From Paenibacillus sp. FSL K6-1330 (lineage in GTDB: Bacteria; Bacillota; Bacilli; Paenibacillales; Paenibacillaceae): a stretch of 64,000 nucleotides of DNA. This document shows positions 1 through 64,000 of the stretch, piece by piece. Within the stretch, counting starts at the first letter, position 1. Each line of letters begins with the position of its first letter. The stretch spans positions 4,291,501-4,355,500 of the forward strand of contig NZ_CP150269.1 of NCBI RefSeq assembly GCF_037976825.1. The letters are read 5' to 3'. The notes below the pieces were generated by a model that was not told where the DNA came from, made no database searches, and saw nothing but the letters and a program-made list of their open reading frames with translations. A program made the translations under genes and the position numbers.

Positions 1-168
1 CTCGGTTTGTTGCTCTTCATTTTGAGTTTCTTTTTCTTTTGGTCCTTTTGGAGAAGCCTCGTTACTTGTCTTGCCAGGTGGGGTGTTGCCCGGTTTGGCT
101 GAAATTGTGCCTGCGGTGGTCGCAAACATGAGTGCCGCACTGGTGAGCAGGATGACTGTTTTTTTCAT
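1..168 (-). CDS. Secreted protein, N-terminal fragment (runs off window)
   Basis: The first 56 codons of a gene whose 3' part lies outside the window. The start ATG (166-168) has GGAGG eight bases upstream. Residues 1-24 form a typical signal peptide: MKK, a hydrophobic stretch, then an Ala/Thr-rich cleavage region ending near SAK. The mature part seen is Pro/Gly/Lys/Glu-rich (GNTPPGK, then a PKGPKEKE-type stretch) and looks disordered, like a wall-spanning or linker region. No catalytic domain is visible, so the function is unknown. Confidence 0.75.
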   Translation of the reverse strand, partial: MKKTVILLTSAALMFATTAGTISAKPGNTPPGKTSNEASPKGPKEKETQNEEQQTE

Positions 169-270
169 GATAATTCCTCCAAATGATAAAGAATATATGC
201 TCCTTCATTATCGGCAGAATAAATCGACTCCAATAGATGTTCGTTTGATAGAATTATCGGGTTAGAATGA

Positions 271-295
271 AAAAGTCGCCCAAATGGCGACTTTT
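271..295 (-). terminator. Intrinsic terminator of the GNAT gene
   Basis: Ten-base-pair stem (AAAAGTCGCC / GGCGACTTTT) with a five-base loop; the T-run follows when read on the minus strand. It lies just past the 3' end of the acetyltransferase gene. The same GTCGCC...GGCGAC stem recurs at 15764-15782 and in related form at 13584-13604. Confidence 0.8.
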
Positions 296-317
296 CTTGC
301 ACATATATCGATTTTTT

Positions 318-1139
318 TCATCTGCATTCATATTTATAATAATCTTGTACATGCACTGATTTGAATCCAACCGACTCGTATAATCTAAGAGCATGGTCGT
401 TTCTCGTTTCGACTTCTAAGTGTACCGTAAATCCGGCAGAGCTTTGCTCTTTAACGACTTGACGAAGCACTTTTCTGCCTATACCTCTGCCCTGATATTC
501 CGGCAAAATGGAGAAACCATAGATCCACGCCTGCCCCTCTTCACGACTTACCCGAAGTTTCCCAACCGTTTCTTCGTTTACGTCTATCATGAGCATATCC
601 GTATGATCCGCGAAACGGTGGCTTTCCATCGATCTGGCGTCATCTTCGTCCAATCCGAACGCCGTTACGGACAAACGAACCCTCATTTCGAAATCCTCTT
701 CAGTTGCCTGTCTCAGAAGAATATCGTCCGTCTCCTCCAGAGGCGTATGTCGCCATTCCATTTGATGTTCCGAGAATGCATACTCGGCACCTTGTTTATT
801 CAAAAAGAATGCTGCCGCATCGGATCCCGCAGGCGCGTTCAACAAGATTTTCTTGTATCCATTTGAGTTTACTTTTTCCATTGCCAGGTGAAACAACCGC
901 CCGAAATGCCCCTTTCGACGTTCATTTGGTTTTACCATGCCGCATACCTCGACAGTAGAACCAAAAGCATACAGTCCTAAAAACGCTATAAGTTCGCCGT
1001 TTTCATAATGAAAAAAATCAAGCGGCTCCGTTTGGCGATCTCTTAGCATTTCCCAGTTAAGCTTCAGTTGTACATGATCATGAATTTCACACTCTTTTTG
1101 CAATTGTTCAATGTCTTGTAGTTGCTGTGTCGTTAACAT
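318..1139 (-). CDS. GNAT-family N-acetyltransferase, two tandem GNAT folds
   Basis: A 273-aa cytoplasmic protein that probably transfers an acetyl group from acetyl-CoA to an amine. Two acetyl-CoA binding motifs are visible: RRKGHFG (about 74-80) in the N-terminal half and QGRGIGR (about 216-222) in the C-terminal half. The latter is followed by the usual NDHALRLYESVGF motif of a complete GNAT domain. The N-terminal copy is more degenerate. AAGGAG lies upstream of the ATG. The gene is monocistronic, with a terminator downstream. The substrate cannot be read from sequence; MshD-like tandem GNAT proteins have the same architecture. Confidence 0.85.
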   Translation of the reverse strand: MLTTQQLQDIEQLQKECEIHDHVQLKLNWEMLRDRQTEPLDFFHYENGELIAFLGLYAFGSTVEVCGMVKPNERRKGHFGRLFHLAMEKVNSNGYKKILLNAPAGSDAAAFFLNKQGAEYAFSEHQMEWRHTPLEETDDILLRQATEEDFEMRVRLSVTAFGLDEDDARSMESHRFADHTDMLMIDVNEETVGKLRVSREEGQAWIYGFSILPEYQGRGIGRKVLRQVVKEQSSAGFTVHLEVETRNDHALRLYESVGFKSVHVQDYYKYECR

Positions 1140-1246
1140 ATTTTTCTCCTTTTAACTGTCGCATCAATAAAACTAAAGCTATAAAAATTCGAAACACCTA
1201 GCCGGGAGACGAACATCATCTGTCCGTTAAGTTCTACTTTACCATA

Positions 1247-1261
1247 CTCACATGATGTGAG
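1247..1261. promoter_or_regulatory. 15-bp perfect inverted repeat upstream of the GNAT gene
   Basis: CTCACAT-G-ATGTGAG, about 110 bases upstream of the GNAT start, between that gene and the terminator of the surface-protein gene. It could be an operator; no regulator is identified. Confidence 0.3.
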
Positions 1262-1284
1262 GGCATTCATTTGACTACACAAAG

Positions 1285-1320
1285 AAAAAAGGACTTGTGG
1301 CTAAATGCCAGCAAGTCCTT
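1285..1320 (-). terminator. Intrinsic terminator of the GLUG/SLH protein gene
   Basis: Stem AAGGACTTG...CAAGTCCTT with an inner TGGC/GCCA extension. On the minus strand it is followed by six T residues. It sits 18 bases past the stop codon of the surface-protein gene. Confidence 0.85.
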
Positions 1321-1337
1321 CCCTTATTAGACACTCG

Positions 1338-4300
1338 TTAATCCAAGCCTTTTGTCTCCATGGCGCGCCAAATCACGGTAATCGCTTCTGCACGGCTAGC
1401 ATGAGATTTGGGTTTTATCATGTCGTTTGGATAACCCTTCATGATTCCATGATCTACTGCAATCATCATCGCTTCCTGTGCCCAAGCTGCAATTTTATCC
1501 TGATCGGTAAAGATTTTGTTGGTACGCGCATGGTCCAATTGAAAAGCTTGAACCACCATTTGTGCCATTTCTTCGCGCGTTATGAAATCGTCGGGGCCAA
1601 AGGTAACCGAATCGTATCCTTGAATGATTCCGTAATAATACGCTGTTGAAATGGCTTCCCTCGCCCAATGATTCGTTGTATCGGCGAATTCCTTATTACC
1701 TTTACTAGTGAGCCCCAATGCATGAACCAGGATTGCTGCTAATTCTGCTCGGCTAATCGTACGATCAGGTCTGAAACTTCCGTCTGTATAACCGTTCACA
1801 ACGCCTTTTCCTGCGAGTTTCTCAATGTTCTTTTGTGCCCAATGACCCTTCACATCGGTAAACGTAACACCGATTTCAGCTGGCACCATCGTTCTCGCGA
1901 AAATCGCAAATGAAGTAAAGTGGTCGGTTGTACCACTTATAATCCCCTCATCCCAGTCAATGTTGACGTTATCCAGCGCTAACCATTCCTTCGTATCTTC
2001 GTTAAACTGACGGAGTTGGAGCACATGACGGCCTTTTTGTATGGCGTTGGCGTCAAATTTCAAGCGGATGGTTACCTCTGTATCGAATTTTCCGGATACA
2101 TCTTTTTTAAACTCTACGATTTTACTAATTAATCGTTCTCCTTCGGATAGGAGAAAATCATCATCTGGAAGTGTTAGATTTATGGATAAATAAAATGGCC
2201 TCTTCAGTGCTTTAGCAGGAATGAGAATCTGTCCCCCCTCAAAAGCAATGGTTCTCCCTTCCAAGCCTACAAGAAAGGTGTTGCTCGGCAGTGAATATAT
2301 ATGGCTACCGTTAGTGAGATTTGCATCGCTTGCTTCACTCGTCGGCTGGGTTATCAAACGATATCGGCTGGACGTGACGTTAACCGCATTACCTGTTTGG
2401 TCCTGTGCTCTTACATGCAAGTACCAATCACCGTCAACACCACTTTTCATAAGCGTAGCCTCGTTCACAAATGGTCTCCAGCCTGTAGCTGGCATGGACG
2501 AATCGGTCGTCCAATGAAACTCCAGCGAGGCTTTATCTATGCTGCTTCCTGAATCAATGACCGTTACCCTCGGTGTTGCCGATGTTGCCTGCATTTCACT
2601 TCCATTAGGGTGAATCGTAATCGATGGCGGCGTATTGTCGATCTTCACCGTGATGTCCAGGAATAACGTATTGCCCGCTTGATTGGACGCCTCAAAACGA
2701 ATGTTATTTTCGCCTTCGCTCGATATTTCAATGAGGGCCTTGTTCTCGTAGGCTTGTGAAGGCCCCCCATTCAGGGTGTAGGTCAGATTAGTGATCTCGC
2801 TGACTCTCGATTCGGCATAGACGCTCAAGGTTACGCTCGACCTAGCCCATTCGCCGCTCGTATATTCACTTCCATCCGCCTTCACTAGTGTAGGCGTCAA
2901 AGTTATACCCGTTGTGCTGATGCAGACTGTACGTCGTTCAATCGATTCATTGCCCGCTGTATCGACGGCCTTGAACGAAATTGTATGAACACCTTCATCA
3001 CGAAGGACGATATCTGATAAATAAGAACTCCACGACACTCCGTCATTTAGCGAATACGTAAATGAAGTGACGCCAGACTCGTCAGATGCTTCTGCACTTA
3101 CGTTAACCGTTTGATTGCTCCACGTGCGATCAACATATTCCATTCCATCCGCCGTGGTCATCGTAATGGAGATGGATGGCGGTGTATGGTCAACGGGAAG
3201 AGTCAGATTGTCGATGATTCGATCCGTTAAACTGAGCAACGCATTGTTTGCGTGGTCGGAAATATTTCCGGATTGTTTATCGTAGGATAGGAGAACCTGT
3301 TGATCTTCTTCAAATGCTTTATCTACATTAAAGACAAGCGTATGAGTTCCCGATCCGCTCACCCGAGTAATAGTAGCAGGCCTCCCGTCCGCTGTAATTG
3401 TAATACCTCCGGCGTCAGTGAGGGTGACTTCTTCATCAAAGGTCACGATGACGTTATTCGGATGCTCACGTTTGATCTTCGCACTGGTGACGGTTGGTGG
3501 AGCAGCGTCCCATTCCAGGTTCGCTGCAATTCCTTGTAGAACAGGAAACATGGCTCCCTCCTGTAACACCCATATTCCGCTGAAGTCCCACTCGGTACCG
3601 AAGAGTGCATGCTGTTTCATTTCCGACGTCACCCGCGGTTCACCTTTGCCAGTATCAGATTGTCCGGTCGTTTCCTTATTATAGAAGCTCGCTGTAACCG
3701 TGCCGAACTCCCGTCCGACCAACCCGCCGACTTCGCCGCTGCCGGTTACACCGCCGACGGCATAAGTGGTCCTGATGTCACCGATATTCCTTCCCACGAG
3801 TCCGCCAACATCGGAACGACCGGAAGCGGAACCGATTGCGTACGAATCATTGACCTTACCGCTCTCATTCCGCCCCACGAGGCCTCCGACAAAATCCATT
3901 CCGGTAACAGTCCCAGCGGCGAAGGATAGGTTAACTTGGCTATTCATATCAAGGAGTCCGACCAACCCGCCGACATTGAATTGACCATCAACTTGACCCG
4001 TTGCGTACGCCTTATTTGCCAGACCCGCATTCAAGCCGATCAATCCACCGATATGGCTGTTTCCGCTAACGCTCCCGGTAGCATACACAGCCTCAGTAAC
4101 ACTCCCTATGCTGTTCCTTCCGACCAGTCCACCGACTTCGTTCATTCCATTGACCGTCGCAGTCGAACTAGAACTGCCGATCATTCCGTCGTTATTCCCG
4201 ATCAGACCACCCGTCTTGTCTGCTCCGGTAACATTCCCTGAAACATGGACCTTCATAATCTGACTGCTGGAGCCGTTCTGTCCCGACAGCATGCCTGTCT

Positions 4301-5780
4301 GAAAGCCACCGGTGACATCTCCGTTCTTTAAATGAACGTCTCGAACCTCACCGCCAGAAATATGACCGAACATACCGACACTCAACAAACTGCTCCTGTT
4401 GATATAAAGGCCCGTAATATCATATCCTTGGCCGTCGAGCGTACCTGTGAACGGAGTGCTGTCATTACCGATTGGTTCAAAGCCGAAACCGTTCCCTATA
4501 CTCGTCGCCCACATATCGGAGCGACTGTTGTCAGTGAACGTTGTGTCGAAATCAATACCCTGCGCCAGTGTGTAATTCGCTGACAGATCCATGGCCATCA
4601 GTTGCAGTTGATGCGAGTTCCCAATTGCGGCCGACCATTCGGAGCGAAGGAATGGTCGTGTCGAGTCTTCGACCATAAACCAGTCATTGTTGAAATCCCA
4701 GCCCGAGTAACTCGATGGGGTTAGTGCATGTGCGGTAGTGAGGCCGGTCGCTTTACAAGATCCGTATGTATCGTATCCGCAGGCGTTATCCAAGCCGACC
4801 GTTTCGGCATCCCAGAAACTGTCGCTAAAAGTTCCGCTATTACTCCCAACCAGACCACCCACAATATGATCGCGCCCGCTGACGCTGCCAGTGGCGTATG
4901 ACTGAATGATCGATCCGTGGTCCGTGCTGCCCACAAGACCGCCGACAGCACTCCCGCCATGTACAGCTCCCGTGGCGTATGACTGACTAATGAGAGCAGA
5001 AATATTATAACCGACCAGGCCGCCGACATGTTCAGCGCTCCCGCTGACGGCACCCGTGGCGTATGACCGGAGTATTTCCCCACCTTCATTATCCCCTACT
5101 AACCCTCCGACTATAGAGGTGCCACTGATCGTACCGGCAGCATAGGAGTCACTCACCGTCCCGTCATTACGCCCTGCCAAGCCACCGACATAATTGGTAC
5201 CGATGACGGGACTCGTAGAGTAAGAGGAGGTTATTTTACCGTGAATGCCATTGTATCCGACCAACCCTCCGACGGTGGCCATCTGGCTTCTAACCGTTCC
5301 GGTAACGTAGGACTGCTCAATCGTTCCAGTGTTACGCCCTGCAAGCCCGCCTACATGGTTGTTTCCGATGATCGAACCTCCTTCGAGAGCGATATGGTCT
5401 ATCACCCCGTTGGAGCCTACCATCCCGAATAGGCCGACAATGTCAATCTTGGGCTGATGAATGGTCAGATTGCGGATGACATGTCCAGCTCCATCAAAGA
5501 CACCGGTGAACGGGCTATTCCCGTTTCCGTCGTTGCCTATAGGCATAAAGCCAGCCCCGTTACTCCAATTTGCTGTCTCCGAAGCATCGATATCCGCTCC
5601 GAGCTTGTAATGAGCATTCAAATCATTACGCACGGCGTTTAATTGATTTAACGTTGTAATGACGTAAGGATTGTTCGCCGTCCCGTCACCGGACATTGCA
5701 TCATTCGAAGCGAATGCTTGAAACGGGATGATGCCTATCACGAGAAATAATGCCATCGAAATACAGAAGATGCGTCTCAT
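1338..5780 (-). CDS. S-layer-anchored surface protein with GLUG repeats, Ig-like domains and three SLH domains
   Basis: A 1480-aa exported protein. Residues 1-24 are a signal peptide (MRRIFCISMALFLVIG...AFA). Two blocks of GLUG repeats (about 140-330 and 480-715) contain roughly sixteen copies of a VGGLVGxN...SYATGxV unit, expected to form a beta-helix. Each block is introduced by an FTGxxDGxGxxI segment and closed by an aromatic SFWD/SFYN motif. Next come a SwmB-like domain (about 765-850) and two beta-sandwich segments of the OmpL47/Ig type with YSLNDGxSW and SFKAVDTAGNES. A further beta region precedes three SLH domains (about 1300-1478), each opening with FTDV/FADT/FTDQ. SLH domains bind pyruvylated wall polymer, so the protein sits on the cell surface. 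The repeats suggest adhesion, but the ligand is unknown. Confidence 0.9.
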   Translation of the reverse strand: MRRIFCISMALFLVIGIIPFQAFASNDAMSGDGTANNPYVITTLNQLNAVRNDLNAHYKLGADIDASETANWSNGAGFMPIGNDGNGNSPFTGVFDGAGHVIRNLTIHQPKIDIVGLFGMVGSNGVIDHIALEGGSIIGNNHVGGLAGRNTGTIEQSYVTGTVRSQMATVGGLVGYNGIHGKITSSYSTSPVIGTNYVGGLAGRNDGTVSDSYAAGTISGTSIVGGLVGDNEGGEILRSYATGAVSGSAEHVGGLVGYNISALISQSYATGAVHGGSAVGGLVGSTDHGSIIQSYATGSVSGRDHIVGGLVGSNSGTFSDSFWDAETVGLDNACGYDTYGSCKATGLTTAHALTPSSYSGWDFNNDWFMVEDSTRPFLRSEWSAAIGNSHQLQLMAMDLSANYTLAQGIDFDTTFTDNSRSDMWATSIGNGFGFEPIGNDSTPFTGTLDGQGYDITGLYINRSSLLSVGMFGHISGGEVRDVHLKNGDVTGGFQTGMLSGQNGSSSQIMKVHVSGNVTGADKTGGLIGNNDGMIGSSSSTATVNGMNEVGGLVGRNSIGSVTEAVYATGSVSGNSHIGGLIGLNAGLANKAYATGQVDGQFNVGGLVGLLDMNSQVNLSFAAGTVTGMDFVGGLVGRNESGKVNDSYAIGSASGRSDVGGLVGRNIGDIRTTYAVGGVTGSGEVGGLVGREFGTVTASFYNKETTGQSDTGKGEPRVTSEMKQHALFGTEWDFSGIWVLQEGAMFPVLQGIAANLEWDAAPPTVTSAKIKREHPNNVIVTFDEEVTLTDAGGITITADGRPATITRVSGSGTHTLVFNVDKAFEEDQQVLLSYDKQSGNISDHANNALLSLTDRIIDNLTLPVDHTPPSISITMTTADGMEYVDRTWSNQTVNVSAEASDESGVTSFTYSLNDGVSWSSYLSDIVLRDEGVHTISFKAVDTAGNESIERRTVCISTTGITLTPTLVKADGSEYTSGEWARSSVTLSVYAESRVSEITNLTYTLNGGPSQAYENKALIEISSEGENNIRFEASNQAGNTLFLDITVKIDNTPPSITIHPNGSEMQATSATPRVTVIDSGSSIDKASLEFHWTTDSSMPATGWRPFVNEATLMKSGVDGDWYLHVRAQDQTGNAVNVTSSRYRLITQPTSEASDANLTNGSHIYSLPSNTFLVGLEGRTIAFEGGQILIPAKALKRPFYLSINLTLPDDDFLLSEGERLISKIVEFKKDVSGKFDTEVTIRLKFDANAIQKGRHVLQLRQFNEDTKEWLALDNVNIDWDEGIISGTTDHFTSFAIFARTMVPAEIGVTFTDVKGHWAQKNIEKLAGKGVVNGYTDGSFRPDRTISRAELAAILVHALGLTSKGNKEFADTTNHWAREAISTAYYYGIIQGYDSVTFGPDDFITREEMAQMVVQAFQLDHARTNKIFTDQDKIAAWAQEAMMIAVDHGIMKGYPNDMIKPKSHASRAEAITVIWRAMETKGLD

Positions 5781-5889
5781 CTGATCTTTTCTTCCTTTCG
5801 TTATTCAGTTGTCACGATGAACATTATATTGGATTTTTCGATAGTTCGAATCTAACCCTGGTTATAGGCCCGGTTATAGTTCACACATT

Positions 5890-5916
5890 AAAAAGAGACC
5901 CGCCATCCGGCGAGCC
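5890..5916 (-). terminator. Terminator of the MalT-like regulator gene
   Basis: Eight-base-pair stem with two G-T wobbles (minus strand GGCTCGCC / GGCGGGTC) followed by TCTTTTT. It separates the regulator gene from the surface-protein gene downstream on the same strand. Confidence 0.65.
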
Positions 5917-5936
5917 TGCTATTGAAACTTCTGTGT

Positions 5937-8531
5937 TTAACCCTGAAACTCTTTACCTCTTTTAATCGCCTCGACTCGGTTTTTCACCTGCAGCTTGCTG
6001 TAAATGCGATTGATATGTGCCTTCAAGGTCCCCATTCCGATGCCAAGCGTTTCAACGATTACCGGATTGTCCATCCCTTCCTCCATATAACGAAATATCG
6101 TATATTCTCGCGGTGTCAGAAGCTTTTCTAATGTTGCTTTGCCTTGTACCGGAGATTCGGCTGTTCCTCCGAAAGCGGACAATATTCTCCGCACATAGGC
6201 AAGTGAAGGCGCATTTTTATCTCGAATATTCCCTTTTTGACGATGTTGGACATATTCCGCTAGCAGCTCTGCTACCAGATGGCCTTTATCAACAAACACA
6301 CGGATATAATCATCGGGCTTCGCAAATGTAAGCGCCTCTTCCAGCTTGAGCAGTGCTTGTTGCGGCTTATCCCTCACCTGCAGCATCATCGCCTGGAGCA
6401 CTTGGATCTCCAAAGCGTCCATCGGACGATGGCCTTTTACCGCAATTTGCAGCAATCTCTCAGATAACGCCCATGCCTCCTGAGTGTTGCCGGTCTCCAC
6501 CAATACTCTAACAAGGAAGATATAGACGAATAGCTGATATACGGATACCGGATCATCCGACGAGACCTTGTAGCGATCCTTCCATTCAATAGCTGCAGAT
6601 AAGTCTCCAGAATCCACTCGCAGACGAGCCATTTCGACATCCAGCAAGATGGGGGCTTCCTTAGCGCCATCCTCAATCGCCCTTCTATAGGCTTCCTCCA
6701 ACCATTTTTCGGCTTGACTGATGTCCTGCCTGGATTTGCTGATACGTGACATGAAAAGACTCGCGGGAACGTATACCTTCTCTGGTTGATAATGCGCCTG
6801 ACTCGTGCCTTGTAAGCCCAGCTTCAAGTAAGCCTCCGCCTGCTCCAGCTCGTTGCGTTCGTAGAGTAATTCTCCATAACAAACAACGACCGAATCCTGC
6901 AGGTCCATTGGCTTCATGAACTCGATCATGCTCAAAAAGAAGGTATCCGAAAGGCCCCGAGGCAAATGTTGGCCGCGCTTGCCATTGTATGACCTGTAGA
7001 TAGAAGGAGAAAGTGGCATATGAGGAGATGCAAAGATCAGATCCGTTCCTTTAGGACTATGCTGAAGTGACAGATGGATATACTCCAGTCCTTTTATCAT
7101 ATCCATGTCATATTGGGTCGCTTTAAAATTCCTTACATAATACAAATATCCCAAATAGCGATTATTCTCTTCCGGGCTCCAGCTTGCTGAGGAAGCAGCA
7201 TAATGCTTTTCTGCTAGCTGTAAATACCGTTCCGACAGCTCCAGCTCCTGGGACCACAATAACGAAAAAATGTACGAAAAATAAAGGTACGGATACTGCA
7301 TAAGCAGTTCCTCGGGAATCGCCGACAACCACACCTTCATGGTCGAAAATTCCCTGCGGACCATCAAACTTCTCATCTGTTCTAGCAGACGTATCGCTTC
7401 CGAATGATAGGCTCCGGCCAAGTAGTAATCTATCGCTTCTTCGAGCAGTCCCTGCGATTCACACCAGGCTGCAGCCGATTGGAAGACCACATTTGTCCTC
7501 GCAGGATCAAGGCGTCGCTGCTGCTTCAGCAAAAACTCGCCGAATACATGGTGAAATCGGAACCAGTCCCTGTTCTCATCCAGCGGGATGAGGAACATGT
7601 TGCGTTTATCCAGCTCCGCTAGCATCTGTGCACCATGTTCGCCAGCCACAACCTTACATAGCTGACCGTTCATTCGCTGTAAAATCGAGACGTTCAACAG
7701 AAATTGCCTTGTTGGCTCGTCCAACGATTCAAACACTTCCTCGTATAAATATAGCTCGACGCGTTCCGGGTTGGAATGTACGTACTTGAAAGCTCCCATC
7801 CACTCATCATCATGAATAGACAACGAGATCAGCCTAAGTCCTGTCACCCAGCCCTCGGTTTGAAATTGGATTCGTTCAATCTGCTCTCTCTGCAGCTCCC
7901 TCTTCTCAACGTTTTGGAAGAAATTCACCGTCTCCTCCAAATTGAAACACAGCTGCTGGGTATGGATTTCCTGGATCCAGTCCCGACTAATCCATCTCGA
8001 CTTCAGAAATCCATGGATGCTTCGACTTGAGAAACAAAGATGCACGTAGGAAGGCAAATACTCCAGAAAATAAGAAACGGACGCCTGGATATCCGTATTA
8101 TGTATGACATGCCAGTCATCCAATATCAGAATAATCGGCTCATTCAGGCTGTTCAATTCATTTAACAGAGCAACCATAAATGGCTCGTATTGGCCCGGGC
8201 TTAGCATTGCGTTCGCGGCACGAACGGAGTCTGACAACCTGCCGATTGCCTGTTCGATCGCTTTCATGAAGTAGTTCCAAAATCGGATGAGGTCATTATC
8301 CTTGTCATCCAGCGATAACCACCCGACGGGTAGGTCCAGTTGTCTGGCCCAATCACTGACCAGTGTCGTTTTACCGTATCCGGCAGGAGCCGTCACGAAT
8401 GTCGCCCTGCGGTTTAGTCCCGCATTCAATCGCGCAAGCAGCCGGGGACGCGGGACCGATTGATAAAGGGGCTGGGGCAGTTTCAATTTAGTTGAAAGCA
8501 AGAAATGGCTTTCCTCTCTCTCTTGTATCAT
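5937..8531 (-). CDS. MalT-like LuxR-family transcriptional regulator (STAND NTPase)
   Basis: An 864-aa regulator of the MalT/LAL type. A Walker A motif APAGYGKTT lies at about 48-56. A Walker-B-like ILILDDWH lies near residue 140, followed by the winged-helix and superhelical TPR-like sensor region. A LuxR-type HTH lies at about 795-855 (LTPREYTIFRYMEEG...IGMGTLKAHINRIYSKL). Members of this family bind ATP and a small inducer, oligomerise and activate promoters. The inducer cannot be inferred here. AGAGG is only four bases upstream of the ATG, so the start is moderately certain. It lies directly upstream of the GLUG/SLH gene on the same strand but is separated by a terminator; regulation of that gene is plausible but unproven. 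Confidence 0.88.
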   Translation of the reverse strand: MIQEREESHFLLSTKLKLPQPLYQSVPRPRLLARLNAGLNRRATFVTAPAGYGKTTLVSDWARQLDLPVGWLSLDDKDNDLIRFWNYFMKAIEQAIGRLSDSVRAANAMLSPGQYEPFMVALLNELNSLNEPIILILDDWHVIHNTDIQASVSYFLEYLPSYVHLCFSSRSIHGFLKSRWISRDWIQEIHTQQLCFNLEETVNFFQNVEKRELQREQIERIQFQTEGWVTGLRLISLSIHDDEWMGAFKYVHSNPERVELYLYEEVFESLDEPTRQFLLNVSILQRMNGQLCKVVAGEHGAQMLAELDKRNMFLIPLDENRDWFRFHHVFGEFLLKQQRRLDPARTNVVFQSAAAWCESQGLLEEAIDYYLAGAYHSEAIRLLEQMRSLMVRREFSTMKVWLSAIPEELLMQYPYLYFSYIFSLLWSQELELSERYLQLAEKHYAASSASWSPEENNRYLGYLYYVRNFKATQYDMDMIKGLEYIHLSLQHSPKGTDLIFASPHMPLSPSIYRSYNGKRGQHLPRGLSDTFFLSMIEFMKPMDLQDSVVVCYGELLYERNELEQAEAYLKLGLQGTSQAHYQPEKVYVPASLFMSRISKSRQDISQAEKWLEEAYRRAIEDGAKEAPILLDVEMARLRVDSGDLSAAIEWKDRYKVSSDDPVSVYQLFVYIFLVRVLVETGNTQEAWALSERLLQIAVKGHRPMDALEIQVLQAMMLQVRDKPQQALLKLEEALTFAKPDDYIRVFVDKGHLVAELLAEYVQHRQKGNIRDKNAPSLAYVRRILSAFGGTAESPVQGKATLEKLLTPREYTIFRYMEEGMDNPVIVETLGIGMGTLKAHINRIYSKLQVKNRVEAIKRGKEFQG

Positions 8532-8823
8532 GCAGCCTCTTTTCGTTAGCCTCTATGGGCCGTTTCTTAGGTTTTGTCAATAAAAATTTCCAGAATCAGG
8601 GGATAACCAAGTATATGTGTGACATGTTTTATAAAATGAAGGATATCTAAAATTCAGATTATCTTAGTTTAAGAACTTTTGCACCTGTATTTTGGGAACA
8701 ACTCGTTTTCTTAATAGAGTCGATACTTGGAAATCACTCAATATGCCATCTGAGTAAAGCAGCATGGACGATTATGAATGGGTTGATCTTTGTGTAGGTC
8801 GCGTGAATCCGTTTCTGCCGCCA
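8532..8823. other. Intergenic region without recognisable gene
   Basis: About 290 AT-rich bases between the regulator start and the L,D-transpeptidase terminator. I find no ORF with a ribosome binding site and no strong hairpin. It presumably carries the promoter of the MalT-like gene. Confidence 0.5.
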
Positions 8824-8866
8824 ACAAACAGCCCCCATTTTGCTTAAGCAGAATGAGGGCTGTTTG
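8824..8866. terminator. Strong intrinsic terminator downstream of the L,D-transpeptidase
   Basis: Long stem (AAACAGCCC.CATTTTGC / GCAGAATGAGGGCTGTTT) closed by a TTAA loop, just past the stop of the transpeptidase gene read on the minus strand. Confidence 0.75.
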
Positions 8867-8880
8867 CCTTGGTTTCTCAT

Positions 8881-9552
8881 CTATTCAATCAAACCAAACT
8901 CTTCATATACCTTTCGAGAAACAACACCATTTGGAATAAGGTGATGATCCCTCTGATATTTCTTAAGTGACTCGGTTGTACTGAAGCGGAACTTCCCGTC
9001 ACATTCCCCATTGTAATATCCTGCACTTTTTAGCCGAGATTGAATAAGCTGCACATCTCCACCAACATCCCCTTCAGCTAAATCCCTCGGATTTTGATTT
9101 GTGTCTCCAAGTACATGACCGTATATCGTTACTTTGGTTCCAATCGGAATTAATTCGTACAGTTCAATAACATCCTTATTATGCATCCGGATACAACCAT
9201 GGCTAAGGTGTTGACCAATTGAATAGGGCTTATTCGTACCGTGAATTCCAAAATTCCCCCACGGTACATTTAATCCTATCCAACGTGGGCCAAATGAGGG
9301 TCCCCAATTCGTTCCTTTATATTCAACTTTAAAATCTCCCACTGGAGTCGGAGTTGACGGATTGCCAACAGCTACAGAGTAGGTCTTAATTACTTGCCCA
9401 TGTTCTCGTACAAGTAATTTGTGACGTTCGGGGTAAATTGCAATCTCAAGATCGCTTTGATCATGTATAATCGGCAAGACAGGAGTAGTTAAATGAAATA
9501 CTCCTAGGATTGCCAACATGATTAGAATTAATTTTTGATTAGTTGGTATCAT
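8881..9552 (-). CDS. L,D-transpeptidase (YkuD) with C-terminal peptidoglycan-binding domain
   Basis: A 223-aa exported enzyme that forms or exchanges L,D-crosslinks in peptidoglycan. An N-terminal hydrophobic segment (about 7-27) acts as signal peptide or membrane anchor. The YkuD domain (about 35-146) contains HG at 104-105 and the catalytic SHGCIRM at 117-123, with Cys120 as nucleophile. Residues 163-220 (DVQLIQSRLKSAGYYNGECDGKF...TTESLKKYQ) form a PG_binding_1 domain. The order YkuD then PG-binding is common in Bacillales. It acts outside the cell and has its own terminator. Confidence 0.92.
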   Translation of the reverse strand: MIPTNQKLILIMLAILGVFHLTTPVLPIIHDQSDLEIAIYPERHKLLVREHGQVIKTYSVAVGNPSTPTPVGDFKVEYKGTNWGPSFGPRWIGLNVPWGNFGIHGTNKPYSIGQHLSHGCIRMHNKDVIELYELIPIGTKVTIYGHVLGDTNQNPRDLAEGDVGGDVQLIQSRLKSAGYYNGECDGKFRFSTTESLKKYQRDHHLIPNGVVSRKVYEEFGLIE

Positions 9553-9682
9553 GTATTTTCACCAAGTTAAGTTATTTTCATATTGATCAAACATCTTTAA
9601 TATTTAATCAATCACGTCATTTTATACAGTTCATTTTTATTGATTTTCCTCCTTCTATGACAAAACAAAAAATATCTAAACA

Positions 9683-9710
9683 AAAAAAAGACTGTTCATA
9701 GACAGTCTTT
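9683..9710 (-). terminator. Intrinsic terminator of the small exported protein gene
   Basis: Nine-base-pair stem AAAGACTGT / ACAGTCTTT with a six-base loop, followed on the minus strand by eight T residues. Confidence 0.85.
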
Positions 9711-9724
9711 TTTACTGGTTCAAA

Positions 9725-9979
9725 TCAATTATAAATTGAGCCTGAATTTACTGTTGGCATCATAGAGTTATTTTGCATCATGCCTTGGGTGTTCGAGTTT
9801 CCGTGACAATTATTGTACATTTGCTCTAAATCGGAATCGCTGAGATTGGGATGCATTTCTTTCATGAATGGAATCATGTCTTTAAAGTTACTTGGAGCTA
9901 CTTCCGAAGCATAGACCGCAGTTCCGATGCCAAGTGTCAAAACAGCAGCACCTACTATCGCGATGAACTTGGAGTTCAT
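9725..9979 (-). CDS. Small exported Met/His/Asn-rich protein
   Basis: An 84-aa protein with a signal peptide (about 1-25; NSKFIAIVGAAVLTLGIG...VYASE). The mature part has an acidic helix (HPNLSDSDLEQMYNNCHG) and a Met/Asn-rich tail (GMMQNNSMMP). I place the start at the ATG 9977-9979, nine bases after a GGAGG. A GTG nine bases further upstream is in frame but overlaps the Shine-Dalgarno sequence itself. The Cys-His-Met content suggests metal binding, perhaps copper, but this is inference and no named family is recognised. Confidence 0.75.
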   Translation of the reverse strand: MNSKFIAIVGAAVLTLGIGTAVYASEVAPSNFKDMIPFMKEMHPNLSDSDLEQMYNNCHGNSNTQGMMQNNSMMPTVNSGSIYN

Positions 9980-10359
9980 GATGTTCACCTCCTTTCAAGA
10001 CCTTCATGCCCAGTAAGATTCAATCTTGCTTAGGATGATTAATAAAATAACCTTCATAGCTCGCATGTTCCTACTGATATTCGGGTCAGTAATGACTCTT
10101 CCTTTATCATACATATTAAATGTGTTGAAGCTGTGAAGATATCATAAACGTCACTCTCCCTTATGATTTCTTCACAAGCCACCTGATCCAGGAATTGGTC
10201 AGGAACAACTGAGAGCGTTTCTGGTTCAGGCCTATAAGGGCGCCTTCGATTCATAACCAACCTAAGTTCGGTTCTTTTTTGGCACTCAAGTTTCTCCAGT
10301 GTGCGGGATGCATTATAAAGTCTGTAATCAAACCGCCCACGCTTCGATATTGGATAAGA

Positions 10360-10381
10360 AAAAAAGCCACCAATTGGCGGC
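10360..10381 (-). terminator. Intrinsic terminator downstream of the YgjP-like peptidase
   Basis: Minus-strand GCCGCC-AATT-GGTGGC stem (one G-T pair) followed by seven T residues. It lies 115 bases past the metallopeptidase stop. Confidence 0.65.
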
Positions 10382-10495
10382 TTAAGCATGCATATGTGTT
10401 TATTTTCGATCATAATTCGTACCGGTTTGGGAATATTCTCAGTTACTTGTTTACGTTCATGCTAACTGCTTCTGTTCACATTCTTCTCCAGCGTA

Positions 10496-11149
10496 TTATA
10501 AAGTCATGGCGTGTCCATACTTCGCAAGGAACGCTTCCTTCGCTTTGTAATCCTTCATCATGCTACCAACGAGTCGCCAGAAGGAGCGATCATGATTCAT
10601 GTGAATGAGATGACAGAGCTCATGAATGACCACATAGTCAATGACCTCAAGAGGTGCCATCGCGAGACGGTAATTGAAGGTAAGATGCTTAGTCGAGCTG
10701 CAGCTGCCCCACTTCGTTCGCGATTCTTCAACGGTGAAGGATTTAGGCGTAACTTTCAACTGCTTCTGATAGATCTTTATCCGTTCCCCGATCACCTTCT
10801 TACAGCTGGCGAAGTAAAACTTCTTCAGTTCATGCTGGAGCGCTTCTTCCGTAAGCCCATGCGTTTCGATTAACTCATCAAGCGAATAATATTTGCCAAG
10901 ATGAAGGAATTTGCCACTCTCTTCGTATGCTCTGACCTTCGGAGCAGTTCGAGCTTCCTCAATCGCTTGCAGCTGTTTCAAAATTTTATCCCCATACTGC
11001 CTCACAGCGTTCAGCACCACATCATCACCTGTATGATTCGGTGCCTTCACCGTAACAAGCCCTGAGGGATCAATTTGGATTGAGATCTTTTTGCGTGGGC
11101 CATATTCTACATGACATTCTATTTGTTGTTGTCCTAGTTCAATTTTCAT
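10496..11149 (-). CDS. YgjP/DUF45-type zinc metallopeptidase
   Basis: A 217-aa cytoplasmic protein of the YgjP-like (DUF45, SprT-related) family. The zinc site is clear near residues 176-186: HELCH followed six residues later by a third His in MNHDRSFW. The conserved TKWGSCSS upstream is typical of the family. The ATG 11147-11149 is chosen; the in-frame TTG two codons upstream is less likely. The Shine-Dalgarno sequence is weak. The substrate is unknown. In some genomes relatives accompany restriction or DNA-repair genes, but no such genes are nearby here. Confidence 0.85.
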   Translation of the reverse strand: MKIELGQQQIECHVEYGPRKKISIQIDPSGLVTVKAPNHTGDDVVLNAVRQYGDKILKQLQAIEEARTAPKVRAYEESGKFLHLGKYYSLDELIETHGLTEEALQHELKKFYFASCKKVIGERIKIYQKQLKVTPKSFTVEESRTKWGSCSSTKHLTFNYRLAMAPLEVIDYVVIHELCHLIHMNHDRSFWRLVGSMMKDYKAKEAFLAKYGHAMTL

Positions 11150-11280
11150 ATTCAACTTCGTTTCTAAAAGATTTTATCTTCATTGTAACAGAATGGAACC
11201 GAATCCTCCTCTATTTGTGGTAAGATTCAACCTGTTGCGTGTTTTATGGGCTCGAATAAAGCACACTCAAAAAAATGCAG

Positions 11281-12774
11281 CTATATTTTAATATGGGATA
11301 ATGTTGCTGATGGTTTCCGGCCTGTGATCAGTTGTTGCCCATCCGTATAGCCCTCCTCACGACCATCAAGCTCCTGTATGAGAACAGAGCGCCAATATCG
11401 GATACGTTCTTGGCGTTCTTCATCCGCAATTGCATTATGCAGTTCTTGCGGGTCATCAATCAGGTCAAAGAATTGCTCCTCACCCGTTTGGGAGAACCAG
11501 ATGTACTTCTCCTTCCCATCAGTCACCCAGTGATTCGACTGCATTCCTTGTGCGTGCTCGCCATGCAGATGGTGGCGCCAAGACCGAACGCTTTGCCCTT
11601 CTTTCTCTTCTGCTGAGGCAAGTCTCCAGATGCTTTCTCCTTCGACTGTATCCGGTATTGGCACGCCAGCCGCTTCCAGCAGCGAAGGCATGATATCCCG
11701 CATCTCCACCACTTGATCCGACACCATGCCGCGCTGCAAGCCTAATCGGTTGCCCGGATCATTGACGATAAATGGTACATGGGTGCTTCCTTCATACGGA
11801 AGAGACTTCCGGAATAAGTGATGGTCTCCAAGCAGCTCCCCGTGGTCTGATGTAAACAGGATGACTGTGTTCTGCAGCTCGCCGTATTCATTCAACGATT
11901 GCAAGAAGCGGCCAATTTGGTGATCGCTATGCGTGATCAGGGCGTAATAGGCAGCCATCGCTTTACGCAAGCGGCGTTTCGGTACCAGTCCCCTCCCTGT
12001 GGTAGGAGAGTACCCAGCCAGATCGGGGTCTTCCGTTTGCGCCCAGTCACCCACCGGCGGCTCCGGAATATCGGCATCCTCATACAGATCCAGATACGCC
12101 TGCGGAGGATCGAACGGCGGATGGGGCCTGACGAAAGACATCCACAGGAAGAATGGCTTCCCGGGATCTCGGCGACGTAGAAAATCAATAGACTGCGTGA
12201 CCACCCAATTCGTCGGATGCAGCATTTCTGCCAAATGCCAAGGACGGGCGACGGTCGATGCGTTGCAATCCAGACCGAGATCGATCATATCCGCGCCGGG
12301 CACCCTCTCACGGAGCCATTGCAAGTAATCGTCGACTTGATCGTAATGCTCCTGCATCGGAATACTGTGGTAATTGCGGTTGTGATGCAAGTAACCGTCG
12401 TGAAGCATGACATTGTGGAACCCCATCAGATTCCGTGCCGGATAGACGTGCATTTTGCCGATACACTGTGTATGATAACCGGCACCGGCCAATTCCCCAG
12501 GCAGCGTTCTCTTATAATCCCATGGCACGCAGTCTTGATAGCCGACACGGCCATGAGCCCGCTGTGATTGGCCGGTGAATATGGCTGCCCTTGCAGGTAC
12601 GCAAGTCGGTGTGGCAGAATAGGCACGGCTAAACCGTACACCAGTCCTCGCAAGCTCGTCCAGATTGGGCGTCTCAACGACAGGATGACCCGCTATGCTG
12701 AGACAATCAAAACGCATCTGATCGACTGTAATGAGTAGAACATTAGGCCTTCCTTGGTTTTGACTTGAATTCAT
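11281..12774 (-). CDS. Arylsulfatase-family hydrolase
   Basis: A 497-aa sulfatase. The start ATG (12772-12774) follows GGGAGGGGG at good spacing; a longer upstream reading frame has no ribosome binding site. The N-terminal metal site is LLITVDQMR. The sulfatase signature CVPAR (Cys58-x-Pro-x-Arg) is the position converted to formylglycine. The second metal motif is FTSDHGELLGDH (about 315-330). There is no signal peptide, so the enzyme appears cytoplasmic; the substrate could be a sulfated sugar taken up by the cell or another sulfate or phosphonate ester. No sulfatase-maturing enzyme gene is in the window. The gene stands alone. Confidence 0.9.
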   Translation of the reverse strand: MNSSQNQGRPNVLLITVDQMRFDCLSIAGHPVVETPNLDELARTGVRFSRAYSATPTCVPARAAIFTGQSQRAHGRVGYQDCVPWDYKRTLPGELAGAGYHTQCIGKMHVYPARNLMGFHNVMLHDGYLHHNRNYHSIPMQEHYDQVDDYLQWLRERVPGADMIDLGLDCNASTVARPWHLAEMLHPTNWVVTQSIDFLRRRDPGKPFFLWMSFVRPHPPFDPPQAYLDLYEDADIPEPPVGDWAQTEDPDLAGYSPTTGRGLVPKRRLRKAMAAYYALITHSDHQIGRFLQSLNEYGELQNTVILFTSDHGELLGDHHLFRKSLPYEGSTHVPFIVNDPGNRLGLQRGMVSDQVVEMRDIMPSLLEAAGVPIPDTVEGESIWRLASAEEKEGQSVRSWRHHLHGEHAQGMQSNHWVTDGKEKYIWFSQTGEEQFFDLIDDPQELHNAIADEERQERIRYWRSVLIQELDGREEGYTDGQQLITGRKPSATLSHIKI

Positions 12775-12979
12775 CACGTTCCCCCTCCCAACTACACCCC
12801 GCGAATTCTTCAAAATTTGGTCAACTCCACTTTTATCGGGACGGCACCCACTGACTAATAAGTCATCGCAGTTTCCCAAAAACGAGATGTTCTATTAAAA
12901 GTATTCGTCCGAATTCATTAATATCCTTTTGTTGAAATCCTAACGTCCCTGTTGAAGAAACCGTTGATGAGATCACCTA

Positions 12980-13015
12980 AAAAAAGTGAAAAGGAGCCGC
13001 AATCGTACGACTCCT
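12980..13015 (-). terminator. Intrinsic terminator of the DUF1232 gene
   Basis: Minus-strand stem AGGAGTCG / CGGCTCCT (one wobble) followed by TTTTCACTTTTTTT, 52 bases past the DUF1232 stop. Confidence 0.65.
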
Positions 13016-13066
13016 ATCATTTCGTTGCTAGCAAACTACTCCTTGATCCATTGAAGCTTTCGCATC

Positions 13067-13453
13067 CTATTGATTCAACACATGCCGATATGCAATAAGT
13101 GAAATCCATAGCACAGCCGCTATCCATATAACAATAATCATACTACCTGCAAACCAATTTTTCGGTTTACCGCGCTTCATCCGTTCCTCGGCTTGTAGTT
13201 CATGCTCTTGGACCACGGCTTCCGGAATCATCTTCAATGTGATCGCAATTCCAAGAGGGACTAATATCACATCATCCAGATAGCCTAGTACAGGGATAAA
13301 ATCTGGAATCAAATCAATTGGACTAAAGGCATAAGCGACAACACATATGGCGAATATTTTGGCGTACCAGGGAGTCCGACTATCTTTATAAGCAAAATAA
13401 AGTAAAAAGACCTTTCTTTTTAGCATCCTAGCCCATTTCTTTATCCGATCCAT
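13067..13453 (-). CDS. DUF1232 (YkvA-like) membrane protein
   Basis: A 128-aa protein containing the DUF1232 hallmark AYAFSPIDLIPDFIPVLGYLDD (in two parts, about 45-66), followed by an amphipathic helix and a C-terminal transmembrane helix (about 100-122). The ATG at 13451-13453 is preceded by AGGAG at ten bases and is preferred over an ATG eight codons upstream. The molecular function of this family is not established. Confidence 0.85.
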   Translation of the reverse strand: MDRIKKWARMLKRKVFLLYFAYKDSRTPWYAKIFAICVVAYAFSPIDLIPDFIPVLGYLDDVILVPLGIAITLKMIPEAVVQEHELQAEERMKRGKPKNWFAGSMIIVIWIAAVLWISLIAYRHVLNQ

Positions 13454-13578
13454 CGTATTCGTTCTCCTACGTTGCATTTTACTTCATATTACCACGCTAT
13501 CCTGTCCAACAGCTAACTGATTTCTACTGGTTAGTTAGGCGGCTATCGTTACGAACTCCTAGCCCTTTTGGATATAAC

Positions 13579-13604
13579 AAAAAAAGTCGCCAACATGACG
13601 ACTT
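13579..13604 (-). terminator. Probable terminator downstream of the DUF2935 gene
   Basis: Minus-strand AAGTCG...CGACTT stem followed by TTTTTTT, about 125 bases past the DUF2935 stop. The arms resemble those of the terminators at 271-295 and 15764-15782. Confidence 0.55.
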
Positions 13605-13729
13605 CGTAGGAGACCTTGCTTATTCGAGGCAACCTTGGTCAGTTCAAGATGCACCGCCATCTTTTTATTGATCAGCATCCATCGAGTGACAGGCTTTCGA
13701 TCAAATCCAAGGCATGCGGGCACCACTCT

Positions 13730-14524
13730 TCAACCAGTGACTCTCGGCTTTGTCGGATCGCAGTTCGGGTTCTGTACTTCACCCAAAGCAGCCAACTTGG
13801 ACAAATAGTAGCACTCTTCACGATACATATGATCCGGCATCAGCGGATTAATCCGGTCCAACACCTCTCCGCGCAGTTCAAATTCTTCGAGTTCCGCCAG
13901 AAAGTGCATGAACACCCTCATTTCCATATCGACATCAGCATGGAATTTGCGCAGGGCAGGGAAATCTTTTATATGGGTCCTTAAATAACCCGTCATTTCT
14001 ACTGCCTTTAGATAAAACCCTTCAAAATCTTTCTGAAACGCCATGCTTTTTGCAATTAACGGCTTTTCAGCAAAATCCAGATCGGCCGCTAGGCTTGCTG
14101 CATGACCATATGCATCCTGCAGCCACACCATATCATAATGCAAGGGATGGAACAGAGGTACGCCCTTACCTTCTTGTAACGCCTGTAGTATCCGAAGGTA
14201 TTCCTCCAATTCATTGACCATATGGTTGACAAAGGAAGGGGTCAGGAGAAAGTCAATTTTGCCTGCAAGCTGTCGTTCCAGCAAATTCAGCTTGAATTCA
14301 CGCAGTTCATAAGAGGCTTTATAGGCATCCTTCGTCAGTTTCTCGATGAATGTGGAGGCATCGGGTCGCCGCGACTCCCCTAGCAGCATATCAAATTTAG
14401 CCATTAAGGACTCGGCTGTGGCGATATCCCCTTTTTCCTTGGGTGAAAGCGCAGTAAAAATAAAACGACAGTGGTCGCCAAGAATCTGTAACCAAAACCG
14501 GTGTTCATACAAGGGATCACTCAT
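13730..14524 (-). CDS. DUF2935 family protein
   Basis: A 264-aa all-helical protein with the DUF2935 layout: two related helical domains, each opening with a His/Glu-bearing segment. The first begins EHRFWLQILGDHCRFI near residue 6; the second starts around residue 140 and contains HADVDMEMRVFMHFL. Conserved His and Glu residues suggest a di-metal four-helix bundle, but no reaction is known to me. The ATG at 14522-14524 follows GGAAGGGG at eight bases; an in-frame TTG six codons upstream overlaps that site and is rejected as start. Confidence 0.8.
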   Translation of the reverse strand: MSDPLYEHRFWLQILGDHCRFIFTALSPKEKGDIATAESLMAKFDMLLGESRRPDASTFIEKLTKDAYKASYELREFKLNLLERQLAGKIDFLLTPSFVNHMVNELEEYLRILQALQEGKGVPLFHPLHYDMVWLQDAYGHAASLAADLDFAEKPLIAKSMAFQKDFEGFYLKAVEMTGYLRTHIKDFPALRKFHADVDMEMRVFMHFLAELEEFELRGEVLDRINPLMPDHMYREECYYLSKLAALGEVQNPNCDPTKPRVTG

Positions 14525-14684
14525 TGATCTAGCCCCTTCCAATAGCGTTATTCTCAGAAAATATATGCTACTGACAGCCGAGTAGAACGCGGAAGGGATA
14601 ATCGTAAGACAATATTCGCGACTCGAGCATCATCCATAACATAAAACAGGACAAGAAAAATTCTGTTGTTTGTCTAAGGCCGGC

Positions 14685-15602
14685 TCACGACTGCATCTCG
14701 TTTTCGATCCGTTTCATAAAGTCTTCAGCCGCGCTGTATCCGAGTTGTTTAAGATACCAATTGTTGGCCGCCGCCTCGATCAGACTGGCAACGTCGCGTC
14801 CCGGTTGAAGCTGAACCTCGATATGCGGAATTTGAATGCCTAAATACTCTGTAAACTGAGGTACCGCCTCAAGCTCGTTGTTTAGGGAATTTTCCCGCCA
14901 AGGCGACAGCTCAATATCGAGCACAATTCGCGTCTCGTCCTGGAACGCCGTGCGTCCGTATTGACGAACGACATTAATTAAGCCGATGCTGCGTAGCGCC
15001 AGAAACTCGCGTGTTGTCTCATTATGTGTGCCAAGAAGTGTCGAAGGGCCCAGCTTTTTAAGCACCACAATGTCGTCAGCCACAAACCGGTGACCACGTC
15101 TGATCAAGGTGTGGGCTGTCTCACTTTTGCCAATCCCGGATTTACCCCGAAGCAGGATTCCTATGCCCGATACATTCACACATACCGCATGGATCGACAT
15201 CTCCGGTGCCAGTGTCTTCACCAAATAGCTGTCTAACTTAGCGATAAATTCCGTTGTTGTCTCTGTCGTCCGCAATAATGGTATGCCTTCCTGATTACAG
15301 AATAGCGTCAGATAAGGAATCTCCTGCTGTCCTGACGTAACAATAAAGCACGGCGGATGATATTTGACGATATTCCCGATATGTAACTTGCGTTCTTCTA
15401 TGCTAAGCGTCAATAAATAGTTGATTTCTTTGCGACCAAGCACCTGCACTCGCTCCATAGGAAAAAAATCGAAATACCCGACAAACTCCAGCCCGGGCCT
15501 ATGCGTCTGTGGACGGGTAATCATACGATCCATGCGATTGGCTCCTGCAAGTACTTCCAAATGAAAAATTTCCGTAAGACTTTGAACGGTGATCGACTTC
15601 AT
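14685..15602 (-). CDS. hprK: HPr kinase/phosphorylase paralogue
   Basis: A 305-aa protein, close to the usual 310 aa of HPr(Ser) kinase/phosphorylase, which phosphorylates Ser46 of HPr in Bacillota carbon control. The N-terminal domain (1-130) is followed by His138, the P-loop GKSGIGKSE (153-161), RRGHRFVADD (168-177) and a C-terminal PGRDVASLIEAAANNWYL region. ATG 15600-15602 is preceded by AGGAGG. Unlike canonical hprK it is not next to lgt or a phosphatase gene. The second signature, normally EIRGxGIIxV, reads ALRSIGLINV. It is probably a paralogue with altered balance of activities or a different target. Confidence 0.82.
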   Translation of the reverse strand: MKSITVQSLTEIFHLEVLAGANRMDRMITRPQTHRPGLEFVGYFDFFPMERVQVLGRKEINYLLTLSIEERKLHIGNIVKYHPPCFIVTSGQQEIPYLTLFCNQEGIPLLRTTETTTEFIAKLDSYLVKTLAPEMSIHAVCVNVSGIGILLRGKSGIGKSETAHTLIRRGHRFVADDIVVLKKLGPSTLLGTHNETTREFLALRSIGLINVVRQYGRTAFQDETRIVLDIELSPWRENSLNNELEAVPQFTEYLGIQIPHIEVQLQPGRDVASLIEAAANNWYLKQLGYSAAEDFMKRIENEMQS

Positions 15603-15756
15603 GTTGTTCTCCTCCTGCGGTTGCAGTATGTATTCCGATATATTCAACGAACAACAGGTATTTTCCTGCCTCTTTGTCTCCATTTACGAGACACCCACCC
15701 TTCCGGCTAATTTAGATCCAGGACGACCATGACTGCCTCCAAACATGAGTTTACAT

Positions 15757-15782
15757 CAAAAAAAGTCGCCTATTTGGCGACT
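15757..15782 (-). terminator. Intrinsic terminator of the nitroreductase operon
   Basis: Minus-strand AGTCGCC-AAATA-GGCGACT stem followed by seven T residues, 50 bases past the last nitroreductase stop. Confidence 0.85.
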
Positions 15783-15831
15783 CTTGTGAGTATATAATGT
15801 GATCATTATCGTAGGCTTGCATGGCATCCAT

Positions 15832-16278
15832 CTACAACAACTCAAAGGTAAGGTCCGGTGTGCTCTCCACCTTCACAGGCTCCATGGATTGTTCATGATA
15901 TCCCATTTCCAGAACGGCAACGATCCGTTCGCCATCCTGAACACCAAATCGACGGGTGGAAGCTCTATCATAAATCCAGTCATTCATCGTCATTCGCACA
16001 TGGAGCATGTGATCCTGAGCGAGCAGACGGAAATTCTGTATGAGGCAGCTTGCAGCTCCGTAATCTTCTTCTATCTTATGAGGATCATGATCTTCCTTAA
16101 TAACCAATATCAGATAGGCCGAAGCCTGGTCCTGCAATTCAGATAGCATGCCTGTATTACCGGAGCCAATAAATATAAACCGCCAAGGTTCCCGCATTCC
16201 GTCATTAGGAGCCCATACAGCAACATTTAACAATTCCAGAATATGATTTTCGGAAACAGGTTTAGCGCTATAACTCAT
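15832..16278 (-). CDS. Nitroreductase-family protein (short)
   Basis: A 148-aa protein of the FMN-dependent nitroreductase fold, shorter than the usual 190-220 aa. The family opening AVWAPNDGMREPWRFIFIG and the closing GERIVAVLEMGY are present, while the usual N-terminal RRSIRxF segment is missing. The ATG at 16276-16278 has GGGGGG upstream. It overlaps the 3' end of the preceding nitroreductase gene by 11 bases, so the two are probably translationally coupled. It may form a heterodimer with its longer neighbour; that is inference. Confidence 0.8.
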   Translation of the reverse strand: MSYSAKPVSENHILELLNVAVWAPNDGMREPWRFIFIGSGNTGMLSELQDQASAYLILVIKEDHDPHKIEEDYGAASCLIQNFRLLAQDHMLHVRMTMNDWIYDRASTRRFGVQDGERIVAVLEMGYHEQSMEPVKVESTPDLTFELL

Positions 16279-16858
16279 CAAATGGCCCCCCTCGACTCGA
16301 TATCATTGTCCATTTCTTTTCAGCTTGTGTACGTGCTCTGCCTCTTGGAGCCTTATCGAAGTATCCGAGATGAAAAATACCAACCAGCCTCTCATTAGGC
16401 TGCAGCTTCAACAGCTCGAATAATTCTTTGCTCTGCATCATCGGTTCTGTATCCCACAGCGTACCGAGCCGACGTTGCCAGGCAAGAAGCTGAAAATTTT
16501 GCATGATCCCGCAGACCGCTGCATAATTCATATCTCTTTTCCTTCTGTCCGCATCCGTAGAGGCAATGATGATAAGATGGCCAGGTATATCGGTGACCCT
16601 CTTCCGAACGAAATCCCGAACCTTTTCCGGCAGCCATTTGACCAGTCTGTTCTTCACCAGCGGTTCCAGCATACTGACAGCCAAACGTTCCTTCGAATCC
16701 GCCGTCCCCGCATACACGCTTCGGAAGGCCACTTCCTCTGTGGACGGATAAAGCTGCCGCGCAGCGTAGAGTAATTCGATCACCAGCTCCTGGTCCACGG
16801 GAATGGAGTTAAACTTGCGGATGCTTCTTCGTTCTCTGATCGTCTTCACGAAATTCAT
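16268..16858 (-). CDS. Nitroreductase-family protein
   Basis: A 196-aa FMN-binding oxidoreductase-like protein. MNFVKTIRERRSIRKFNSIP is the typical nitroreductase N-terminus whose RRSIRKF contacts the FMN phosphate. The C-terminal NERLVGIFHLGYFDKAPRGRART is also characteristic. The ATG 16856-16858 is preceded by GGGGGTT; longer upstream reading lacks a ribosome binding site. It is the second gene of a MarR-nitroreductase-nitroreductase operon. Such operons often respond to quinones, nitroaromatics or thiol stress. Confidence 0.87.
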   Translation of the reverse strand: MNFVKTIRERRSIRKFNSIPVDQELVIELLYAARQLYPSTEEVAFRSVYAGTADSKERLAVSMLEPLVKNRLVKWLPEKVRDFVRKRVTDIPGHLIIIASTDADRRKRDMNYAAVCGIMQNFQLLAWQRRLGTLWDTEPMMQSKELFELLKLQPNERLVGIFHLGYFDKAPRGRARTQAEKKWTMISSRGGPFDEL

Positions 16859-16931
16859 GCATTCAACCCCCAGCCATTGCTCGCTTGAATAACCCTTCAA
16901 GATTACAAGTATCGCATCGGCGAACATATTC

Positions 16932-17405
16932 TTAATGATAAAAGTCAACCAAATCTCCAAATAATCGCTTCATAAGTTCAAGCTCGGATTCGCTATATCT
17001 GTCCAAAAAATCGATCATCCTCTGCTGCTCCTTGATATGGAGCTCATCATGAATAGCAAAAAGCCTTTTCCCGGCCGCTGTTAGCCGGAAGTACACTTCT
17101 TTTTTGTTATCATTGAGCTGGGCCCTGCGAACCCAACCCGCCTTCAATAATTTATTGGTTATCTTGGAGGTGTTCCCTTTGCTCAGGTTCATCGTTTCGG
17201 CAATGGATGTAACATTAATCGGTTCTTGCTCACCAATACACGCAATGGTATGTAGTTCCGTTATGTTTAGTGTGGATTCTATCTCTATTAGTTTCCGGAG
17301 CTCTTCGATAAAAGCGCTGCTTAACCGGTTCTCATATTGTTCTTTTTGCTGCAGAAATTGAATGAAATTTTCATGGATAGCGTTTTTTATTTTGCTCGTA
17401 CTCAT
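16932..17405 (-). CDS. MarR-family transcriptional regulator
   Basis: A 157-aa winged-helix regulator. The helix-turn-helix reads INVTSIAETMNLSKGNTSKITNKLLKAGWV, followed by the wing (NDNKKEVYFRLTAAGKRLF). The ATG 17403-17405 with AGGAG about 11 bases upstream is preferred over an ATG eight codons earlier. It leads the nitroreductase operon (73 bases to the next start) and probably represses it and itself through the palindrome in its own promoter. Confidence 0.88.
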   Translation of the reverse strand: MSTSKIKNAIHENFIQFLQQKEQYENRLSSAFIEELRKLIEIESTLNITELHTIACIGEQEPINVTSIAETMNLSKGNTSKITNKLLKAGWVRRAQLNDNKKEVYFRLTAAGKRLFAIHDELHIKEQQRMIDFLDRYSESELELMKRLFGDLVDFYH

Positions 17406-17439
17406 GATTATGCAAGCTCCTCGACTCATTGTTTTTTCA

Positions 17440-17471
17440 TTATAACCAAAATTAGTTTCGCAAGAAACAAT
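17440..17471 (-). promoter_or_regulatory. Promoter and probable MarR operator of the nitroreductase operon
   Basis: Minus-strand TATAAT at 17440-17445. Immediately upstream, the inverted repeat GTTTC-GCAA-GAAAC (17456-17469) overlaps the expected -35. Further GTTTC and GAAAC half-sites in ATTGTTTC/GAAACAAT context occur near 17555 and 17634. Autoregulation by the MarR protein is inferred. Confidence 0.5.
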
Positions 17472-17740
17472 ATGAGCATACCAGGGAAGTTATACCTCGG
17501 AAAGTTATGATGATTTCAGTTGTCCAGTCCATATCACCCCCTTCAAATCAGAATATTGTTTCCATTGAATAGATAACTAATCAGTAAAATGGGAAGCGAA
17601 TCTAAATAACATTGAAATATTTATTCACATGAAACAATTATATTTTAAGGTTATTTTGATCCGATGTCAATTCCGTCCGTTCTTCATATCAGCCTTTAAC
17701 GCAGCAGGATCTTCGCCAGCAGAACGCGTTTATGCCTTGT

Positions 17741-17812
17741 GCTTCTAGCAGAGCTTCTAGCGGAGCTTCTAGCGGAGCTTCTAGCGGAGCTTCTAGCGGA
17801 GCTTCTAGCGGA
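17741..17812. repeat. Perfect 12-bp tandem repeat, six copies
   Basis: Six head-to-tail copies of GCTTCTAGCGGA, the first with one substitution (GCTTCTAGCAGA). They end two bases before the terminator of the MFS gene. One forward frame reads Ala-Ser-Ser-Gly and another Leu-Leu-Ala-Glu, but neither belongs to a credible gene. The rest of 17472-17740 holds no gene that I can see. Confidence 0.95.
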
Positions 17813-17813
17813 G

Positions 17814-17845
17814 AAAAAAGACAGCTGCGTCATCGCAGCTGTCTT
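17814..17845 (-). terminator. Strong intrinsic terminator of the MFS gene
   Basis: Twelve-base-pair perfect stem AAGACAGCTGCG / CGCAGCTGTCTT with a TCAT loop and a T-run on the minus strand, 22 bases past the MFS stop. Confidence 0.9.
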
Positions 17846-17866
17846 TTGATAATGAGCAATAATGGA

Positions 17867-19030
17867 CTATTTGCTTGTCTTCAATGCAAGCGCAGGTCTC
17901 GTTAAGGAATAAACGGCGCAGATTAGCGACACCATGACAATTCCTCCGCCTACCCAAGACGTACTGGATACGGTACCTCCCTGCTCTAACACAAGGCCGC
18001 CGATAGCGGATCCCAGGGCAATTCCGATCTGCAGCGCGGAATTGTTGAAACTCTGCTGGATATCGGACGAGCCCGGATCCACTTGAATCAAGTAATTCTG
18101 CAGCGGAGGGGCCAGACTCCAGCTTAATGCACCCCATATCATCATCACGACCAAAAATACGCCGATCGAGAATGTGGAGAACGGCAATAGGAACAGCACC
18201 AACATGAATGATGTAATGATGATTACAATGCTCTTATGCGACCCCAGCCGGTCGGCGAGTGCGCCTCCAAAGGCCCCACCGCCGACTGCGGATAGTCCGA
18301 ACAGGAAGTAACAGATGCTGATCCAGTATGGACTCAGCCCAAGTTCGGATTCAAGAAACGGCGTGAAGTATGCATAAATCGTGTAGTGCCCTGCAAGCAT
18401 GAATAAGGTAGCGAGATGCGCTCCGGCGATTTTCGATTTGCCGAGCGCCTTGATCTGAACGGATAACGGCGTGACATTTTCAGGCTTGATCCGATCCAGA
18501 AACATATAAATCAAGATCATGGAGCCAATCGACAGAATGCCGATACCGAGAAACAGTACCCTCCATCCAAAAGCTTCACTAATCAAAATACCGAGCGGCA
18601 CGCCAAGCACCAACGATGAGCTGATTCCCATATAAATAACGCCTAATGCTTTCGCCCGATGTTCAGGTTCAACCACCTTGGCGGTAATGGTCAACGATAA
18701 CACGATAATCAGCGCTGTGCTCATGGCAGTTAATATTCTAGCAGCCAATAGCATCGTAAAATTCGGGCTTACATAAGCCAGCAAGTTACCAATAAAAAAA
18801 ACAAATAAGGAAAACATATAAAGCCGTTTCCGCTCCACTCTTGCCGTAAGCGCAAGGAGAACCGGTCCTGCTACCGCATAAACTAGGGCGAACACGGTAA
18901 TCAGCTGCCCAGCCGTGCCGAGTGAGATATGCAAGTCATCCGCGATGAGCGGCAATATTCCGCCAACAATAAGTTCAACCAACCCGACGGATATCGTCGA
19001 AATCGCTAGAATTAATACTTTCAGATTCAT
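17867..19030 (-). CDS. MFS transporter, DHA1-type drug exporter
   Basis: A 387-aa inner-membrane protein with twelve predicted helices and the DHA1 motifs. Motif A-like [20 protein letters not shown] lies between helices 2 and 3. Motif C-like [15 protein letters not shown] lies in helix 5. The half-repeat is [17 protein letters not shown] in the second half. It most resembles AraJ/YdhP/Pmr-type proton-driven exporters. The start at 19028-19030 has GGGGG 12 bases upstream; an upstream in-frame extension runs through a terminator hairpin and is rejected. The substrate is unknown. Confidence 0.88.
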
Positions 19031-19079
19031 CTGGAATAGAATCCCCCTTCTTCGATGTCGTATTTGCCTATAATCAACA

Positions 19080-19129
19080 AAAAAATCCTGATTACAAAAA
19101 ATGAGAAACATTTTCTGTAATCAGGATTT
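19080..19129 (-). terminator. Long-hairpin terminator of the VOC gene
   Basis: The arms AAATCCTGATTACA and TGTAATCAGGATTT enclose a loop that itself contains AAAAT/ATTTT pairing. On the minus strand the stem is followed by seven T residues. It separates the VOC gene from the MFS gene. Confidence 0.7.
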
Positions 19130-19230
19130 TACGGTTCCTGGTAGAGACCCTCAGACCATATTAATGAGGTTATACATTCAAAATATTTTATTCAGTCGCA
19201 AAACAATCGTTGTTTAATTTATCACATCCG

Positions 19231-19656
19231 TTACGAAATATCAAGCTCCCAAGCAGGATTCCAGCAAATCTCCCACAAATGTCCATCCGGATCGAGAAAA
19301 TGGCCGGAGTAGCCCCCCCAGAATGTGTCTTGTGCTGACACGGTTACCGTTGCACCCGCCCTTCTGGCTTGCTCCATCACCTCATCCACTTCTTCCTTAC
19401 TGCCGACGTTGTGACCGATGGTAAACTCTGAGGAACTCGGAGGGGACAGAGGAACATTCGCCTCAACTGACAGATCTTTGCGATTCCATATCGCCAGCTT
19501 CACGCCCGCTTGCAATTCAAAGAATGCTACAGCCCCATGCTCAAATTCCGTCCCAATGATCCCTTCGGTCGGGAGTCCGAGTCCATCGCGGTAAAACTTC
19601 AATGACCGCTCCAGGTCATCGACGCCGATTGTAAGTACGGATATACGTGCTTTCAT
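19231..19656 (-). CDS. VOC (glyoxalase/bleomycin-resistance fold) protein
   Basis: A 141-aa protein with two beta-alpha-beta-beta-beta modules. It opens RISVLTIGVDDLERSLKFYRDGLGL and ends SGHFLDPDGHLWEICWNP, the usual VOC metal-ligand region with His and Glu in GHLWEI. AGGAGG lies ten bases before the ATG. The family includes glyoxalases, dioxygenases and resistance proteins; the substrate cannot be decided. It stands alone between terminators. Confidence 0.87.
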   Translation of the reverse strand: MKARISVLTIGVDDLERSLKFYRDGLGLPTEGIIGTEFEHGAVAFFELQAGVKLAIWNRKDLSVEANVPLSPPSSSEFTIGHNVGSKEEVDEVMEQARRAGATVTVSAQDTFWGGYSGHFLDPDGHLWEICWNPAWELDIS

Positions 19657-19773
19657 TATGGCATTACCTCCTATGCATCATCGTTACCTCATACTTATTT
19701 TCGTCGATGACTCTATTGAATGATTGTAAAAAACGGACAACGTGCTTCTACACATCAACAATTCCATCATTGA

Positions 19774-20595
19774 TCACTTCAAAGCCTGTACGGGTGACAT
19801 GCCATATAAACGCCTGAAGTTGTTAATAAAATGAGGCTGATCATAGTAGCCGTATTGGGCAGCAATATCAGGAAATCGGATCGGCTTGGCCTGATGCAAC
19901 TCCAGCAGCAAATTTTGAAAACGAATGATCTCCGACATTTCCTTCGGACTGACGCCGAGTTCCTTCTGAAATGCTCTTCTTATGGTTCTCTCGCTATAAT
20001 TAAGTTTATCAGCCAAGGCACGAACCGTTATTCTCCCTTTGGCGGCGTACAAATACTGCATGCCATGCTCCAGCAGCGGCTCGGAACGGACGTTATTCTG
20101 TCCTAAGACGCCCATTAAAAACCTTTCAACCACATCCATTCGGTTGGCGGAATCCAGTGCTGTGACCATTTCCTCGTTCAACTGATTCACATCCAGCCCC
20201 CATGCTTCCTCTAAGAACACAGGACCCTCACGGAAATCGGAAGCTGGATAATGTATGAATGGGCGGACGGACTCCGCAAAAAAGCGGACACCGAACAATG
20301 CCTGATCCTGCGTCAATCTCATGGCTTCATAAGATGACATCAGTCCGGTAATAAAGCCGGAGGTTGAAGCATCCCGTACCTTCAGATTAAATATAATATC
20401 GACGCAACCGTCAGGAAGAATGCGATGAAGCGGCTGCTGAAGTGGCGAAGCTGTATAATCCAAGGTCCAATAACAGGCCACATAAGGACTTAATGCAGGG
20501 CTTGGCAGATATTCGTGATAGGTGTAAGAAGAGTCCGGAGACGGATTCTCTATCGTTGGAGCTTGTATAGGGACATAGTTCCGCAATGTGTTCAC
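19774..20595 (-). CDS. AraC-family transcriptional regulator
   Basis: A 273-aa regulator. The N-terminal sensor domain (about 25-170) contains YLPSPALSPYVACYWTLDY and RILPDGCVDIIFNL, characteristic of DUF6597-type AraC regulators. The C-terminal double HTH (about 185-273) reads ITVRALADKLNYSERTIRR, then FPDIAAQYGYYDQPHFINNFRRLYG. The marked start is a GTG only three bases from AAAGGG; a TTG three codons later has better spacing and may be the true start. The target is unknown; the adjacent VOC gene is a candidate. Confidence 0.87.
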   Translation of the reverse strand: MNTLRNYVPIQAPTIENPSPDSSYTYHEYLPSPALSPYVACYWTLDYTASPLQQPLHRILPDGCVDIIFNLKVRDASTSGFITGLMSSYEAMRLTQDQALFGVRFFAESVRPFIHYPASDFREGPVFLEEAWGLDVNQLNEEMVTALDSANRMDVVERFLMGVLGQNNVRSEPLLEHGMQYLYAAKGRITVRALADKLNYSERTIRRAFQKELGVSPKEMSEIIRFQNLLLELHQAKPIRFPDIAAQYGYYDQPHFINNFRRLYGMSPVQALK

Positions 20596-20655
20596 CCTTT
20601 ATTAACGTTGGATAGCGAATGACTCAAGTAACTAACAACTGAATTACAGCATTGA

Positions 20656-21096
20656 TTAATGCTGCCCTGCTTGAACCCGAAGGTTCATCACATGACCGTC
20701 ACGTGTCGTAGTGTAAACCTTCCAATCCCCCGTTACTCCGGTCCCATCATTCATGACAAATGTTCGGATGCCCTCCCTGCCGGCTTTGACATCCATATAT
20801 CCGAATTCCTCCGTTCCTCGGTAGACATTCAGAATCACTGTACCCGAGCTGTTCCTATTACGAACCTTAACGGTTAATTTATTTCCATTATCTGGAATGG
20901 TGGTAAACGTATTCTCGTATGCACCGATACTTCGGTACTTATCTAAGTCTATGAATTGTACCTTATATGGAGCATGGCTTGTATCGCCCTCAACTTCCTC
21001 TATGTACGATACAGGATGTTGAATGTGTTCGCCCGCACTCTGTGGGAACAGCGCCAGCCCCAGGAACATGACAAAGGAAACTCCAAGCCATTTCAT
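20656..21096 (-). CDS. Small secreted beta-sandwich protein, coupled to the aminotransferase
   Basis: A 146-aa protein with a signal peptide (about 1-22; KWLGVSFVMFLGLALFP). The rest is predicted beta-rich (KLTVKVRNRNSSGTVILNVYRG, in two strands) with no Cys and no known catalytic motif. Its ATG shares one base with the TAA stop of the aminotransferase (TAATG), so translation is very probably coupled. Why an exported protein is tied to a cytoplasmic PLP enzyme is unclear. No family recognised. Confidence 0.75.
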   Translation of the reverse strand: MKWLGVSFVMFLGLALFPQSAGEHIQHPVSYIEEVEGDTSHAPYKVQFIDLDKYRSIGAYENTFTTIPDNGNKLTVKVRNRNSSGTVILNVYRGTEEFGYMDVKAGREGIRTFVMNDGTGVTGDWKVYTTTRDGHVMNLRVQAGQH

Positions 21097-22334
21097 TACG
21101 ACTTAAGCCCCCGAATAAACTTCCCTATACGATGTGCCGCTTCGTGCAAAGCTGGCTCTTCCTGGACCAACGCGATTCGCACATAGCCCTCTCCTTCGGA
21201 ACCGAAAGCATCTCCAGGAATAACCGCTACGCCGGTTTCAAGCAGTAATTCGCGGGCGAAACGGCGCGAGCTCCATTGAACATCACGAAAAGCTTCAGGG
21301 AGCCGGGCCCATAGAAACATCGTGGCCTGAGGTTTAGGTACAACCCATCCTGCTTCGGCGAGTGATGCCACGAGGACATCACGCCGAAGCTCATATAGTG
21401 AGGCGACAGCCTGTTCCTCATGGCCAGATGCCATGGCTTGACGCAGTGCATGGACAGCCGCAATTTGTACAGGCTTGAATACACCAAAATCAATATTGCT
21501 TTTGTACTCCCGCAGCGCGCCCACTGCTTCCTCATGACCGGCAAGAAAGCCGATGCGACAGCCTGCCATGTTAAAGCTCTTTGAGAAGGAGTGAAATTCT
21601 ACTGCGATGTCGATCGCGCCGGGAACCTGCAGAATACTCATGGGGCGATAGCCGTCAAAACCCATTTCGGAATATGCAAGATCATGAACGATCAGTACGT
21701 CCCATTGTTTTGCCAACCCGACCAATTTTTCGAAAAAAGCATAATCTGCCCGGACCGCAATCGGATTCCCCGGAAAATTCAACAGAATGAATGTCGCTTT
21801 CGCCCAAACCTCCTCCGGAATGCTGTCCAGATCCGGAACAAATCCAAACTCTTCCTTCAGCGGAAGATACCAAGGCCTAACGCCTGCAATCGCAAGCGCT
21901 CCGGCATAGATTGGGTAACCCGGATTCGGTACAATGGCCACATCTCCCGGATTACATATGGCCTGAGCCAGATGCGATAATCCATCCTGAGATCCCATCA
22001 AGGCGAGTATTTCGGTATCGGGATTGACATTTACACCAAAACGGTATTCCATCCAAGCCGCTGACTGTTCTCGAAATTCCGCGATTCCTCTAGTACCTGG
22101 ATATGTATAGTTATCTTCTTTCAGCGCTTCTTGGCTAAGCACCTCACGGATATCCGCAGAAGGACCACGGTCAGGGCTGCCGATGCTCAAGTCGATAATA
22201 TCTCTTCCCTCATGAAGAGCCTCTTGTTTCCACTCGCTGACCTCGGCGAATATGGAAGAACCAATCTGCGATAGTTTGTCTGCACGCCATGTGCGTTTTG
22301 AAGTTTGATTCGGCAAGATATCCACCCACTCCAC
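21096..22334 (-). CDS. PLP-dependent class I/II aminotransferase
   Basis: A 412-aa fold-type I aminotransferase, cytoplasmic. Family signs are IIDLSIGSPDRGPS (N-terminal), NYTYPGTRGIAEFRE, PNPGYPIYAGA, NFPGNPIAV and the Schiff-base lysine in HSFSKSFNMAGCRIGF (about 255-270). It most resembles the LL-diaminopimelate/PatA-like group; the substrate is unproven. The start is a GTG preceded by AGGG, with a TATAAT-like box only about 15 bases upstream. A slightly later start remains possible. Confidence 0.87.
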   Translation of the reverse strand: MEWVDILPNQTSKRTWRADKLSQIGSSIFAEVSEWKQEALHEGRDIIDLSIGSPDRGPSADIREVLSQEALKEDNYTYPGTRGIAEFREQSAAWMEYRFGVNVNPDTEILALMGSQDGLSHLAQAICNPGDVAIVPNPGYPIYAGALAIAGVRPWYLPLKEEFGFVPDLDSIPEEVWAKATFILLNFPGNPIAVRADYAFFEKLVGLAKQWDVLIVHDLAYSEMGFDGYRPMSILQVPGAIDIAVEFHSFSKSFNMAGCRIGFLAGHEEAVGALREYKSNIDFGVFKPVQIAAVHALRQAMASGHEEQAVASLYELRRDVLVASLAEAGWVVPKPQATMFLWARLPEAFRDVQWSSRRFARELLLETGVAVIPGDAFGSEGEGYVRIALVQEEPALHEAAHRIGKFIRGLKS

Positions 22335-22465
22335 TTTTTCCCTACATTATAGCATGAAGCTGGAGGTGCATCGCTTTAAAATCCTCATCTCAGGCTTGAC
22401 TTGAAAAGCCTTTCATAACGTAAGATCGAAGCATACAAAAAGAGAATTCAGGAGAAGAGACAACC

Positions 22466-23671
22466 ATGACCAGAACACGAGAGACCATCTTTATTATCGC
22501 CTTTACTTTTGCAGCCTTTGTACTTGGTACTACCGAATACGTCATTGTTGGATTATTAAAAGACATCAGTGTAAGTCTCAGCATTTCGCTTGCTGCAGCC
22601 GGTGTCCTCGTATCCAGCTTCGCTATTGCTTACGCCATCGGAACGCCGTTTGCGGTCACGCTGCTCGGACGTATTCCTCGGCATGTTACCATTCTGACAG
22701 CGTATATTGCGGTGTTATTGTTTAATTATTTGACCATCTTTGCCACCACGTACCCCGTCATGTTATTCATTCGCATCATCACCGCGATTTTGTGCGGATT
22801 AACTTTATCGCTGGCCATTGCCGCAACAAGCGAGCATATGAGCGCTTCCCGCAGGGCTGGCGCGGTTGCCTGGATCATCGGAGGTTTCTCGATTGCGAAT
22901 GTCCTTGGCGTTCCTGTCGGAACGCAAATCGGCCAGATGGCCGGATGGCAAACGGCTTTCATTGTTACATCATTGGTCGGGATCATCCCGCTAGTTTTGA
23001 TGATGGTTGTCATGCCCAAGAGCAATACCATTAGCGTAAGCTCCATGAAACAGCAATTTGCCTTGTTCAAGAACAAGCGGATACGACTTGCCTTCTTCAT
23101 TCCGGTCCTTGGCGTAGGCTCTGTATTTATCGTATACACGTACATAACGCCGCTTTTAGAGAATGTAATGGGAATTCCGCAGCAATGGATCAGTACCGTT
23201 CTGCTGGCCTATGGCGCCTTCACCATTCTTAGTAATTGGCTCGGGGCCAAGGTAGCGCAAGGAAATTCAAGGGTAAAATTGAAAGTGATTTTCATCATCC
23301 AAGCGATGATTATGATGGCGCTTGCTCTTACCCTATCACTCCCGTGGATGGCCTTAATGTCGTTAATGCTGGTCGCCTGCTTCTCCTTTGCGCTCAGTAC
23401 CGCCGTTCAATTATACCTGATTGACCTAGCGGATGAATCTTCAGCTGGCTCCAAGGACTTCGCTTCTACACTTATGCCGGTCGCATCCAATCTGGGCATC
23501 GCCGTTGGTTCTCTACTGGGCAGCCTTGTCGTGGATAACGTTGGTCTCGAATATCTGCCTTGGGCTGCCGTTGTGTTCGCAATCGGAGCATTTGCCGTTA
23601 CCTCCCGCTGCCATCAGCTGGATCAAGAGCATATGGGTTTAACGCCTCTGGCATCGGCAAAGGCTTCGTAG
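22466..23671 (+). CDS. MFS transporter, DHA1-type exporter
   Basis: A 401-aa membrane protein with twelve helices, of the AraJ/YdhP type. The N-terminus TIFIIAFTFAAFVLGTTEYVIVGLL is characteristic. A motif-A-like segment IGTPFAVTLLGRIPRH and a motif-C-like segment SIANVLGVPVGTQIG follow. AGGAG lies 12 bases before the ATG. It is divergent from the aminotransferase gene and probably shares a control region with it, and it is followed by a strong terminator. Substrate unknown; export of small metabolites or drugs is likely. Confidence 0.9.
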   Translation: MTRTRETIFIIAFTFAAFVLGTTEYVIVGLLKDISVSLSISLAAAGVLVSSFAIAYAIGTPFAVTLLGRIPRHVTILTAYIAVLLFNYLTIFATTYPVMLFIRIITAILCGLTLSLAIAATSEHMSASRRAGAVAWIIGGFSIANVLGVPVGTQIGQMAGWQTAFIVTSLVGIIPLVLMMVVMPKSNTISVSSMKQQFALFKNKRIRLAFFIPVLGVGSVFIVYTYITPLLENVMGIPQQWISTVLLAYGAFTILSNWLGAKVAQGNSRVKLKVIFIIQAMIMMALALTLSLPWMALMSLMLVACFSFALSTAVQLYLIDLADESSAGSKDFASTLMPVASNLGIAVGSLLGSLVVDNVGLEYLPWAAVVFAIGAFAVTSRCHQLDQEHMGLTPLASAKAS

Positions 23672-23776
23672 AACGCCCTTTTTTCAATCCTTCTCATTCT
23701 TTTCTATGGTCGACAACCAGACCATCGTATCGGGATGGGAAACATTCCAGATCAGCGTTCATTAATCGTTAAATTC

Positions 23777-23815
23777 AAAAAGCTTACCCGTTATGTAACG
23801 GCGTAAGCTTTTTGT
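23777..23815 (+). terminator. Strong intrinsic terminator of the MFS gene
   Basis: Stem AAAAGCTTAC/GTAAGCTTTT continuing into CCGTTA-TG-TAACGG, followed by TTTTTG. The repeat array begins eleven bases further on. Confidence 0.9.
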
Positions 23816-23825
23816 TTTACTGTTA

Positions 23826-24470
23826 TTCAGTTTATCAGGCATGCTTGAATGACTGTCGACTATATGCCGATTAGCCGTGTACAAATTTCCTTATTACGAT
23901 TCCGCCATCCAACATTGTTAAAGTCCATGGATTTGCGATATTTGAGGACACTGATTCCGCTATTTCATTGGTTTTACGCTTTTCGTAGCAATATGTGGAC
24001 AAGAGATCCGTTATTGCGGGATAATTGGGGGATTAACCCGTGATTATGGTGCAATAGCGGATCCCGTGTCCGCATGAACTCCATAATGGGCTGATTTCGA
24101 CAAAATAACGGATTCTCTGTCCTCATGATCTCCATATTGGGAGAATTCCAGTATATAGCGGAGATTACTCTGTCTGCATGTGCCCCAAAGTAAGCCGATT
24201 TCCGCAATATAACAGATCCTCTGTCCCCATGATTTCCATATTGGGCGAATTTGAGCATATGACGGGACTCTTCTGTCCGCATGTGCCCCAAAGTAGGCTG
24301 AATTCCGCAAAATAACAGATCCTCTGTCTGCATGATCTCCATATTGGGCGAATTTGAGCATATGACGGGACTCTTCTGTCCGCATGTGCCCCAAACTAGG
24401 AAGATTTCGCCGAAATAGCGGATCCTCTGTCCGAATATACCTAATTTATCCTATTTTTGCGTATAACTGC
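23826..24470. repeat. Repeat super-unit 1 (head type A, n = 3)
   Basis: The most diverged head. The palindrome spans 23995-24073. Monomers follow at about 24053, 24103, 24154, 24206, 24257, 24311, 24361 and 24415, in the order X0, X, Y, X, Y, X, Y, T. Dimers starting at 24206 and 24311 are almost identical and 105 bp apart, showing recent tandem duplication. Confidence 0.8.
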
Positions 24471-24776
24471 AATTCATTTCAGCAGCGATAGCCGTGTACC
24501 GAATCCCACATTATGATCCGCCACCCGACATCGTTAATGTCTATCGAGTTTCGATATTTGAGGACACTGGTTCCGCTATTTCCTTGTTATCACCCATTTC
24601 GCAGTAATATGCGGACATGAGATCCGCTATTGCGAGATAATTGGGGGGTTAACCCGTGATTATGGTGCAATAGCGGATTCTGTGTCCGCGTGAACTCCAT
24701 AATGGGCTGAATTCGCCGAAATAGCGGATCCTCTGTCCGAATATACCTAATTCATCCTATTTCTGCGTATAACTGT
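24471..24776. repeat. Repeat super-unit 2 (head type B, n = 0)
   Basis: The minimal unit: head, palindrome 24611-24689, X0 at about 24670 and T at about 24720, with no X-Y dimer. Head type B carries CTATCGAGTTTCG and GTTATCACCCATTTCGCAG where type A has CCATGGATTTGCG and GGTTTTACGCTTTTCGTAG. Confidence 0.8.
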
Positions 24777-25186
24777 AATTCAGTTCAACAGCGATAACCG
24801 TGTACCGAATCCCTCATTATGATCCGCCACCCGGCATCGTTAATGTCCATGGATTTGCGATATTTGAGGACACTGGTTCCGCTATTTCCTTGGTTTTACG
24901 CTTTTCGTAGCAATATGTGAACATGAGATCCGCTATTGCGAGATAACTGGGGGATTAATCCGTGATTATGGTGCAATAGCGGATCCTGTGTCCGCATGAA
25001 CTCCATAATGGGCTGATTTCGGCGATATAACGGATCCTCTGTCCTCATGTCCTCCATATTGGGCGAATTTGAGCATATGACGGGACTCTTCTGTCCGCAT
25101 GTGCCCCAAAGTAAGCTGAATTCGCCGAAATAGCGGATCCTCTGTCTGCATCTGCCCAATTTGTCCGATTTCTGCGTATAATTTTT
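24777..25186. repeat. Repeat super-unit 3 (head type A, n = 1)
   Basis: Head, palindrome 24917-24995, X0 at about 24975, one X-Y dimer (about 25026 and 25076) and T at about 25130. It exceeds super-unit 2 by 104 bp, exactly one dimer. Confidence 0.8.
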
Positions 25187-25556
25187 ATTCAGTTCAGCAG
25201 CGATAACCGTGTACCGAATCCCTCATTATGATTTGCCACCCGGCATCGTTAATGTCTATCGAGTTTCGATATTTGAGGACACTGGTTCCACTATTTCCTT
25301 GTTATCACCCATTTCGCAGTAATATGTGGACATGAGATCCGCTATTGCGAGATAATTGGGGGATTAACACGTGATTATGGTGCAATAGCGGATTCTGTGT
25401 CCGCATGAACTCCATAATGGGTTGATTTCGGCGAAATAACGGATCCTCTGTCCTCATGTTCTCCATAACGGGCGAATTCCAGTATATAGCGGGGCCTCTT
25501 CTGTCAGCATGTACCCCAAAATAGTACGTTTCCCGCATATAGCGGTTCTTCCCGCG
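25187..25556. repeat. Repeat super-unit 4 (head type B, n = 1, degenerate end)
   Basis: Head, palindrome 25326-25404, X0 at about 25384, X at about 25436, a diverged Y at about 25486 and a truncated last monomer at about 25538. It ends about 30 bases from the stop codon of the Cys-rich protein gene. Confidence 0.75.
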
Positions 25557-25584
25557 TCGTCCTACTGTTCGATGGATGCCTTAC

Positions 25585-25917
25585 TTAGGCAACCATCTCC
25601 CGGCATACTTTCGCACATCGGAAGCATGCTTCAGCACATTCCTGGCAGTGCTTCATATCATGCTTCTTACACTCGTTGCCACATGCTTCACAGACATCGG
25701 CGCAGATCCTGCATATTTCTGTGGCATACATACTGTTCGTGGACAGCGCTTGAGCAGCAAATCCGCAAATATCCGCACACTGCCGGTCCAAGCGAATGCA
25801 TTCTTTCATCATCGCCACATCATGTTCATCCAAACATGCGGTGTAACAATGGTTACAGGCTATCATACAGCGCAAGCATTCCTCGATACATTGTTGAACT
25901 TGTTCATGTGACATCAT
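25585..25917 (-). CDS. Four-helix-bundle Cys-rich protein (DUF326), copper-storage-like
   Basis: A 110-aa protein with 16 Cys arranged in CxxxC pairs along four helices (CIEECLRCMIACNHCYTAC, CADICGF, CRICADVCEACGNEC, CQECAEACFRCAKVC). This is the pattern of DUF326/Csp-type copper-storage proteins, in which Cys thiolates lining a helical bundle bind Cu(I). There is no signal peptide, so it is cytoplasmic, as in the Csp3 group. AAAGGAG lies upstream. The promoter may be minus-strand TTGACA (25957-25962), a 19-bp spacer and TAAGAC; the long spacer would suit a MerR-type activator, but this is speculative. Confidence 0.87.
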   Translation of the reverse strand: MMSHEQVQQCIEECLRCMIACNHCYTACLDEHDVAMMKECIRLDRQCADICGFAAQALSTNSMYATEICRICADVCEACGNECKKHDMKHCQECAEACFRCAKVCREMVA

Positions 25918-26040
25918 CCATTCTCCTTTCGGTCTTAGCGTTCATAGGATACCTTTTGTCAAGGTTGTATGTAATTAACCAAAACTTGTGAAGATAATAT
26001 GAGGATATTTTATAGAGTCGAGATCATTGGTGTGAATAGA

Positions 26041-26066
26041 AAAGACGACTGCGCAGCAGTCGTCTC
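26041..26066 (-). terminator. Intrinsic terminator of cat
   Basis: Nine-base-pair stem GACGACTGC / GCAGTCGTC with a GCA loop; TCTTTTCTATT follows on the minus strand. It lies about 80 bases past the cat stop. Confidence 0.75.
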
Positions 26067-26141
26067 TTATTTTTCATGATTGCCATGAATGGAACATTAC
26101 CCGTAAATATACGGTCGAGTTGAACATTAATTGGAGATGAA

Positions 26142-26792
26142 TTAAGTTAACCAGCCTTCACATGAATCCGCCAAACTCTGCAAATCTTGAAAGAACATGC
26201 TGGCATGGTAACCATCACACACAGCATGGTGCACCTGCAATGAGACTGGGAGCAGAATACGGCCACCCTGCTCGATATATTTTCCTCCGGTTATGATAGG
26301 AAGAAGATAGTCTGCTTCATTGACAATGTTTAGATTAAATCCGCTAAAGCTTGCCCAGGGTATCATGGATATGGGAAACGTGTTCAGCGGTGGATTCTCT
26401 TTAACGAAAATCCCTTTTGCATCCCGATAACGCTCCATGTCCTGCTCGTAATGATCGTGAAATCGATAGAAATCATTCGAACATGCTGTCCATAAACAGG
26501 AGAAGGTATGGTCATCATTATGGAAAAAAGTATAGCTTGGCGTCATCCGATCCCAGTAACCCAATTCCCCTTCGGGACTATAGGACGTTTTGAATTCGAC
26601 CCGGTTATTGACAACCCTGGTAACCATATAAATAAAAGCAGGATAAAGCTTGAATCCATTAGCTTTTAACGAATACAGCAAGCGAGTAATGTCGATATCC
26701 ACGGTAATGCTAAAGGTACATTTATTCGATCGATAATGCTCGTAATAAGGTTTTCTCGTCCACTGTTCAACATCTATAATATGAAATTTCAT
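26142..26792 (-). CDS. cat: Chloramphenicol O-acetyltransferase (type A)
   Basis: A 216-aa enzyme of normal length for trimeric CAT, which acetylates the 3-hydroxyl of chloramphenicol using acetyl-CoA. The catalytic motif HHAVCDG (188-194) has His189 as general base, and Ser148 sits in the conserved WASFSGF. N-terminal features (ID.E.W.RKPYYEHY) and TFFHNDDHTFS are typical. The gene is preceded by a short leader peptide and a hairpin that hides its AGGAGGG ribosome binding site, as in inducible Gram-positive cat genes. No mobile-element genes flank it, so it appears chromosomal. Confidence 0.93.
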   Translation of the reverse strand: MKFHIIDVEQWTRKPYYEHYRSNKCTFSITVDIDITRLLYSLKANGFKLYPAFIYMVTRVVNNRVEFKTSYSPEGELGYWDRMTPSYTFFHNDDHTFSCLWTACSNDFYRFHDHYEQDMERYRDAKGIFVKENPPLNTFPISMIPWASFSGFNLNIVNEADYLLPIITGGKYIEQGGRILLPVSLQVHHAVCDGYHASMFFQDLQSLADSCEGWLT

Positions 26793-26800
26793 CGTTTATG

Positions 26801-26835
26801 CCCTCCTAAAATAAAATCGTTCTATTTCAGGAGGG
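26801..26835 (-). promoter_or_regulatory. SD-sequestering hairpin (translational attenuator) of cat
   Basis: On the minus strand CCCTCCTGAAATA (26823-26835) pairs with TATTTTAGGAGGG (26801-26813): 13 pairs with one G-U, loop of nine. The right arm contains the cat Shine-Dalgarno AGGAGGG, eight bases before the ATG. The stop codon of the leader peptide lies in the left arm. A ribosome stalled in the leader would open the stem. This copies the arrangement described for cat-86 and pC194 cat. Confidence 0.8.
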
Positions 26836-26856
26836 AATATCCACTGATCTAATCAC
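26827..26856 (-). CDS. cat leader peptide MIRSVDIPS
   Basis: A nine-codon ORF starting at GTG 26854-26856, with GGAG nine bases upstream (26866-26869), encoding MIRSVDIPS and ending at TGA inside the left arm of the attenuator stem. Its nine-codon size and the position of its stop match the leaders of known drug-inducible cat genes. The sixth codon, where the stalled ribosome's A site is expected by analogy, is GAT. Function is inferred from layout. Confidence 0.65.
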   Translation of the reverse strand: MIRSVDIPS

Positions 26857-27021
26857 ACGCCATCACTCCAAAGTTTCCGTATTAGCAGATTTCTGTTACA
26901 TCTTCGAGTTTAACTGATTCTGCCCAGTTTCATTATTATAAATGATACAGCAAGAGGCTTCACTCCTCAAGCAGCTGCTTAAGTCGTAAAGCCTCTATGT
27001 CATCCAATCTTAATGAAGAAC

Positions 27022-29238
27022 TTAAGGCATTTGGGTAAACAGCAGGTTTACTGGCAAATTGCTTCCCGGCGCAGCCGTCAGCATGATTTCAACCTTCTGT
27101 TCGTAATCGCCTGTACGGTAGAGGACTGCTTGCTCGCCGGGAGCTACCTGTCCAAGGGAATAGATCGGTACAATCGTTCCATTTATCATGGCATATCCCG
27201 AGTACTTACCGCCCCGTGGGTTAAACGAGATCAGGGTATCCGGCGCTACGCGATCCAAAGTAATTTTATACAAGACACCAAAGTTACCCGTGTTGTGCGT
27301 AATGTCTCCAACCATAGGGTCCATACCTTCCAGGTTAGGGTCATCCTGATTGTCTCCAAGTACGAGACGTTCGGAATCTGCACCTACCAGTTCGGAATAA
27401 CGGATGACCCGCGTCGAATCCGGATAGGTTCCGCGGTTGTGAACACCATCACGATTCAGGATCGGCAGCGTGCTCAGAACCTTCAATGGATCGGATTTCT
27501 CATCAATCATCACAACATCGAACTGAATCGGCAGGTCGCTGTACATATCCGAGTATAGGGAGATGACATGTCCTTGCTTCATTCTAACATCGCTCAGTTC
27601 CGTCATGACCAGCTTCTGTTCACCTGGTGCAAGCGTTACTGAAGTTCGCTTTGAATCGTCCTGCATGGATTGGAAGTAGTTCAGCACAGACTTCTTGCCT
27701 GCTGCCGTTGCGATCGGCGACGGGCCTGCAAATCCCAAGTAATCTTGTCTGAGCGTTACCGGAGTGCTGTTCTTGTTTGTTGCAATAACGTACATTTTCA
27801 CATTTTTATTCAAATTGTTCACATGGTGAATCATAAAGCGCATATCGCCAACTGCCGTCTCTCGGTACACAATGCCTTCGGTGTTGACGGTTTCGGGACT
27901 GTTACTACGAATCAAGGTGCTTGGCTCGTCGTAAAAATCATAATTGATCTTCGCACGTGAAGTCACATTACCGAGGAACGTGAATTTCTCCCCTTCCGGG
28001 ATAAAGAGCATATTGAAATCCTCTTCTTTATATAACGTTTCGTTCGTCACGTTAATCGTCGTCTCGTAGGTGGAACTAAGTCCCTTCTTATCGGTGGCCG
28101 TTAACTTGATCGTATAAACGCCCGGTGTGAAGAAAGCATACTGTTTATTCTCCCACTTGTACGTCAGATCCTCAGGCTTGTCCTGGTCATCAGTACTTAG
28201 GTTCGTATAGGTAATCAACTCACCCATTTTATACTCGGACTTATCGGTCTCGAACATGGCAACAGGAGGTAGATTCGGCTGAATGACCGTAATCTTTTGG
28301 CTATAAGGCTCGCTCCACGCTCCTGTAGAATCCTGAACCGAGTAAGTGACTATGTATTCGCCTGGTGCATCGAAAATATCCTGCTTGCCTTCCCAGCGCT
28401 CGTCGATGATCTCACCTTGTACATTCTCCAGCTGCGGTGTATAAGTCACTGTTGTTTCTCCTGCAAAAATCTCTTTAGGTCCCACCGTAAACTTGGCTAC
28501 GGGCTTGGTTTCCAGATTCATGATGACACGTTTGCCTACATTATCCGCTTTATATTTAATATCCAGCGCTTGGGTTATAGCTGTCAGCGGAACCATGAAG
28601 GTGCTATTCGTCTGGTAGGAGGTTCCCTTCATCTCTTTCGTCACGCCATTCACGGTATACTTGCTGCTGTCTGTTTTGAAGCGAAGCTCAGTGGTTCCTT
28701 TGGTAATGACGGTTTCTTTGGTCTTCTTATCGTAAGTGACCTTGAAGCCTACACGGTCCACAAGGGCACGAATGGGAACATAGGATACTCCCTTTTTGAC
28801 TTGCATCGGCTGTGGTGCATTGTAGGTAACGCCGTCTTGTACCATTTTTGTACTATTAAAATATAGAATAAGTTCTTTACCTGTTACGGTTTGTTGGTTA
28901 TTCTGGTTGTCCGGCTCTTCCGTAGTTGTTGCCGGATCTTTCACTTCGCCAGTTTCCTCAACCGGTACTTCGGTTGTTCCTTCTTCATTCGGCACTTGAG
29001 ACCCTTCCGTCACTGTCTCTGTCTGAGTGGTTGTCTCTGTAGTATCGGTTGTTTCTTGAGCAGCGTCTGTACCCCCGGATTTTAATGCTTTGGTTGCCGC
29101 AGCATTTTGCTCGTACACTTCTTGGGTGACTGACTGTTGTGGCTTGTCTGCGGTATTTGCATCCGCGCTCGCCGGATAAGCTGCAGCTAATTGGGCAACA
29201 GCCAATACGGTTAGCAATGATCGTTTCTTCAGTTTCAT
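27022..29238 (-). CDS. Large secreted protein with copper-amine-oxidase-like N-terminal (stalk) and PKD-like domains
   Basis: A 738-aa exported protein. The signal peptide is about 1-26 (KKRSLLTVLAVAQLAAAYPASA). Residues 30-115 are a Thr/Glu/Gln-rich low-complexity linker. Residues 120-250 form two halves of a copper amine oxidase-like N-terminal domain (KKGVSYVPIRALVDRVGFKV, then TFMVPLTAITQALDIKY), common in Paenibacillus cell-wall proteins. Two PKD/Ig-like domains follow (about 250-400; GEYIVTYSVQDSTGAWSEP and GVYTIKLTATDKKGLSS). The C-terminal 330 residues are beta-rich and unrecognised. No SLH or LPXTG anchor is seen. AAGGAG lies upstream. It is probably a wall-associated structural or binding protein. 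Confidence 0.85.
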   Translation of the reverse strand: MKLKKRSLLTVLAVAQLAAAYPASADANTADKPQQSVTQEVYEQNAAATKALKSGGTDAAQETTDTTETTTQTETVTEGSQVPNEEGTTEVPVEETGEVKDPATTTEEPDNQNNQQTVTGKELILYFNSTKMVQDGVTYNAPQPMQVKKGVSYVPIRALVDRVGFKVTYDKKTKETVITKGTTELRFKTDSSKYTVNGVTKEMKGTSYQTNSTFMVPLTAITQALDIKYKADNVGKRVIMNLETKPVAKFTVGPKEIFAGETTVTYTPQLENVQGEIIDERWEGKQDIFDAPGEYIVTYSVQDSTGAWSEPYSQKITVIQPNLPPVAMFETDKSEYKMGELITYTNLSTDDQDKPEDLTYKWENKQYAFFTPGVYTIKLTATDKKGLSSTYETTINVTNETLYKEEDFNMLFIPEGEKFTFLGNVTSRAKINYDFYDEPSTLIRSNSPETVNTEGIVYRETAVGDMRFMIHHVNNLNKNVKMYVIATNKNSTPVTLRQDYLGFAGPSPIATAAGKKSVLNYFQSMQDDSKRTSVTLAPGEQKLVMTELSDVRMKQGHVISLYSDMYSDLPIQFDVVMIDEKSDPLKVLSTLPILNRDGVHNRGTYPDSTRVIRYSELVGADSERLVLGDNQDDPNLEGMDPMVGDITHNTGNFGVLYKITLDRVAPDTLISFNPRGGKYSGYAMINGTIVPIYSLGQVAPGEQAVLYRTGDYEQKVEIMLTAAPGSNLPVNLLFTQMP

Positions 29239-29364
29239 TCCATAACTCCTTCTAATCCTTTTTTGATATTTATTGAGGTCATACTATTAGACGCAAATTT
29301 TGGTAAAAAAGTTTCTCTGATCTGTTAATAATATTTACGATGATATAGAACATTGTAAAACCTA

Positions 29365-29404
29365 TGAAAACTCCCGCAACAGCACGATGGCCATAGCGGG
29401 AGTT
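29365..29404 (-). terminator. Terminator after the histidine phosphatase remnant
   Basis: Nine-base-pair stem AACTCCCGC / GCGGGAGTT with an 18-base loop; TTTTC follows on the minus strand. Confidence 0.7.
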
Positions 29405-29418
29405 AAATATATATTATT

Positions 29419-29870
29419 TCACGATAGATGCTCCTGCAAATTCGTAGCCGCAATCATCTTTTTCCCGCTCCGATCATATCTCCATAGATGAACACCTGTG
29501 TCGCCAGTCGGGATATGAATGTCCGTATGATAAGGAAGATTCAAGAAGCTTCGGAATAACATCGAGATCATCCCGCCATGGGAGACAATGCATACTCTTT
29601 TCAAGTCAGGCCATTATTTTGCTCCATTAAATCATCGTCATAGGTAACGGGGACTTTTGTCGTTTCAGCTATTGCTGCCGCGGTCTGCTTGGCCCGGTTT
29701 AACGTGCTGGAGAAAATGGCATCCACGGTGTATTCACGATGAATCCACTCCGCTAGGAGCCGCGCCTGCTGCTGGCCAAGATCCGTTAGTGCATAGTCAG
29801 CCCGTCCTTCACACCGATTCAAAATATCCGCTTCCGATTGTCCATGCCTGACGACCAGAATCTCAACCAT
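29419..29870 (-). pseudogene. Histidine phosphatase family remnant (internal deletion and frame change)
   Basis: The 5' part (29601-29870, 89 codons) encodes the phosphoglycerate-mutase-like start MVEILVVRHGQSEADILNRC with the RHG catalytic motif and continues to EQNNGLT, then a stop. The 3' part (about 29419-29604), in another frame, encodes KRVCIVSHGGMISMLFRSFL with the second conserved His motif and the C-terminus. In intact relatives (about 190-200 aa) some 45-60 residues lie between these points. The gene therefore seems to have lost an internal segment and its frame. The ribosome binding site GGGGGG and a downstream terminator survive. Confidence 0.75.
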
Positions 29871-29903
29871 GTCTTATCCCCCCTTTTTTTCACGCTTACG
29901 GCT

Positions 29904-30278
29904 CTATAGCTTATTACCAACCGCAATCCAGCGCCCGTCCACATCCTCAAATACAAACTCATGATTGTTATAATCCGTCGTCGACAAGGCTCTGACAATC
30001 TTCACGTCCAAATCGATAAGCTTTTGCTGGATTTCCCGTTGTCCATAAGTAATAAAATAAGCATCATACCCATATCCGTAACGGATTCGATTCGGAACAA
30101 CCTCAATTTCCGTCTTCGTTAATACAATCTCAACAGAGTCCTTGTATAGGCACACATGCGGTTCTGCTGCATTAAAATAGTTCACAGCACGGAACCCGAT
30201 TCGCTCATAAAACTCGCTGGTTTTCTCGAAGTTAGACGTCGGGAAAATTTGCAAGCAATGGGAAAACCCTTTATTCAT
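29904..30278 (-). CDS. VOC-fold protein (bleomycin-resistance-like)
   Basis: A 124-aa protein opening CLQIFPTSNFEKTSEFYERIGFRAVNYF and ending EFVFEDVDGRWIAVGNK, the layout of the glyoxalase/bleomycin-resistance superfamily. The terminal metal ligand is not the usual Glu (GRWIAVG), so it may be a binding rather than catalytic protein. AGGAG lies eight bases upstream of the ATG. Its neighbours are a pseudogene and a GNAT gene. Ligand unknown. Confidence 0.8.
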   Translation of the reverse strand: MNKGFSHCLQIFPTSNFEKTSEFYERIGFRAVNYFNAAEPHVCLYKDSVEIVLTKTEIEVVPNRIRYGYGYDAYFITYGQREIQQKLIDLDVKIVRALSTTDYNNHEFVFEDVDGRWIAVGNKL

Positions 30279-30421
30279 CGTTCGATCTCCTGTTCGAGCT
30301 TATTTATGATCCTTCTCATTTCCACGCTTAAAATTCCCGGTCACATTAGCCAATTAGTTGGGCTCAGTTGATTGCATTTATCCACATTGCCCATCTTTTC
30401 ATACTCCTCTAGATCGTAACT

Positions 30422-30571
30422 CTACGGTTTATTCTTTAATTCACGTATATCTTTGATCATGAGATCGAGTCTCTCAATGATTCTCTCGTCATTATCCAAC
30501 TTCTTTTTGAGTCTGACCTCAATCACAATGAGTTCAATGATAAGCACCACGATAAGAACGCCGATGATCAT
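30422..30571 (-). CDS. 49-aa membrane protein with charged helix
   Basis: A short ORF with a strong AAAGGAG eight bases before its ATG. Residues 1-19 form one hydrophobic helix (IIGVLIVVLIIELIVIEV). The remainder is a highly charged, probably coiled-coil helix (LKKKLDNDERIIERLDLMIK, then DIRELKNK). It begins 33 bases after the stop of the GNAT gene and is probably cotranscribed with it. Function unknown. Confidence 0.75.
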   Translation of the reverse strand: MIIGVLIVVLIIELIVIEVRLKKKLDNDERIIERLDLMIKDIRELKNKP

Positions 30572-30603
30572 AGCCCGCTCCTTTCTGAACCTGCTTTAAT
30601 GCT

Positions 30604-31116
30604 TTATTTAACCAGCTCTTTAATCAGATACAGATTCAAATCGTCATCCGCACATACCATGTCACCGGGCACCACAGGTTCATTGCTGTACATAATCCCG
30701 TTGCCATCAGGAATATAACCGCGACGGACATAGATTCTTTGTGCCGCACCATAGTCTCTGTACAATCCCACGCCGATACCGATACGCGGCATTTTTTGGC
30801 GGACGATGTTCTCGAATTCTTCTAGGATGCTGTTAGCTATGCCGTTTCTCTGGTACGCTGGGAACACATTCAGATCATTGATTTCCGGAATATTCTGATC
30901 TCGAAAATATGGATAACTCGATTCGTATTTCAAGTGGGAAACACCAGTCAGCTCCTCATGAACAAAAGCCAACAAGGTGACACGCTTGCCGATTTGGTTC
31001 TCATATTCGCAATAATCATAATACTCATCCGGGCGATTTATATTTTGCTGTTGAAACGCTTCTTTCCAGATGCTTTTCAGCTCCGTGTTATCTAACACCT
31101 TTAATGTAACGTCCAT
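30604..31116 (-). CDS. GNAT-family N-acetyltransferase
   Basis: A 170-aa single-domain GNAT enzyme. The acetyl-CoA loop is NVFPAYQRNGIANSILEEFENI (core QRNGIA, about 92-97). The following motif is GIGVGLYRDYGAAQRIYVRRGY. GAGGT is six bases before the ATG. It is preceded by the phosphotransferase gene 55 bases upstream on the same strand, so the two may form an operon with the 49-aa protein. The substrate is unknown. Confidence 0.87.
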   Translation of the reverse strand: MDVTLKVLDNTELKSIWKEAFQQQNINRPDEYYDYCEYENQIGKRVTLLAFVHEELTGVSHLKYESSYPYFRDQNIPEINDLNVFPAYQRNGIANSILEEFENIVRQKMPRIGIGVGLYRDYGAAQRIYVRRGYIPDGNGIMYSNEPVVPGDMVCADDDLNLYLIKELVK

Positions 31117-31170
31117 TGGTTTACCTCGCTGTTATGTATTTTAATGGTAGGATTCAACCCTGATATTGTC

Positions 31171-32043
31171 TCATCTAAAATCTCGCATGCCTGCCTCAAA
31201 CGCCTCAGCGTCTTGATGAATGACTCCATGCAGCGCCTCTTGCAAGGCAAATGTGCTTCTATAAAAATGTACACGCTCCGCAATTCGGTCTCCATTCGGA
31301 TACATGGCGATGCACTTTTCGAAGAACTCTTGACCGTACCCCGACAGAATTCCCGCTAGATCATAAGCCGGATCTCCAATCCCAGAGCCTCCAAAATCTA
31401 TAATACCCGTAATTCGGCCTTTCTCCGGACTCCAGAGGATGTTGGACGTGCCAAAATCACCATGAATGCAGGTTGGACGAATGTCATGATTCGCAGGGTT
31501 GTTCAGAAACCTGGTGAAGTTGCTTGAGATTTCCTCTTGTGCATCAGGCCTGATATAACGAAACAAATGGTCTTGAATTTGAGTGTACAATCCGGACATC
31601 TCTTCGTGGACATTTACGATATTCGTATCGTCAGCAATCCATTCATTGATCTCCACAGCATGAAGTTGAACGAGAAATTCGACCAACTGTTCCGCTACCC
31701 TATCCTCGATGTTCGAATTCCGGTGTGGAAGCAGATCTTCTGTCCATAACGGTTGACCTTCGATTAACGGATAGCCCATGAACATTTTGCCCACCTGCAT
31801 ATCGTCAAATGAAACATACATCGGATTCGGTATAGGCAGCGTTACCTTGGTCTTAATCCCATTCAATAACTGTGTTTCTCTGATCATGGCTTTGAGACTT
31901 GCTGCGTACTTAGGAAATCTGAAGACAAGCGTTTGATTCACAATCAACACATCGTTGTTCTGACCGATGCTGTCAATCTCAACATCTTGAATATGTAAAT
32001 GTGGATAAACTTCTTGTATGCGCTGGGTATATGATGGATTCAT
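31171..32043 (-). CDS. APH-family phosphotransferase (aminoglycoside/macrolide-kinase-like)
   Basis: A 290-aa kinase-like protein. The catalytic loop CIHGDFGTSNILW and the metal-binding IIDFGGSGIGDPAYDLA (about 190-225) are intact. The N-lobe has FRFPKYAASLKAMIRE with the ATP-contacting Lys. The ATG 32041-32043 has AAGGAG seven bases upstream; an upstream in-frame extension is rejected. The family includes aminoglycoside, macrolide and hydroxyurea phosphotransferases as well as housekeeping sugar kinases, so resistance is possible but not shown. Confidence 0.87.
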   Translation of the reverse strand: MNPSYTQRIQEVYPHLHIQDVEIDSIGQNNDVLIVNQTLVFRFPKYAASLKAMIRETQLLNGIKTKVTLPIPNPMYVSFDDMQVGKMFMGYPLIEGQPLWTEDLLPHRNSNIEDRVAEQLVEFLVQLHAVEINEWIADDTNIVNVHEEMSGLYTQIQDHLFRYIRPDAQEEISSNFTRFLNNPANHDIRPTCIHGDFGTSNILWSPEKGRITGIIDFGGSGIGDPAYDLAGILSGYGQEFFEKCIAMYPNGDRIAERVHFYRSTFALQEALHGVIHQDAEAFEAGMRDFR

Positions 32044-32221
32044 GTATAAACTCCTTCTACTTGCGAATGTCATTAACCTCTATTTTAATGCTTTTCCTTA
32101 ACTTGGTAAATCATTACAGAGCAATTTTGCAATTTCGTTGGAATTACTCTTGCATGACAAGCCCAAAGATGACATTATATTCCACGTAAGAAATCTGTCG
32201 CGATGAGGAGAGAATCCGGAA

Positions 32222-33190
32222 ATGAAAAATTTAGGGAAAGTGCTGGCTGTAACTCTGCTTACGATCTGTTACATAGGGACGCATAGTGGAGTTGCGCTTG
32301 CAGATGAGACTCCGTTCAAGGATGTACCATTGAATCATTGGGGTTACTCTCACATTCAATGGGCCGTGGAGCAAGACGTGGTTGACGGGTATCCGGATGG
32401 AACATTCAAGCCGAAACGGACCGTGACACAAAGCGAATTTTTGACGATGCTCATTCGAGCTGCCTACCCGAAGGTTATCCCTGACGACTCCTCAACGACA
32501 CCATGGGAAGAACCCTATATCACGTATGCCCGGAACTTAGGCTGGAAGGCTGCGTCACCGAAGAAGAAGCTTACGCGCGGATTGGCAGCTCAGTTGTTGG
32601 CGAACGCCACCGGCAAAAATTACGATCTAAAGGATTCTATCCAATACATGCTTGACTTGGGCCTTGCACAAGGGATATCAGGAAAAAACATCGAGGGCTA
32701 TCAAGCAAATCAAGAAATCACACGTGCTGAGGCCGTGACCCTAATCGAGAGGTTCTCCATGAAATACAATAAGCTCCATAACGTATCATCAAGCTTGGAG
32801 TTATACTCTCATGCTGATTTATTCCACGAGTATACAAACAGCACCTATCACTTTCGACTCGAGATTCCCAAGAGCTGGGACACGCGCTATGAAGTCCGTG
32901 ATCAATCCATCTGGAACAGCCATCATCTGAACTTCGTCAATACAATGACTCAAGGCACGCTGTTCACCATCTCCGTCTGGTCCAAGAATGACTGGGCTAA
33001 GCAGGAGGAAGAAATCAAGGGACAAATACCAGCTGTACAGCTCGGGGAACGAGGCAATCAGGTGTATGTATTCCACACACCTACTGATGTCCAATACGAT
33101 CCATCGAATGATAACGCCAAGAACGAGTATCAAGGCATGTTTTTGGACGTACAAAATATCAAAAGTTCGTTCCAAATTTCCGATAAGTAA
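32222..33190 (+). CDS. Secreted SLH-domain protein
   Basis: A 322-aa exported protein. The signal peptide is about 1-27. An SLH domain (FKDVPLNHWGYSHIQWAVEQ...GYPDGTFKPKRTVTQSEFLTML) is followed by two more diverged SLH-like segments (about 95-180; the last contains ITRAEAVTLIERF). Residues 200-322 form an unrecognised beta-rich domain beginning YHFRLEIPKSWDTRYEV, resembling PsbP/lipoprotein-like folds. GAGGAG lies upstream of the ATG. It is expected at the cell surface. It stands alone, with a strong terminator downstream. Confidence 0.88.
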   Translation: MKNLGKVLAVTLLTICYIGTHSGVALADETPFKDVPLNHWGYSHIQWAVEQDVVDGYPDGTFKPKRTVTQSEFLTMLIRAAYPKVIPDDSSTTPWEEPYITYARNLGWKAASPKKKLTRGLAAQLLANATGKNYDLKDSIQYMLDLGLAQGISGKNIEGYQANQEITRAEAVTLIERFSMKYNKLHNVSSSLELYSHADLFHEYTNSTYHFRLEIPKSWDTRYEVRDQSIWNSHHLNFVNTMTQGTLFTISVWSKNDWAKQEEEIKGQIPAVQLGERGNQVYVFHTPTDVQYDPSNDNAKNEYQGMFLDVQNIKSSFQISDK

Positions 33191-33203
33191 CTTTTCTTAA
33201 TTT

Positions 33204-33238
33204 AAAAGCGGCCAGGACAAGTGTCCTAGCCGCTTTTT
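33204..33238 (+). terminator. Intrinsic terminator of the SLH gene
   Basis: Stem AAAGCGGC/GCCGCTTT extended by AGGAC/GTCCT around an AAGT loop, followed by TTTTT. Confidence 0.9.
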
Positions 33239-33293
33239 CCTTCTGATAACTAATGCTATATAACAGTCTTACTAAAATGAGCTATGATCTCGC

Positions 33294-33569
33294 CTATTCT
33301 TTCATTCGTTCTGCCCGAATAATTCTACGGATCGATTGCTCTGTTAAATAATATCGTTCTGACAATGTACGGATGGAGTCGCCATGCATATAACATTTGA
33401 AAATGTTCTGATTCCGAATATCCAGATCCTTCTTTACCCCGGTTTGCTCTCCCCAGGACTTCCGATTCTCCGACTTTCTCGGAATATAAATATAACTTCC
33501 ATCAATATATTGTTGAATGGTTTTGACTATGTGTTCAGGCAAAATATCTAGTGCTTTCTCGTATTTCAT
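33294..33569 (-). CDS. CD3324-family small protein (Mor-like HTH)
   Basis: A 91-aa protein of the CD3324 family found in Bacillota. It contains YIYIPRKSENRKSWGEQTG followed by a HTH-like segment HGDSIRTLSERYYLTEQSIRRIIR. The resemblance to Mor-type transcription activators suggests DNA binding. AGGAG and GGGAGA precede the ATG. Its targets are unknown. Confidence 0.8.
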   Translation of the reverse strand: MKYEKALDILPEHIVKTIQQYIDGSYIYIPRKSENRKSWGEQTGVKKDLDIRNQNIFKCYMHGDSIRTLSERYYLTEQSIRRIIRAERMKE

Positions 33570-33642
33570 TCTCCCTGCTCCTATCTACATAGAATCTTGT
33601 AAATAGTGAGCAAAGCCGACACATGAAATATTGCAGCTCTAA

Positions 33643-33753
33643 TTAATGTTGAAGAAGGCTCCGAACAAATTCTCTGCTCGATATTTCCGTGCTGCTTTGC
33701 CCGGAGCCTGATTTAACGACTTGAACGGTTGTGCTTCTAATGTGAGCCATCAT
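33643..33753 (-). CDS. Candidate 36-aa small protein
   Basis: A short ORF with GAGGTG eight bases before its ATG, encoding MMAHIRSTTVQVVKSGSGQS and then STEISSREFVRSLLQH. It lies in the 220-base gap between the serine hydrolase and CD3324 genes. No signal peptide or known motif. The ribosome binding site is the main support. Confidence 0.45.
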   Translation of the reverse strand: MMAHIRSTTVQVVKSGSGQSSTEISSREFVRSLLQH

Positions 33754-33788
33754 GATTTTCACCTCGCCAAATTTGGATGATTCAAAGT

Positions 33789-35264
33789 TCACTCGCTTCT
33801 ACTCTCTATTCTAACAAATTCAATTTCCTTTGCACCAGGCTCGAATAACAAAATAACGGATAAGCGATCCACATTCCCGTTCGAGTCCGTAAGAAAAGTC
33901 GCTTTGGTTTTAATATCAAACTCCGTAACATGGAGTTCAAACTGATTCGCATTTTGATGTGTGAGGGGGAACAGCATTGAATTGAATCCTGCCCGAAGCT
34001 CTCCATCTGTATGTTCAACCATCATTTCTCCATACGCTGCATGAACATACGTCCCTGTTAAATCTAATAAGGAACTGGACAATGGAACAATGGGTTCTTT
34101 CGCACCTGAAGTTGCCTCACGGTTTGTGGCCGGCTCGTTCGCAACGGTTGCTTCCTTCTTTTGTCCCAACGCTTGCCCACTCCAGTCCTTGACCTCGCCA
34201 CCGAGCAAAGAATCGAAAATGTAATTGGCTATAAATACAGGAAGCGGAGTACCATTGAGATTCGACAACACCACGACGCCAATCTTCTCCGTAGGAATAA
34301 AGGCAACATGTGCGGTGAAGCCGTCAATATTGCCTCCGTGACTCACCATCCGTAAGCCTCGATAAGGTTCGATCAGCCAACCGAGACCGTAGCTGCCCAT
34401 ATTTGTATTATTTTCATTGACCTCGGTCATCTCGCAAACCATATGGGGCGTGTGCAGCGTATCCAGCACTTCGCTAGAAATGAGGCGCTGCCCGTTGTGC
34501 ATTCCATGATTCATTTGAAACCTTACCCAATTCGCCATATCTTTGATATTGGAATTGATCGATCCCGCCGGGCCAATGGTATCTATATTTCGAAACGGAA
34601 TGATTTGAGCCTGATCTTCAATTTGCATATAGGGAATCGCATAATCATGTTGGAGCTGCGTCTTGTCTACAGAGAATTGACTGGATGCCATGTTCAGCGG
34701 CTCGAATATCCGCTTCTGAACAACGTCTTCCCAAGATGATTGACTCACATGCCCGATAACATATCCCGCCACCATATACATGATATTTTGATACTGCCAT
34801 TTCGTCCTGAAATCTACATTTGGTTCCAAGTACTGTAGTCGTTCTATGATTTCTTCTCTAGTCAGTGATGCGTTATACCACATGAGCTCATGCCGCGGTA
34901 AGCCTGAACGATGGCATAACATATCCCTCAGCGTAATCCGCTCCGTTGCAAAAGCATCAAACATTTTGAAATCAGGAAGATACTCCTTCACAGGTGTATC
35001 CAAATCCAAGATTTTTTCATCCGCCAAAATTGCGGCTGCCAGTGCAGTAAAAGCTTTGGTGGACGAACCGATCGCGAACAGCGTCTCACTTGTCACAGGC
35101 AGGCTTTGGGCGATATTTCGATACCCGTAACCCTCCGTCATGACGATCTCCTGATCCTTGACCACCGCAACGGACAACCCCGGAACCTTCCATGCCTTCA
35201 TCTGCTCCTCGATATATGTATGGATGCCCTTTAACGATTCCATTGTCATTAAAATCTCTCCCAT
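33789..35264 (-). CDS. Beta-lactamase-related serine hydrolase (class C-like)
   Basis: A 491-aa protein of the serine beta-lactamase/D-Ala-D-Ala-carboxypeptidase fold. The catalytic triad motifs are SSTK (67-70), YQN (158-160) and HGG (about 307). A C-terminal 110-residue beta domain is typical of esterase or peptidase members with a lipocalin-like extension. There is no signal peptide, so it may be a cytoplasmic esterase or D-aminopeptidase rather than a beta-lactamase. AAAGGAG precedes the first ATG; an internal ATG five codons later also has GGGAG. Confidence 0.87.
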   Translation of the reverse strand: MGEILMTMESLKGIHTYIEEQMKAWKVPGLSVAVVKDQEIVMTEGYGYRNIAQSLPVTSETLFAIGSSTKAFTALAAAILADEKILDLDTPVKEYLPDFKMFDAFATERITLRDMLCHRSGLPRHELMWYNASLTREEIIERLQYLEPNVDFRTKWQYQNIMYMVAGYVIGHVSQSSWEDVVQKRIFEPLNMASSQFSVDKTQLQHDYAIPYMQIEDQAQIIPFRNIDTIGPAGSINSNIKDMANWVRFQMNHGMHNGQRLISSEVLDTLHTPHMVCEMTEVNENNTNMGSYGLGWLIEPYRGLRMVSHGGNIDGFTAHVAFIPTEKIGVVVLSNLNGTPLPVFIANYIFDSLLGGEVKDWSGQALGQKKEATVANEPATNREATSGAKEPIVPLSSSLLDLTGTYVHAAYGEMMVEHTDGELRAGFNSMLFPLTHQNANQFELHVTEFDIKTKATFLTDSNGNVDRLSVILLFEPGAKEIEFVRIESRSE

Positions 35265-35488
35265 ATGATCTCCTTTCCTTCAACTATACAATTTATGAAA
35301 CAAAATATATGGGTCCACAACCTATGCATCATACATCATTCGACACCCCAAGACACATTTCCTTGCTAACCGACACACCACTCTCAAGTGACTAGGTCCT
35401 TGTTCCCCTTTTAACCATCAGTCCGGATTGGACTCGCTCGGCATGGTATACTTTTCCCAAAATCCAGTTATAGAAGGAGTCTCCTTTC

Positions 35489-36769
35489 GTGTTAAAAGAG
35501 CGCATTGATTTCTTGTGCAAGAAAAAAGGAATAGCTCGCAAAGAGCTGGTAGAGGGATTAGTGACAACCACCCATTTTGCGAACATCCTTGCCGAGCGTT
35601 ATCCACTGGCCGAGGACCTTGCCGAGCATCTGGCACAGCGTTTGCAAGTGACCCCCTCCTACTTAGTCAATGCAGCTAATTCCGATAAGGATACACTCGA
35701 GACCGCGGAACGCATCTTTGAAGAATTATCCCAATCGGTCTCTCACATCACAGAGGAGCGCATATACGATCTTCCGGATCGACATGACAGTCTTACGGTA
35801 GAACTCACAACGGCCTTAATGAAGGCGGTCTATTATCAACAAGTGAACGATGCGGTGTCCCATGAATATCTGCACCAGAATTACCTCAATTTTTATCTGG
35901 AAAAATACGGCCGTCCCGATGACGCAGAACTCCCGCTGCCCGCGAAAAAAGCGATGCTGTTCTATAAAATCCAGTTCTATCGATCCAAGAACCGCTATCA
36001 TGAGGCTTTAAGCCAAGTGAACCGGTTAAGCGAACATGTTCAGATCGGCACCGATTTATGGCTGACCACTCAAAACTTCAAAATGGAGGCCTGTATATTT
36101 TTGAAGCAATATGACCAGGCCAAGCAGGTGTTTGAAGGAACGATGAGACAGGTTTATGAAGACCGCTTGTTTCACCGCTTATCCGATCTGTACATCGCGT
36201 ACAGCGGCTACTGTTATTCCATGGGACTGTATCAGGAGGCGCTGGTTACCCTCTCTATGGCAGAAGCCCATTTGGTCTATGCGGTAAACCAGGGGAACAT
36301 GGTGTCAACCATCCTGAACAATCGGATTATCATGCTGACGATGCAGGGAGATCATGAAAAAGCGGAAGAAGAAATCAACCGTTTCGAAGGACTACTCGCG
36401 CGGGAAGTGGCGGAAGTACGGCAGCAATTCCGTCCAGTCCTATTGATTTACCGGTGTGAATTGACCTTAGCACAAAAGCAATGGGGGCTTTTAACCCAGT
36501 ATATTCAGGAGCTGAAAGCGATAGAGCTTACAACGGATCAAGAGATGTCGGTTGCCTACTACCAATGTCAGCTAGCCTTGGCACACGGTCATCATGATGA
36601 ATTTATGGGGCATGCCCTGTCTTGTCTACCATACTACGAATCCAATCATCTTACATTGCGACTTGAATCCTTATATGAAGCATTGGCCGCGGTATCGGAG
36701 GAATTAAGGAAATACAAAGAGTCAGCATCTTACTACAAAAAGCTGGTCTATCTGCTTCGAAGTAAATAA
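35489..36769 (+). CDS. XRE-HTH regulator with TPR-like sensor (RRNPP-like)
   Basis: A 426-aa protein. Residues 1-60 form an XRE-type helix-turn-helix (ERIDFLCKKKGIARKELVEG...LAQRLQVTPSYLV). Residues 75-426 are all-helical with TPR-like repeats (YHEALSQVNRLSEHV, YDQAKQVFEGTMRQV, YQEALVTLSMAEAHL, HEKAEEEINRFEGLL). This is the layout of Rgg/PlcR-type (RRNPP) peptide-responsive regulators. The start is a GTG nine bases after GAAGGAG. That ribosome binding site is part of a symmetrical AAGGAG-T-CTCCTT sequence. No adjacent pheromone precursor with a signal sequence is seen. Confidence 0.8.
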   Translation: MLKERIDFLCKKKGIARKELVEGLVTTTHFANILAERYPLAEDLAEHLAQRLQVTPSYLVNAANSDKDTLETAERIFEELSQSVSHITEERIYDLPDRHDSLTVELTTALMKAVYYQQVNDAVSHEYLHQNYLNFYLEKYGRPDDAELPLPAKKAMLFYKIQFYRSKNRYHEALSQVNRLSEHVQIGTDLWLTTQNFKMEACIFLKQYDQAKQVFEGTMRQVYEDRLFHRLSDLYIAYSGYCYSMGLYQEALVTLSMAEAHLVYAVNQGNMVSTILNNRIIMLTMQGDHEKAEEEINRFEGLLAREVAEVRQQFRPVLLIYRCELTLAQKQWGLLTQYIQELKAIELTTDQEMSVAYYQCQLALAHGHHDEFMGHALSCLPYYESNHLTLRLESLYEALAAVSEELRKYKESASYYKKLVYLLRSK

Positions 36770-36861
36770 TTCATGAGCTTAAAAGGTTACAAAAGCATGT
36801 TCCACCCGCAAAACTTTTGTTGTTCCCTTCATTTTAATCGCTGTACGACAGGATAAAGAGT

Positions 36862-36894
36862 GCACAAACCTTTGAATACGGCAAAAGTTTGTGC
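36862..36894. repeat. Inverted repeat between the RRNPP-like gene and the next gene
   Basis: GCACAAAC.TTT pairs with AAA.GTTTGTGC across a nine-base spacer, about 95 bases after the regulator stop. No T-run follows on the plus strand, so it is a poor terminator; it could be an operator upstream of the 137-aa gene. Confidence 0.45.
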
Positions 36895-37018
36895 AGAAGT
36901 ATCGTGTTGAGTTACTCCTAATGCCGGAAGTTTTGTATCCTTGCCAAACCATTGTCTCCTCAGACCCCCACGGGTAACATGGAATTATAAATAATTCTAC
37001 TAGTGAGGTGCTAAGCTT

Positions 37019-37432
37019 ATGGGATGGTTTGGAAAAAAGAAAAGTCCGGAGGACGCGCTGGAAAAAGCAGATAAAATGATGAACAAAGGTTTAACCGGCA
37101 TGATGATGAAAGGTTTTGTTCCGAAAGAGCATCGCAATGCCATCAATCAAAGTTTGGAGCAGGCGAAGCAAGCGCAGATGGCAGCGACCGGAGCCCTGGC
37201 ATTAACGGCCACCGCTAAAGTACGAACCGTACGGGATACCGGAAAGCTGATCAATTTCGACCCGGTTGTCATCCTGGAATTGGATGTAACCGAGAACGAT
37301 GGGAGCCAATATACCAAAACGCTGGAGACCCTCGTATCGAAACTACAAATTCCTAGAGCCGGTGATATCATTGGTCTTGCCCAGCATCCGGCCAATTCGT
37401 CAGAGCTTGTCTATATGGGACCGATTGGATAA
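37019..37432 (+). CDS. Hypothetical protein with Met-rich helix and OB-like beta domain
   Basis: A 137-aa protein. The first 60 residues are charged and Met-rich (ADKMMNKGLTGMMMKGFVP), then a helix (NAINQSLEQAKQAQMAATGA). The C-terminal 75 residues look like a small beta barrel (TAKVRTVRDTGKLINFDPVV, then AGDIIGLAQHPANSSELVYM). Similar beta domains occur in uncharacterised actinobacterial proteins, as far as I can judge. GAGGTG precedes the ATG. Function unknown. Confidence 0.8.
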   Translation: MGWFGKKKSPEDALEKADKMMNKGLTGMMMKGFVPKEHRNAINQSLEQAKQAQMAATGALALTATAKVRTVRDTGKLINFDPVVILELDVTENDGSQYTKTLETLVSKLQIPRAGDIIGLAQHPANSSELVYMGPIG

Positions 37433-37446
37433 ATATAGGCAAAATA

Positions 37447-37471
37447 AAAAGGACCTCATTCAGGTCCTTTT
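37447..37471. terminator. Bidirectional intrinsic terminator
   Basis: Ten-base-pair stem AAAAGGACCT / AGGTCCTTTT with a five-base loop between converging genes; T-runs on both strands. Confidence 0.9.
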
Positions 37472-37472
37472 G

Positions 37473-38576
37473 TCATGTGCTCATAACTTCCTGCAATTTC
37501 TCATTCAACAATTGGAAGGCCTCTTGAATGCTTTCTCTCGGTGTTTTACCGTACCGTTCCCCAATGTGAACTTCCGTAGAACATTGACTTTCCCCTGCTT
37601 CGTTCAAATAACTGATCAATCCGATGCCCGTGACACGGAAAACCTCGATAAGAATGAGTTCAAGCTGTTCTTTGTTCAATTCAAAATGGACATGAAACAT
37701 ATTCGATACAGGCACGGCAGGCTTCGTATTCACGCCCTCGCACGAATTAAACAAAGCTGCAAGCTCTTTAGCCTCCTGGTAATATCGGCCCATGTTACCT
37801 ATTCTTTCGGTGTAATAATAACTTGAACTAATGATATACGGGTAAAGACTGACCAGATCACCGCCATGACGCCTTTTCCATACCTTAGACTTCGCCACGA
37901 AATCGGTGCCGCCAGCCAGAATGGCGCCGGCAATCCCACCTATACCTTTATAGAAGGACACATATACACTGTCAAACAGTGCACAGATTTCTGCCGCGGT
38001 TTTTTGATAATAAGGGGTGATCTCGAACAATCTTGCCCCGTCCAGATGCAGCTTAATGCCTTGCGAACGGCAATACGCCGATATCGCTTCCAACTCTTCG
38101 TATTCGGGCAACTGCCCTCCAATTTCACGCTGCGGCAACTCCAGCAGCAAACATGCAATGTCACGATCCAGGCTCTGCACGTCTTCAAGCGTGATCAAAC
38201 GCTCTTTATCGGCAAGAAGAATCGGTTCGATATGATGCAGCTCCTTAAGCCCGTCCTCTTCGTGAATCTCCAGATGGCAGAGGGGATGATAGGCCACTCG
38301 TTTCAGCTCCGCATCATCACACCAGATCCGCAAAGCAATCTGCTGCGCCATGGTTCCGCTTGGGAAAAAGACAGCTGATTCCTTGCCCAGAACGTCTGCC
38401 ATGCGCGCCTGAAACTCCTCAATGATGGCCCCTTTGCCGTATGTATCCCCCATCTGCGACCCATCCACATCCCGAAATGCTTCAAGCAGCACCTCGAGAT
38501 TCCTGCGGCTATGTCCAATCAATGGATAGGCTGTTTCGCCATAAGCTTCACTAATCGATTTACGCTGTTCTCCCAT
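37473..38576 (-). CDS. Threonine aldolase-family PLP enzyme
   Basis: A 367-aa fold-type I PLP enzyme of the beta-eliminating lyase/low-specificity threonine aldolase family, which cleaves threonine to glycine and acetaldehyde. Signs are the N-terminal GSQMGDTYGKG, AVFFPSGTMAQQIAL, ISAYCRSQGIKLHLDGARLF with the PLP-binding Asp, and the Schiff-base Lys in SVYVSFYKGIGGIAGA. The ATG 38574-38576 is chosen over a GTG four codons upstream that overlaps the ribosome binding site. Glycine produced here would feed the glycine cleavage system at 48.5-53.6 kb. Confidence 0.85.
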   Translation of the reverse strand: MGEQRKSISEAYGETAYPLIGHSRRNLEVLLEAFRDVDGSQMGDTYGKGAIIEEFQARMADVLGKESAVFFPSGTMAQQIALRIWCDDAELKRVAYHPLCHLEIHEEDGLKELHHIEPILLADKERLITLEDVQSLDRDIACLLLELPQREIGGQLPEYEELEAISAYCRSQGIKLHLDGARLFEITPYYQKTAAEICALFDSVYVSFYKGIGGIAGAILAGGTDFVAKSKVWKRRHGGDLVSLYPYIISSSYYYTERIGNMGRYYQEAKELAALFNSCEGVNTKPAVPVSNMFHVHFELNKEQLELILIEVFRVTGIGLISYLNEAGESQCSTEVHIGERYGKTPRESIQEAFQLLNEKLQEVMST

Positions 38577-38716
38577 GTCGCATATCACTCCTTCTCTTCA
38601 ACCGATAATAAGAACAAATCATCACACAAAAAATTTAATTTCCTCACTTATCAAGCATACTAGATAAATGAATAAGTGAGAAATTATTTTCACTTCCACA
38701 AAACATTCGGAAAAAC

Positions 38717-38767
38717 TTGACAAAATCAAACGGTAAGATTACATTATATATGAGCATATGCTCATAT
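38717..38767 (+). promoter_or_regulatory. czcD-type promoter with ArsR/CzrA-like operator
   Basis: TTGACA at 38717-38722 and TACATT at 38740-38745 (17-bp spacer) make a promoter. Overlapping its start region is a perfect 20-bp palindrome, ATATGAGCATATGCTCATAT (38748-38767). It matches the A/T-flanked TGA...TCA form bound by ArsR/SmtB/CzrA repressors of zinc and cobalt efflux. No such regulator gene is nearby. Confidence 0.75.
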
Positions 38768-38838
38768 TATATATAACACAAAATGTTTTATGATCTTTGA
38801 TTACAATCAACAGATGGATCCGAAGGGAGTTTTCGATT

Positions 38839-39762
38839 ATGCATCATCATAACCACCATCATGGACATGACCACAGCCACCATGATCATGCCCGCTCAGG
38901 AAACAAAAAAGGCCTTGCCATTGCCCTCATCATCACAATTGGCATCATGATTCTAGAGTTTGTAGGGGGCTTGCTAACCAACAGTTTAGCTCTGTTATCC
39001 GATTCCGGACATATGTTAAGTGATGCCAGCGCATTGCTGCTCAGTCTGGTCGCATTATGGTTTGCTACGAAGCCAGCATCGCCGAATAAAACCTACGGCT
39101 TTTACCGTTTTGAAATATTGGCAGCACTATTAAATGGAGTCGCCTTGTTTGTCATCGCCGGTTTTATCGTATGGGAAGCGATTCAGCGCTTTGATAACCC
39201 GCCGACCGTCGCCAGCGGAAGCATGATGCTCATTGCGGCCATCGGGCTGTTGGCTAACCTTCTCAGTGCCTGGTTCTTGATGCGGACGGGGGATGTGAAG
39301 AACAATGTGAATCTCCGCAGCGCATACCTCCATGTTATCGGTGATGCACTCGGCTCTGTCGGCGCAATCATCGCCGGGATCGTGATGATTGCCTTCGGAT
39401 GGTATATTGCGGACCCGATCATATCCATCCTGGTGTCGATCTTGATTCTGAAGAGCGCCTGGAGAATCATACAGAATACCGTTCATATTCTGATGGAGGG
39501 CGCACCGGAAACGATTAACTCTGAAGAGGTAACGAAGTCCCTCCTGTCTATTCCTGGGATCACCGGCATCCATGATCTTCATATTTGGACGATTACGTCC
39601 AATTTCGACTCCTTGAGCTGCCATCTCGTCGCCCAAGATGACGCGAACACTTATGAGATCCTGCAACAAGCGATTGATCTTCTGGACAGTCGATTCCACA
39701 TCGAACATGCCACGATCCAGATTGAGAATTCCACCATCACCCATCGTGAGCATAAAGTCTAA
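38839..39762 (+). CDS. czcD: CzcD-type cation diffusion facilitator (Zn/Co exporter)
   Basis: A 307-aa inner-membrane metal/proton antiporter. A His-rich N-terminus (MHHHNHHHGHDHSHHDH) precedes six transmembrane helices (about 25-205) with the transport-site motif SDSGHMLSDASALLLS (helix 2) and VIGDALGSVG (helix 5). The C-terminal cytoplasmic domain (about 210-307) contains ILMEGAPETIN and IHDLHIWTI. ATG 38839 with AAGGGAG is preferred over an upstream in-frame ATG. The upstream palindrome suggests metal-induced derepression. Confidence 0.93.
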   Translation: MHHHNHHHGHDHSHHDHARSGNKKGLAIALIITIGIMILEFVGGLLTNSLALLSDSGHMLSDASALLLSLVALWFATKPASPNKTYGFYRFEILAALLNGVALFVIAGFIVWEAIQRFDNPPTVASGSMMLIAAIGLLANLLSAWFLMRTGDVKNNVNLRSAYLHVIGDALGSVGAIIAGIVMIAFGWYIADPIISILVSILILKSAWRIIQNTVHILMEGAPETINSEEVTKSLLSIPGITGIHDLHIWTITSNFDSLSCHLVAQDDANTYEILQQAIDLLDSRFHIEHATIQIENSTITHREHKV

Positions 39763-39917
39763 TCTCTTCTCTGCGGTAATCCTTTAGTTCATGAAAAGGG
39801 GAAAAAGGGCTGCCGAGGTTTACACTTTTTACAAATTCGGTTGACCTCCATAATGAGAGTATCAAGACATTCTACTGGCGTTACAGCGAAATCTGAATGT
39901 CTGATAGGGAGGTTAAC

Positions 39918-40124
39918 ATGATCAACGATGTATATACACTGGAAAAGCTGAACGAATACCAGCAAGCAAAATGGGACGAACTTGATCGTCAAGGAAGATT
40001 CATTATTCATGACGAGATCGCGTGTGAATCGCAGCATACCTCAACCCATATTCGAATTCTCGATAAACTTCATGGCTTCTTTCGAAAGCGGAGATCCCGA
40101 AGAAGCCGTACGAAATCCTTATAA
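39918..40124 (+). CDS. Small 68-aa basic protein
   Basis: The start ATG 39918 has GGGAGG five bases upstream. The N-terminal helix MINDVYTLEKLNEYQQAKWD is followed by a very basic C-terminus (FFRKRRSRRSRTKS), so it may touch nucleic acid or membranes. It lies between czcD and the SgrR-like gene and is closed by a bidirectional terminator. No known family. Confidence 0.75.
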   Translation: MINDVYTLEKLNEYQQAKWDELDRQGRFIIHDEIACESQHTSTHIRILDKLHGFFRKRRSRRSRTKSL

Positions 40125-40126
40125 GT

Positions 40127-40164
40127 AAAAAGAGCAAGCGCGAATAACCGCGCTTGCTCTTTTT
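40127..40164. terminator. Bidirectional intrinsic terminator
   Basis: Perfect 16-base-pair stem from AAAAAGAGCAAGCGCG, with a six-base loop, between converging genes. Confidence 0.95.
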
Positions 40165-40175
40165 ATGGGAAGAAA

Positions 40176-41963
40176 TCATTCTCGCCAAATCTGCTTGAAG
40201 TCCAGCCATCCCAGATTATTGATGACCACCCCTTTATAAGAAGGATCCAAGCTTGCGTAAAATCTCGTGTGAGTCAAGAATGAAACATGCGCTTCCTCCC
40301 GAAGCCTCTCTTCAATATGGGATAAAATACTCAAACGCTCCTCATACCATTCGCTGGCAAGCGCATCATCTATGCATTCTTTCACCCAATGATGCAGCGA
40401 AGGATCCATGAACTCTTTAACTACGCTTCCCTTCTGCACGTAGTTCTCGATTAAACATACTTCTTCACCTGGAAGAACAAGGCCGTGCAAGATACAATCC
40501 ATGCTGTGCATCACGTCCAGTTGGTGCATGGTATCCATCCTCTCCTCTCGGATGATCAATGGAATCCCGATGGAAGCGCATTGATTCTGAACCCATTCGG
40601 CGTCTTTAATATGCTTAGCGAGCGTAGCCAACGTAATGGGAGAGCCGTCATAACCCGACTGTTTCAGCAGTGACTTTGCGAGTTCGGGATCATATCGGTC
40701 TTTACGATAAGGCGCTTGCTCATCCATGATGAACCCTTTGGCTGGGTAAAGCCGATTGTCACCAAGTTCGCGTATCATCTCCGCACGGTTCAGAATGAGG
40801 CTGAATGCCCTGCGAAATTCGATGGACTGATAGGGCCCCGGCTTTTTCATATTCCATGTAATCAACGTCGTGCAGCCTTCGGAGGATTCGATGATATCAA
40901 CAGCATGCTTCTCACCGTTATGATCGATATGCTCCGGATTCCGCAGCAGCCGCTCCCAACTGACCTCGCAATGCTCCGCATCTTCCGGCATCAAGATAAT
41001 GTGGATGTTGTCCAAATGCGGCCTCCCATGATAATAATGGGGATTAGCATGAATGGTCAGCCGATCATCGGTCCATTCCTCTACCCGAAAGGGGCCCGTT
41101 CCAACAGGTTGCTTCCAGAACTGTTCTTCATGGACGCTTACCAAATGTTTAGGCACGATGGACATGCAAATGGAGCTAAGAAACCGAATGAAAATTCGAT
41201 TCGGCTTGTTTAGAATAAAACGAACCTCTCGGGGGGACACCACCTCTACCCGCTGCAGTTCACGCACGATCCAAGCATTTCGTTTATCCCGTCCCAGGCG
41301 TTCCACCGTGAATTTCACGTCCTCCGCCGACAATTCTTTACCGTCATGGAACCGTATTCCTTTACGCAGATGAAAGGTCCAGATCGTTCCATCCTCATTG
41401 CTCTTCCAATAATGCGCGATAACGGGGAGGTATTGATCATTTGCATTATCGTATATCACCAACCGGTCAAATATCTGCTGGATCATGTGAGCTTGAAAAC
41501 TGTAGTAGCATTCGGCGGGATCCAACGTTTCAATCAGGCGGTAAACCGGAAGCCGCAGAGAATCCATTGCTTCTTCTTCCCCTTCGTTCATCTCCTTGCT
41601 AAAGCCAAAATGCCCGTTCATCCATTCCACATAAGAATCATTGGTGTGCATACCCTGACCATAGGTACGCAGCAGTTCGAAGGCTTGCTTATATTCCCCT
41701 CTTATCGCGAGCTGCTGCGCTGCCTCCTGTAGCAGATTTGCTTGATCGGCGAGAAAGGTAAGCTTGGAACGGATTCCGCGCCCACGTCCCGCCTTCCATA
41801 TAATCCAACCCTTCTCTTCCAGTTTGCGTATAACGAGCTTGGCATTCCGCGTTGTGCAATACAGCGTATCGGCAATCTGCTCAAGCGTCACTTCCGTAGC
41901 TGTACTCGCTGGAGCGTTAACAGCAAGCTTCTGGTGCAGCATGAAGAATTGTTCGTGCAGCAT
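40176..41963 (-). CDS. SgrR-family transcriptional regulator (HTH plus SBP_bac_5)
   Basis: A 595-aa regulator. Residues 1-115 are the SgrR-type winged helix (LEQIADTLYCTTRNAKLVIRKLEEKGWI). Residues 150-595 are a periplasmic-binding-protein-like domain of the oligopeptide/nickel type (FQAHMIQQIFDRLV, then WTFHLRKGIRFHDGKELSAE and GTGPFRVEEWT). In this family the binding domain senses a small solute inside the cell. GGGGGAG precedes the ATG. It lies 113 bases downstream of the histidyl-tRNA synthetase gene on the same strand; no transporter target is adjacent. Confidence 0.87.
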   Translation of the reverse strand: MLHEQFFMLHQKLAVNAPASTATEVTLEQIADTLYCTTRNAKLVIRKLEEKGWIIWKAGRGRGIRSKLTFLADQANLLQEAAQQLAIRGEYKQAFELLRTYGQGMHTNDSYVEWMNGHFGFSKEMNEGEEEAMDSLRLPVYRLIETLDPAECYYSFQAHMIQQIFDRLVIYDNANDQYLPVIAHYWKSNEDGTIWTFHLRKGIRFHDGKELSAEDVKFTVERLGRDKRNAWIVRELQRVEVVSPREVRFILNKPNRIFIRFLSSICMSIVPKHLVSVHEEQFWKQPVGTGPFRVEEWTDDRLTIHANPHYYHGRPHLDNIHIILMPEDAEHCEVSWERLLRNPEHIDHNGEKHAVDIIESSEGCTTLITWNMKKPGPYQSIEFRRAFSLILNRAEMIRELGDNRLYPAKGFIMDEQAPYRKDRYDPELAKSLLKQSGYDGSPITLATLAKHIKDAEWVQNQCASIGIPLIIREERMDTMHQLDVMHSMDCILHGLVLPGEEVCLIENYVQKGSVVKEFMDPSLHHWVKECIDDALASEWYEERLSILSHIEERLREEAHVSFLTHTRFYASLDPSYKGVVINNLGWLDFKQIWRE

Positions 41964-42076
41964 TGCAATCCGCTCCCCCTGGTAAAATCTATACGCTTTA
42001 TTCTACTTGGAGATCGTTTCGAGCGCGAGTACCTTTTCGGTAGAAAACCATTATATTCGAAAAATAACAAAGGCAT

Positions 42077-43363
42077 TCATCCTTCACAGGATTGAATGAT
42101 AAGCTCTACCGCTTCCTTCAGAATCAGTGTAAGCTCCTTGCCCTCGGTCATTTTCTTCAGTCGGACCATGCCCGAAGCCGCTTCATCTTCGCCAATCAGG
42201 ATGGCATAAGGGATGCTTTCAGCTGAAACGGATGCTAATGTTTTTTTCAATTTGCGTCGGTTGTCCGCCAATCGAGTATGAATCCCGCGATTCCGGAGTG
42301 CCGCTGCTGCCGTCAACCCTTCCGGAACGGTTTCTCCTATCGGGATAACCATAACGAGCGGCTTGTTCGTTTCAATCGGACGGTTCCGGATCATCTCCAT
42401 GATGGATTCCATGCCAAACGAAAGACCCACCGTAGGATATGCAATATCCTCGCGTCCAACGAGCTGCCCGATAATCGCATCATATCTGCCGCCTCCGCCC
42501 AAGCTTGAACGGAAATCGTGCGATGCATCAAAAATTTCGTATACGGTTCCCGTGTAGAATGACAAGCCTCTTGATAGAAACGGATCAAATATGCAGATGT
42601 CTTGCAACCCGACGCGCTGCAGCATATTTTGCAGGATCTGTACTTCCCGTGCGCCACGCTCGTTGTCCAATTTGTATTTGCTTGTTATCTGCTCAAATGT
42701 CGGCTCCTTGAGATCAACAAAATCCAGAATTTGACGACAAATCTCCGGTTCGAGTACCTTGCCCGCAAGTTCTTGCCGAACCCCCTCTTTGCCAATCTTA
42801 TCGAGCTTATCCAGGGTCAGCATGACGGATGGTTTCATCTCTTCCGGTACGCCCATAGCGCCAAGAACTTCACCCAGAAAGCTTCGATTGTTCCACCGGA
42901 GAATGATTGGAATGTCAAGTCTCCGAAACACTTCGGCTGCAAGCTGCATTAGCTCAACTTCCGCTTCTGGTCCCGAGATCCCTACCACATCAACGTCACA
43001 CTGCAGAAACTCCCGCAATCTGCCGCGTTTCACGGGACCATCCCGGAATACCTTCCCCATCTCATAACGCTTGAATGGCTGGCTGATGGCGGGATTCAGC
43101 GCGATCACCTTAGCGAATGGAATCGTCAGATCGTACCGGAGCCCCAGACGTCGCGTGCCTTGATCCGTCAGCTGGTACATTTCCTTCAGAATTTCTTCCC
43201 CTCCTGCGTATTTGGAAGACAACAGGTCCGCTTCATTCAGAATGGTTGTCTCCATTTCAGCATAGTCATAGCATTCAAACACTTCACGCAGCGTCGATTG
43301 CACCTTTCTTCGGACCGCCTGCTCTTGGCCAAAATAATCATACGTTCCTTTTATATTCTGCAT
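42077..43363 (-). CDS. hisS: Histidyl-tRNA synthetase (class II aaRS)
   Basis: A 428-aa protein, the normal size for HisRS, which charges tRNA-His. Class II motif 2 is seen at FRDGPVKRGRLREFLQCDVD and motif 3 at SLGGGGRYDAII. RLGLRYDLTIPFAK and the C-terminal anticodon-binding domain (about 330-428) are present. The HisA motif, usually RGLDYYTG, reads RGLSFYTG here. This could mark a paralogue with altered specificity. It is preceded by a His-rich leader peptide and terminator (43395-43538), strong evidence that expression follows histidine supply. AAGGA lies ten bases before the ATG. Confidence 0.87.
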   Translation of the reverse strand: MQNIKGTYDYFGQEQAVRRKVQSTLREVFECYDYAEMETTILNEADLLSSKYAGGEEILKEMYQLTDQGTRRLGLRYDLTIPFAKVIALNPAISQPFKRYEMGKVFRDGPVKRGRLREFLQCDVDVVGISGPEAEVELMQLAAEVFRRLDIPIILRWNNRSFLGEVLGAMGVPEEMKPSVMLTLDKLDKIGKEGVRQELAGKVLEPEICRQILDFVDLKEPTFEQITSKYKLDNERGAREVQILQNMLQRVGLQDICIFDPFLSRGLSFYTGTVYEIFDASHDFRSSLGGGGRYDAIIGQLVGREDIAYPTVGLSFGMESIMEMIRNRPIETNKPLVMVIPIGETVPEGLTAAAALRNRGIHTRLADNRRKLKKTLASVSAESIPYAILIGEDEAASGMVRLKKMTEGKELTLILKEAVELIIQSCEG

Positions 43364-43394
43364 CGCTAACTCATCCTTTCTTTCTAATGAAAAT

Positions 43395-43499
43395 AAAAAA
43401 CGCGCCGGACCTCATGGTCCCGCGCGCTTGATATGCGGCAGGGAGGCCAACGCGAACAGCGTTAGCCCACCCTGTAGAATGACAGGCGTGCTAACGCTG
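43395..43499 (-). promoter_or_regulatory. Attenuator of hisS: alternative stems plus terminator
   Basis: On the minus strand, a = CAGCGTTAGC (43490-43499, end of the leader ORF) can pair perfectly with d = GCTAACGCTG (43457-43466). d can instead pair with e = CGCGTTGGCC (43445-43454), extended by CAGGG/CCCTG. e can pair with h = GGTCCGGCGCG (43401-43411), one bulge. h otherwise closes the terminator stem with 43416-43426, followed by six T (43395-43400). A ribosome halted at the first His codon would leave a:d and e:h, giving readthrough; one at the stop would cover a and favour d:e and termination. The mechanism is inferred. Confidence 0.7.
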
Positions 43500-43538
43500 C
43501 TTGTGATGATGAAGTTGATTGAATTTAATGTTTATCAT
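43491..43538 (-). CDS. hisS leader peptide MINIKFNQLHHHKQR
   Basis: A fifteen-codon ORF with AAGGGG (43547-43552) eight bases before its ATG. Codons 10-12 are CAT CAT CAC (43503-43511), three consecutive histidines, and its stop codon lies in arm a of the attenuator. This is the classic design of an amino-acid-specific transcription attenuator, here in front of the matching aminoacyl-tRNA synthetase. Confidence 0.8.
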   Translation of the reverse strand: MINIKFNQLHHHKQR

Positions 43539-43580
43539 ATTAGTATCCCCTTCACCTTTTTTAGCCAGTGATTAAGGGGG

Positions 43581-43609
43581 ATTATAGCGCAATCCATTTA
43601 TTAATTCAA
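43581..43609 (-). promoter_or_regulatory. Promoter of the hisS leader
   Basis: Minus-strand -35 TTGAAT (43604-43609), exact 17-bp spacer, -10 TATAAT (43581-43586). The start would fall near 43574, giving about 210 bases of leader. That is too short upstream of the leader peptide for a T-box specifier stem. GCAATCCAT occurs as a direct repeat flanking the -35 (43589-43597 and 43612-43620). Confidence 0.75.
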
Positions 43610-43622
43610 GGGCAATCCATTC

Positions 43623-45692
43623 TTAGATGGTGCGCGACCAATGGCGATGCGCCGCGATCGCCTCAATGAAGGCTTCGCCAAACGGCTTCAGATCCACATT
43701 CTCCTGAGCAACAACGATCCCTTCGCCGCTGGATGAAGGAAGTAAATTTGCCCCTTCGGCGATGGCTGCGATCGGTTTGAAATGCTGATACGCTTCCTTG
43801 ACGAAATCCAGCACCTTCTGCTCCGCCAGGAGCTCCGATACACTTAACGCGCCGCCTGCGACAAGCACCGCATCGAACAAGACTGAATCCGCCCCCAGCA
43901 GCGAATGGTTCACTTCCAATTCCGCGCCGGCCTTGCCTTGAATTACACCCAGCTTCGCGCTAACCACTTCGGTGATGATGCCGGCTTGCTGCAGCTGCGT
44001 AAGCACAAACGGCAGTTCATCCGTGAATCCGTTGCCTGCCAGTACCGCCACTTTACGGGTTAACGGGAGCTGCACGGTATTCATCATGCTCAGTGCCGGA
44101 GAAGACTCGCTGGAAGCGGAGCCACTGGTTTGCGGAGGCATGGTTCCAATCCCCTCCGAAATTCGGGTGGCAAGTTCGCTATCAACGTTGGCGAACAGGT
44201 CGACGACCTGCTGGCGAATTTCCTTTCGCTGCACTTTACCAAGCTCGAACTGGAATGCGGCTACGATATGCTGCTTCTCGACCTCAGACATGCTGTTCCA
44301 GAACAGGGCTGCTTGGCTGAAATGATCCTTAAAGCTGTCACTGCGTGCCTGCACCTTACGTCCTTCCACCTTCTCGGTGTAATGCTCGTAACCGCCGCGC
44401 TCCACTGGAACTGGCTTCGGTGTGTTACCGGCAATGCCGTTCTTGTGGTAGCTGACTGGTCCCTTATTAATGGTCATACGGTGCATCCCGTCACGCTGAT
44501 TGTTATGAACCGGTGCAATCGGGCGGTTGATCGGAATTTCGTGGAAATTGGGTCCACCAAGCCGTGAAAGCTGGGTATCGGTATAAGAGAACAAGCGGCC
44601 TTGCAGAAGCGGATCATTGGTAAAATCGATTCCGGGTACGACATGTCCGGGATGGAATGCAACCTGTTCCGTCTCCGCAAAAAAATTATCCGTATTGCGA
44701 TTGAGCGTCATCTTACCGATGATTTTGACGGGAATGAGTTCTTCGGGCCAAATCTTGGTCGGATCAAGGATGTCAAAACCAAAACTGAATTCCTCATCCT
44801 CCCGAATCATTTGAACACCAAACTCAAATTCCGGATAATTCCCTGATTCGATCGCATCCCACAGATCGCGGCGGTTAAAGTCAGGATCCTTGCCTGCCAG
44901 CTTCTGCGTTTCATCCCATACGAGGGAATGCGTGCCGAGCACGGGCTTCCAGTGAAATTTCACGAAATGCGCTTGTCCTTCTTCGTTCACGAAACGGAAG
45001 GTATGGACGCCGAAGCCCTCCATCATTCGGAAGCTTCGCGGAAGCGAGCGGTCGGACATCGCCCACATAATCATGTGCGCGCTTTCCGAATTGTTTGCGA
45101 CAAAATCCCAGAACGTATCATGGGCGGATTGCGCCTGCGGAATCTCGTTATGAGGCTCAGGTTTAACAGCGTGAATAAAATCAGGAAACTTCATGGCATC
45201 CTGTATGAAAAAAACCGGCATATTGTTGCCAACCAGATCATAATTCCCTTCTTCCGTATAAAACTTGGTTGCGAAACCGCGTACGTCCCTGACAGTGTCC
45301 GCTGATCCCCTGGAGCCCGCAACCGTGGAGAATCGGACAAACACCGGGGTGACGACGGAAGGGTCCTGCAGAAATTTGGCTTTTGTATAATCTTTCATGG
45401 ATTCATATAGCTGAAAATAACCGTGAGCCCCAAAACCGCGGGCATGCACAATCCGTTCCGGAATCCGCTCATGGTCGAAATGCGTCATCTTCTCTCTGAA
45501 ATGGAAGTCCTCCATCAAGGTCGGACCGCGCTCTCCCGCTTTAAGCGAATGTTCATCCTCAGAGACCTTAAGTCCCTGATTGGTTGTCAGTTCCTTAGCG
45601 TCATTGTCTACCGTGAATTGTTCCAGCTGTTGGTCCTTGCTCGTCTTGTTGTAACTGCTGTTAGCATTCGAATTGGCGTTTGAATTGTCCAT
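43623..45692 (-). CDS. katE: Large-subunit catalase (HPII/KatE type)
   Basis: A 689-aa clade 2 catalase that dismutates hydrogen peroxide. It has a long Asn/Ser-rich N-terminus, then the catalytic region [14 protein letters not shown] with the active-site His and [19 protein letters not shown] with the essential Asn/Asp area. The haem-proximal motif is [18 protein letters not shown]. The C-terminal 150 residues form the DJ-1/PfpI-like domain of large catalases ([20 protein letters not shown], then [13 protein letters not shown]). ATG 45690-45692 follows AGGAGG at ten bases. No peroxide-sensor gene is adjacent. Confidence 0.95.
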
Positions 45693-45883
45693 TTGTCGGA
45701 ACCTCCTGGTATGTAGGTAGTAGATGAGTGTCTGACGAAGTTGCACTTGGTAATAGATCCGCTTGCGAACCCGAAATGTAATTACCCTGCAAAATGGAAT
45801 ACGAATCCAGCTTCAAACTTCCTTCATGAAAAGCTCATCTAACCGTTCGATTGGGTTTCGCGCCTGCATCTCCTGTCTCCAGC

Positions 45884-45916
45884 AAAAAACAGCCCCCTCC
45901 TAGAGGTGGGCTGCTC
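45884..45916 (-). terminator. Intrinsic terminator of the MocR gene
   Basis: Minus-strand AGCCC.CCTC...GAGG.GGGCT stem followed by six T, just past the MocR stop. Confidence 0.85.
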
Positions 45917-45926
45917 TGATTGTAAT

Positions 45927-47408
45927 TCAATGATTGTCCAAACATATGCTGCGATTTTGCACATAACACACCCGCTCCGATATCTCGATGAGACGACGGA
46001 CCCCTTCTTCCAGCTGAATCTCGCTGATATACGAATAACTCAGCCTGATCCACGAGTCCATCTGATCCAGCGGGTCGCAGATACGCCCCGGCACAAACGC
46101 TACCGATTCCGCCAGGCATTGCTGCAGCAACGCATCCACGTTGACGTTTTCCGGCAGCTGTATCCACAAATTCAAACCGCCGCCGGGGCTGTTCCATCGC
46201 CATTCTGTAGGCTCAAGCAGCTTCTCCATCCTCTCTTTACGAAGCTCCAGCGCAATCCGCAGCTTGGCCACATGCTCCTGAAGTCTGCTCGAGAAGAAAT
46301 AGTGCTGGAAAATCTTTTGCGTCAGCAGCGGCGTCCCGTTGTCCGACAACGCCTTGATCGGAAGGATGACATTCATCAGTTCCGGACGGGCAGCCAGCAC
46401 CGATATCCGCAAGCCGGGGGCCACATATTTGCTGAAGCTTCGAATGTGAATGACATAACCTTCGGTGTCGTAGTAAAAAAAAGGCAGCGGCGGCGGATCT
46501 CCAAAATAAATGTCGTGATACACCTCATCCTCCACCAGAATGCACTGATATCGCTCCGCCAGTTCCACCAGCGCCTTGCGCTGTGTGATCGGCACCGTAT
46601 ATCCCGTCGGATTCTGAAACGTTGGGTTCATATAGAACAGCTTCGGTTTCTCCGCTCGCATAAGACCTTCAATTCGTTCAAGGTCGTACCCTTCCGGTGT
46701 AATCTCAATTGGAAGCAGTTTGACATTTTGCTGCACAAAAACATCGATCGCCGGACTATACGTCGGCCGTTCGATCAATACACAGTCTCCGCTTTTGACG
46801 AGCGAACGCGAGATCAGGTCGATCGCTTGCTGGGATCCCGTTGTAATGAGCAGCTCTTCCGGATGGACCGTTATGCCTTGTTTGTCCATAAAATAGCGAG
46901 CCATCTCCTCGCGCAGCTCCAAATCTCCGGATACGGAAGAATACGTGCTTAATACTTTCGGATACATGTCAAACACTTGTTTCACGTGATTGGACAAGAA
47001 TGCATTTGGCAGCAGCCCAGGATCAATCAGCGCTTCCGACATCTGGTATTCGACCTGATGCCTGTGAATGTCGGACAAGCGGCTGCGATTGACATACACC
47101 GATTTGGCCTGATATGCCCATCGCGGGCTGGTTGTAAGGGATTCCGGTAATGTGTCTTCCGTCTTACCCGCTACGAAGTACCCTGATTTATATTTTACTT
47201 CCACGATCCCTTCCTCAAGCAGCAGCTGATAAGCCTTCAGCACCGTTAATCGGTGAACGTTCAAACGCTCCGCCATCGCCCTCACGGATGGGATTTTGTC
47301 AGTCTCCTTCCACTCTCCCCGAGCTATTCCTTCCAGTATCGTGTCATAGACCGACTGCTGTAATGTTCGCTTACCATGATTCTTGTCGTCCAGCGTTGAT
47401 AATTCCAT
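45927..47408 (-). CDS. MocR/PdxR-type GntR regulator with aminotransferase domain
   Basis: A 493-aa fusion of a GntR winged helix (about 15-80; VYDTILEGIARGEWKETDKIPSVRAMAERLNVHRLTVLKAYQLL in segments) with a PLP-binding fold-type I aminotransferase domain (about 115-493). The PLP lysine is in IHIRSFSKYVAPGLRISVL. YHDIYFGDPPP and TTGSQQAIDLI are typical. These proteins sense PLP or an amino compound and usually regulate a divergent gene. The ATG 47406-47408 has GGGGAGG five bases upstream. The divergent EamA exporter is the likely target. Confidence 0.9.
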   Translation of the reverse strand: MELSTLDDKNHGKRTLQQSVYDTILEGIARGEWKETDKIPSVRAMAERLNVHRLTVLKAYQLLLEEGIVEVKYKSGYFVAGKTEDTLPESLTTSPRWAYQAKSVYVNRSRLSDIHRHQVEYQMSEALIDPGLLPNAFLSNHVKQVFDMYPKVLSTYSSVSGDLELREEMARYFMDKQGITVHPEELLITTGSQQAIDLISRSLVKSGDCVLIERPTYSPAIDVFVQQNVKLLPIEITPEGYDLERIEGLMRAEKPKLFYMNPTFQNPTGYTVPITQRKALVELAERYQCILVEDEVYHDIYFGDPPPLPFFYYDTEGYVIHIRSFSKYVAPGLRISVLAARPELMNVILPIKALSDNGTPLLTQKIFQHYFFSSRLQEHVAKLRIALELRKERMEKLLEPTEWRWNSPGGGLNLWIQLPENVNVDALLQQCLAESVAFVPGRICDPLDQMDSWIRLSYSYISEIQLEEGVRRLIEISERVCYVQNRSICLDNH

Positions 47409-47436
47409 CTGCTCCTCCCCAATCCACATAAATCAT

Positions 47437-47466
47437 ATCTGTTCTACCTATCGCCAATCTGTTCTA
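47437..47466. promoter_or_regulatory. Direct-repeat operator between MocR and EamA genes
   Basis: ATCTGTTCTA occurs twice in direct orientation (47437-47446 and 47457-47466), 20 bp apart, in the 97-bp divergent control region. MocR-type regulators commonly bind direct repeats spaced by whole helical turns. A TATAGTATAG box follows. Confidence 0.6.
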
Positions 47467-47505
47467 TTAACTACCTATTATAGTATAGAAAAAGGAGGAT
47501 GCTAC

Positions 47506-48420
47506 ATGATTATTTTTAACTACTTGCTTATGTGCGCCATTTTCAGTACGACGTTTCTCGCCATCAAGATTGGCGTTGAAGCAGGACTGCCGCCGTTTCT
47601 CTCAGCAGGGCTTCGATTTCTTCTGGCGGGCGCCTTCATCTTCCTATGGATGATATGGCAGCGGAAGGCAAAACCGAGCCTTCTCCTGCGAAAGGAATTC
47701 CTTCTAATCGGGATGACCAGCACATTCTTGACGTTTGCAACGCTGTATTGGGCCGAGCAGTACGTGTCCTCAGGGATCGCCGCCATCCTATCGGCAACAG
47801 GCCCCATGATGATTCTGATGATTCAATCGGTTGTGATGCGGAAAAATGCCCGGCGTAGTGATTATTGGGGATGCGCGGTCGGTTTTGCGGGGGTATGTTT
47901 GCTCATTATGCCCGAGCTAGCGATGGGGAGCGATCTCATCTGGATTCTGAGCTGTATCGCAATTCTTATAGGCGAAATCGGTTATAGTGTGGGCTCCCTG
48001 GCTACCCGGAAATTGTCCTTTGACATGCCGAATGTCTCACCGATTACGATCAATGCGGTGCAGATGATGTATGGCGGCGCAGCCCTATTGCTGTTATCCC
48101 TGTTCAGTGAACAGGTACAATGGAATGGTATTCTAACGTTGCCAGCCATCGGATCTGTCTTGTATTTGACGATGGTTGGCTCGATGCTGGGCCATAGTCT
48201 ATATGCCTGGCTGCTAAAAGCAACGAATGCCTTTTTCCCGTCCACCTGGCTCTTTGTTTCTCCAATCATCGCGTTGGGGCTGGGCGCATTTCTGTACGAC
48301 GAAGCAATTTCTTCCTATTCCATCATTGGCAGCATGCTCATCATCGGCGGGATTCTGATCGTGAATCTCCCTGAGCTTCGAGCACGCCGGACCGCGCGCC
48401 GTGTGGCTTCAAGCACTTGA
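47506..48420 (+). CDS. EamA/DMT-family transporter
   Basis: A 304-aa membrane protein with ten predicted helices in two EamA repeats (about 5-135 and 150-285). Motifs are ISTTFLAIKIGVEAG-like (IFSTTFLAIKIGVEAGLPPF), RFLLAGAFIFLWM, YWAEQYVSSGIAAIL and SPIIALGLGAFLYDE. It resembles YdcZ/RhaT-type exporters of amino acids or other metabolites. AAGGAGG precedes ATG 47506; upstream in-frame ATGs have no ribosome binding site. It is probably controlled by the divergent MocR protein. Confidence 0.9.
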   Translation: MIIFNYLLMCAIFSTTFLAIKIGVEAGLPPFLSAGLRFLLAGAFIFLWMIWQRKAKPSLLLRKEFLLIGMTSTFLTFATLYWAEQYVSSGIAAILSATGPMMILMIQSVVMRKNARRSDYWGCAVGFAGVCLLIMPELAMGSDLIWILSCIAILIGEIGYSVGSLATRKLSFDMPNVSPITINAVQMMYGGAALLLLSLFSEQVQWNGILTLPAIGSVLYLTMVGSMLGHSLYAWLLKATNAFFPSTWLFVSPIIALGLGAFLYDEAISSYSIIGSMLIIGGILIVNLPELRARRTARRVASST

Positions 48421-48461
48421 TATCGAACCTGCAAGGCTCCAAGGATTAACGCAAAAATTAA

Positions 48462-48503
48462 AACGGCTGCAACTCGTAAACCTCATCACGAGTAGCAGCC
48501 GTT
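48462..48503. terminator. Bidirectional terminator between EamA and gcvH
   Basis: Stem AACGGCTGC/GCAGCCGTT, one mismatch, then ACTCGT/ACGAGT around a ten-base loop, between converging genes. Confidence 0.8.
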
Positions 48504-48535
48504 ATGTTTCATTATTTAAGGTTATGATTCAATAC

Positions 48536-48925
48536 TTAATCCACTTTGGCACGATATGCCTCTGCGGTGAGCAGCTTTCCGAGTGCCTCCTCCAGGTCAC
48601 CTTCCACCTCAACCTCAATGATCCATCCGCCTTCGTACGGCTCTCCGTTCACAAGCTCCGGCTGATCTTCCAGGGAAGTATTCACTTTCGTGATGGTACC
48701 GGATACAGGGGAATACAGTTCCGATACGGTTTTGACCGACTCAATGGTACCGATGCTGTCACCTGCAGCAACGACAGCGCCCGCCTCGGGGAGTTCTACG
48801 AATACGATATCGCCCAGCTGGCATTGCGCATGATCAGAAATACCGACGCGCACCACATTTCCATCTACCTTCAACGCCCATTCATGATCGTCGCTGTACA
48901 CCAAATTCTCTCTGATTTCACTCAT
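48536..48925 (-). CDS. gcvH: Glycine cleavage system H protein
   Basis: A 129-aa lipoyl carrier that shuttles the aminomethyl group between the P and T proteins. The lipoylation site is Lys65 in GTIESVKTVSELYSPVSG. The length is normal and AGGAG precedes the ATG. Unusually for Bacillota operons that keep the gcv genes together, gcvH is transcribed away from gcvT-gcvPA-gcvPB. It has its own glycine riboswitch (49005-49212). Confidence 0.96.
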   Translation of the reverse strand: MSEIRENLVYSDDHEWALKVDGNVVRVGISDHAQCQLGDIVFVELPEAGAVVAAGDSIGTIESVKTVSELYSPVSGTITKVNTSLEDQPELVNGEPYEGGWIIEVEVEGDLEEALGKLLTAEAYRAKVD

Positions 48926-48973
48926 TACGGATACTCCTCTTTTCTTAAAGAAATGAAATTAAGGTGAATAAAT

Positions 48974-49016
48974 GAAAAAAAGGACGCGAAAAAAGGCATT
49001 CGCCTTCTCTCTGTCC
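48974..49016 (-). terminator. Expression-platform terminator of the gcvH riboswitch
   Basis: On the minus strand AGGAC...GTCCT encloses a smaller AAGGC-GAAT-GCCTT hairpin followed by T-runs. The outer arm overlaps the last aptamer strand (GGACAGAG), as expected for glycine-controlled termination. Confidence 0.75.
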
Positions 49017-49212
49017 TCGGTACCTGAGAGTTTATGATCGACCGCTTCTTGTTTTCGGTTCGACCTTTCCCCTTGGGTGGCTTGCGCACTCTCCAGAGCT
49101 GCGTCAGATGGCGGTTCGTTTACCTGAGAGATTACTCGTCAGCCTGGCAGGCGTAACGGTTTGCTCCTTCGGTGCCGCCAAGGTTTGAACCTTCTCGTGG
49201 CGGTCTCTCCCA
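49005..49212 (-). promoter_or_regulatory. Tandem glycine riboswitch of gcvH
   Basis: Two glycine aptamers read on the minus strand. The first runs from GGGAGAGACC (49211 downward) through CGAAGGAGCAAA to CTCTCAGGTA (49121-49130). The second runs from CTCTGGAGAGTGCGC (about 49097) to CTCTCAGGTACCGAGGACAG (ending near 49011). These are the hallmark conserved elements. Glycine binding is expected to permit gcvH expression. Confidence 0.93.
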
Positions 49213-49416
49213 TCCATCATCATCCGCATATTCGGTTGGCTTATTCTCCCACAGAATAAAACAGGGATGCAGTGATGTCAAGATATCTGACAAAAATTTT
49301 AAGAATGAAAATATTTTGGTGAAATAAAGGTTGACACTTTATGGAGAGGCACGTTTATAATAATCACAAGAACGTAGAATGATCTGACAACTCAATAATT
49401 TTCACGCGGATGATGG

Positions 49417-49625
49417 TAGCGGGAGAGATTACCGACAAGATTGACAGGTAGCGCCGAAGGAGTAAGCCGTAACACGGTGAATCTCTCAGGCAAAAGGACC
49501 TTTACCGGACGCACCTCTGGAGAGAATTCTGAATGTAGAATCACCCACGGGGAAACTCACACACGCTTGACATTATACTTACATGACATGTGGGGTAACT
49601 CTCAGGTACAAAGGACAGAGCAGAA
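49417..49625 (+). promoter_or_regulatory. Tandem glycine riboswitch of gcvT-gcvPA-gcvPB
   Basis: Aptamer 1 spans about 49417-49508 (GCGGGAGAGATTACC, CGCCGAAGGAGTAAGCC, ATCTCTCAGGCAAAAGGACC). Aptamer 2 spans about 49514-49622 (CTCTGGAGAGAATTC ... GTAACTCTCAGGTACAAAGG, then ACAGAG). The second aptamer has a longer, variant P3 arm. An ORF that runs through this region into gcvT has no ribosome binding site. Confidence 0.94.
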
Positions 49626-49687
49626 GGATTACGCAACGAGCGGGCTTTTTTTAGCACGGCTTGTTATCCTTCTGTCTGTCCTTTTTT
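49613..49687 (+). terminator. Expression-platform terminator of the gcvT riboswitch
   Basis: GGACAG.GCAGAAGGAT (49613-49629) pairs with ATCCTTCTG.CTGTCC (49666-49681), followed by TTTTTT. Its 5' arm includes the GGACAG strand of aptamer 2, so ligand-bound aptamer and terminator exclude each other. Confidence 0.8.
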
Positions 49688-49731
49688 GGTGTTTCCCCCA
49701 ATTGATCATGCCAATTAGAAGAGGTGAAGAG

Positions 49732-50844
49732 ATGAGTTCATTACAACGTACACCGCTTTACCCGCTTTATTCCGATTTTCCTTCTGCCCGCTGCATCGAC
49801 TTCGGCGGCTGGGAACTGCCCGTGCAATTTTCTGGCATTGTTCAAGAGCATGAAGCCGTACGCAAGCACGCCGGCCTGTTCGACGTCTCCCATATGGGTG
49901 AATTTATCGTCACCGGACAAGACGCTGAAGCTTTTATCCAGAAGATGACCACAAATGATGTAACCCGCATATCAATTGGCCAGGCCCAATACACGTTAAT
50001 GTGTTACGACAACGGCGGTACGGTAGATGACCTGCTTGTGTATAAACTGTCGGCAGATCGATTCATGCTGGTTGTAAACGCATCCAACATCGACAAAGAC
50101 CTCCAGTGGCTTCAAGATCATCTTGCAGGTGATGTCACCATCCGTAATGTGTCCGCTGAGACGGCTCTCATTGCGCTTCAGGGACCTGCCGCCGTGAACA
50201 TCATGTCACAGGTAACCAATGAGGCGCCAAGCGAACTCCCTTCCTTCCATTTTATTCAGAACGCACAGGTATGCGGCTGCACCGCCCTGCTCTCCCGCAC
50301 CGGTTATACCGGAGAAGACGGCTTTGAAATCTATTGCTCCGCTGGGGATGCTCCCACAATTTGGAGAGAACTATTAGCTGCCGGAGAACCACATGGTCTT
50401 GTTCCAACCGGACTCGGCGCCCGCGATACACTCCGTTTCGAGGCGAAATTACCCTTGTACGGCCAAGAGCTCTCAAACACGATCTCTCCGCTTGAAGCCA
50501 GTCTCGGTTTCTTCGTGAAGCTGGACAGCGGCGATTTCATCGGTCGGGAAGCGCTTCAACAGCAGAAGCAAGACGGTGTACCGCGTAAGCTGGTCGGCAT
50601 TGAACTCATCGATCGCGGAATTCCGCGATCCCACTATCCTGTATACAACAATGAAGGAGAACCCATCGGTGAAGTGACCAGCGGTACCCAATCCCCTTCA
50701 CTCAAGCGAAATCTCGGATTAGCCCTGATCGAAACCTCATATACGGGTCTCGATACCGAGGTATGGGTCGAGATCCGCGGTAAGAAGTTAAAAGCCAAAG
50801 TGGTAAAGACACCATTCTACAAAAGAGGAGCTACCTTAACATGA
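49732..50844 (+). CDS. gcvT: Glycine cleavage system T protein (aminomethyltransferase)
   Basis: A 370-aa tetrahydrofolate-dependent enzyme that releases ammonia and makes 5,10-methylene-THF from the aminomethyl-lipoyl H protein. Family motifs are [48 protein letters not shown] and [17 protein letters not shown] 49732 has GAGGTG upstream and gives the usual length. The stop overlaps the gcvPA start by four bases. Confidence 0.96.
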
Positions 50845-52190
50845 AGCATCGTTACTTGCCTATGACGGATCAGGATCAAGCCGATATGCTTGCTGCGGTC
50901 GGCGCGGAAACGATCGAAGATCTGTTTGCCGATATCCCCCAAGCGGTCCGTTACAACGGCGTTCTCCCCATGTCAAAACGGCTGGGTGAGCCTGAGCTTC
51001 TCAAGCATATGCGCCGCCTGTCAGACCGCAATGCCGATTTCGACCGTTATACAAGCTTTCTGGGGGCTGGTTTGTACGACCACCACATTCCTGTCGTACT
51101 CAATCATGTGATCTCCCGCTCTGAATTCTACACCGCGTATACACCGTACCAACCGGAGATCAGCCAAGGCGAGCTGCAAGCGATTTTTGAATTTCAATCC
51201 TATATCTGTGAATTGACCGGCATGAAAGTTGCCAATGCCAGCATGTATGACGGTTCCACGGCACTTGCCGAGGCTGCGGCGCTCGCCAGCGGGGCAACCA
51301 AACGGAAGAAAATCGTCATTTCGCGTGCTGTCCATCCCGAAGCCCGTGAAATCGTTCTGACTTCGGCCCGCGGACTCGATCTGGACGTCGTGGAAGTCGG
51401 CATCGTCAATGGCGTTACCGACCAGGATGCACTCGCTGCTGCCATAACGGATGATACCGCCGCCGTGCTCCTGCAATCACCGAATTTCTTCGGCTGCATC
51501 GAAGATGTGAAATCAATCGAGCCGCTGGTTCATGAGAAAAAAGCACTGCTTGTGCTGAGCGTAAACCCGCTGTCCCTTGGTTTACTGGAATCCCCTGGCG
51601 TGCTTGGAGCCGACATCGTTGTCGGCGATGCCCAGCCGCTTGGCATTCCGGCATCTCTCGGCGGACCGACCTGCGGATTCTTCGCGGTATCCGAACCGCT
51701 GATGCGCCGCATTCCTGGTCGTATCGTGGGTCAAACCGTCGATCAGGACGGCAAACGCGGATTTGTACTGACACTGCAGGCGCGGGAACAACATATTCGC
51801 CGTGAAAAGGCAACGTCGAACATCTGCTCGAACCAGGCGCTGCTCGCGCTGTGTGCGTCCGTATATATGTCTACCCTAGGTAAAGCCGGCATGCAGGAAG
51901 CAGCGCTGCTGAATGTGCGCAAATCCCATTACGCTGCCGACCGTGTCGCAAACGGCTCCCTCTCCCTCCCGTTCAGCTCGCCGTTCTTTAATGAATTTGT
52001 GGTGAAACTGCCCGAAGGAACGAATGTGAAGCAGGTCAACTCGAAGCTTCTGGGTGCAGGTTATATCGGAGGTTATGATCTTGGCGCTGTGTACCCTGAG
52101 CTTCAAGGATGCATGCTGATCGCCGTGACCGAACGGCGGACGAAGGAAGAAATCGACCAATTTATTGGTGAATTGGAGGCGATCGTATGA
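50841..52190 (+). CDS. gcvPA: Glycine dehydrogenase (decarboxylating) subunit 1
   Basis: A 449-aa N-terminal half of the PLP-dependent P protein, which decarboxylates glycine. Typical segments are [40 protein letters not shown] and [20 protein letters not shown]. It overlaps both neighbours by four bases (ATGA), indicating translational coupling for subunit stoichiometry. The split into two subunits is normal for Bacillota. Confidence 0.96.
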
Positions 52191-53644
52191 AACCGGAAAA
52201 AGCCTTGATATTTGAACTCAGCAAGCCCGGCCGTGTCGCCTATTCCCTGCCCGAATGCGACGTTCCGGAAACCGACGCCGCATCCTTGATTCCGGAAAGC
52301 CTGCTTCGCAGCAAACCGGCGGAACTGCCTGAGGTCTATGAAGTTGATGTCATTCGTCACTATACCGAGCTGTCGAGACGGAACTTTGGTATCGATAACG
52401 GCTTCTATCCGCTCGGCTCATGCACAATGAAATACAACCCGAAGATCAACGAGGATGTTGCCCGTTTTGCTGGCTTTGCCAAGATTCATCCGTACCAGCC
52501 TGAAGAAAGCATTCAAGGCGCTCTGGAGCTGCTCTATACCCTGCAGAATGATCTCGCAGCACTGACCGGCATGGATCAAGTAACACTTCAGCCCGCTGCG
52601 GGAGCCCATGGGGAATGGACAGGGCTGATGCTGATTCGTGCTTACCATGAAAGCCGTGGCGAGAAGCGCACCAAGGTCATTGTTCCCGACTCCTCGCACG
52701 GTACCAACCCTGCCAGTGCAACGGTAGCCGGTTACGACACGATTACAATTAAGTCCAATGAGCGCGGCATGGTGGATCTCGATGCCCTTCGCGCAGTTGT
52801 CGGTGACGATACGGCGGCTTTAATGCTGACAAACCCTAGCACACTGGGGCTGTTCGAAGAGCAAATCGTGGAAATTGCGGAAATCGTGCATGAAGCCGGT
52901 GGCCTGCTATACTATGACGGAGCCAATTCCAACGCCATCATGGGCATTACCCGCCCCGGCGACATGGGCTTCGACGTAGTCCATCTCAACCTGCACAAAA
53001 CGATGAGCACGCCGCATGGCGGCGGCGGTCCCGGTGCAGGCCCAGTTGGCGTGAAGAGCCTGTTGATCCCGTTCCTGCCAAAACCGATCGTGTCCAAACG
53101 CGAGGACGGCACCTTCTATTGGGATTACGACCGTCCACAGTCGATCGGCCGCGTGAAGGCGTTCTATGGCAACTTTGGCATCCTGGTCCGGGCCTACACG
53201 TATATTCGCACCTATGGACCGGAAGGACTGCGCCGCGTCTCGGAGCTCGCCGTGCTGAATGCCAATTACATGATGCATCGTCTGGCTCCATACTACGAAG
53301 TAGCCTACCCAGGGCTGTGCAAGCATGAATTTGTGCTGTCCGGCAAAAAACTGAAGGAGTTCGGCGTACGCACCCTCGATGTTGCCAAGCGGCTGCTCGA
53401 TTTTGGATATCATCCGCCAACCATCTACTTCCCGCTCAACGTAGAGGAATGCATCATGATTGAGCCGACCGAGACCGAGAGCAAAGAAACGCTGGACGGT
53501 TTCATCCACACGATGATCCAGATTGCCAAAGAAGCCGAAACCACGCCGGAGGTTGTCATAGGCGCCCCTTATACCACGGTCGTGAAGCGACTCGACGAAA
53601 CGACGGCAGCACGTAAACCGGTTCTGAACTGCACCTGCGGTTAA
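52187..53644 (+). CDS. gcvPB: Glycine dehydrogenase (decarboxylating) subunit 2
   Basis: A 485-aa C-terminal half of the P protein carrying the cofactor lysine, Lys271 in [38 protein letters not shown] and [11 protein letters not shown] are characteristic. It pairs with GcvPA to form the heterotetrameric P enzyme. It is the last gene of the riboswitch-controlled operon and is followed by a strong terminator. Confidence 0.96.
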
Positions 53645-53669
53645 TATTGAGTTAATCTATACTCCTTAA

Positions 53670-53719
53670 GAAAGGGTGTCCCCTCGCCGTAGGATCGGCG
53701 GTAAGAGACACCCTTTTTT
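53670..53719 (+). terminator. Terminator of the gcvT-gcvPA-gcvPB operon
   Basis: AAAGGGTGTC pairs with GACACCCTTT around a structured loop containing CCG/CGG, followed by TTTTTT. Confidence 0.9.
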
Positions 53720-54007
53720 GTGCTGGACAATATAGAGATTTAGTCACCTGTTTAATGACTATTTCAGCAGCAGCCAACTTCCCCTCATACGATGGGACTA
53801 ACTCCCCGGATAAAATTGGGGGGCATTCCCATTCCAGCCCAATAAACCTACGGTCATTCCACAAACTATCCATGCTATCCATTAGCAGAGTCCCTTCCGC
53901 CTCCTTCTTGTTCTCTATTAGAAAGCCCAAATATATGATATAAAGTATATAATTATATACGGCTTACTTCTACCAAGCTGACCAAAGACGAAAGATGCGG
54001 TGATCGA
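53720..54007. other. Intergenic region without convincing gene
   Basis: About 290 bases between the gcv terminator and the arylamine acetyltransferase. A minus-strand frame exists but runs through the terminator and lacks a well-placed ribosome binding site. An AT-rich TATATAATTATATA segment near 53945 may belong to the promoter of the downstream gene. Confidence 0.4.
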
Positions 54008-54790
54008 ATGAGTAACCCGATACATGGCCTGGACGCAAACCAATATCTTGAGCGTATTGGATACACGGGCCCGATTGTAAACAGCGCTTATATGCTCGCC
54101 AGATTGCAGGAACAGCATGTGCATACCGTACCCTATGAAAATCTCGATATCCTTGATCGAATTCCACTTTCCCTGGATATCCCCGATCTTTACGATAAAA
54201 TCGTAACCCGGCATCGCGGCGGCTACTGCTTCGAGCTCAATGCGCTATTTGGCTGGCTGCTGCAGGAACTGGGATTTAAGGTCACTCATTATTTCGGACG
54301 CTTCTGGCGTGATGAAACCGATACGCCTGCTAAGCGTCGGCATCATATTCTGCAGGTGGATATCGAAGAACAGCGATATATTGTCGACGTCGGTGTCGGA
54401 GGAGCCGGACCGCGCCACCCTCTGGAATTGGTTGATGGCCTTGTGCAGACTCAGGGGAACGAGACCTACCGGCTCGTCCAAACCGAAGCGTATGGCTGGA
54501 TGCTCGAAGAGTGGAAAAAAGAAGCCTGGGATCCCGTCTTCTCCTTTACGGAGGAACCTAACTTACCGAGAGATTTCATCACCACTTCATTCTGGTGCGA
54601 GTATGCCCCCGATTCACCCTTTAATAAAACGGCTCGGGTATCCATACGTACAGCGGAAGGCAGAAATACTGTGGATGATGACGAATTCAGAATTTACAAG
54701 GCCGGCGGCGTCCACACCTTTAAACCGGGCAATGCACAGGAATATGCCGAAGCGCTCTATACATATTTCGGCATCCCTATCCATAAATAA
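54008..54790 (+). CDS. Arylamine N-acetyltransferase
   Basis: A 260-aa NAT that transfers acetyl from acetyl-CoA to arylamines or hydrazines. The Cys-His-Asp triad is intact: Cys74 in RHRGGYCFELNALF, His112 in RRHHILQVD and Asp127 in YIVDVGVGG, with the spacing of the characterised enzymes. The ribosome binding site is modest. It is monocistronic, with a strong terminator. Confidence 0.93.
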   Translation: MSNPIHGLDANQYLERIGYTGPIVNSAYMLARLQEQHVHTVPYENLDILDRIPLSLDIPDLYDKIVTRHRGGYCFELNALFGWLLQELGFKVTHYFGRFWRDETDTPAKRRHHILQVDIEEQRYIVDVGVGGAGPRHPLELVDGLVQTQGNETYRLVQTEAYGWMLEEWKKEAWDPVFSFTEEPNLPRDFITTSFWCEYAPDSPFNKTARVSIRTAEGRNTVDDDEFRIYKAGGVHTFKPGNAQEYAEALYTYFGIPIHK

Positions 54791-54795
54791 GAATA

Positions 54796-54832
54796 AACCG
54801 GGCTTTCCCATGCAGGGAGCCCGGTTTTATTA
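54796..54832. terminator. Bidirectional intrinsic terminator
   Basis: Stem AACCGGGCT / AGCCCGGTT with inner CCC/GGG, between converging genes; it abuts the guaD stop codon. Confidence 0.9.
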
Positions 54833-55312
54833 TTAATATTCGATTTTGCGCTCAGCAGAGCTCCACGCTTGAAATGGCAGTAAATAATCCTCTGTTTGAA
54901 CCTGCTTCATAGGGATGGAGCGCTGGTCCAATGGCATCGCAATTTCATCGTATATAAAATGATCATCGAATCCGATCTCAGCCGCATCCTTCTTCGTGCT
55001 TGCATAATAAACGGCATCGGGCCTGGACCAGTAGATGGCCCCCAGACACATCGGACAAGGCTCGCAGCTGGTATAAATCGTACAGCCTTTTAATTGGAAA
55101 TCCTCCAGGTGCAGACATGCTTCCCTTATGGCTTGCACCTCGGCATGAGCCGTCGGGTCGTTCAGCGCGGTAACCAGATTCCGGCCCTTGCCAATCACTT
55201 GACCCTCCTTCACCACAATCGCTCCAAAAGGACCACCCTCCACAAGTTGAACGTTTCGATGGGCCTCTGCAATCGCTTGACGCATCCAGTACTCATGTTG
55301 ATGTTCACTCAC
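54833..55312 (-). CDS. guaD: Guanine deaminase (cytidine-deaminase fold)
   Basis: A 159-aa zinc enzyme that converts guanine to xanthine. The active site is HAE (56-58; His zinc ligand, Glu proton shuttle) and PCPMC (Cys86 and Cys89). GGPFGAIVVKEG and the C-terminal PFQAWSSAERKIEY match the small Bacillus-type GuaD. The proposed GTG start (55310-55312) has GGGAG nine bases upstream and gives the usual length; an ATG at 55366 in frame is an alternative. A 21-codon ORF in another frame, from ATG 55370 behind AGGAG, ends across this GTG and might couple translation. Confidence 0.85.
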   Translation of the reverse strand: MSEHQHEYWMRQAIAEAHRNVQLVEGGPFGAIVVKEGQVIGKGRNLVTALNDPTAHAEVQAIREACLHLEDFQLKGCTIYTSCEPCPMCLGAIYWSRPDAVYYASTKKDAAEIGFDDHFIYDEIAMPLDQRSIPMKQVQTEDYLLPFQAWSSAERKIEY

Positions 55313-55467
55313 AGTGTACAGCTCCCTTCCCATGTTCATTCTGATCCCGGTGTGCGTATTCATCATCCATGACAATCTCCTGGGACAGCTAATTATCATC
55401 ATAGCATATCTTCCATCGATCTCCTCAATTTTTCCAATCCAATGGAGAAAAAACAGATTGACGAATC

Positions 55468-55513
55468 GTATACAAATGTATACAATCACTTTAAATGGTA
55501 TACAAACGTATAC
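55468..55513 (+). promoter_or_regulatory. Double GTATAC-N4-GTATAC operator
   Basis: Two copies, GTATACAAATGTATAC (55468-55483) and GTATACAAACGTATAC (55498-55513), 30 bp apart, immediately upstream of the small-protein/ABC transporter operon. A dimeric repressor is expected; no regulator gene is adjacent. Confidence 0.7.
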
Positions 55514-55540
55514 GTTATTATCGTTGAGGAGGTTGATATT

Positions 55541-55882
55541 ATGCGCCAAGAGGAACAGGATACATCGAGTCAAGAACGGTCGGAGCCTCGGGACCGGGAT
55601 AACCATCGGCACGGCGGGAGACACGGAAGACGGCGTGAGGAAGGCTGCGGCGGCAGGGAAGGCGGCAAGATGGCGCAGACGTTCCGCCGGGGGCGCGCGC
55701 TTTCTTTTCTCGACAATTTGGTTGTGAAACGAGAGACCTTGAAGAAGCAAGTCAATGACCCAGACTTTGAAGCCATCAGAGAAGTGGTCAGCGGAGAGTT
55801 GAAAGCAGTGGACCAGATTATTCAGGAGTACATTCAAGCTTTTGAGCTGTATGATACGAAACCATCGCAAGACAGCCCCTAA
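55541..55882 (+). CDS. Arg/His/Gly-rich small protein preceding an ABC exporter
   Basis: A 113-aa protein. GAGGAGG lies eight bases before ATG 55541. Residues 1-50 are disordered and highly charged (DRDNHRHGGRHGRRREEGCG). Residues 50-105 form two predicted helices (RGRALSFLDNLVVKRETLKK and DPDFEAIREVVSGELKAVDQ). It has no HTH, so it is unlikely to be the repressor of the adjacent operator by itself. It probably belongs to one transcript with the exporter 63 bases downstream. Function unknown; a metal-binding or accessory role is possible. Confidence 0.78.
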   Translation: MRQEEQDTSSQERSEPRDRDNHRHGGRHGRRREEGCGGREGGKMAQTFRRGRALSFLDNLVVKRETLKKQVNDPDFEAIREVVSGELKAVDQIIQEYIQAFELYDTKPSQDSP

Positions 55883-55945
55883 TGGCTGTCCGCTAATCTT
55901 AACCCAATAACCCTGACAGAGGTAGAACCTGGAGTGTGATAATTC

Positions 55946-57652
55946 TTGATCAGAAAGTTTTTTTCGTACTATCGGCCGTACAAGGGATTGTTTATTTTGG
56001 ATTTTACATGTGCCGTTATTGCCGGACTGCTGGAGCTTGCTTTCCCGCTTGCCGTCAGCAAATTCATTGACGATCTGCTGCCAAGCCAGGATTGGCCGCT
56101 TATCCTGATTGCCTGCATCGTCCTTCTCTCCATCTATGCGCTGAATACCGCGCTGCAGTACATCGTAACTTACTGGGGGCATATGCTCGGCATTAATATT
56201 GAGACAGATATGCGAGAGAAAATGTTCTCCCACATTCAGAAGTTATCCTTCCGTTTCTTTGATAATAACAAAACTGGACATCTTATGGGGCGCATCACGA
56301 ATGATCTTAATGATGTCGGAGAAGTAGCCCACCATGGACCGGAAGATGTGTTCATCGCTGTTATGACGCTGCTCGGTTCCTTCTCCTTAATGGCTTACAT
56401 CAACCTGGAGCTAGCTTTGCTCACCTTTATCATCGTGCCGCTGATGGCATGGCTGATCATTAAATTCGGCAGCAGAATGACCACGACCTATCGTCAACTG
56501 TTCCGTAATGTAGGGAATTTCAATGCCCGCATCGAAGACAATGTTGGCGGTATCCGTGTGGTCCAATCGTTTGCAAACGAAGAGCATGAGAATAAATTGT
56601 TTCAGGAAGAGAACAAGCAATTCCGGGCCACCAAACTGCTCGCTTATAAAACGATGGCAAAAAGCTCATCCATCAGCTACATGCTGATGCGTTTGATCAC
56701 GGTATTTGTCATGATCTGCGGCGCGTGGTTCTTCATTCAAGGCAAAATTGAAATGGGTGAATTCATGGCCTTCCTGCTGCTCTCCAACATCTTCTTCCGT
56801 CCGATCGAGAAGATCAATGCCGTCATTGAGAGCTATCCCAAAGGCATTGCCGGCTTTAAACGCTACCTGGAGATTATGGATACCGATCCAGAGATCGCCG
56901 ACGTGCCTGACGCCGTATCCCTGTCCTCCGTGCGAGGAGATATCCGCTTTGAAGGCGTTACCTTCGGATACGAACCTTCCCGGACGATACTGAATAACAT
57001 ACATCTCACGATCCGTGCTGGAGAAACGGTCGCGTTTGTCGGACCGTCCGGTGCGGGAAAGACAACCATCTGCAGCCTTCTCCCCCGCTTCTATGATGTG
57101 GATCAAGGCAAGATCACAGTGGATGGAATCGATATCCGGAATATCAAATTGCAAAACCTCCGCAAGTATATCGGCATCGTGCAGCAGGATGTGTTCCTGT
57201 TCTCCGGTACGATTCGCGACAACATCGCTTATGGCGATTTACATGCAACGGACCAGCAAATCTGGGAAGCCGCACGGCGTGCTTCGCTGGATGAACTGAT
57301 ACGAAGCTTGCCGGACGGTATGGAAACGGTGATCGGGGAACGTGGGGTTAAGCTGTCTGGCGGTCAGAAGCAGCGCTTGTCCATCGCGAGAATGTTCCTC
57401 AAGAACCCGCCAATCCTGATCCTGGACGAGGCCACGTCGGCACTCGACACAGAGACGGAAGCGCAAATCCAGAAGTCCCTGGCTGAGCTGTCCGTCGGCA
57501 GAACAACGCTGGTAATCGCTCACCGACTGACCACCATTCAGAGCGCAGACCGAATTATCGTCGTCAATTCCGATGGTATTGCCGAGCAGGGAACGCACCA
57601 GGAATTGATTCATTCCGGTGGTGTGTACAGCAGACTTCATCAAGCTCACTAA
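55946..57652 (+). CDS. ABC exporter, permease-ATPase half-transporter (MsbA/BmrA-like)
   Basis: A 568-aa homodimeric-type exporter. Six transmembrane helices occupy about 15-300. The NBD has Walker A GPSGAGKTT, Q-loop VQQDVFLFSGTI, signature LSGGQ, Walker B ILILDEATSALD with the catalytic Glu, and the H-loop IAHRLTT. All catalytic residues are present. The start is a TTG 12 bases after GGAG. It is cotranscribed with the Arg/His-rich protein under the GTATAC operators, suggesting drug- or stress-inducible efflux. Substrate unknown. Confidence 0.93.
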   Translation: MIRKFFSYYRPYKGLFILDFTCAVIAGLLELAFPLAVSKFIDDLLPSQDWPLILIACIVLLSIYALNTALQYIVTYWGHMLGINIETDMREKMFSHIQKLSFRFFDNNKTGHLMGRITNDLNDVGEVAHHGPEDVFIAVMTLLGSFSLMAYINLELALLTFIIVPLMAWLIIKFGSRMTTTYRQLFRNVGNFNARIEDNVGGIRVVQSFANEEHENKLFQEENKQFRATKLLAYKTMAKSSSISYMLMRLITVFVMICGAWFFIQGKIEMGEFMAFLLLSNIFFRPIEKINAVIESYPKGIAGFKRYLEIMDTDPEIADVPDAVSLSSVRGDIRFEGVTFGYEPSRTILNNIHLTIRAGETVAFVGPSGAGKTTICSLLPRFYDVDQGKITVDGIDIRNIKLQNLRKYIGIVQQDVFLFSGTIRDNIAYGDLHATDQQIWEAARRASLDELIRSLPDGMETVIGERGVKLSGGQKQRLSIARMFLKNPPILILDEATSALDTETEAQIQKSLAELSVGRTTLVIAHRLTTIQSADRIIVVNSDGIAEQGTHQELIHSGGVYSRLHQAH

Positions 57653-57723
57653 CGAAGCCAACGATCCAATGTTATACATGGATATTAAACTGAAAGTCAT
57701 GAAATTCCGCAACAAATATGTAA

Positions 57724-57761
57724 AAGGATGACTCCGCACGGAAGGGAGTCATCCTTTTTTT
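57724..57761 (+). terminator. Intrinsic terminator of the ABC exporter operon
   Basis: Stem AGGATGACTCC / GGAGTCATCCT followed by TTTTTT. Confidence 0.9.
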
Positions 57762-57787
57762 CGAGACGGCTTAAGAATCTAATCCTT

Positions 57788-57802
57788 ATGACAAGCTGTC
57801 AT
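57788..57802. promoter_or_regulatory. Inverted repeat upstream of the SMR-like gene
   Basis: ATGACA-AGC-TGTCAT, a perfect 6-3-6 palindrome about 105 bases before the start codon of the SMR-like gene; possible operator. Confidence 0.35.
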
Positions 57803-57906
57803 GATATCACGCAAGAGAACTTTGGCCGCATTGTCCTTGGATAAAAAAGTTGCCACGCGGAAACATTAATGGCGTACTACAATGACATCGTTTCAGGAGG
57901 CGCTTT

Positions 57907-58254
57907 ATGTTTTATATCTACTGTGTCGGTCTACTTTTTGGCGGGCTGTCGATCATCAACCTTGTCTTCTCGTACCAAACCAAGCATATCCAGCATTTGT
58001 TCTGGCCAACGCTGCAGTTTCAGTTATTCATGCTTCCTCTGTTTCTCATTGCTAACATGTGCATCGGATACGGAATCCGTTATGGATATAAAGCCACCGA
58101 ACAGTTAGGCTATACGTTGATCTTCTCCAAATGCCTGGAAATCCTGATTTCGTTAGGAGTGGCTTACTTGTTCCTGAAGGAAGTTCCAACATGGAAAAAT
58201 TGGGCCGGCATCGGGATCATTGCGCTGGGCATATTCCTTGTTAAACAGAAATGA
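57907..58254 (+). CDS. Small four-helix membrane protein, SMR/EamA-like
   Basis: A 115-aa protein with four predicted transmembrane helices and the typical end of a DMT protein (FLKEVPTWKNWAGIGIIALG). This is the size and topology of small multidrug resistance proteins, which work as dimers. The usual membrane Glu of helix 1 in EmrE is not evident, so transport of quaternary amines should not be assumed. AGGAGG lies six bases before the ATG. It stands alone. Confidence 0.8.
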   Translation: MFYIYCVGLLFGGLSIINLVFSYQTKHIQHLFWPTLQFQLFMLPLFLIANMCIGYGIRYGYKATEQLGYTLIFSKCLEILISLGVAYLFLKEVPTWKNWAGIGIIALGIFLVKQK

Positions 58255-58341
58255 ACGCGTACACTCCTTGGACGTCTCTCTCGCTCGCTTAAAGTCATCC
58301 TTTGAGTTATCTTAGCGGATAAATAGACGCGGGCGTGACCG

Positions 58342-58995
58342 TTACCTCTTCCCCATCCACCCTTGTTCAAAGGCATAACGGGTCAGCTGTACCCGATTTT
58401 CCAAATGGAGCTTTTGTAAAATGTTCTTCAGATGGTTCTTGACCGTATTCTCGGATATACACAAGGCAGCCGAAATATCGCGGTTGGACAACCCCTCGGC
58501 TACGAGTCCCAAAATTTCTTTTTCCCGCGCCGTTAATGGACTATTGCTTAGATTCGGCTTGTCATGCTGCGAAAACTCCTTCAGGATACGAAAAGCAAGT
58601 TCCCTGCTCACCGGTGCTTCGTCCACGGCAATGGCTTTGAGGTACTCGTGCCATGATTCGGGATTCAGATTCTTCAGCAGATAGCCTTGCGCTCCACGTT
58701 TCAGGGCGTCAAACAAATGAGCGATATCGTCGGATACCGTAACCATGACAATTTTAACGTAAGGGAATTTGTCCTTCACTCGCTTGGTCGCTTCCAATCC
58801 GTCCATCCCAGGCATCTGAATATCCATCAGGATAATATCAGGCATCCATATTTCGGTCAGTTCCAGCGCTTCCTCTCCGCTTTTTCCTTCAGCCACAACC
58901 TCAAAGGTCGGGTCGCTGCTTAGAATGGTGCGAATTCCTTCTCTCGCAAGATCGCTGTCATCGATGATTAACACGCGAAAAGGCTGCTCGTTCAT
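58342..58995 (-). CDS. NarL/FixJ-type response regulator
   Basis: A 217-aa regulator. The receiver domain (1-120) has the acidic pocket IIDDSD and phospho-acceptor Asp58 in DIILMDIQMPGMDG. A LuxR-type HTH (about 150-212) reads LTAREKEILGLVAEGLSNRDISAALCISENTVKNHLKNIL (in part). It overlaps the kinase gene by four bases, so the pair is translationally coupled. The target is unknown; the divergent hydrolase gene is a candidate. Confidence 0.93.
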   Translation of the reverse strand: MNEQPFRVLIIDDSDLAREGIRTILSSDPTFEVVAEGKSGEEALELTEIWMPDIILMDIQMPGMDGLEATKRVKDKFPYVKIVMVTVSDDIAHLFDALKRGAQGYLLKNLNPESWHEYLKAIAVDEAPVSRELAFRILKEFSQHDKPNLSNSPLTAREKEILGLVAEGLSNRDISAALCISENTVKNHLKNILQKLHLENRVQLTRYAFEQGWMGKR

Positions 58996-59819
58996 GCGGT
59001 ATTCTCCTTCCGAATGCTGATTATCGTCTTGTTGTTATGTCTTTCTACCATGAACTTCCAGCCCATGGCCTCGGCCCGGTCCTTCATGATTTTGATTCCA
59101 TACCGGTTGCTGCCGAGCGGCTTGTCCAACTCAAAACCTTTGCCATCATCGCTGACGGAGCAGTGCCAGCTTGAATCAACCGCTGTCGCAGTTATCTTCA
59201 CATGGTTCGCTTCGGCATGCTTATGAATATTCAACAAGGATTCCCTGATCGAAGCCAGCAGTTCCACCTTTTCTTTGGCGGACAGCATGGCATCCGGGAT
59301 TTCCCAATGAACGTCGAAATGCAGATTGGTCTCCTGCTTGATTTCCTCAATTAAGCTGTTCATGCTATGCATCCACGGAATGGCTTGCGGATCTGCCGGA
59401 TATCGGAGATTAGCAATGGCTTCTCTAACGTAGGTATTGGTTCGGTGGACACTTTCCTTAATTTCCTGGTATGGAATGTCTCCGGTTACTCCCGATTTCT
59501 CAATTCGATCAATTTGTGCGTTCAGCAAGAATAAGGATTGGGCGATTCCGTCATGAAGCTCCCGGCCAATCTTCTCCCGTTCATGCATGGCCGCTTGCAA
59601 TGCCCTAGATTGGTTCAGTTCCTCCTGATTGCGTTCAATCAATGCGAACAATTGAGTAAGAAACAGTATGGAAACCAAGAACACGATAACAGGTGCCAGC
59701 AGGTTGCCAAGATCCATCGATATATAAGGCAGCAGGAACTCATGCCGAACATACTCCCAAATGCCAATCGTCAACGTAGGAATGATCAGAATCAACCATT
59801 TCATTTGTTTATAGGACAT
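58992..59819 (-). CDS. Sensor histidine kinase (HisKA_3/NarX-like)
   Basis: A 275-aa membrane kinase. Two transmembrane helices (about 7-24 and 40-61) enclose only a short external loop, as in intramembrane-sensing kinases. The phospho-acceptor His89 lies in EREKIGRELHDGIAQSLFLL. HATPase motifs are SIRESLLNIHKHAEANHV (N box) and VSDDGKGFELD (G1). AGGAGG precedes the ATG. It pairs with the downstream NarL-type regulator; a membrane or cell-envelope signal is likely. Confidence 0.92.
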   Translation of the reverse strand: MSYKQMKWLILIIPTLTIGIWEYVRHEFLLPYISMDLGNLLAPVIVFLVSILFLTQLFALIERNQEELNQSRALQAAMHEREKIGRELHDGIAQSLFLLNAQIDRIEKSGVTGDIPYQEIKESVHRTNTYVREAIANLRYPADPQAIPWMHSMNSLIEEIKQETNLHFDVHWEIPDAMLSAKEKVELLASIRESLLNIHKHAEANHVKITATAVDSSWHCSVSDDGKGFELDKPLGSNRYGIKIMKDRAEAMGWKFMVERHNNKTIISIRKENTA

Positions 59820-60059
59820 ACCTTTCCTCCTATTTCAATCTAAAACTTGAATGTACCGCCTCTTTACCTATCATGTTACCACTAGATATCCCTTCATTGT
59901 AATCAAATTTGGCCATGAACGGAATGACTCTAAAGAGCTACTAACCTTACCAAGTTTCACCCGTACTGTAATAACCTATTTACAATTCAAGTATAAATCG
60001 CGTATAAAGAGTAAAAGATATCCATTCATTCCATTTCCGATGAAGGGAGCTGCAGTTAG

Positions 60060-60905
60060 ATGAAGCAAAAAATTGCAGTGATCATTGTACACGGATTGGG
60101 AACACAAAAGAAAGACTATGCGGATAAATTTATGAAAAAATTGAGAGAAACCTTCTCTCAAACCTCCGGTATTCCGCATGAGCAACTGGCCATGGAGGCT
60201 GTGCATTGGGCCGATGTATTCGCGGCACGCGAGTCTGAGTTAATCAACAGCAGCATTAAACCTTACCGTTTACGTTATCAGCACCTTCGGCAGTACGTGA
60301 TCCACAATCTGGCGGATGCCGTGGCTTATCAGCCCGTAGAATCCGAAGATCAGAACTATGAGGCCGTTCATCGGACGATCAGTGAGGCGCTCCACCGACT
60401 TGCCTTCTCTGCCGGCCCCGAGGCTCCATTATGCGTGATCTCTCATAGCCTGGGATCTGTAATCGCCAGCAATTTCTTCTATGATTTGCAATTTTCCTCC
60501 CGCGGGCATCGTCTGGTCGTTGACCCGAAAGCTCCGCTGGAGCGCGGAGAACTCCTGACCTTATTCTATACGCTGGGAACCACCTTGCCATTGTGGAGCA
60601 TGCGGTACCGCGATTTTGACAAGCCGATCAACGTCCCTTCCGGGCATCTGAAGCACTATCATGATCAACTGCTGGGGGAATGGGTCAATTTCTATGATAA
60701 AGACGATATCCTTGCTTATCCCCTTAAGAGTATAAATGAAGCATATGACCGCACGGTACGAAACGATGTATCCGTTAACGTGGGAAACTGGTTGACCTGC
60801 TGGAATCCCCTGTCCCACAGCGGTTATTTCTACAGCAAACCGATTCTGGAGTATATTGCTTCAAATTTGGAAGCTACCTGGCGGAGCGTCAACCAAGTAA
60901 AATAA
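60060..60905 (+). CDS. Alpha/beta-hydrolase-like protein
   Basis: A 281-aa cytoplasmic protein. The N-terminal oxyanion-type HGLGTQKKDYADKFM and the nucleophile elbow VISHSLGSVIASNFF (Ser in SHSLGS, about 126-131) suggest an esterase or lipase. A likely catalytic His is near the C-terminus (LSHSGYF). AAGGGAG precedes the ATG at ten bases. It diverges from the two-component genes with 240 bases between. Substrate unknown. Confidence 0.8.
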   Translation: MKQKIAVIIVHGLGTQKKDYADKFMKKLRETFSQTSGIPHEQLAMEAVHWADVFAARESELINSSIKPYRLRYQHLRQYVIHNLADAVAYQPVESEDQNYEAVHRTISEALHRLAFSAGPEAPLCVISHSLGSVIASNFFYDLQFSSRGHRLVVDPKAPLERGELLTLFYTLGTTLPLWSMRYRDFDKPINVPSGHLKHYHDQLLGEWVNFYDKDDILAYPLKSINEAYDRTVRNDVSVNVGNWLTCWNPLSHSGYFYSKPILEYIASNLEATWRSVNQVK

Positions 60906-60907
60906 AG

Positions 60908-60945
60908 CAATGCCGCAAAGACCAGGTGTCTTTGCGGCATTTTTA
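60908..60945. terminator. Strong bidirectional terminator
   Basis: Fourteen-base-pair perfect stem AATGCCGCAAAGAC / GTCTTTGCGGCATT followed by TTT, between converging genes. Confidence 0.92.
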
Positions 60946-60947
60946 TA

Positions 60948-61424
60948 TCAGATGGCTATATTCATAACCCATTGTTCTCCCGTAGGCCCGATCCTTCTTC
61001 TGCCCGTATCTTCGAAACCAACCCGTTCATACAGCTGCTGAGCCGGAACATTCTTATGGTTCACGACCAACACCACTTCATCGCAGGAAGGAAACTGACT
61101 TCGAATGAACGATGGCAGCGCAAGCATCCCTCTTCTGGCATACCCCTTACGCTGCTGACGATGGTCAATGGATAAGGTAGTAAGCAGCATGGCATGAGAA
61201 TTGCTTGTATACTCCTTGACGCGCTCCGTGGCGTGCAGGATAAAGAAGCCGACAGGATGATCATCAGCTAAAATGACGATGGGAAACTGACCTTCCACTA
61301 GGTTTAATGCTTCTTTCGGATGAGCGGTAAATTGGACTTGTTCATCCGGAAGCTCGAATTCATTCAAGATAGGCAGGTGTTCTGCCGAACGGAATTCCAG
61401 CTGAATTTGTTCCGCTTTTTGCAT
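60948..61424 (-). CDS. GNAT-family N-acetyltransferase
   Basis: A 158-aa GNAT enzyme. The acetyl-CoA loop is DHRQQRKGYARRGMLALPSF (core QRKGYA). NVPAQQLYERVGFEDTGRR is the usual C-terminal motif. The ATG 61422-61424 has GAGGAG ten bases upstream; an in-frame ATG 13 codons earlier lacks one. It lies downstream of the ABC exporter pair on the same strand. Substrate unknown. Confidence 0.86.
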   Translation of the reverse strand: MQKAEQIQLEFRSAEHLPILNEFELPDEQVQFTAHPKEALNLVEGQFPIVILADDHPVGFFILHATERVKEYTSNSHAMLLTTLSIDHRQQRKGYARRGMLALPSFIRSQFPSCDEVVLVVNHKNVPAQQLYERVGFEDTGRRRIGPTGEQWVMNIAI

Positions 61425-61499
61425 GGGGGGATATCTCCTCTGTCTATGGTGAAATGGATACATCTTTTACTCTATCGATTGCAATCTTGATCTTACTTA

Positions 61500-63362
61500 T
61501 TATCCTGTTTCTTCGCCATACCACAGCTGCCGGAAGCTTTCGCTTGAAGCCAGCAGCTGTTCTGCCGTGCCTTCAGCCTCAATCTCTCCGCCATTTAACA
61601 CGATGATATGGTCCGCATGGTGAAGTGCTGCTTTTCGATGCGATACCACAAGGCAAGTCGCCCCGCCGCGCTCGCTGAACAGCCGCTCCCATAACTTACG
61701 CTCGGTCTCAACATCCAATGCGCTGGATAAATCGTCAAATACATACAGCTCCGCGTCCCGTACCAGCATCCTTGCAGCCGCTGTCCGCTGAGCTTGACCG
61801 CCGGACAGCTTGACTCCTCGTGGTCCTACCATCGTCTCCAGGCCATGCTGCAGATGCTTGATATCTTCTTCCATTACAGCCGCATGTAGTGCGCGGTCCA
61901 GACTGCCCGGCTCCTCGATTATACCTAACAGTATGTTGTTACGCAGTTTATCACTGTACAGCCTGGGGATCTGCGCAGTATACGCACTCTGTGGAGGTAT
62001 AAAGAAATCAGCGGGTTCTGTTATCCTCTCACCGTTCCACCGGATCTCGCCCTTTTCAGCTGGCAGTAAACCCAGCAGGGTGCGAACCAGCGTCGTTTTA
62101 CCGCTGCCGATCATCCCTGTAACGACAGTAAAGGTACCACGCTTCAGGGTCAGATTAATATTCGATATACCGCGTCCGGTTTCGGGATATTGATACGACA
62201 GTCCTTGCGCTTCAAGCAGTAAAAGAGGTGGCGCCTCGATATAAGCCGTTTCCACGCCGTCTTCGGCTGCAGAAATGGTGGAAGGATGGATTCTTTCATT
62301 GGTCAACAAATCTTTCTGTGTCCTACGATTAGGATTAGCTTCCTTCTCTTTATTCTGTTTGTTCTTAACCTTACCGATACCGATATAATTGGCTGCTGTA
62401 AGCAGCGAAGCCGGTGCCCCTTGCAGCATGGATTTGATGCGCTGAAAACTGACGCCCATCTGCTTGTAGTAGGTCATGAAGTTGCCTACGTTGGATATGA
62501 GCTGCGTGACAAAAGTTAAATAATATACAAAGAGCGACAAGTCCCCAACCGTAAAATCGCCACTTCGCATCTTAAGACTCGCAAGCACGAGGATCAATCC
62601 TGTGCCGAGGTTGACGGAGTTGGTGAATACGGAAGATAAGGTCTCCGTTAACAGCTTATCCTTCACCATGGATTGGCGCCGTTTCTCACTAAGGCTTACA
62701 AACCGTTCCACTACGCGTTTCTCAGCCCCTGCGACTTGAATGGCTTGCACGTTGGCAAACATTTCGCTAATCGCACCGGTTACCTTGGCCGTCGATTCCC
62801 GGCTTGCTGCCCTGTATTTCTGAATGCGAGCTGTCGCAATCTGGGCCGCAGTGACCACCAGGATCAAAGGAACGAACACGAGAATCGTCAGCTGCAGATC
62901 AATGGATATAAGAATCCAGCTGGCAACGATAACGAATCCGACCAGTCCTAAAGTATCCACCGACCAGCTTGTCGCTTCTTCGGCCTGATCGACGTCATCC
63001 CGAAAATTGCTGATGGCTTCACCTGGGGAGCAAGGTATCGCCCGAGCTCCAGGCTCCTTCATGACATGGGACAGCATATTGCGACGAAGCAAGGTGCTGA
63101 TCCGGAAGCGAAAATGCACGTCTGTCATGAAACCGCCGAAGATCAGCGCAATCCGGGCTAAAGCAGCGCCAATGAGCAGCACGGCAATCGCCCAAACGCC
63201 GTAGGGAAAAGCATATGTACCTTCCAGATGGTCAAAGAAAGCCTTGGTTAACAGTCCGGGGATCAGTGGTGCCATATGGATAAGGGACCATGCCAGCAGG
63301 TTGATCAGATACAAGCCAGGCCGGTACAGAATCAACCGCCAGAAAAAATGTCTTGTTTTCAT
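61500..63362 (-). CDS. ABC exporter half-transporter with degenerate catalytic Glu
   Basis: A 620-aa protein with six transmembrane helices (about 10-300), an unusually long polar linker (about 320-375; KVKNKQNKEKEANPNRRTQK), then the NBD. Walker A is GMIGSGKTT and the signature is canonical LSGGQ. Walker B ends VFDDLSSALD, where the catalytic Glu is replaced by Asp. The upstream partner has a normal DEAS but the variant signature LSAGE. Together they fit a heterodimeric exporter with one canonical and one degenerate ATP site. The start overlaps the partner's stop by four bases. Confidence 0.9.
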   Translation of the reverse strand: MKTRHFFWRLILYRPGLYLINLLAWSLIHMAPLIPGLLTKAFFDHLEGTYAFPYGVWAIAVLLIGAALARIALIFGGFMTDVHFRFRISTLLRRNMLSHVMKEPGARAIPCSPGEAISNFRDDVDQAEEATSWSVDTLGLVGFVIVASWILISIDLQLTILVFVPLILVVTAAQIATARIQKYRAASRESTAKVTGAISEMFANVQAIQVAGAEKRVVERFVSLSEKRRQSMVKDKLLTETLSSVFTNSVNLGTGLILVLASLKMRSGDFTVGDLSLFVYYLTFVTQLISNVGNFMTYYKQMGVSFQRIKSMLQGAPASLLTAANYIGIGKVKNKQNKEKEANPNRRTQKDLLTNERIHPSTISAAEDGVETAYIEAPPLLLLEAQGLSYQYPETGRGISNINLTLKRGTFTVVTGMIGSGKTTLVRTLLGLLPAEKGEIRWNGERITEPADFFIPPQSAYTAQIPRLYSDKLRNNILLGIIEEPGSLDRALHAAVMEEDIKHLQHGLETMVGPRGVKLSGGQAQRTAAARMLVRDAELYVFDDLSSALDVETERKLWERLFSERGGATCLVVSHRKAALHHADHIIVLNGGEIEAEGTAEQLLASSESFRQLWYGEETG

Positions 63363-64000
63363 GCCAGCACCTCCTCCATTCCAACGGCCAGCATGCGGCT
63401 AAACCGTGATTGCGGGTCTGAGGCAAGCTCTTCCCGGCGACCACTTTCGAGCATGCGACCATTCTCCAGAATAAGAATCCGGTCTGCACGTTGAACCGTA
63501 GCCAAGCGGTGGGCAATGATAATACACGTCTTCTCCTGCAACAGACGCGTAATGGCTGCTTCAATCCGGTATTCCGTTAACGGGTCGAGGCGGGATGATG
63601 CTTCATCAAGGATGACGAGACCCGGATCCGTCAGAAAGACACGGGCAAATGCCAACAGCTGGGCCTCACCAGCCGACAGGCTCCCCCCGCCTGAGGCCAG
63701 GTTCGTATCGAGCCCTTCCTGAAGCGAAGCATACCAGTCCCCAAGCCCAAGCTCCTCGAGCACGGATATGATTCGGCTATCCGCGATACCTTCATCAAAC
63801 AAGGTCAGATTATCACGAACAGTCCCTTCCAAAATCTCAATATTCTGCGTAACCATGGCGACTTTGCGCCTCAGTTCATGAAGCTTGCAGATCCGGATAT
63901 CCGTTCCTGCCAGCTCGATCCTTCCATCTTGGGGATCATAGAAACGCAGCAGCAGGCGGGCGATCGTCGTTTTGCCGCTGCCTGTACGCCCGAGCAGCCC
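63359..64000 (-). CDS. ABC exporter half-transporter, C-terminal part (runs off window)
   Basis: The last 213 residues of an ATP-binding domain whose N-terminal membrane part lies beyond the window edge. Visible are Walker A GRTGSGKTT, Q-loop VTQNIEILEGTV, a variant signature LSAGE, Walker B LVILDEASSRLD with the catalytic Glu, and H-loop IAHRLAT. It is the partner of the 620-aa half-transporter encoded immediately downstream (four-base overlap). Confidence 0.92.
   Translation of the reverse strand, partial: GLLGRTGSGKTTIARLLLRFYDPQDGRIELAGTDIRICKLHELRRKVAMVTQNIEILEGTVRDNLTLFDEGIADSRIISVLEELGLGDWYASLQEGLDTNLASGGGSLSAGEAQLLAFARVFLTDPGLVILDEASSRLDPLTEYRIEAAITRLLQEKTCIIIAHRLATVQRADRILILENGRMLESGRREELASDPQSRFSRMLAVGMEEVLA

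Follow-up and report, generated by a model that had tools for sequence, protein, structure and literature searches.

A dispersed four-site intergenic element with helically phased A/T content forms a tandem array in Paenibacillus and is a candidate wrapped nucleoprotein element

Introduction

Several families of bacterial repeats and protein-bound sites bear comparison with the element described here. The BOX elements of pneumococcus are framed by end modules and vary in how many middle modules they contain; going by this general description they share a modular build with our element and differ from it in sequence, and we know of no four-site dyad in them. REP/BIME repeats, BIME-2 among them, share more specific features with it, being dispersed, extragenic and palindromic, with sub-units oriented oppositely, a variable tandem number and positions near 3' ends (in part general knowledge, in part the accessible text of PMC6379681 and PMC2817692). 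The gyrase motif of E. coli, according to the accessible portion of PMC6379681, is symmetric and about 130 bp long with G/C content varying in phase at a 10.75-bp period, and gyrase sits downstream of transcription units; like our element, the motif is long, symmetric and phased in base composition at about 10 bp. RemA and LrpC of Bacillus have both been proposed to wrap DNA, RemA protecting at least six AT-rich 7-bp stretches 3 bp apart, with octamer wrapping proposed (accessible sections of PMC8481266). Bhal-1 of Bacillus halodurans is a 74-bp intergenic stem-loop family with 36 copies in a Bacillaceae genome, and bcr1 is specific to the B. cereus group according to a title in the reference list of the same source (PMC2267715, in its accessible part). 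We recognised nothing as the present element in the literature searched, which lay outside most subscription papers, and we do not claim its absence from print.

Results

The array lies in a stretch of 64 kb, here called the window (positions 4,291,501-4,355,500), within the 7.43-Mb, single-contig genome of Paenibacillus sp. FSL K6-1330. A preliminary description had reported a repeat array at 23826..25556 with four super-units carrying 3, 0, 1 and 1 copies of an X-Y dimer, and both site positions and unit comparison confirm that this array is real and so composed. Its repeat units reduce to one asymmetric 22-bp site, with the consensus WTARCGGAWYNNNTGTCCG, found on both strands. The array holds 23 matches to this site (at least 15 of 22 positions) against a mean of 0.22 and a maximum of 2 in 200 base shuffles of the array, and the window outside it holds 15 matches at 15 or more and none at 16 or more. 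The features are as follows.

22466..23671, + strand: MFS transporter gene converging on the array (Pfam MFS_1, E 6e-34)
23777..23814, + strand: hairpin with a T run, terminator-like, 3' of the MFS gene and upstream of the array (by eye; identical in the conspecific genome G104, near-identical in G078)
23942..24126: element 1 (A-type), sites - 23942-23963, - 23993-24014, + 24054-24075 and + 24105-24126 (site scan; non-site A/T phase p<0.0005)
24157..24436, + strand: extra sites of super-unit 1 (Y1 degenerate, X2, Y2, X3, Y3, terminal), about 51-52 bp apart
24558..24742: element 2 (B-type), with no X-Y dimer, sites - 24558, - 24609, + 24670 and + 24721, the last a terminal-type outer site (site scan, A/T phase, unit comparison)
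24864..25048: element 3 (A-type), sites - 24864, - 24915, + 24976 and + 25027 (site scan, A/T phase)
25079..25151, + strand: extra sites of super-unit 3 (Y 25079, terminal 25130; site scan, unit comparison)
25273..25457: element 4 (B-type), sites - 25273, - 25324, + 25385 and + 25436 (site scan, A/T phase)
25488..25557, + strand: degenerate Y unit (25488) and terminal-unit remnant of super-unit 4 (repeat-family and unit comparison; remnant by eye)
25585..25917, - strand: DUF326 gene converging on the array (Pfam DUF326, E 2e-13)

Each super-unit contains four sites in the arrangement (-)51(-)61(+)51(+), which form a nested 185-bp palindrome, so that the 79-bp palindrome noted previously is present as merely the middle of this larger one. 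In every super-unit except the second, further + sites follow the palindrome at 51-52 bp, and pairs of them make up 103-bp X-Y dimers. The dimer length first given as roughly 104 bp is a measured 103-104 bp, with the last units of super-unit 4 degenerate; super-units 2 and 3 do differ by one dimer, with lengths corrected to 306 and 409 bp and a difference of 103 rather than 104. Start-to-start distances of the super-units are 616, 306 and 409 bp. The reported alternation of A and B heads stands, as left spacers are 0.97 identical between super-units 1 and 3, 1.00 between 2 and 4, and 0.72-0.76 across types, but it does not reach beyond the left spacer and the 24 bp that precede it; the loop and right half are 0.82-1.00 alike in every pair of super-units. 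A common head of about 170 bp does not extend to the far left of super-unit 1 (-70..-26), which is 36-40% like the others. The limited extent of the alternation suggests that a block of two super-units was duplicated and homogenised elsewhere. The placement between converging genes is borne out by the Pfam matches of the MFS (+) and DUF326 (-) genes.

Elsewhere in the window we observed a purine riboswitch on the - strand (19098-19197), a chloramphenicol acetyltransferase family gene (26142-26792; Pfam CAT, a family label only), and, at 49102-49620, divergent glycine riboswitch aptamers, one on the - strand (49102-49223) and a tandem pair on the + strand (49410-49511 and 49515-49620).

What the preliminary description missed is that the array belongs to a dispersed family of many genera with fixed geometry. 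The four-site design recurs at nine other places of the same genome, namely 295k, 527-528k (two elements), 733k, 4096k, 4188k, 4241k, 5314k, 5596k and 6969k, with one outer site weak or absent at 733k and 6969k, and the genome has 65 single-site matches at two mismatches or fewer against 9 for the reversed pattern. At one mismatch or fewer, 16 of 59 relatives have a match and 11 have two or more (up to 25), against at most 2 per genome in the control. Across the class, 26 of 299 genomes (our own included) have a match and 7 have two or more; the single matches are comparable with the control, which had matches in 13 genomes. The close relative G004 is also at control level, with 10 site matches genome-wide against 9, so that the distribution is patchy and the element is dispensable.

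A scan of named genomes for the inner site pair found at least 120 stretches. The scan pattern fixed only this pair, at an inner distance of 60-62 bp, and left the outer sites free. Its loci contained 123 pattern matches, of which 8 lay within 200 bp of a locus end and were dropped; the remaining 115 listed elements comprise 113 from named Bacillales-type genomes and 2 from viral contigs. Among these listed matches, outer sites stand at 50-51 bp on the left in 105 of 115 and on the right in 105 of 115, and the inner distance is 61 in 103; in a control using the best site of opposite orientation on the left, 27 of 115 reached the threshold, 9 of them at 51-52 bp. Nearly all site clusters (129 of 131) fit the order --++ or part of it, the other two having one extra site outside. 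Distances between strong sites that recur at least four times are 50/51 on the same strand and 60-62, 110-113 and 161-164 for - then +, and none recurs that often for + then -. Conservation fades after G19 of the outer site, and the element ends have no fixed terminal bases.

The listed matches come from Paenibacillus, Cohnella, Rossellomorea, Salibacterium, Alkalihalobacillus, Halalkalibacter, Aquibacillus, Anaerobacillus, Cytobacillus, Evansella, Texcoconibacillus, Scopulibacillus, Pseudalkalibacillus, Calidifontibacillus, Pseudoneobacillus and Bacillus. Two of these hosts have lineages in the Bacillaceae and Sporolactobacillaceae of the order Caryophanales, to which the remaining host genera presumably belong as well. 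Plasmid and phage collections searched with the array gave no match, and IMG/VR gave two contigs (L283 and L284) with one element each. On both contigs the element lies near phage-like genes, and L283 has a repressor-like ORF (gene types by eye).

The number of elements varies between genomes at several loci. The array locus has four elements in the window genome, two in G104, two in G077, three in G078 and none in G004. At the 527k locus the counts, made by inner site pairs with one element having a weak outer site, are two in the window genome, three in G104, two in G077 and four in G078. At 5596k the two genomes of the species, the window genome and G104, have one and two elements; the additional one repeats in tandem at about 390 bp, is 87% identical, and was gained in one genome or lost in the other. 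Conspecific genomes, one of them a draft, therefore differ at three loci (4 vs 2, 2 vs 3 and 1 vs 2), which supports the earlier proposal that the array grows at two levels, through unequal exchange or slippage. A second step size appears in G078, whose array locus has 40-bp sub-steps between sites (L109:4027-4107), and a 40-bp tandem adjoins the 527k array of G104 (L288:2589-2698).

The sites and the DNA between them evolve differently. Spacers are less than 60% identical in 190 of 250 same-genome element pairs. The variable site centre agrees at 0.62-0.69 between elements of one genome, 0.51-0.62 between the arms of one element and 0.36-0.40 with other genomes. Among 102 listed elements, same-genome pairs with spacers less than 0.35 identical agree in the site centre (positions 9-13) at 0.61 (16 pairs), vs 0.37 for pairs from different genomes (1593 pairs), values uncorrected for base composition. 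A centre common to a genome even where the spacers are unrelated points to a trans-acting, genome-specific partner. Orthologous copies in close relatives, from seven partly overlapping comparisons of five loci, show changes at 28 of 613 site positions, 105 of 678 spacer positions and 505 of 3490 flank positions, a contrast that is indicative since copies found through their sites bias the site rate downward.

We also found that the DNA outside the sites is phased. Once the sites and their 3-bp margins are masked, A/T content as a function of distance from the dyad is in phase at 10.25 bp in all 101 listed elements (z 35.6). At other periods z is 30 (10.0 bp), 28 (10.5), 12.3 (10.75) and -1.6 (11); periods of 12 bp (z 19) and 9 bp (z 9) likewise score above zero and 9.5 bp below it (z -7), which probably comes from the pattern being short and not sinusoidal in shape. 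A second set of Paenibacillus elements from other searches was phased in 31 of 31 cases (z 21); this set is 31 of 36 elements, after removal of the four window elements and one with a failed outer site. Nine of the 31 resemble first-set elements at more than 80%, two of these being identical, and the remaining 22 are all phased at 10.25 bp (z 15.5). Each of the four window elements is phased at p<0.0005. In the 60 bp beyond the element the phase is nearly lost (64 of 101 positive). In the averaged element, A/T content peaks where the site begins, at positions 30-33 (A), 41-44 (T) and 50-52, and within the loop. The spacings 51, 61, 103, 143, 306, 409 and 616 correspond to 4.98, 5.95, 10.05, 13.95, 29.85, 39.90 and 60.10 turns of 10.25 bp, and 50 and 104 to 4.88 and 10.15 turns; spacings this near whole turns mean that array growth nearly keeps the phase. 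Periodicity over the whole array is partly a harmonic of the 51-bp repeat, and the site-masked test is the decisive one. A period of 10.25 bp is close to that of the eukaryotic nucleosome.

The position relative to genes is likewise biased. Of 109 listed elements, with ORFs called mechanically, 7 were centred inside an ORF of 152-271 aa and 4 had no flanking ORF; the 98 placed elements divide into 38 convergent, 50 tandem and 10 divergent, against 27/138/65 for other gaps of at least 150 bp at the same loci (convergent vs divergent odds 9.1, p 2e-8, with several elements per genome and hence not independent). At least one gene ends at the element in 88 of the 98. A smaller mechanical count over 31 loci, some single-site, gave 10 convergent, 17 tandem and 4 divergent. 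No neighbouring gene family recurs: clustering the 221 ORFs nearest an element at the listed loci gave no family in more than three loci, and clustering 897 ORFs of 122 listed loci gave a largest cluster of 27 ORFs in 20 loci. One member of each of the five widest clusters was of response-regulator type, ABC ATPase, sigma factor, subtilase and ABC permease, all common families.

Discussion

Our best reading, judged from sequence and in our view probably right, is that the element is a wrapped nucleoprotein element with four operators whose arrays arise by tandem duplication. The combination of fixed spacing, free spacers, strict A/T phase, a genome-wide site centre and slow site change makes protein-wound DNA the simplest account. 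Counting against it are the lack of any gene family that recurs next to the elements and the control-level site count of G004. We infer a trans-acting, sequence-specific protein that would bind the four 22-bp operators of each element, which lie 5, 6 and 5 helical turns apart and would all face the same side of the helix. Between operators the DNA, A/T-rich every 10.25 bp from the dyad, would bend round a protein core and give a wrapped particle of about 185 bp, like a small nucleosome. Placed behind genes or between converging genes, such particles may act as topological or transcription boundaries. Once a second copy lies adjacent, unequal recombination or slippage between sites could add or remove 103-bp dimers and whole super-units in steps that keep the helical phase, and the window array may have formed in this way. 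The suggestion in the preliminary description of a DNA-structure or protein-binding element is supported, and its interpretation as a whole is sustained in part, the helical A/T phasing having escaped it along with the family.

The patchy distribution and the near-copies at 4188k, 4241k and 5314k make a mobile element the chief rival. The element would be a MITE-like, non-autonomous unit whose four sites, two per end, serve a transposase or recombinase, whose phased DNA bends in a transpososome and whose arrays are secondary. A genome-specific site centre is expected if each genome has its own enzyme, and the 5314k copy is a segment of 437 bp, the DNA on either side of which falls on two separate contigs in G104. 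We nevertheless consider this explanation unlikely. At the loci examined no empty site or target duplication was demonstrable: a search of 20-kb tiles, placed by guess in G078 and G004, found nothing matching 4188k, and synteny proved broken at 4241k and 4096k, and the intergenic stretch at the empty G004 locus is too diverged for a target-duplication call. Further, the fading outer sites without fixed terminal bases and the lack of a recurrent neighbour gene speak against it, as do the persistence of copies at orthologous places with conserved sites and the single Y1 transposase of the genome, which has no site match within 1.5 kb of it. The 437-bp segment at 5314k (L112:2980-3416) resembles the 4188k-type locus and lies at a junction that may mark a rearrangement. 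Loci L110, L111 and L112, with their orthologues, share a flank on the left that carries a repeat centred on CATATG and, on the right, degenerate repeats about 20 bp long, and given these shared flanks the copied unit is larger than 185 bp.

Besides the wrapped nucleoprotein reading, we considered that the element might be a preferred site of DNA gyrase, as BIME-2 is, with the enzyme wrapping the phased DNA downstream of genes, at places of positive supercoil build-up. Like gyrase sites, the elements show phasing and symmetry and lie near 3' ends, whereas their period is 10.25 bp (z 35.6) and not the 10.75 bp (z 12.3) of the gyrase motif, which is degenerate and, in the accessible part of PMC6379681, without four strongly base-specific sites such as those of our element. 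The element is also absent from relatives such as G004 that are assumed to have gyrase, and we regard this explanation as improbable.

A structured RNA, bidirectional terminator or stabiliser of mRNA 3' ends is a still poorer candidate, and a very unlikely one. The bias to convergent gene ends favours it, and one super-unit folds far better than shuffles on either strand (z -5.5 and -5.8); these folds were initially convincing as an RNA hairpin and were removed by cross-element controls, the strong fold arising because four like sites stand in two orientations. Spacers pair within an element no better than between elements (p 0.83, 36 elements), and column-by-column pairing among 98 listed non-redundant elements with an inner distance of 61 (45 of them 51-61-51) showed little excess in the spacers and none in the loop. 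Inside the site, 4 of 170 changed pair-cells are compensated. What pairing excess there is falls in the variable site centre, where different elements of a genome agree at least as well as the two arms of one element do. Rfam gave no family at cut-off over the array, its only hit being mir-5595 at 23-27 bits against a cut-off of 100. Because the spacers vary between species and pairing is weak at most, an RNA stem is unlikely, and the RNA role once suggested for the array finds little in its favour. That the array is an assembly artefact, as was also once considered, is scarcely credible: tandem repeats are prone to mis-assembly and the drafts G104 (30 contigs) and G077 (60 contigs) may be collapsed, but arrays with differing element numbers stand at the same place in four separate assemblies, two of them of one or two contigs.

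Comparison with described classes places the element close to several of them. It occurs as dispersed extragenic copies and mosaic arrays, as REP/BIME repeats do, and differs from them in that its sub-unit is not a hairpin kept by pairing; rather it has an asymmetric 22-bp site, fixed 51/61/51 spacing, an A/T phase of 10.25 bp and no RAYT-like gene near; the single Y1_Tnp noted above gives little support to a RAYT/REP link. AT-rich segments phased at about 10 bp recall RemA and LrpC sites, which unlike our element lie upstream of promoters, are poorly conserved and lack a 22-bp operator (accessible sections of PMC8481266); RemA as sole cause was set aside since RemA-family genes occur in five of five genomes, element-free G004 included. 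Bhal-1 could be the inner part of the element, a likeness of description rather than of sequence (PMC2267715, accessible part). A CRISPR was rejected on the --++ order of sites and on spacers that are alike between orthologous copies. None of the classes tried was supported by all of its defining tests, and a cautious filing may be as a variant of interspersed intergenic repeats such as BIMEs.

To our knowledge, no sequence-encoded, nucleosome-like positioning elements have been described in bacteria beyond loose preferences. Extending the wrapped nucleoprotein reading, we tentatively suggest, with some reserve, an order-wide nucleosome-like positioning element. Its four operators stand 5, 6 and 5 turns apart, its A/T code repeats every 10.25 bp from the dyad, and on it a genome-specific protein would wind a particle that marks convergent ends and can be stacked in phase. 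Base-specific at its four sites and exact in its helical code, such an element would have been conserved in several families even as the spacers diverged; if true, it would offer a handle on an architectural protein, on how chromosomes are bounded where genes converge, and on the growth and shrinkage of phased DNA repeats.
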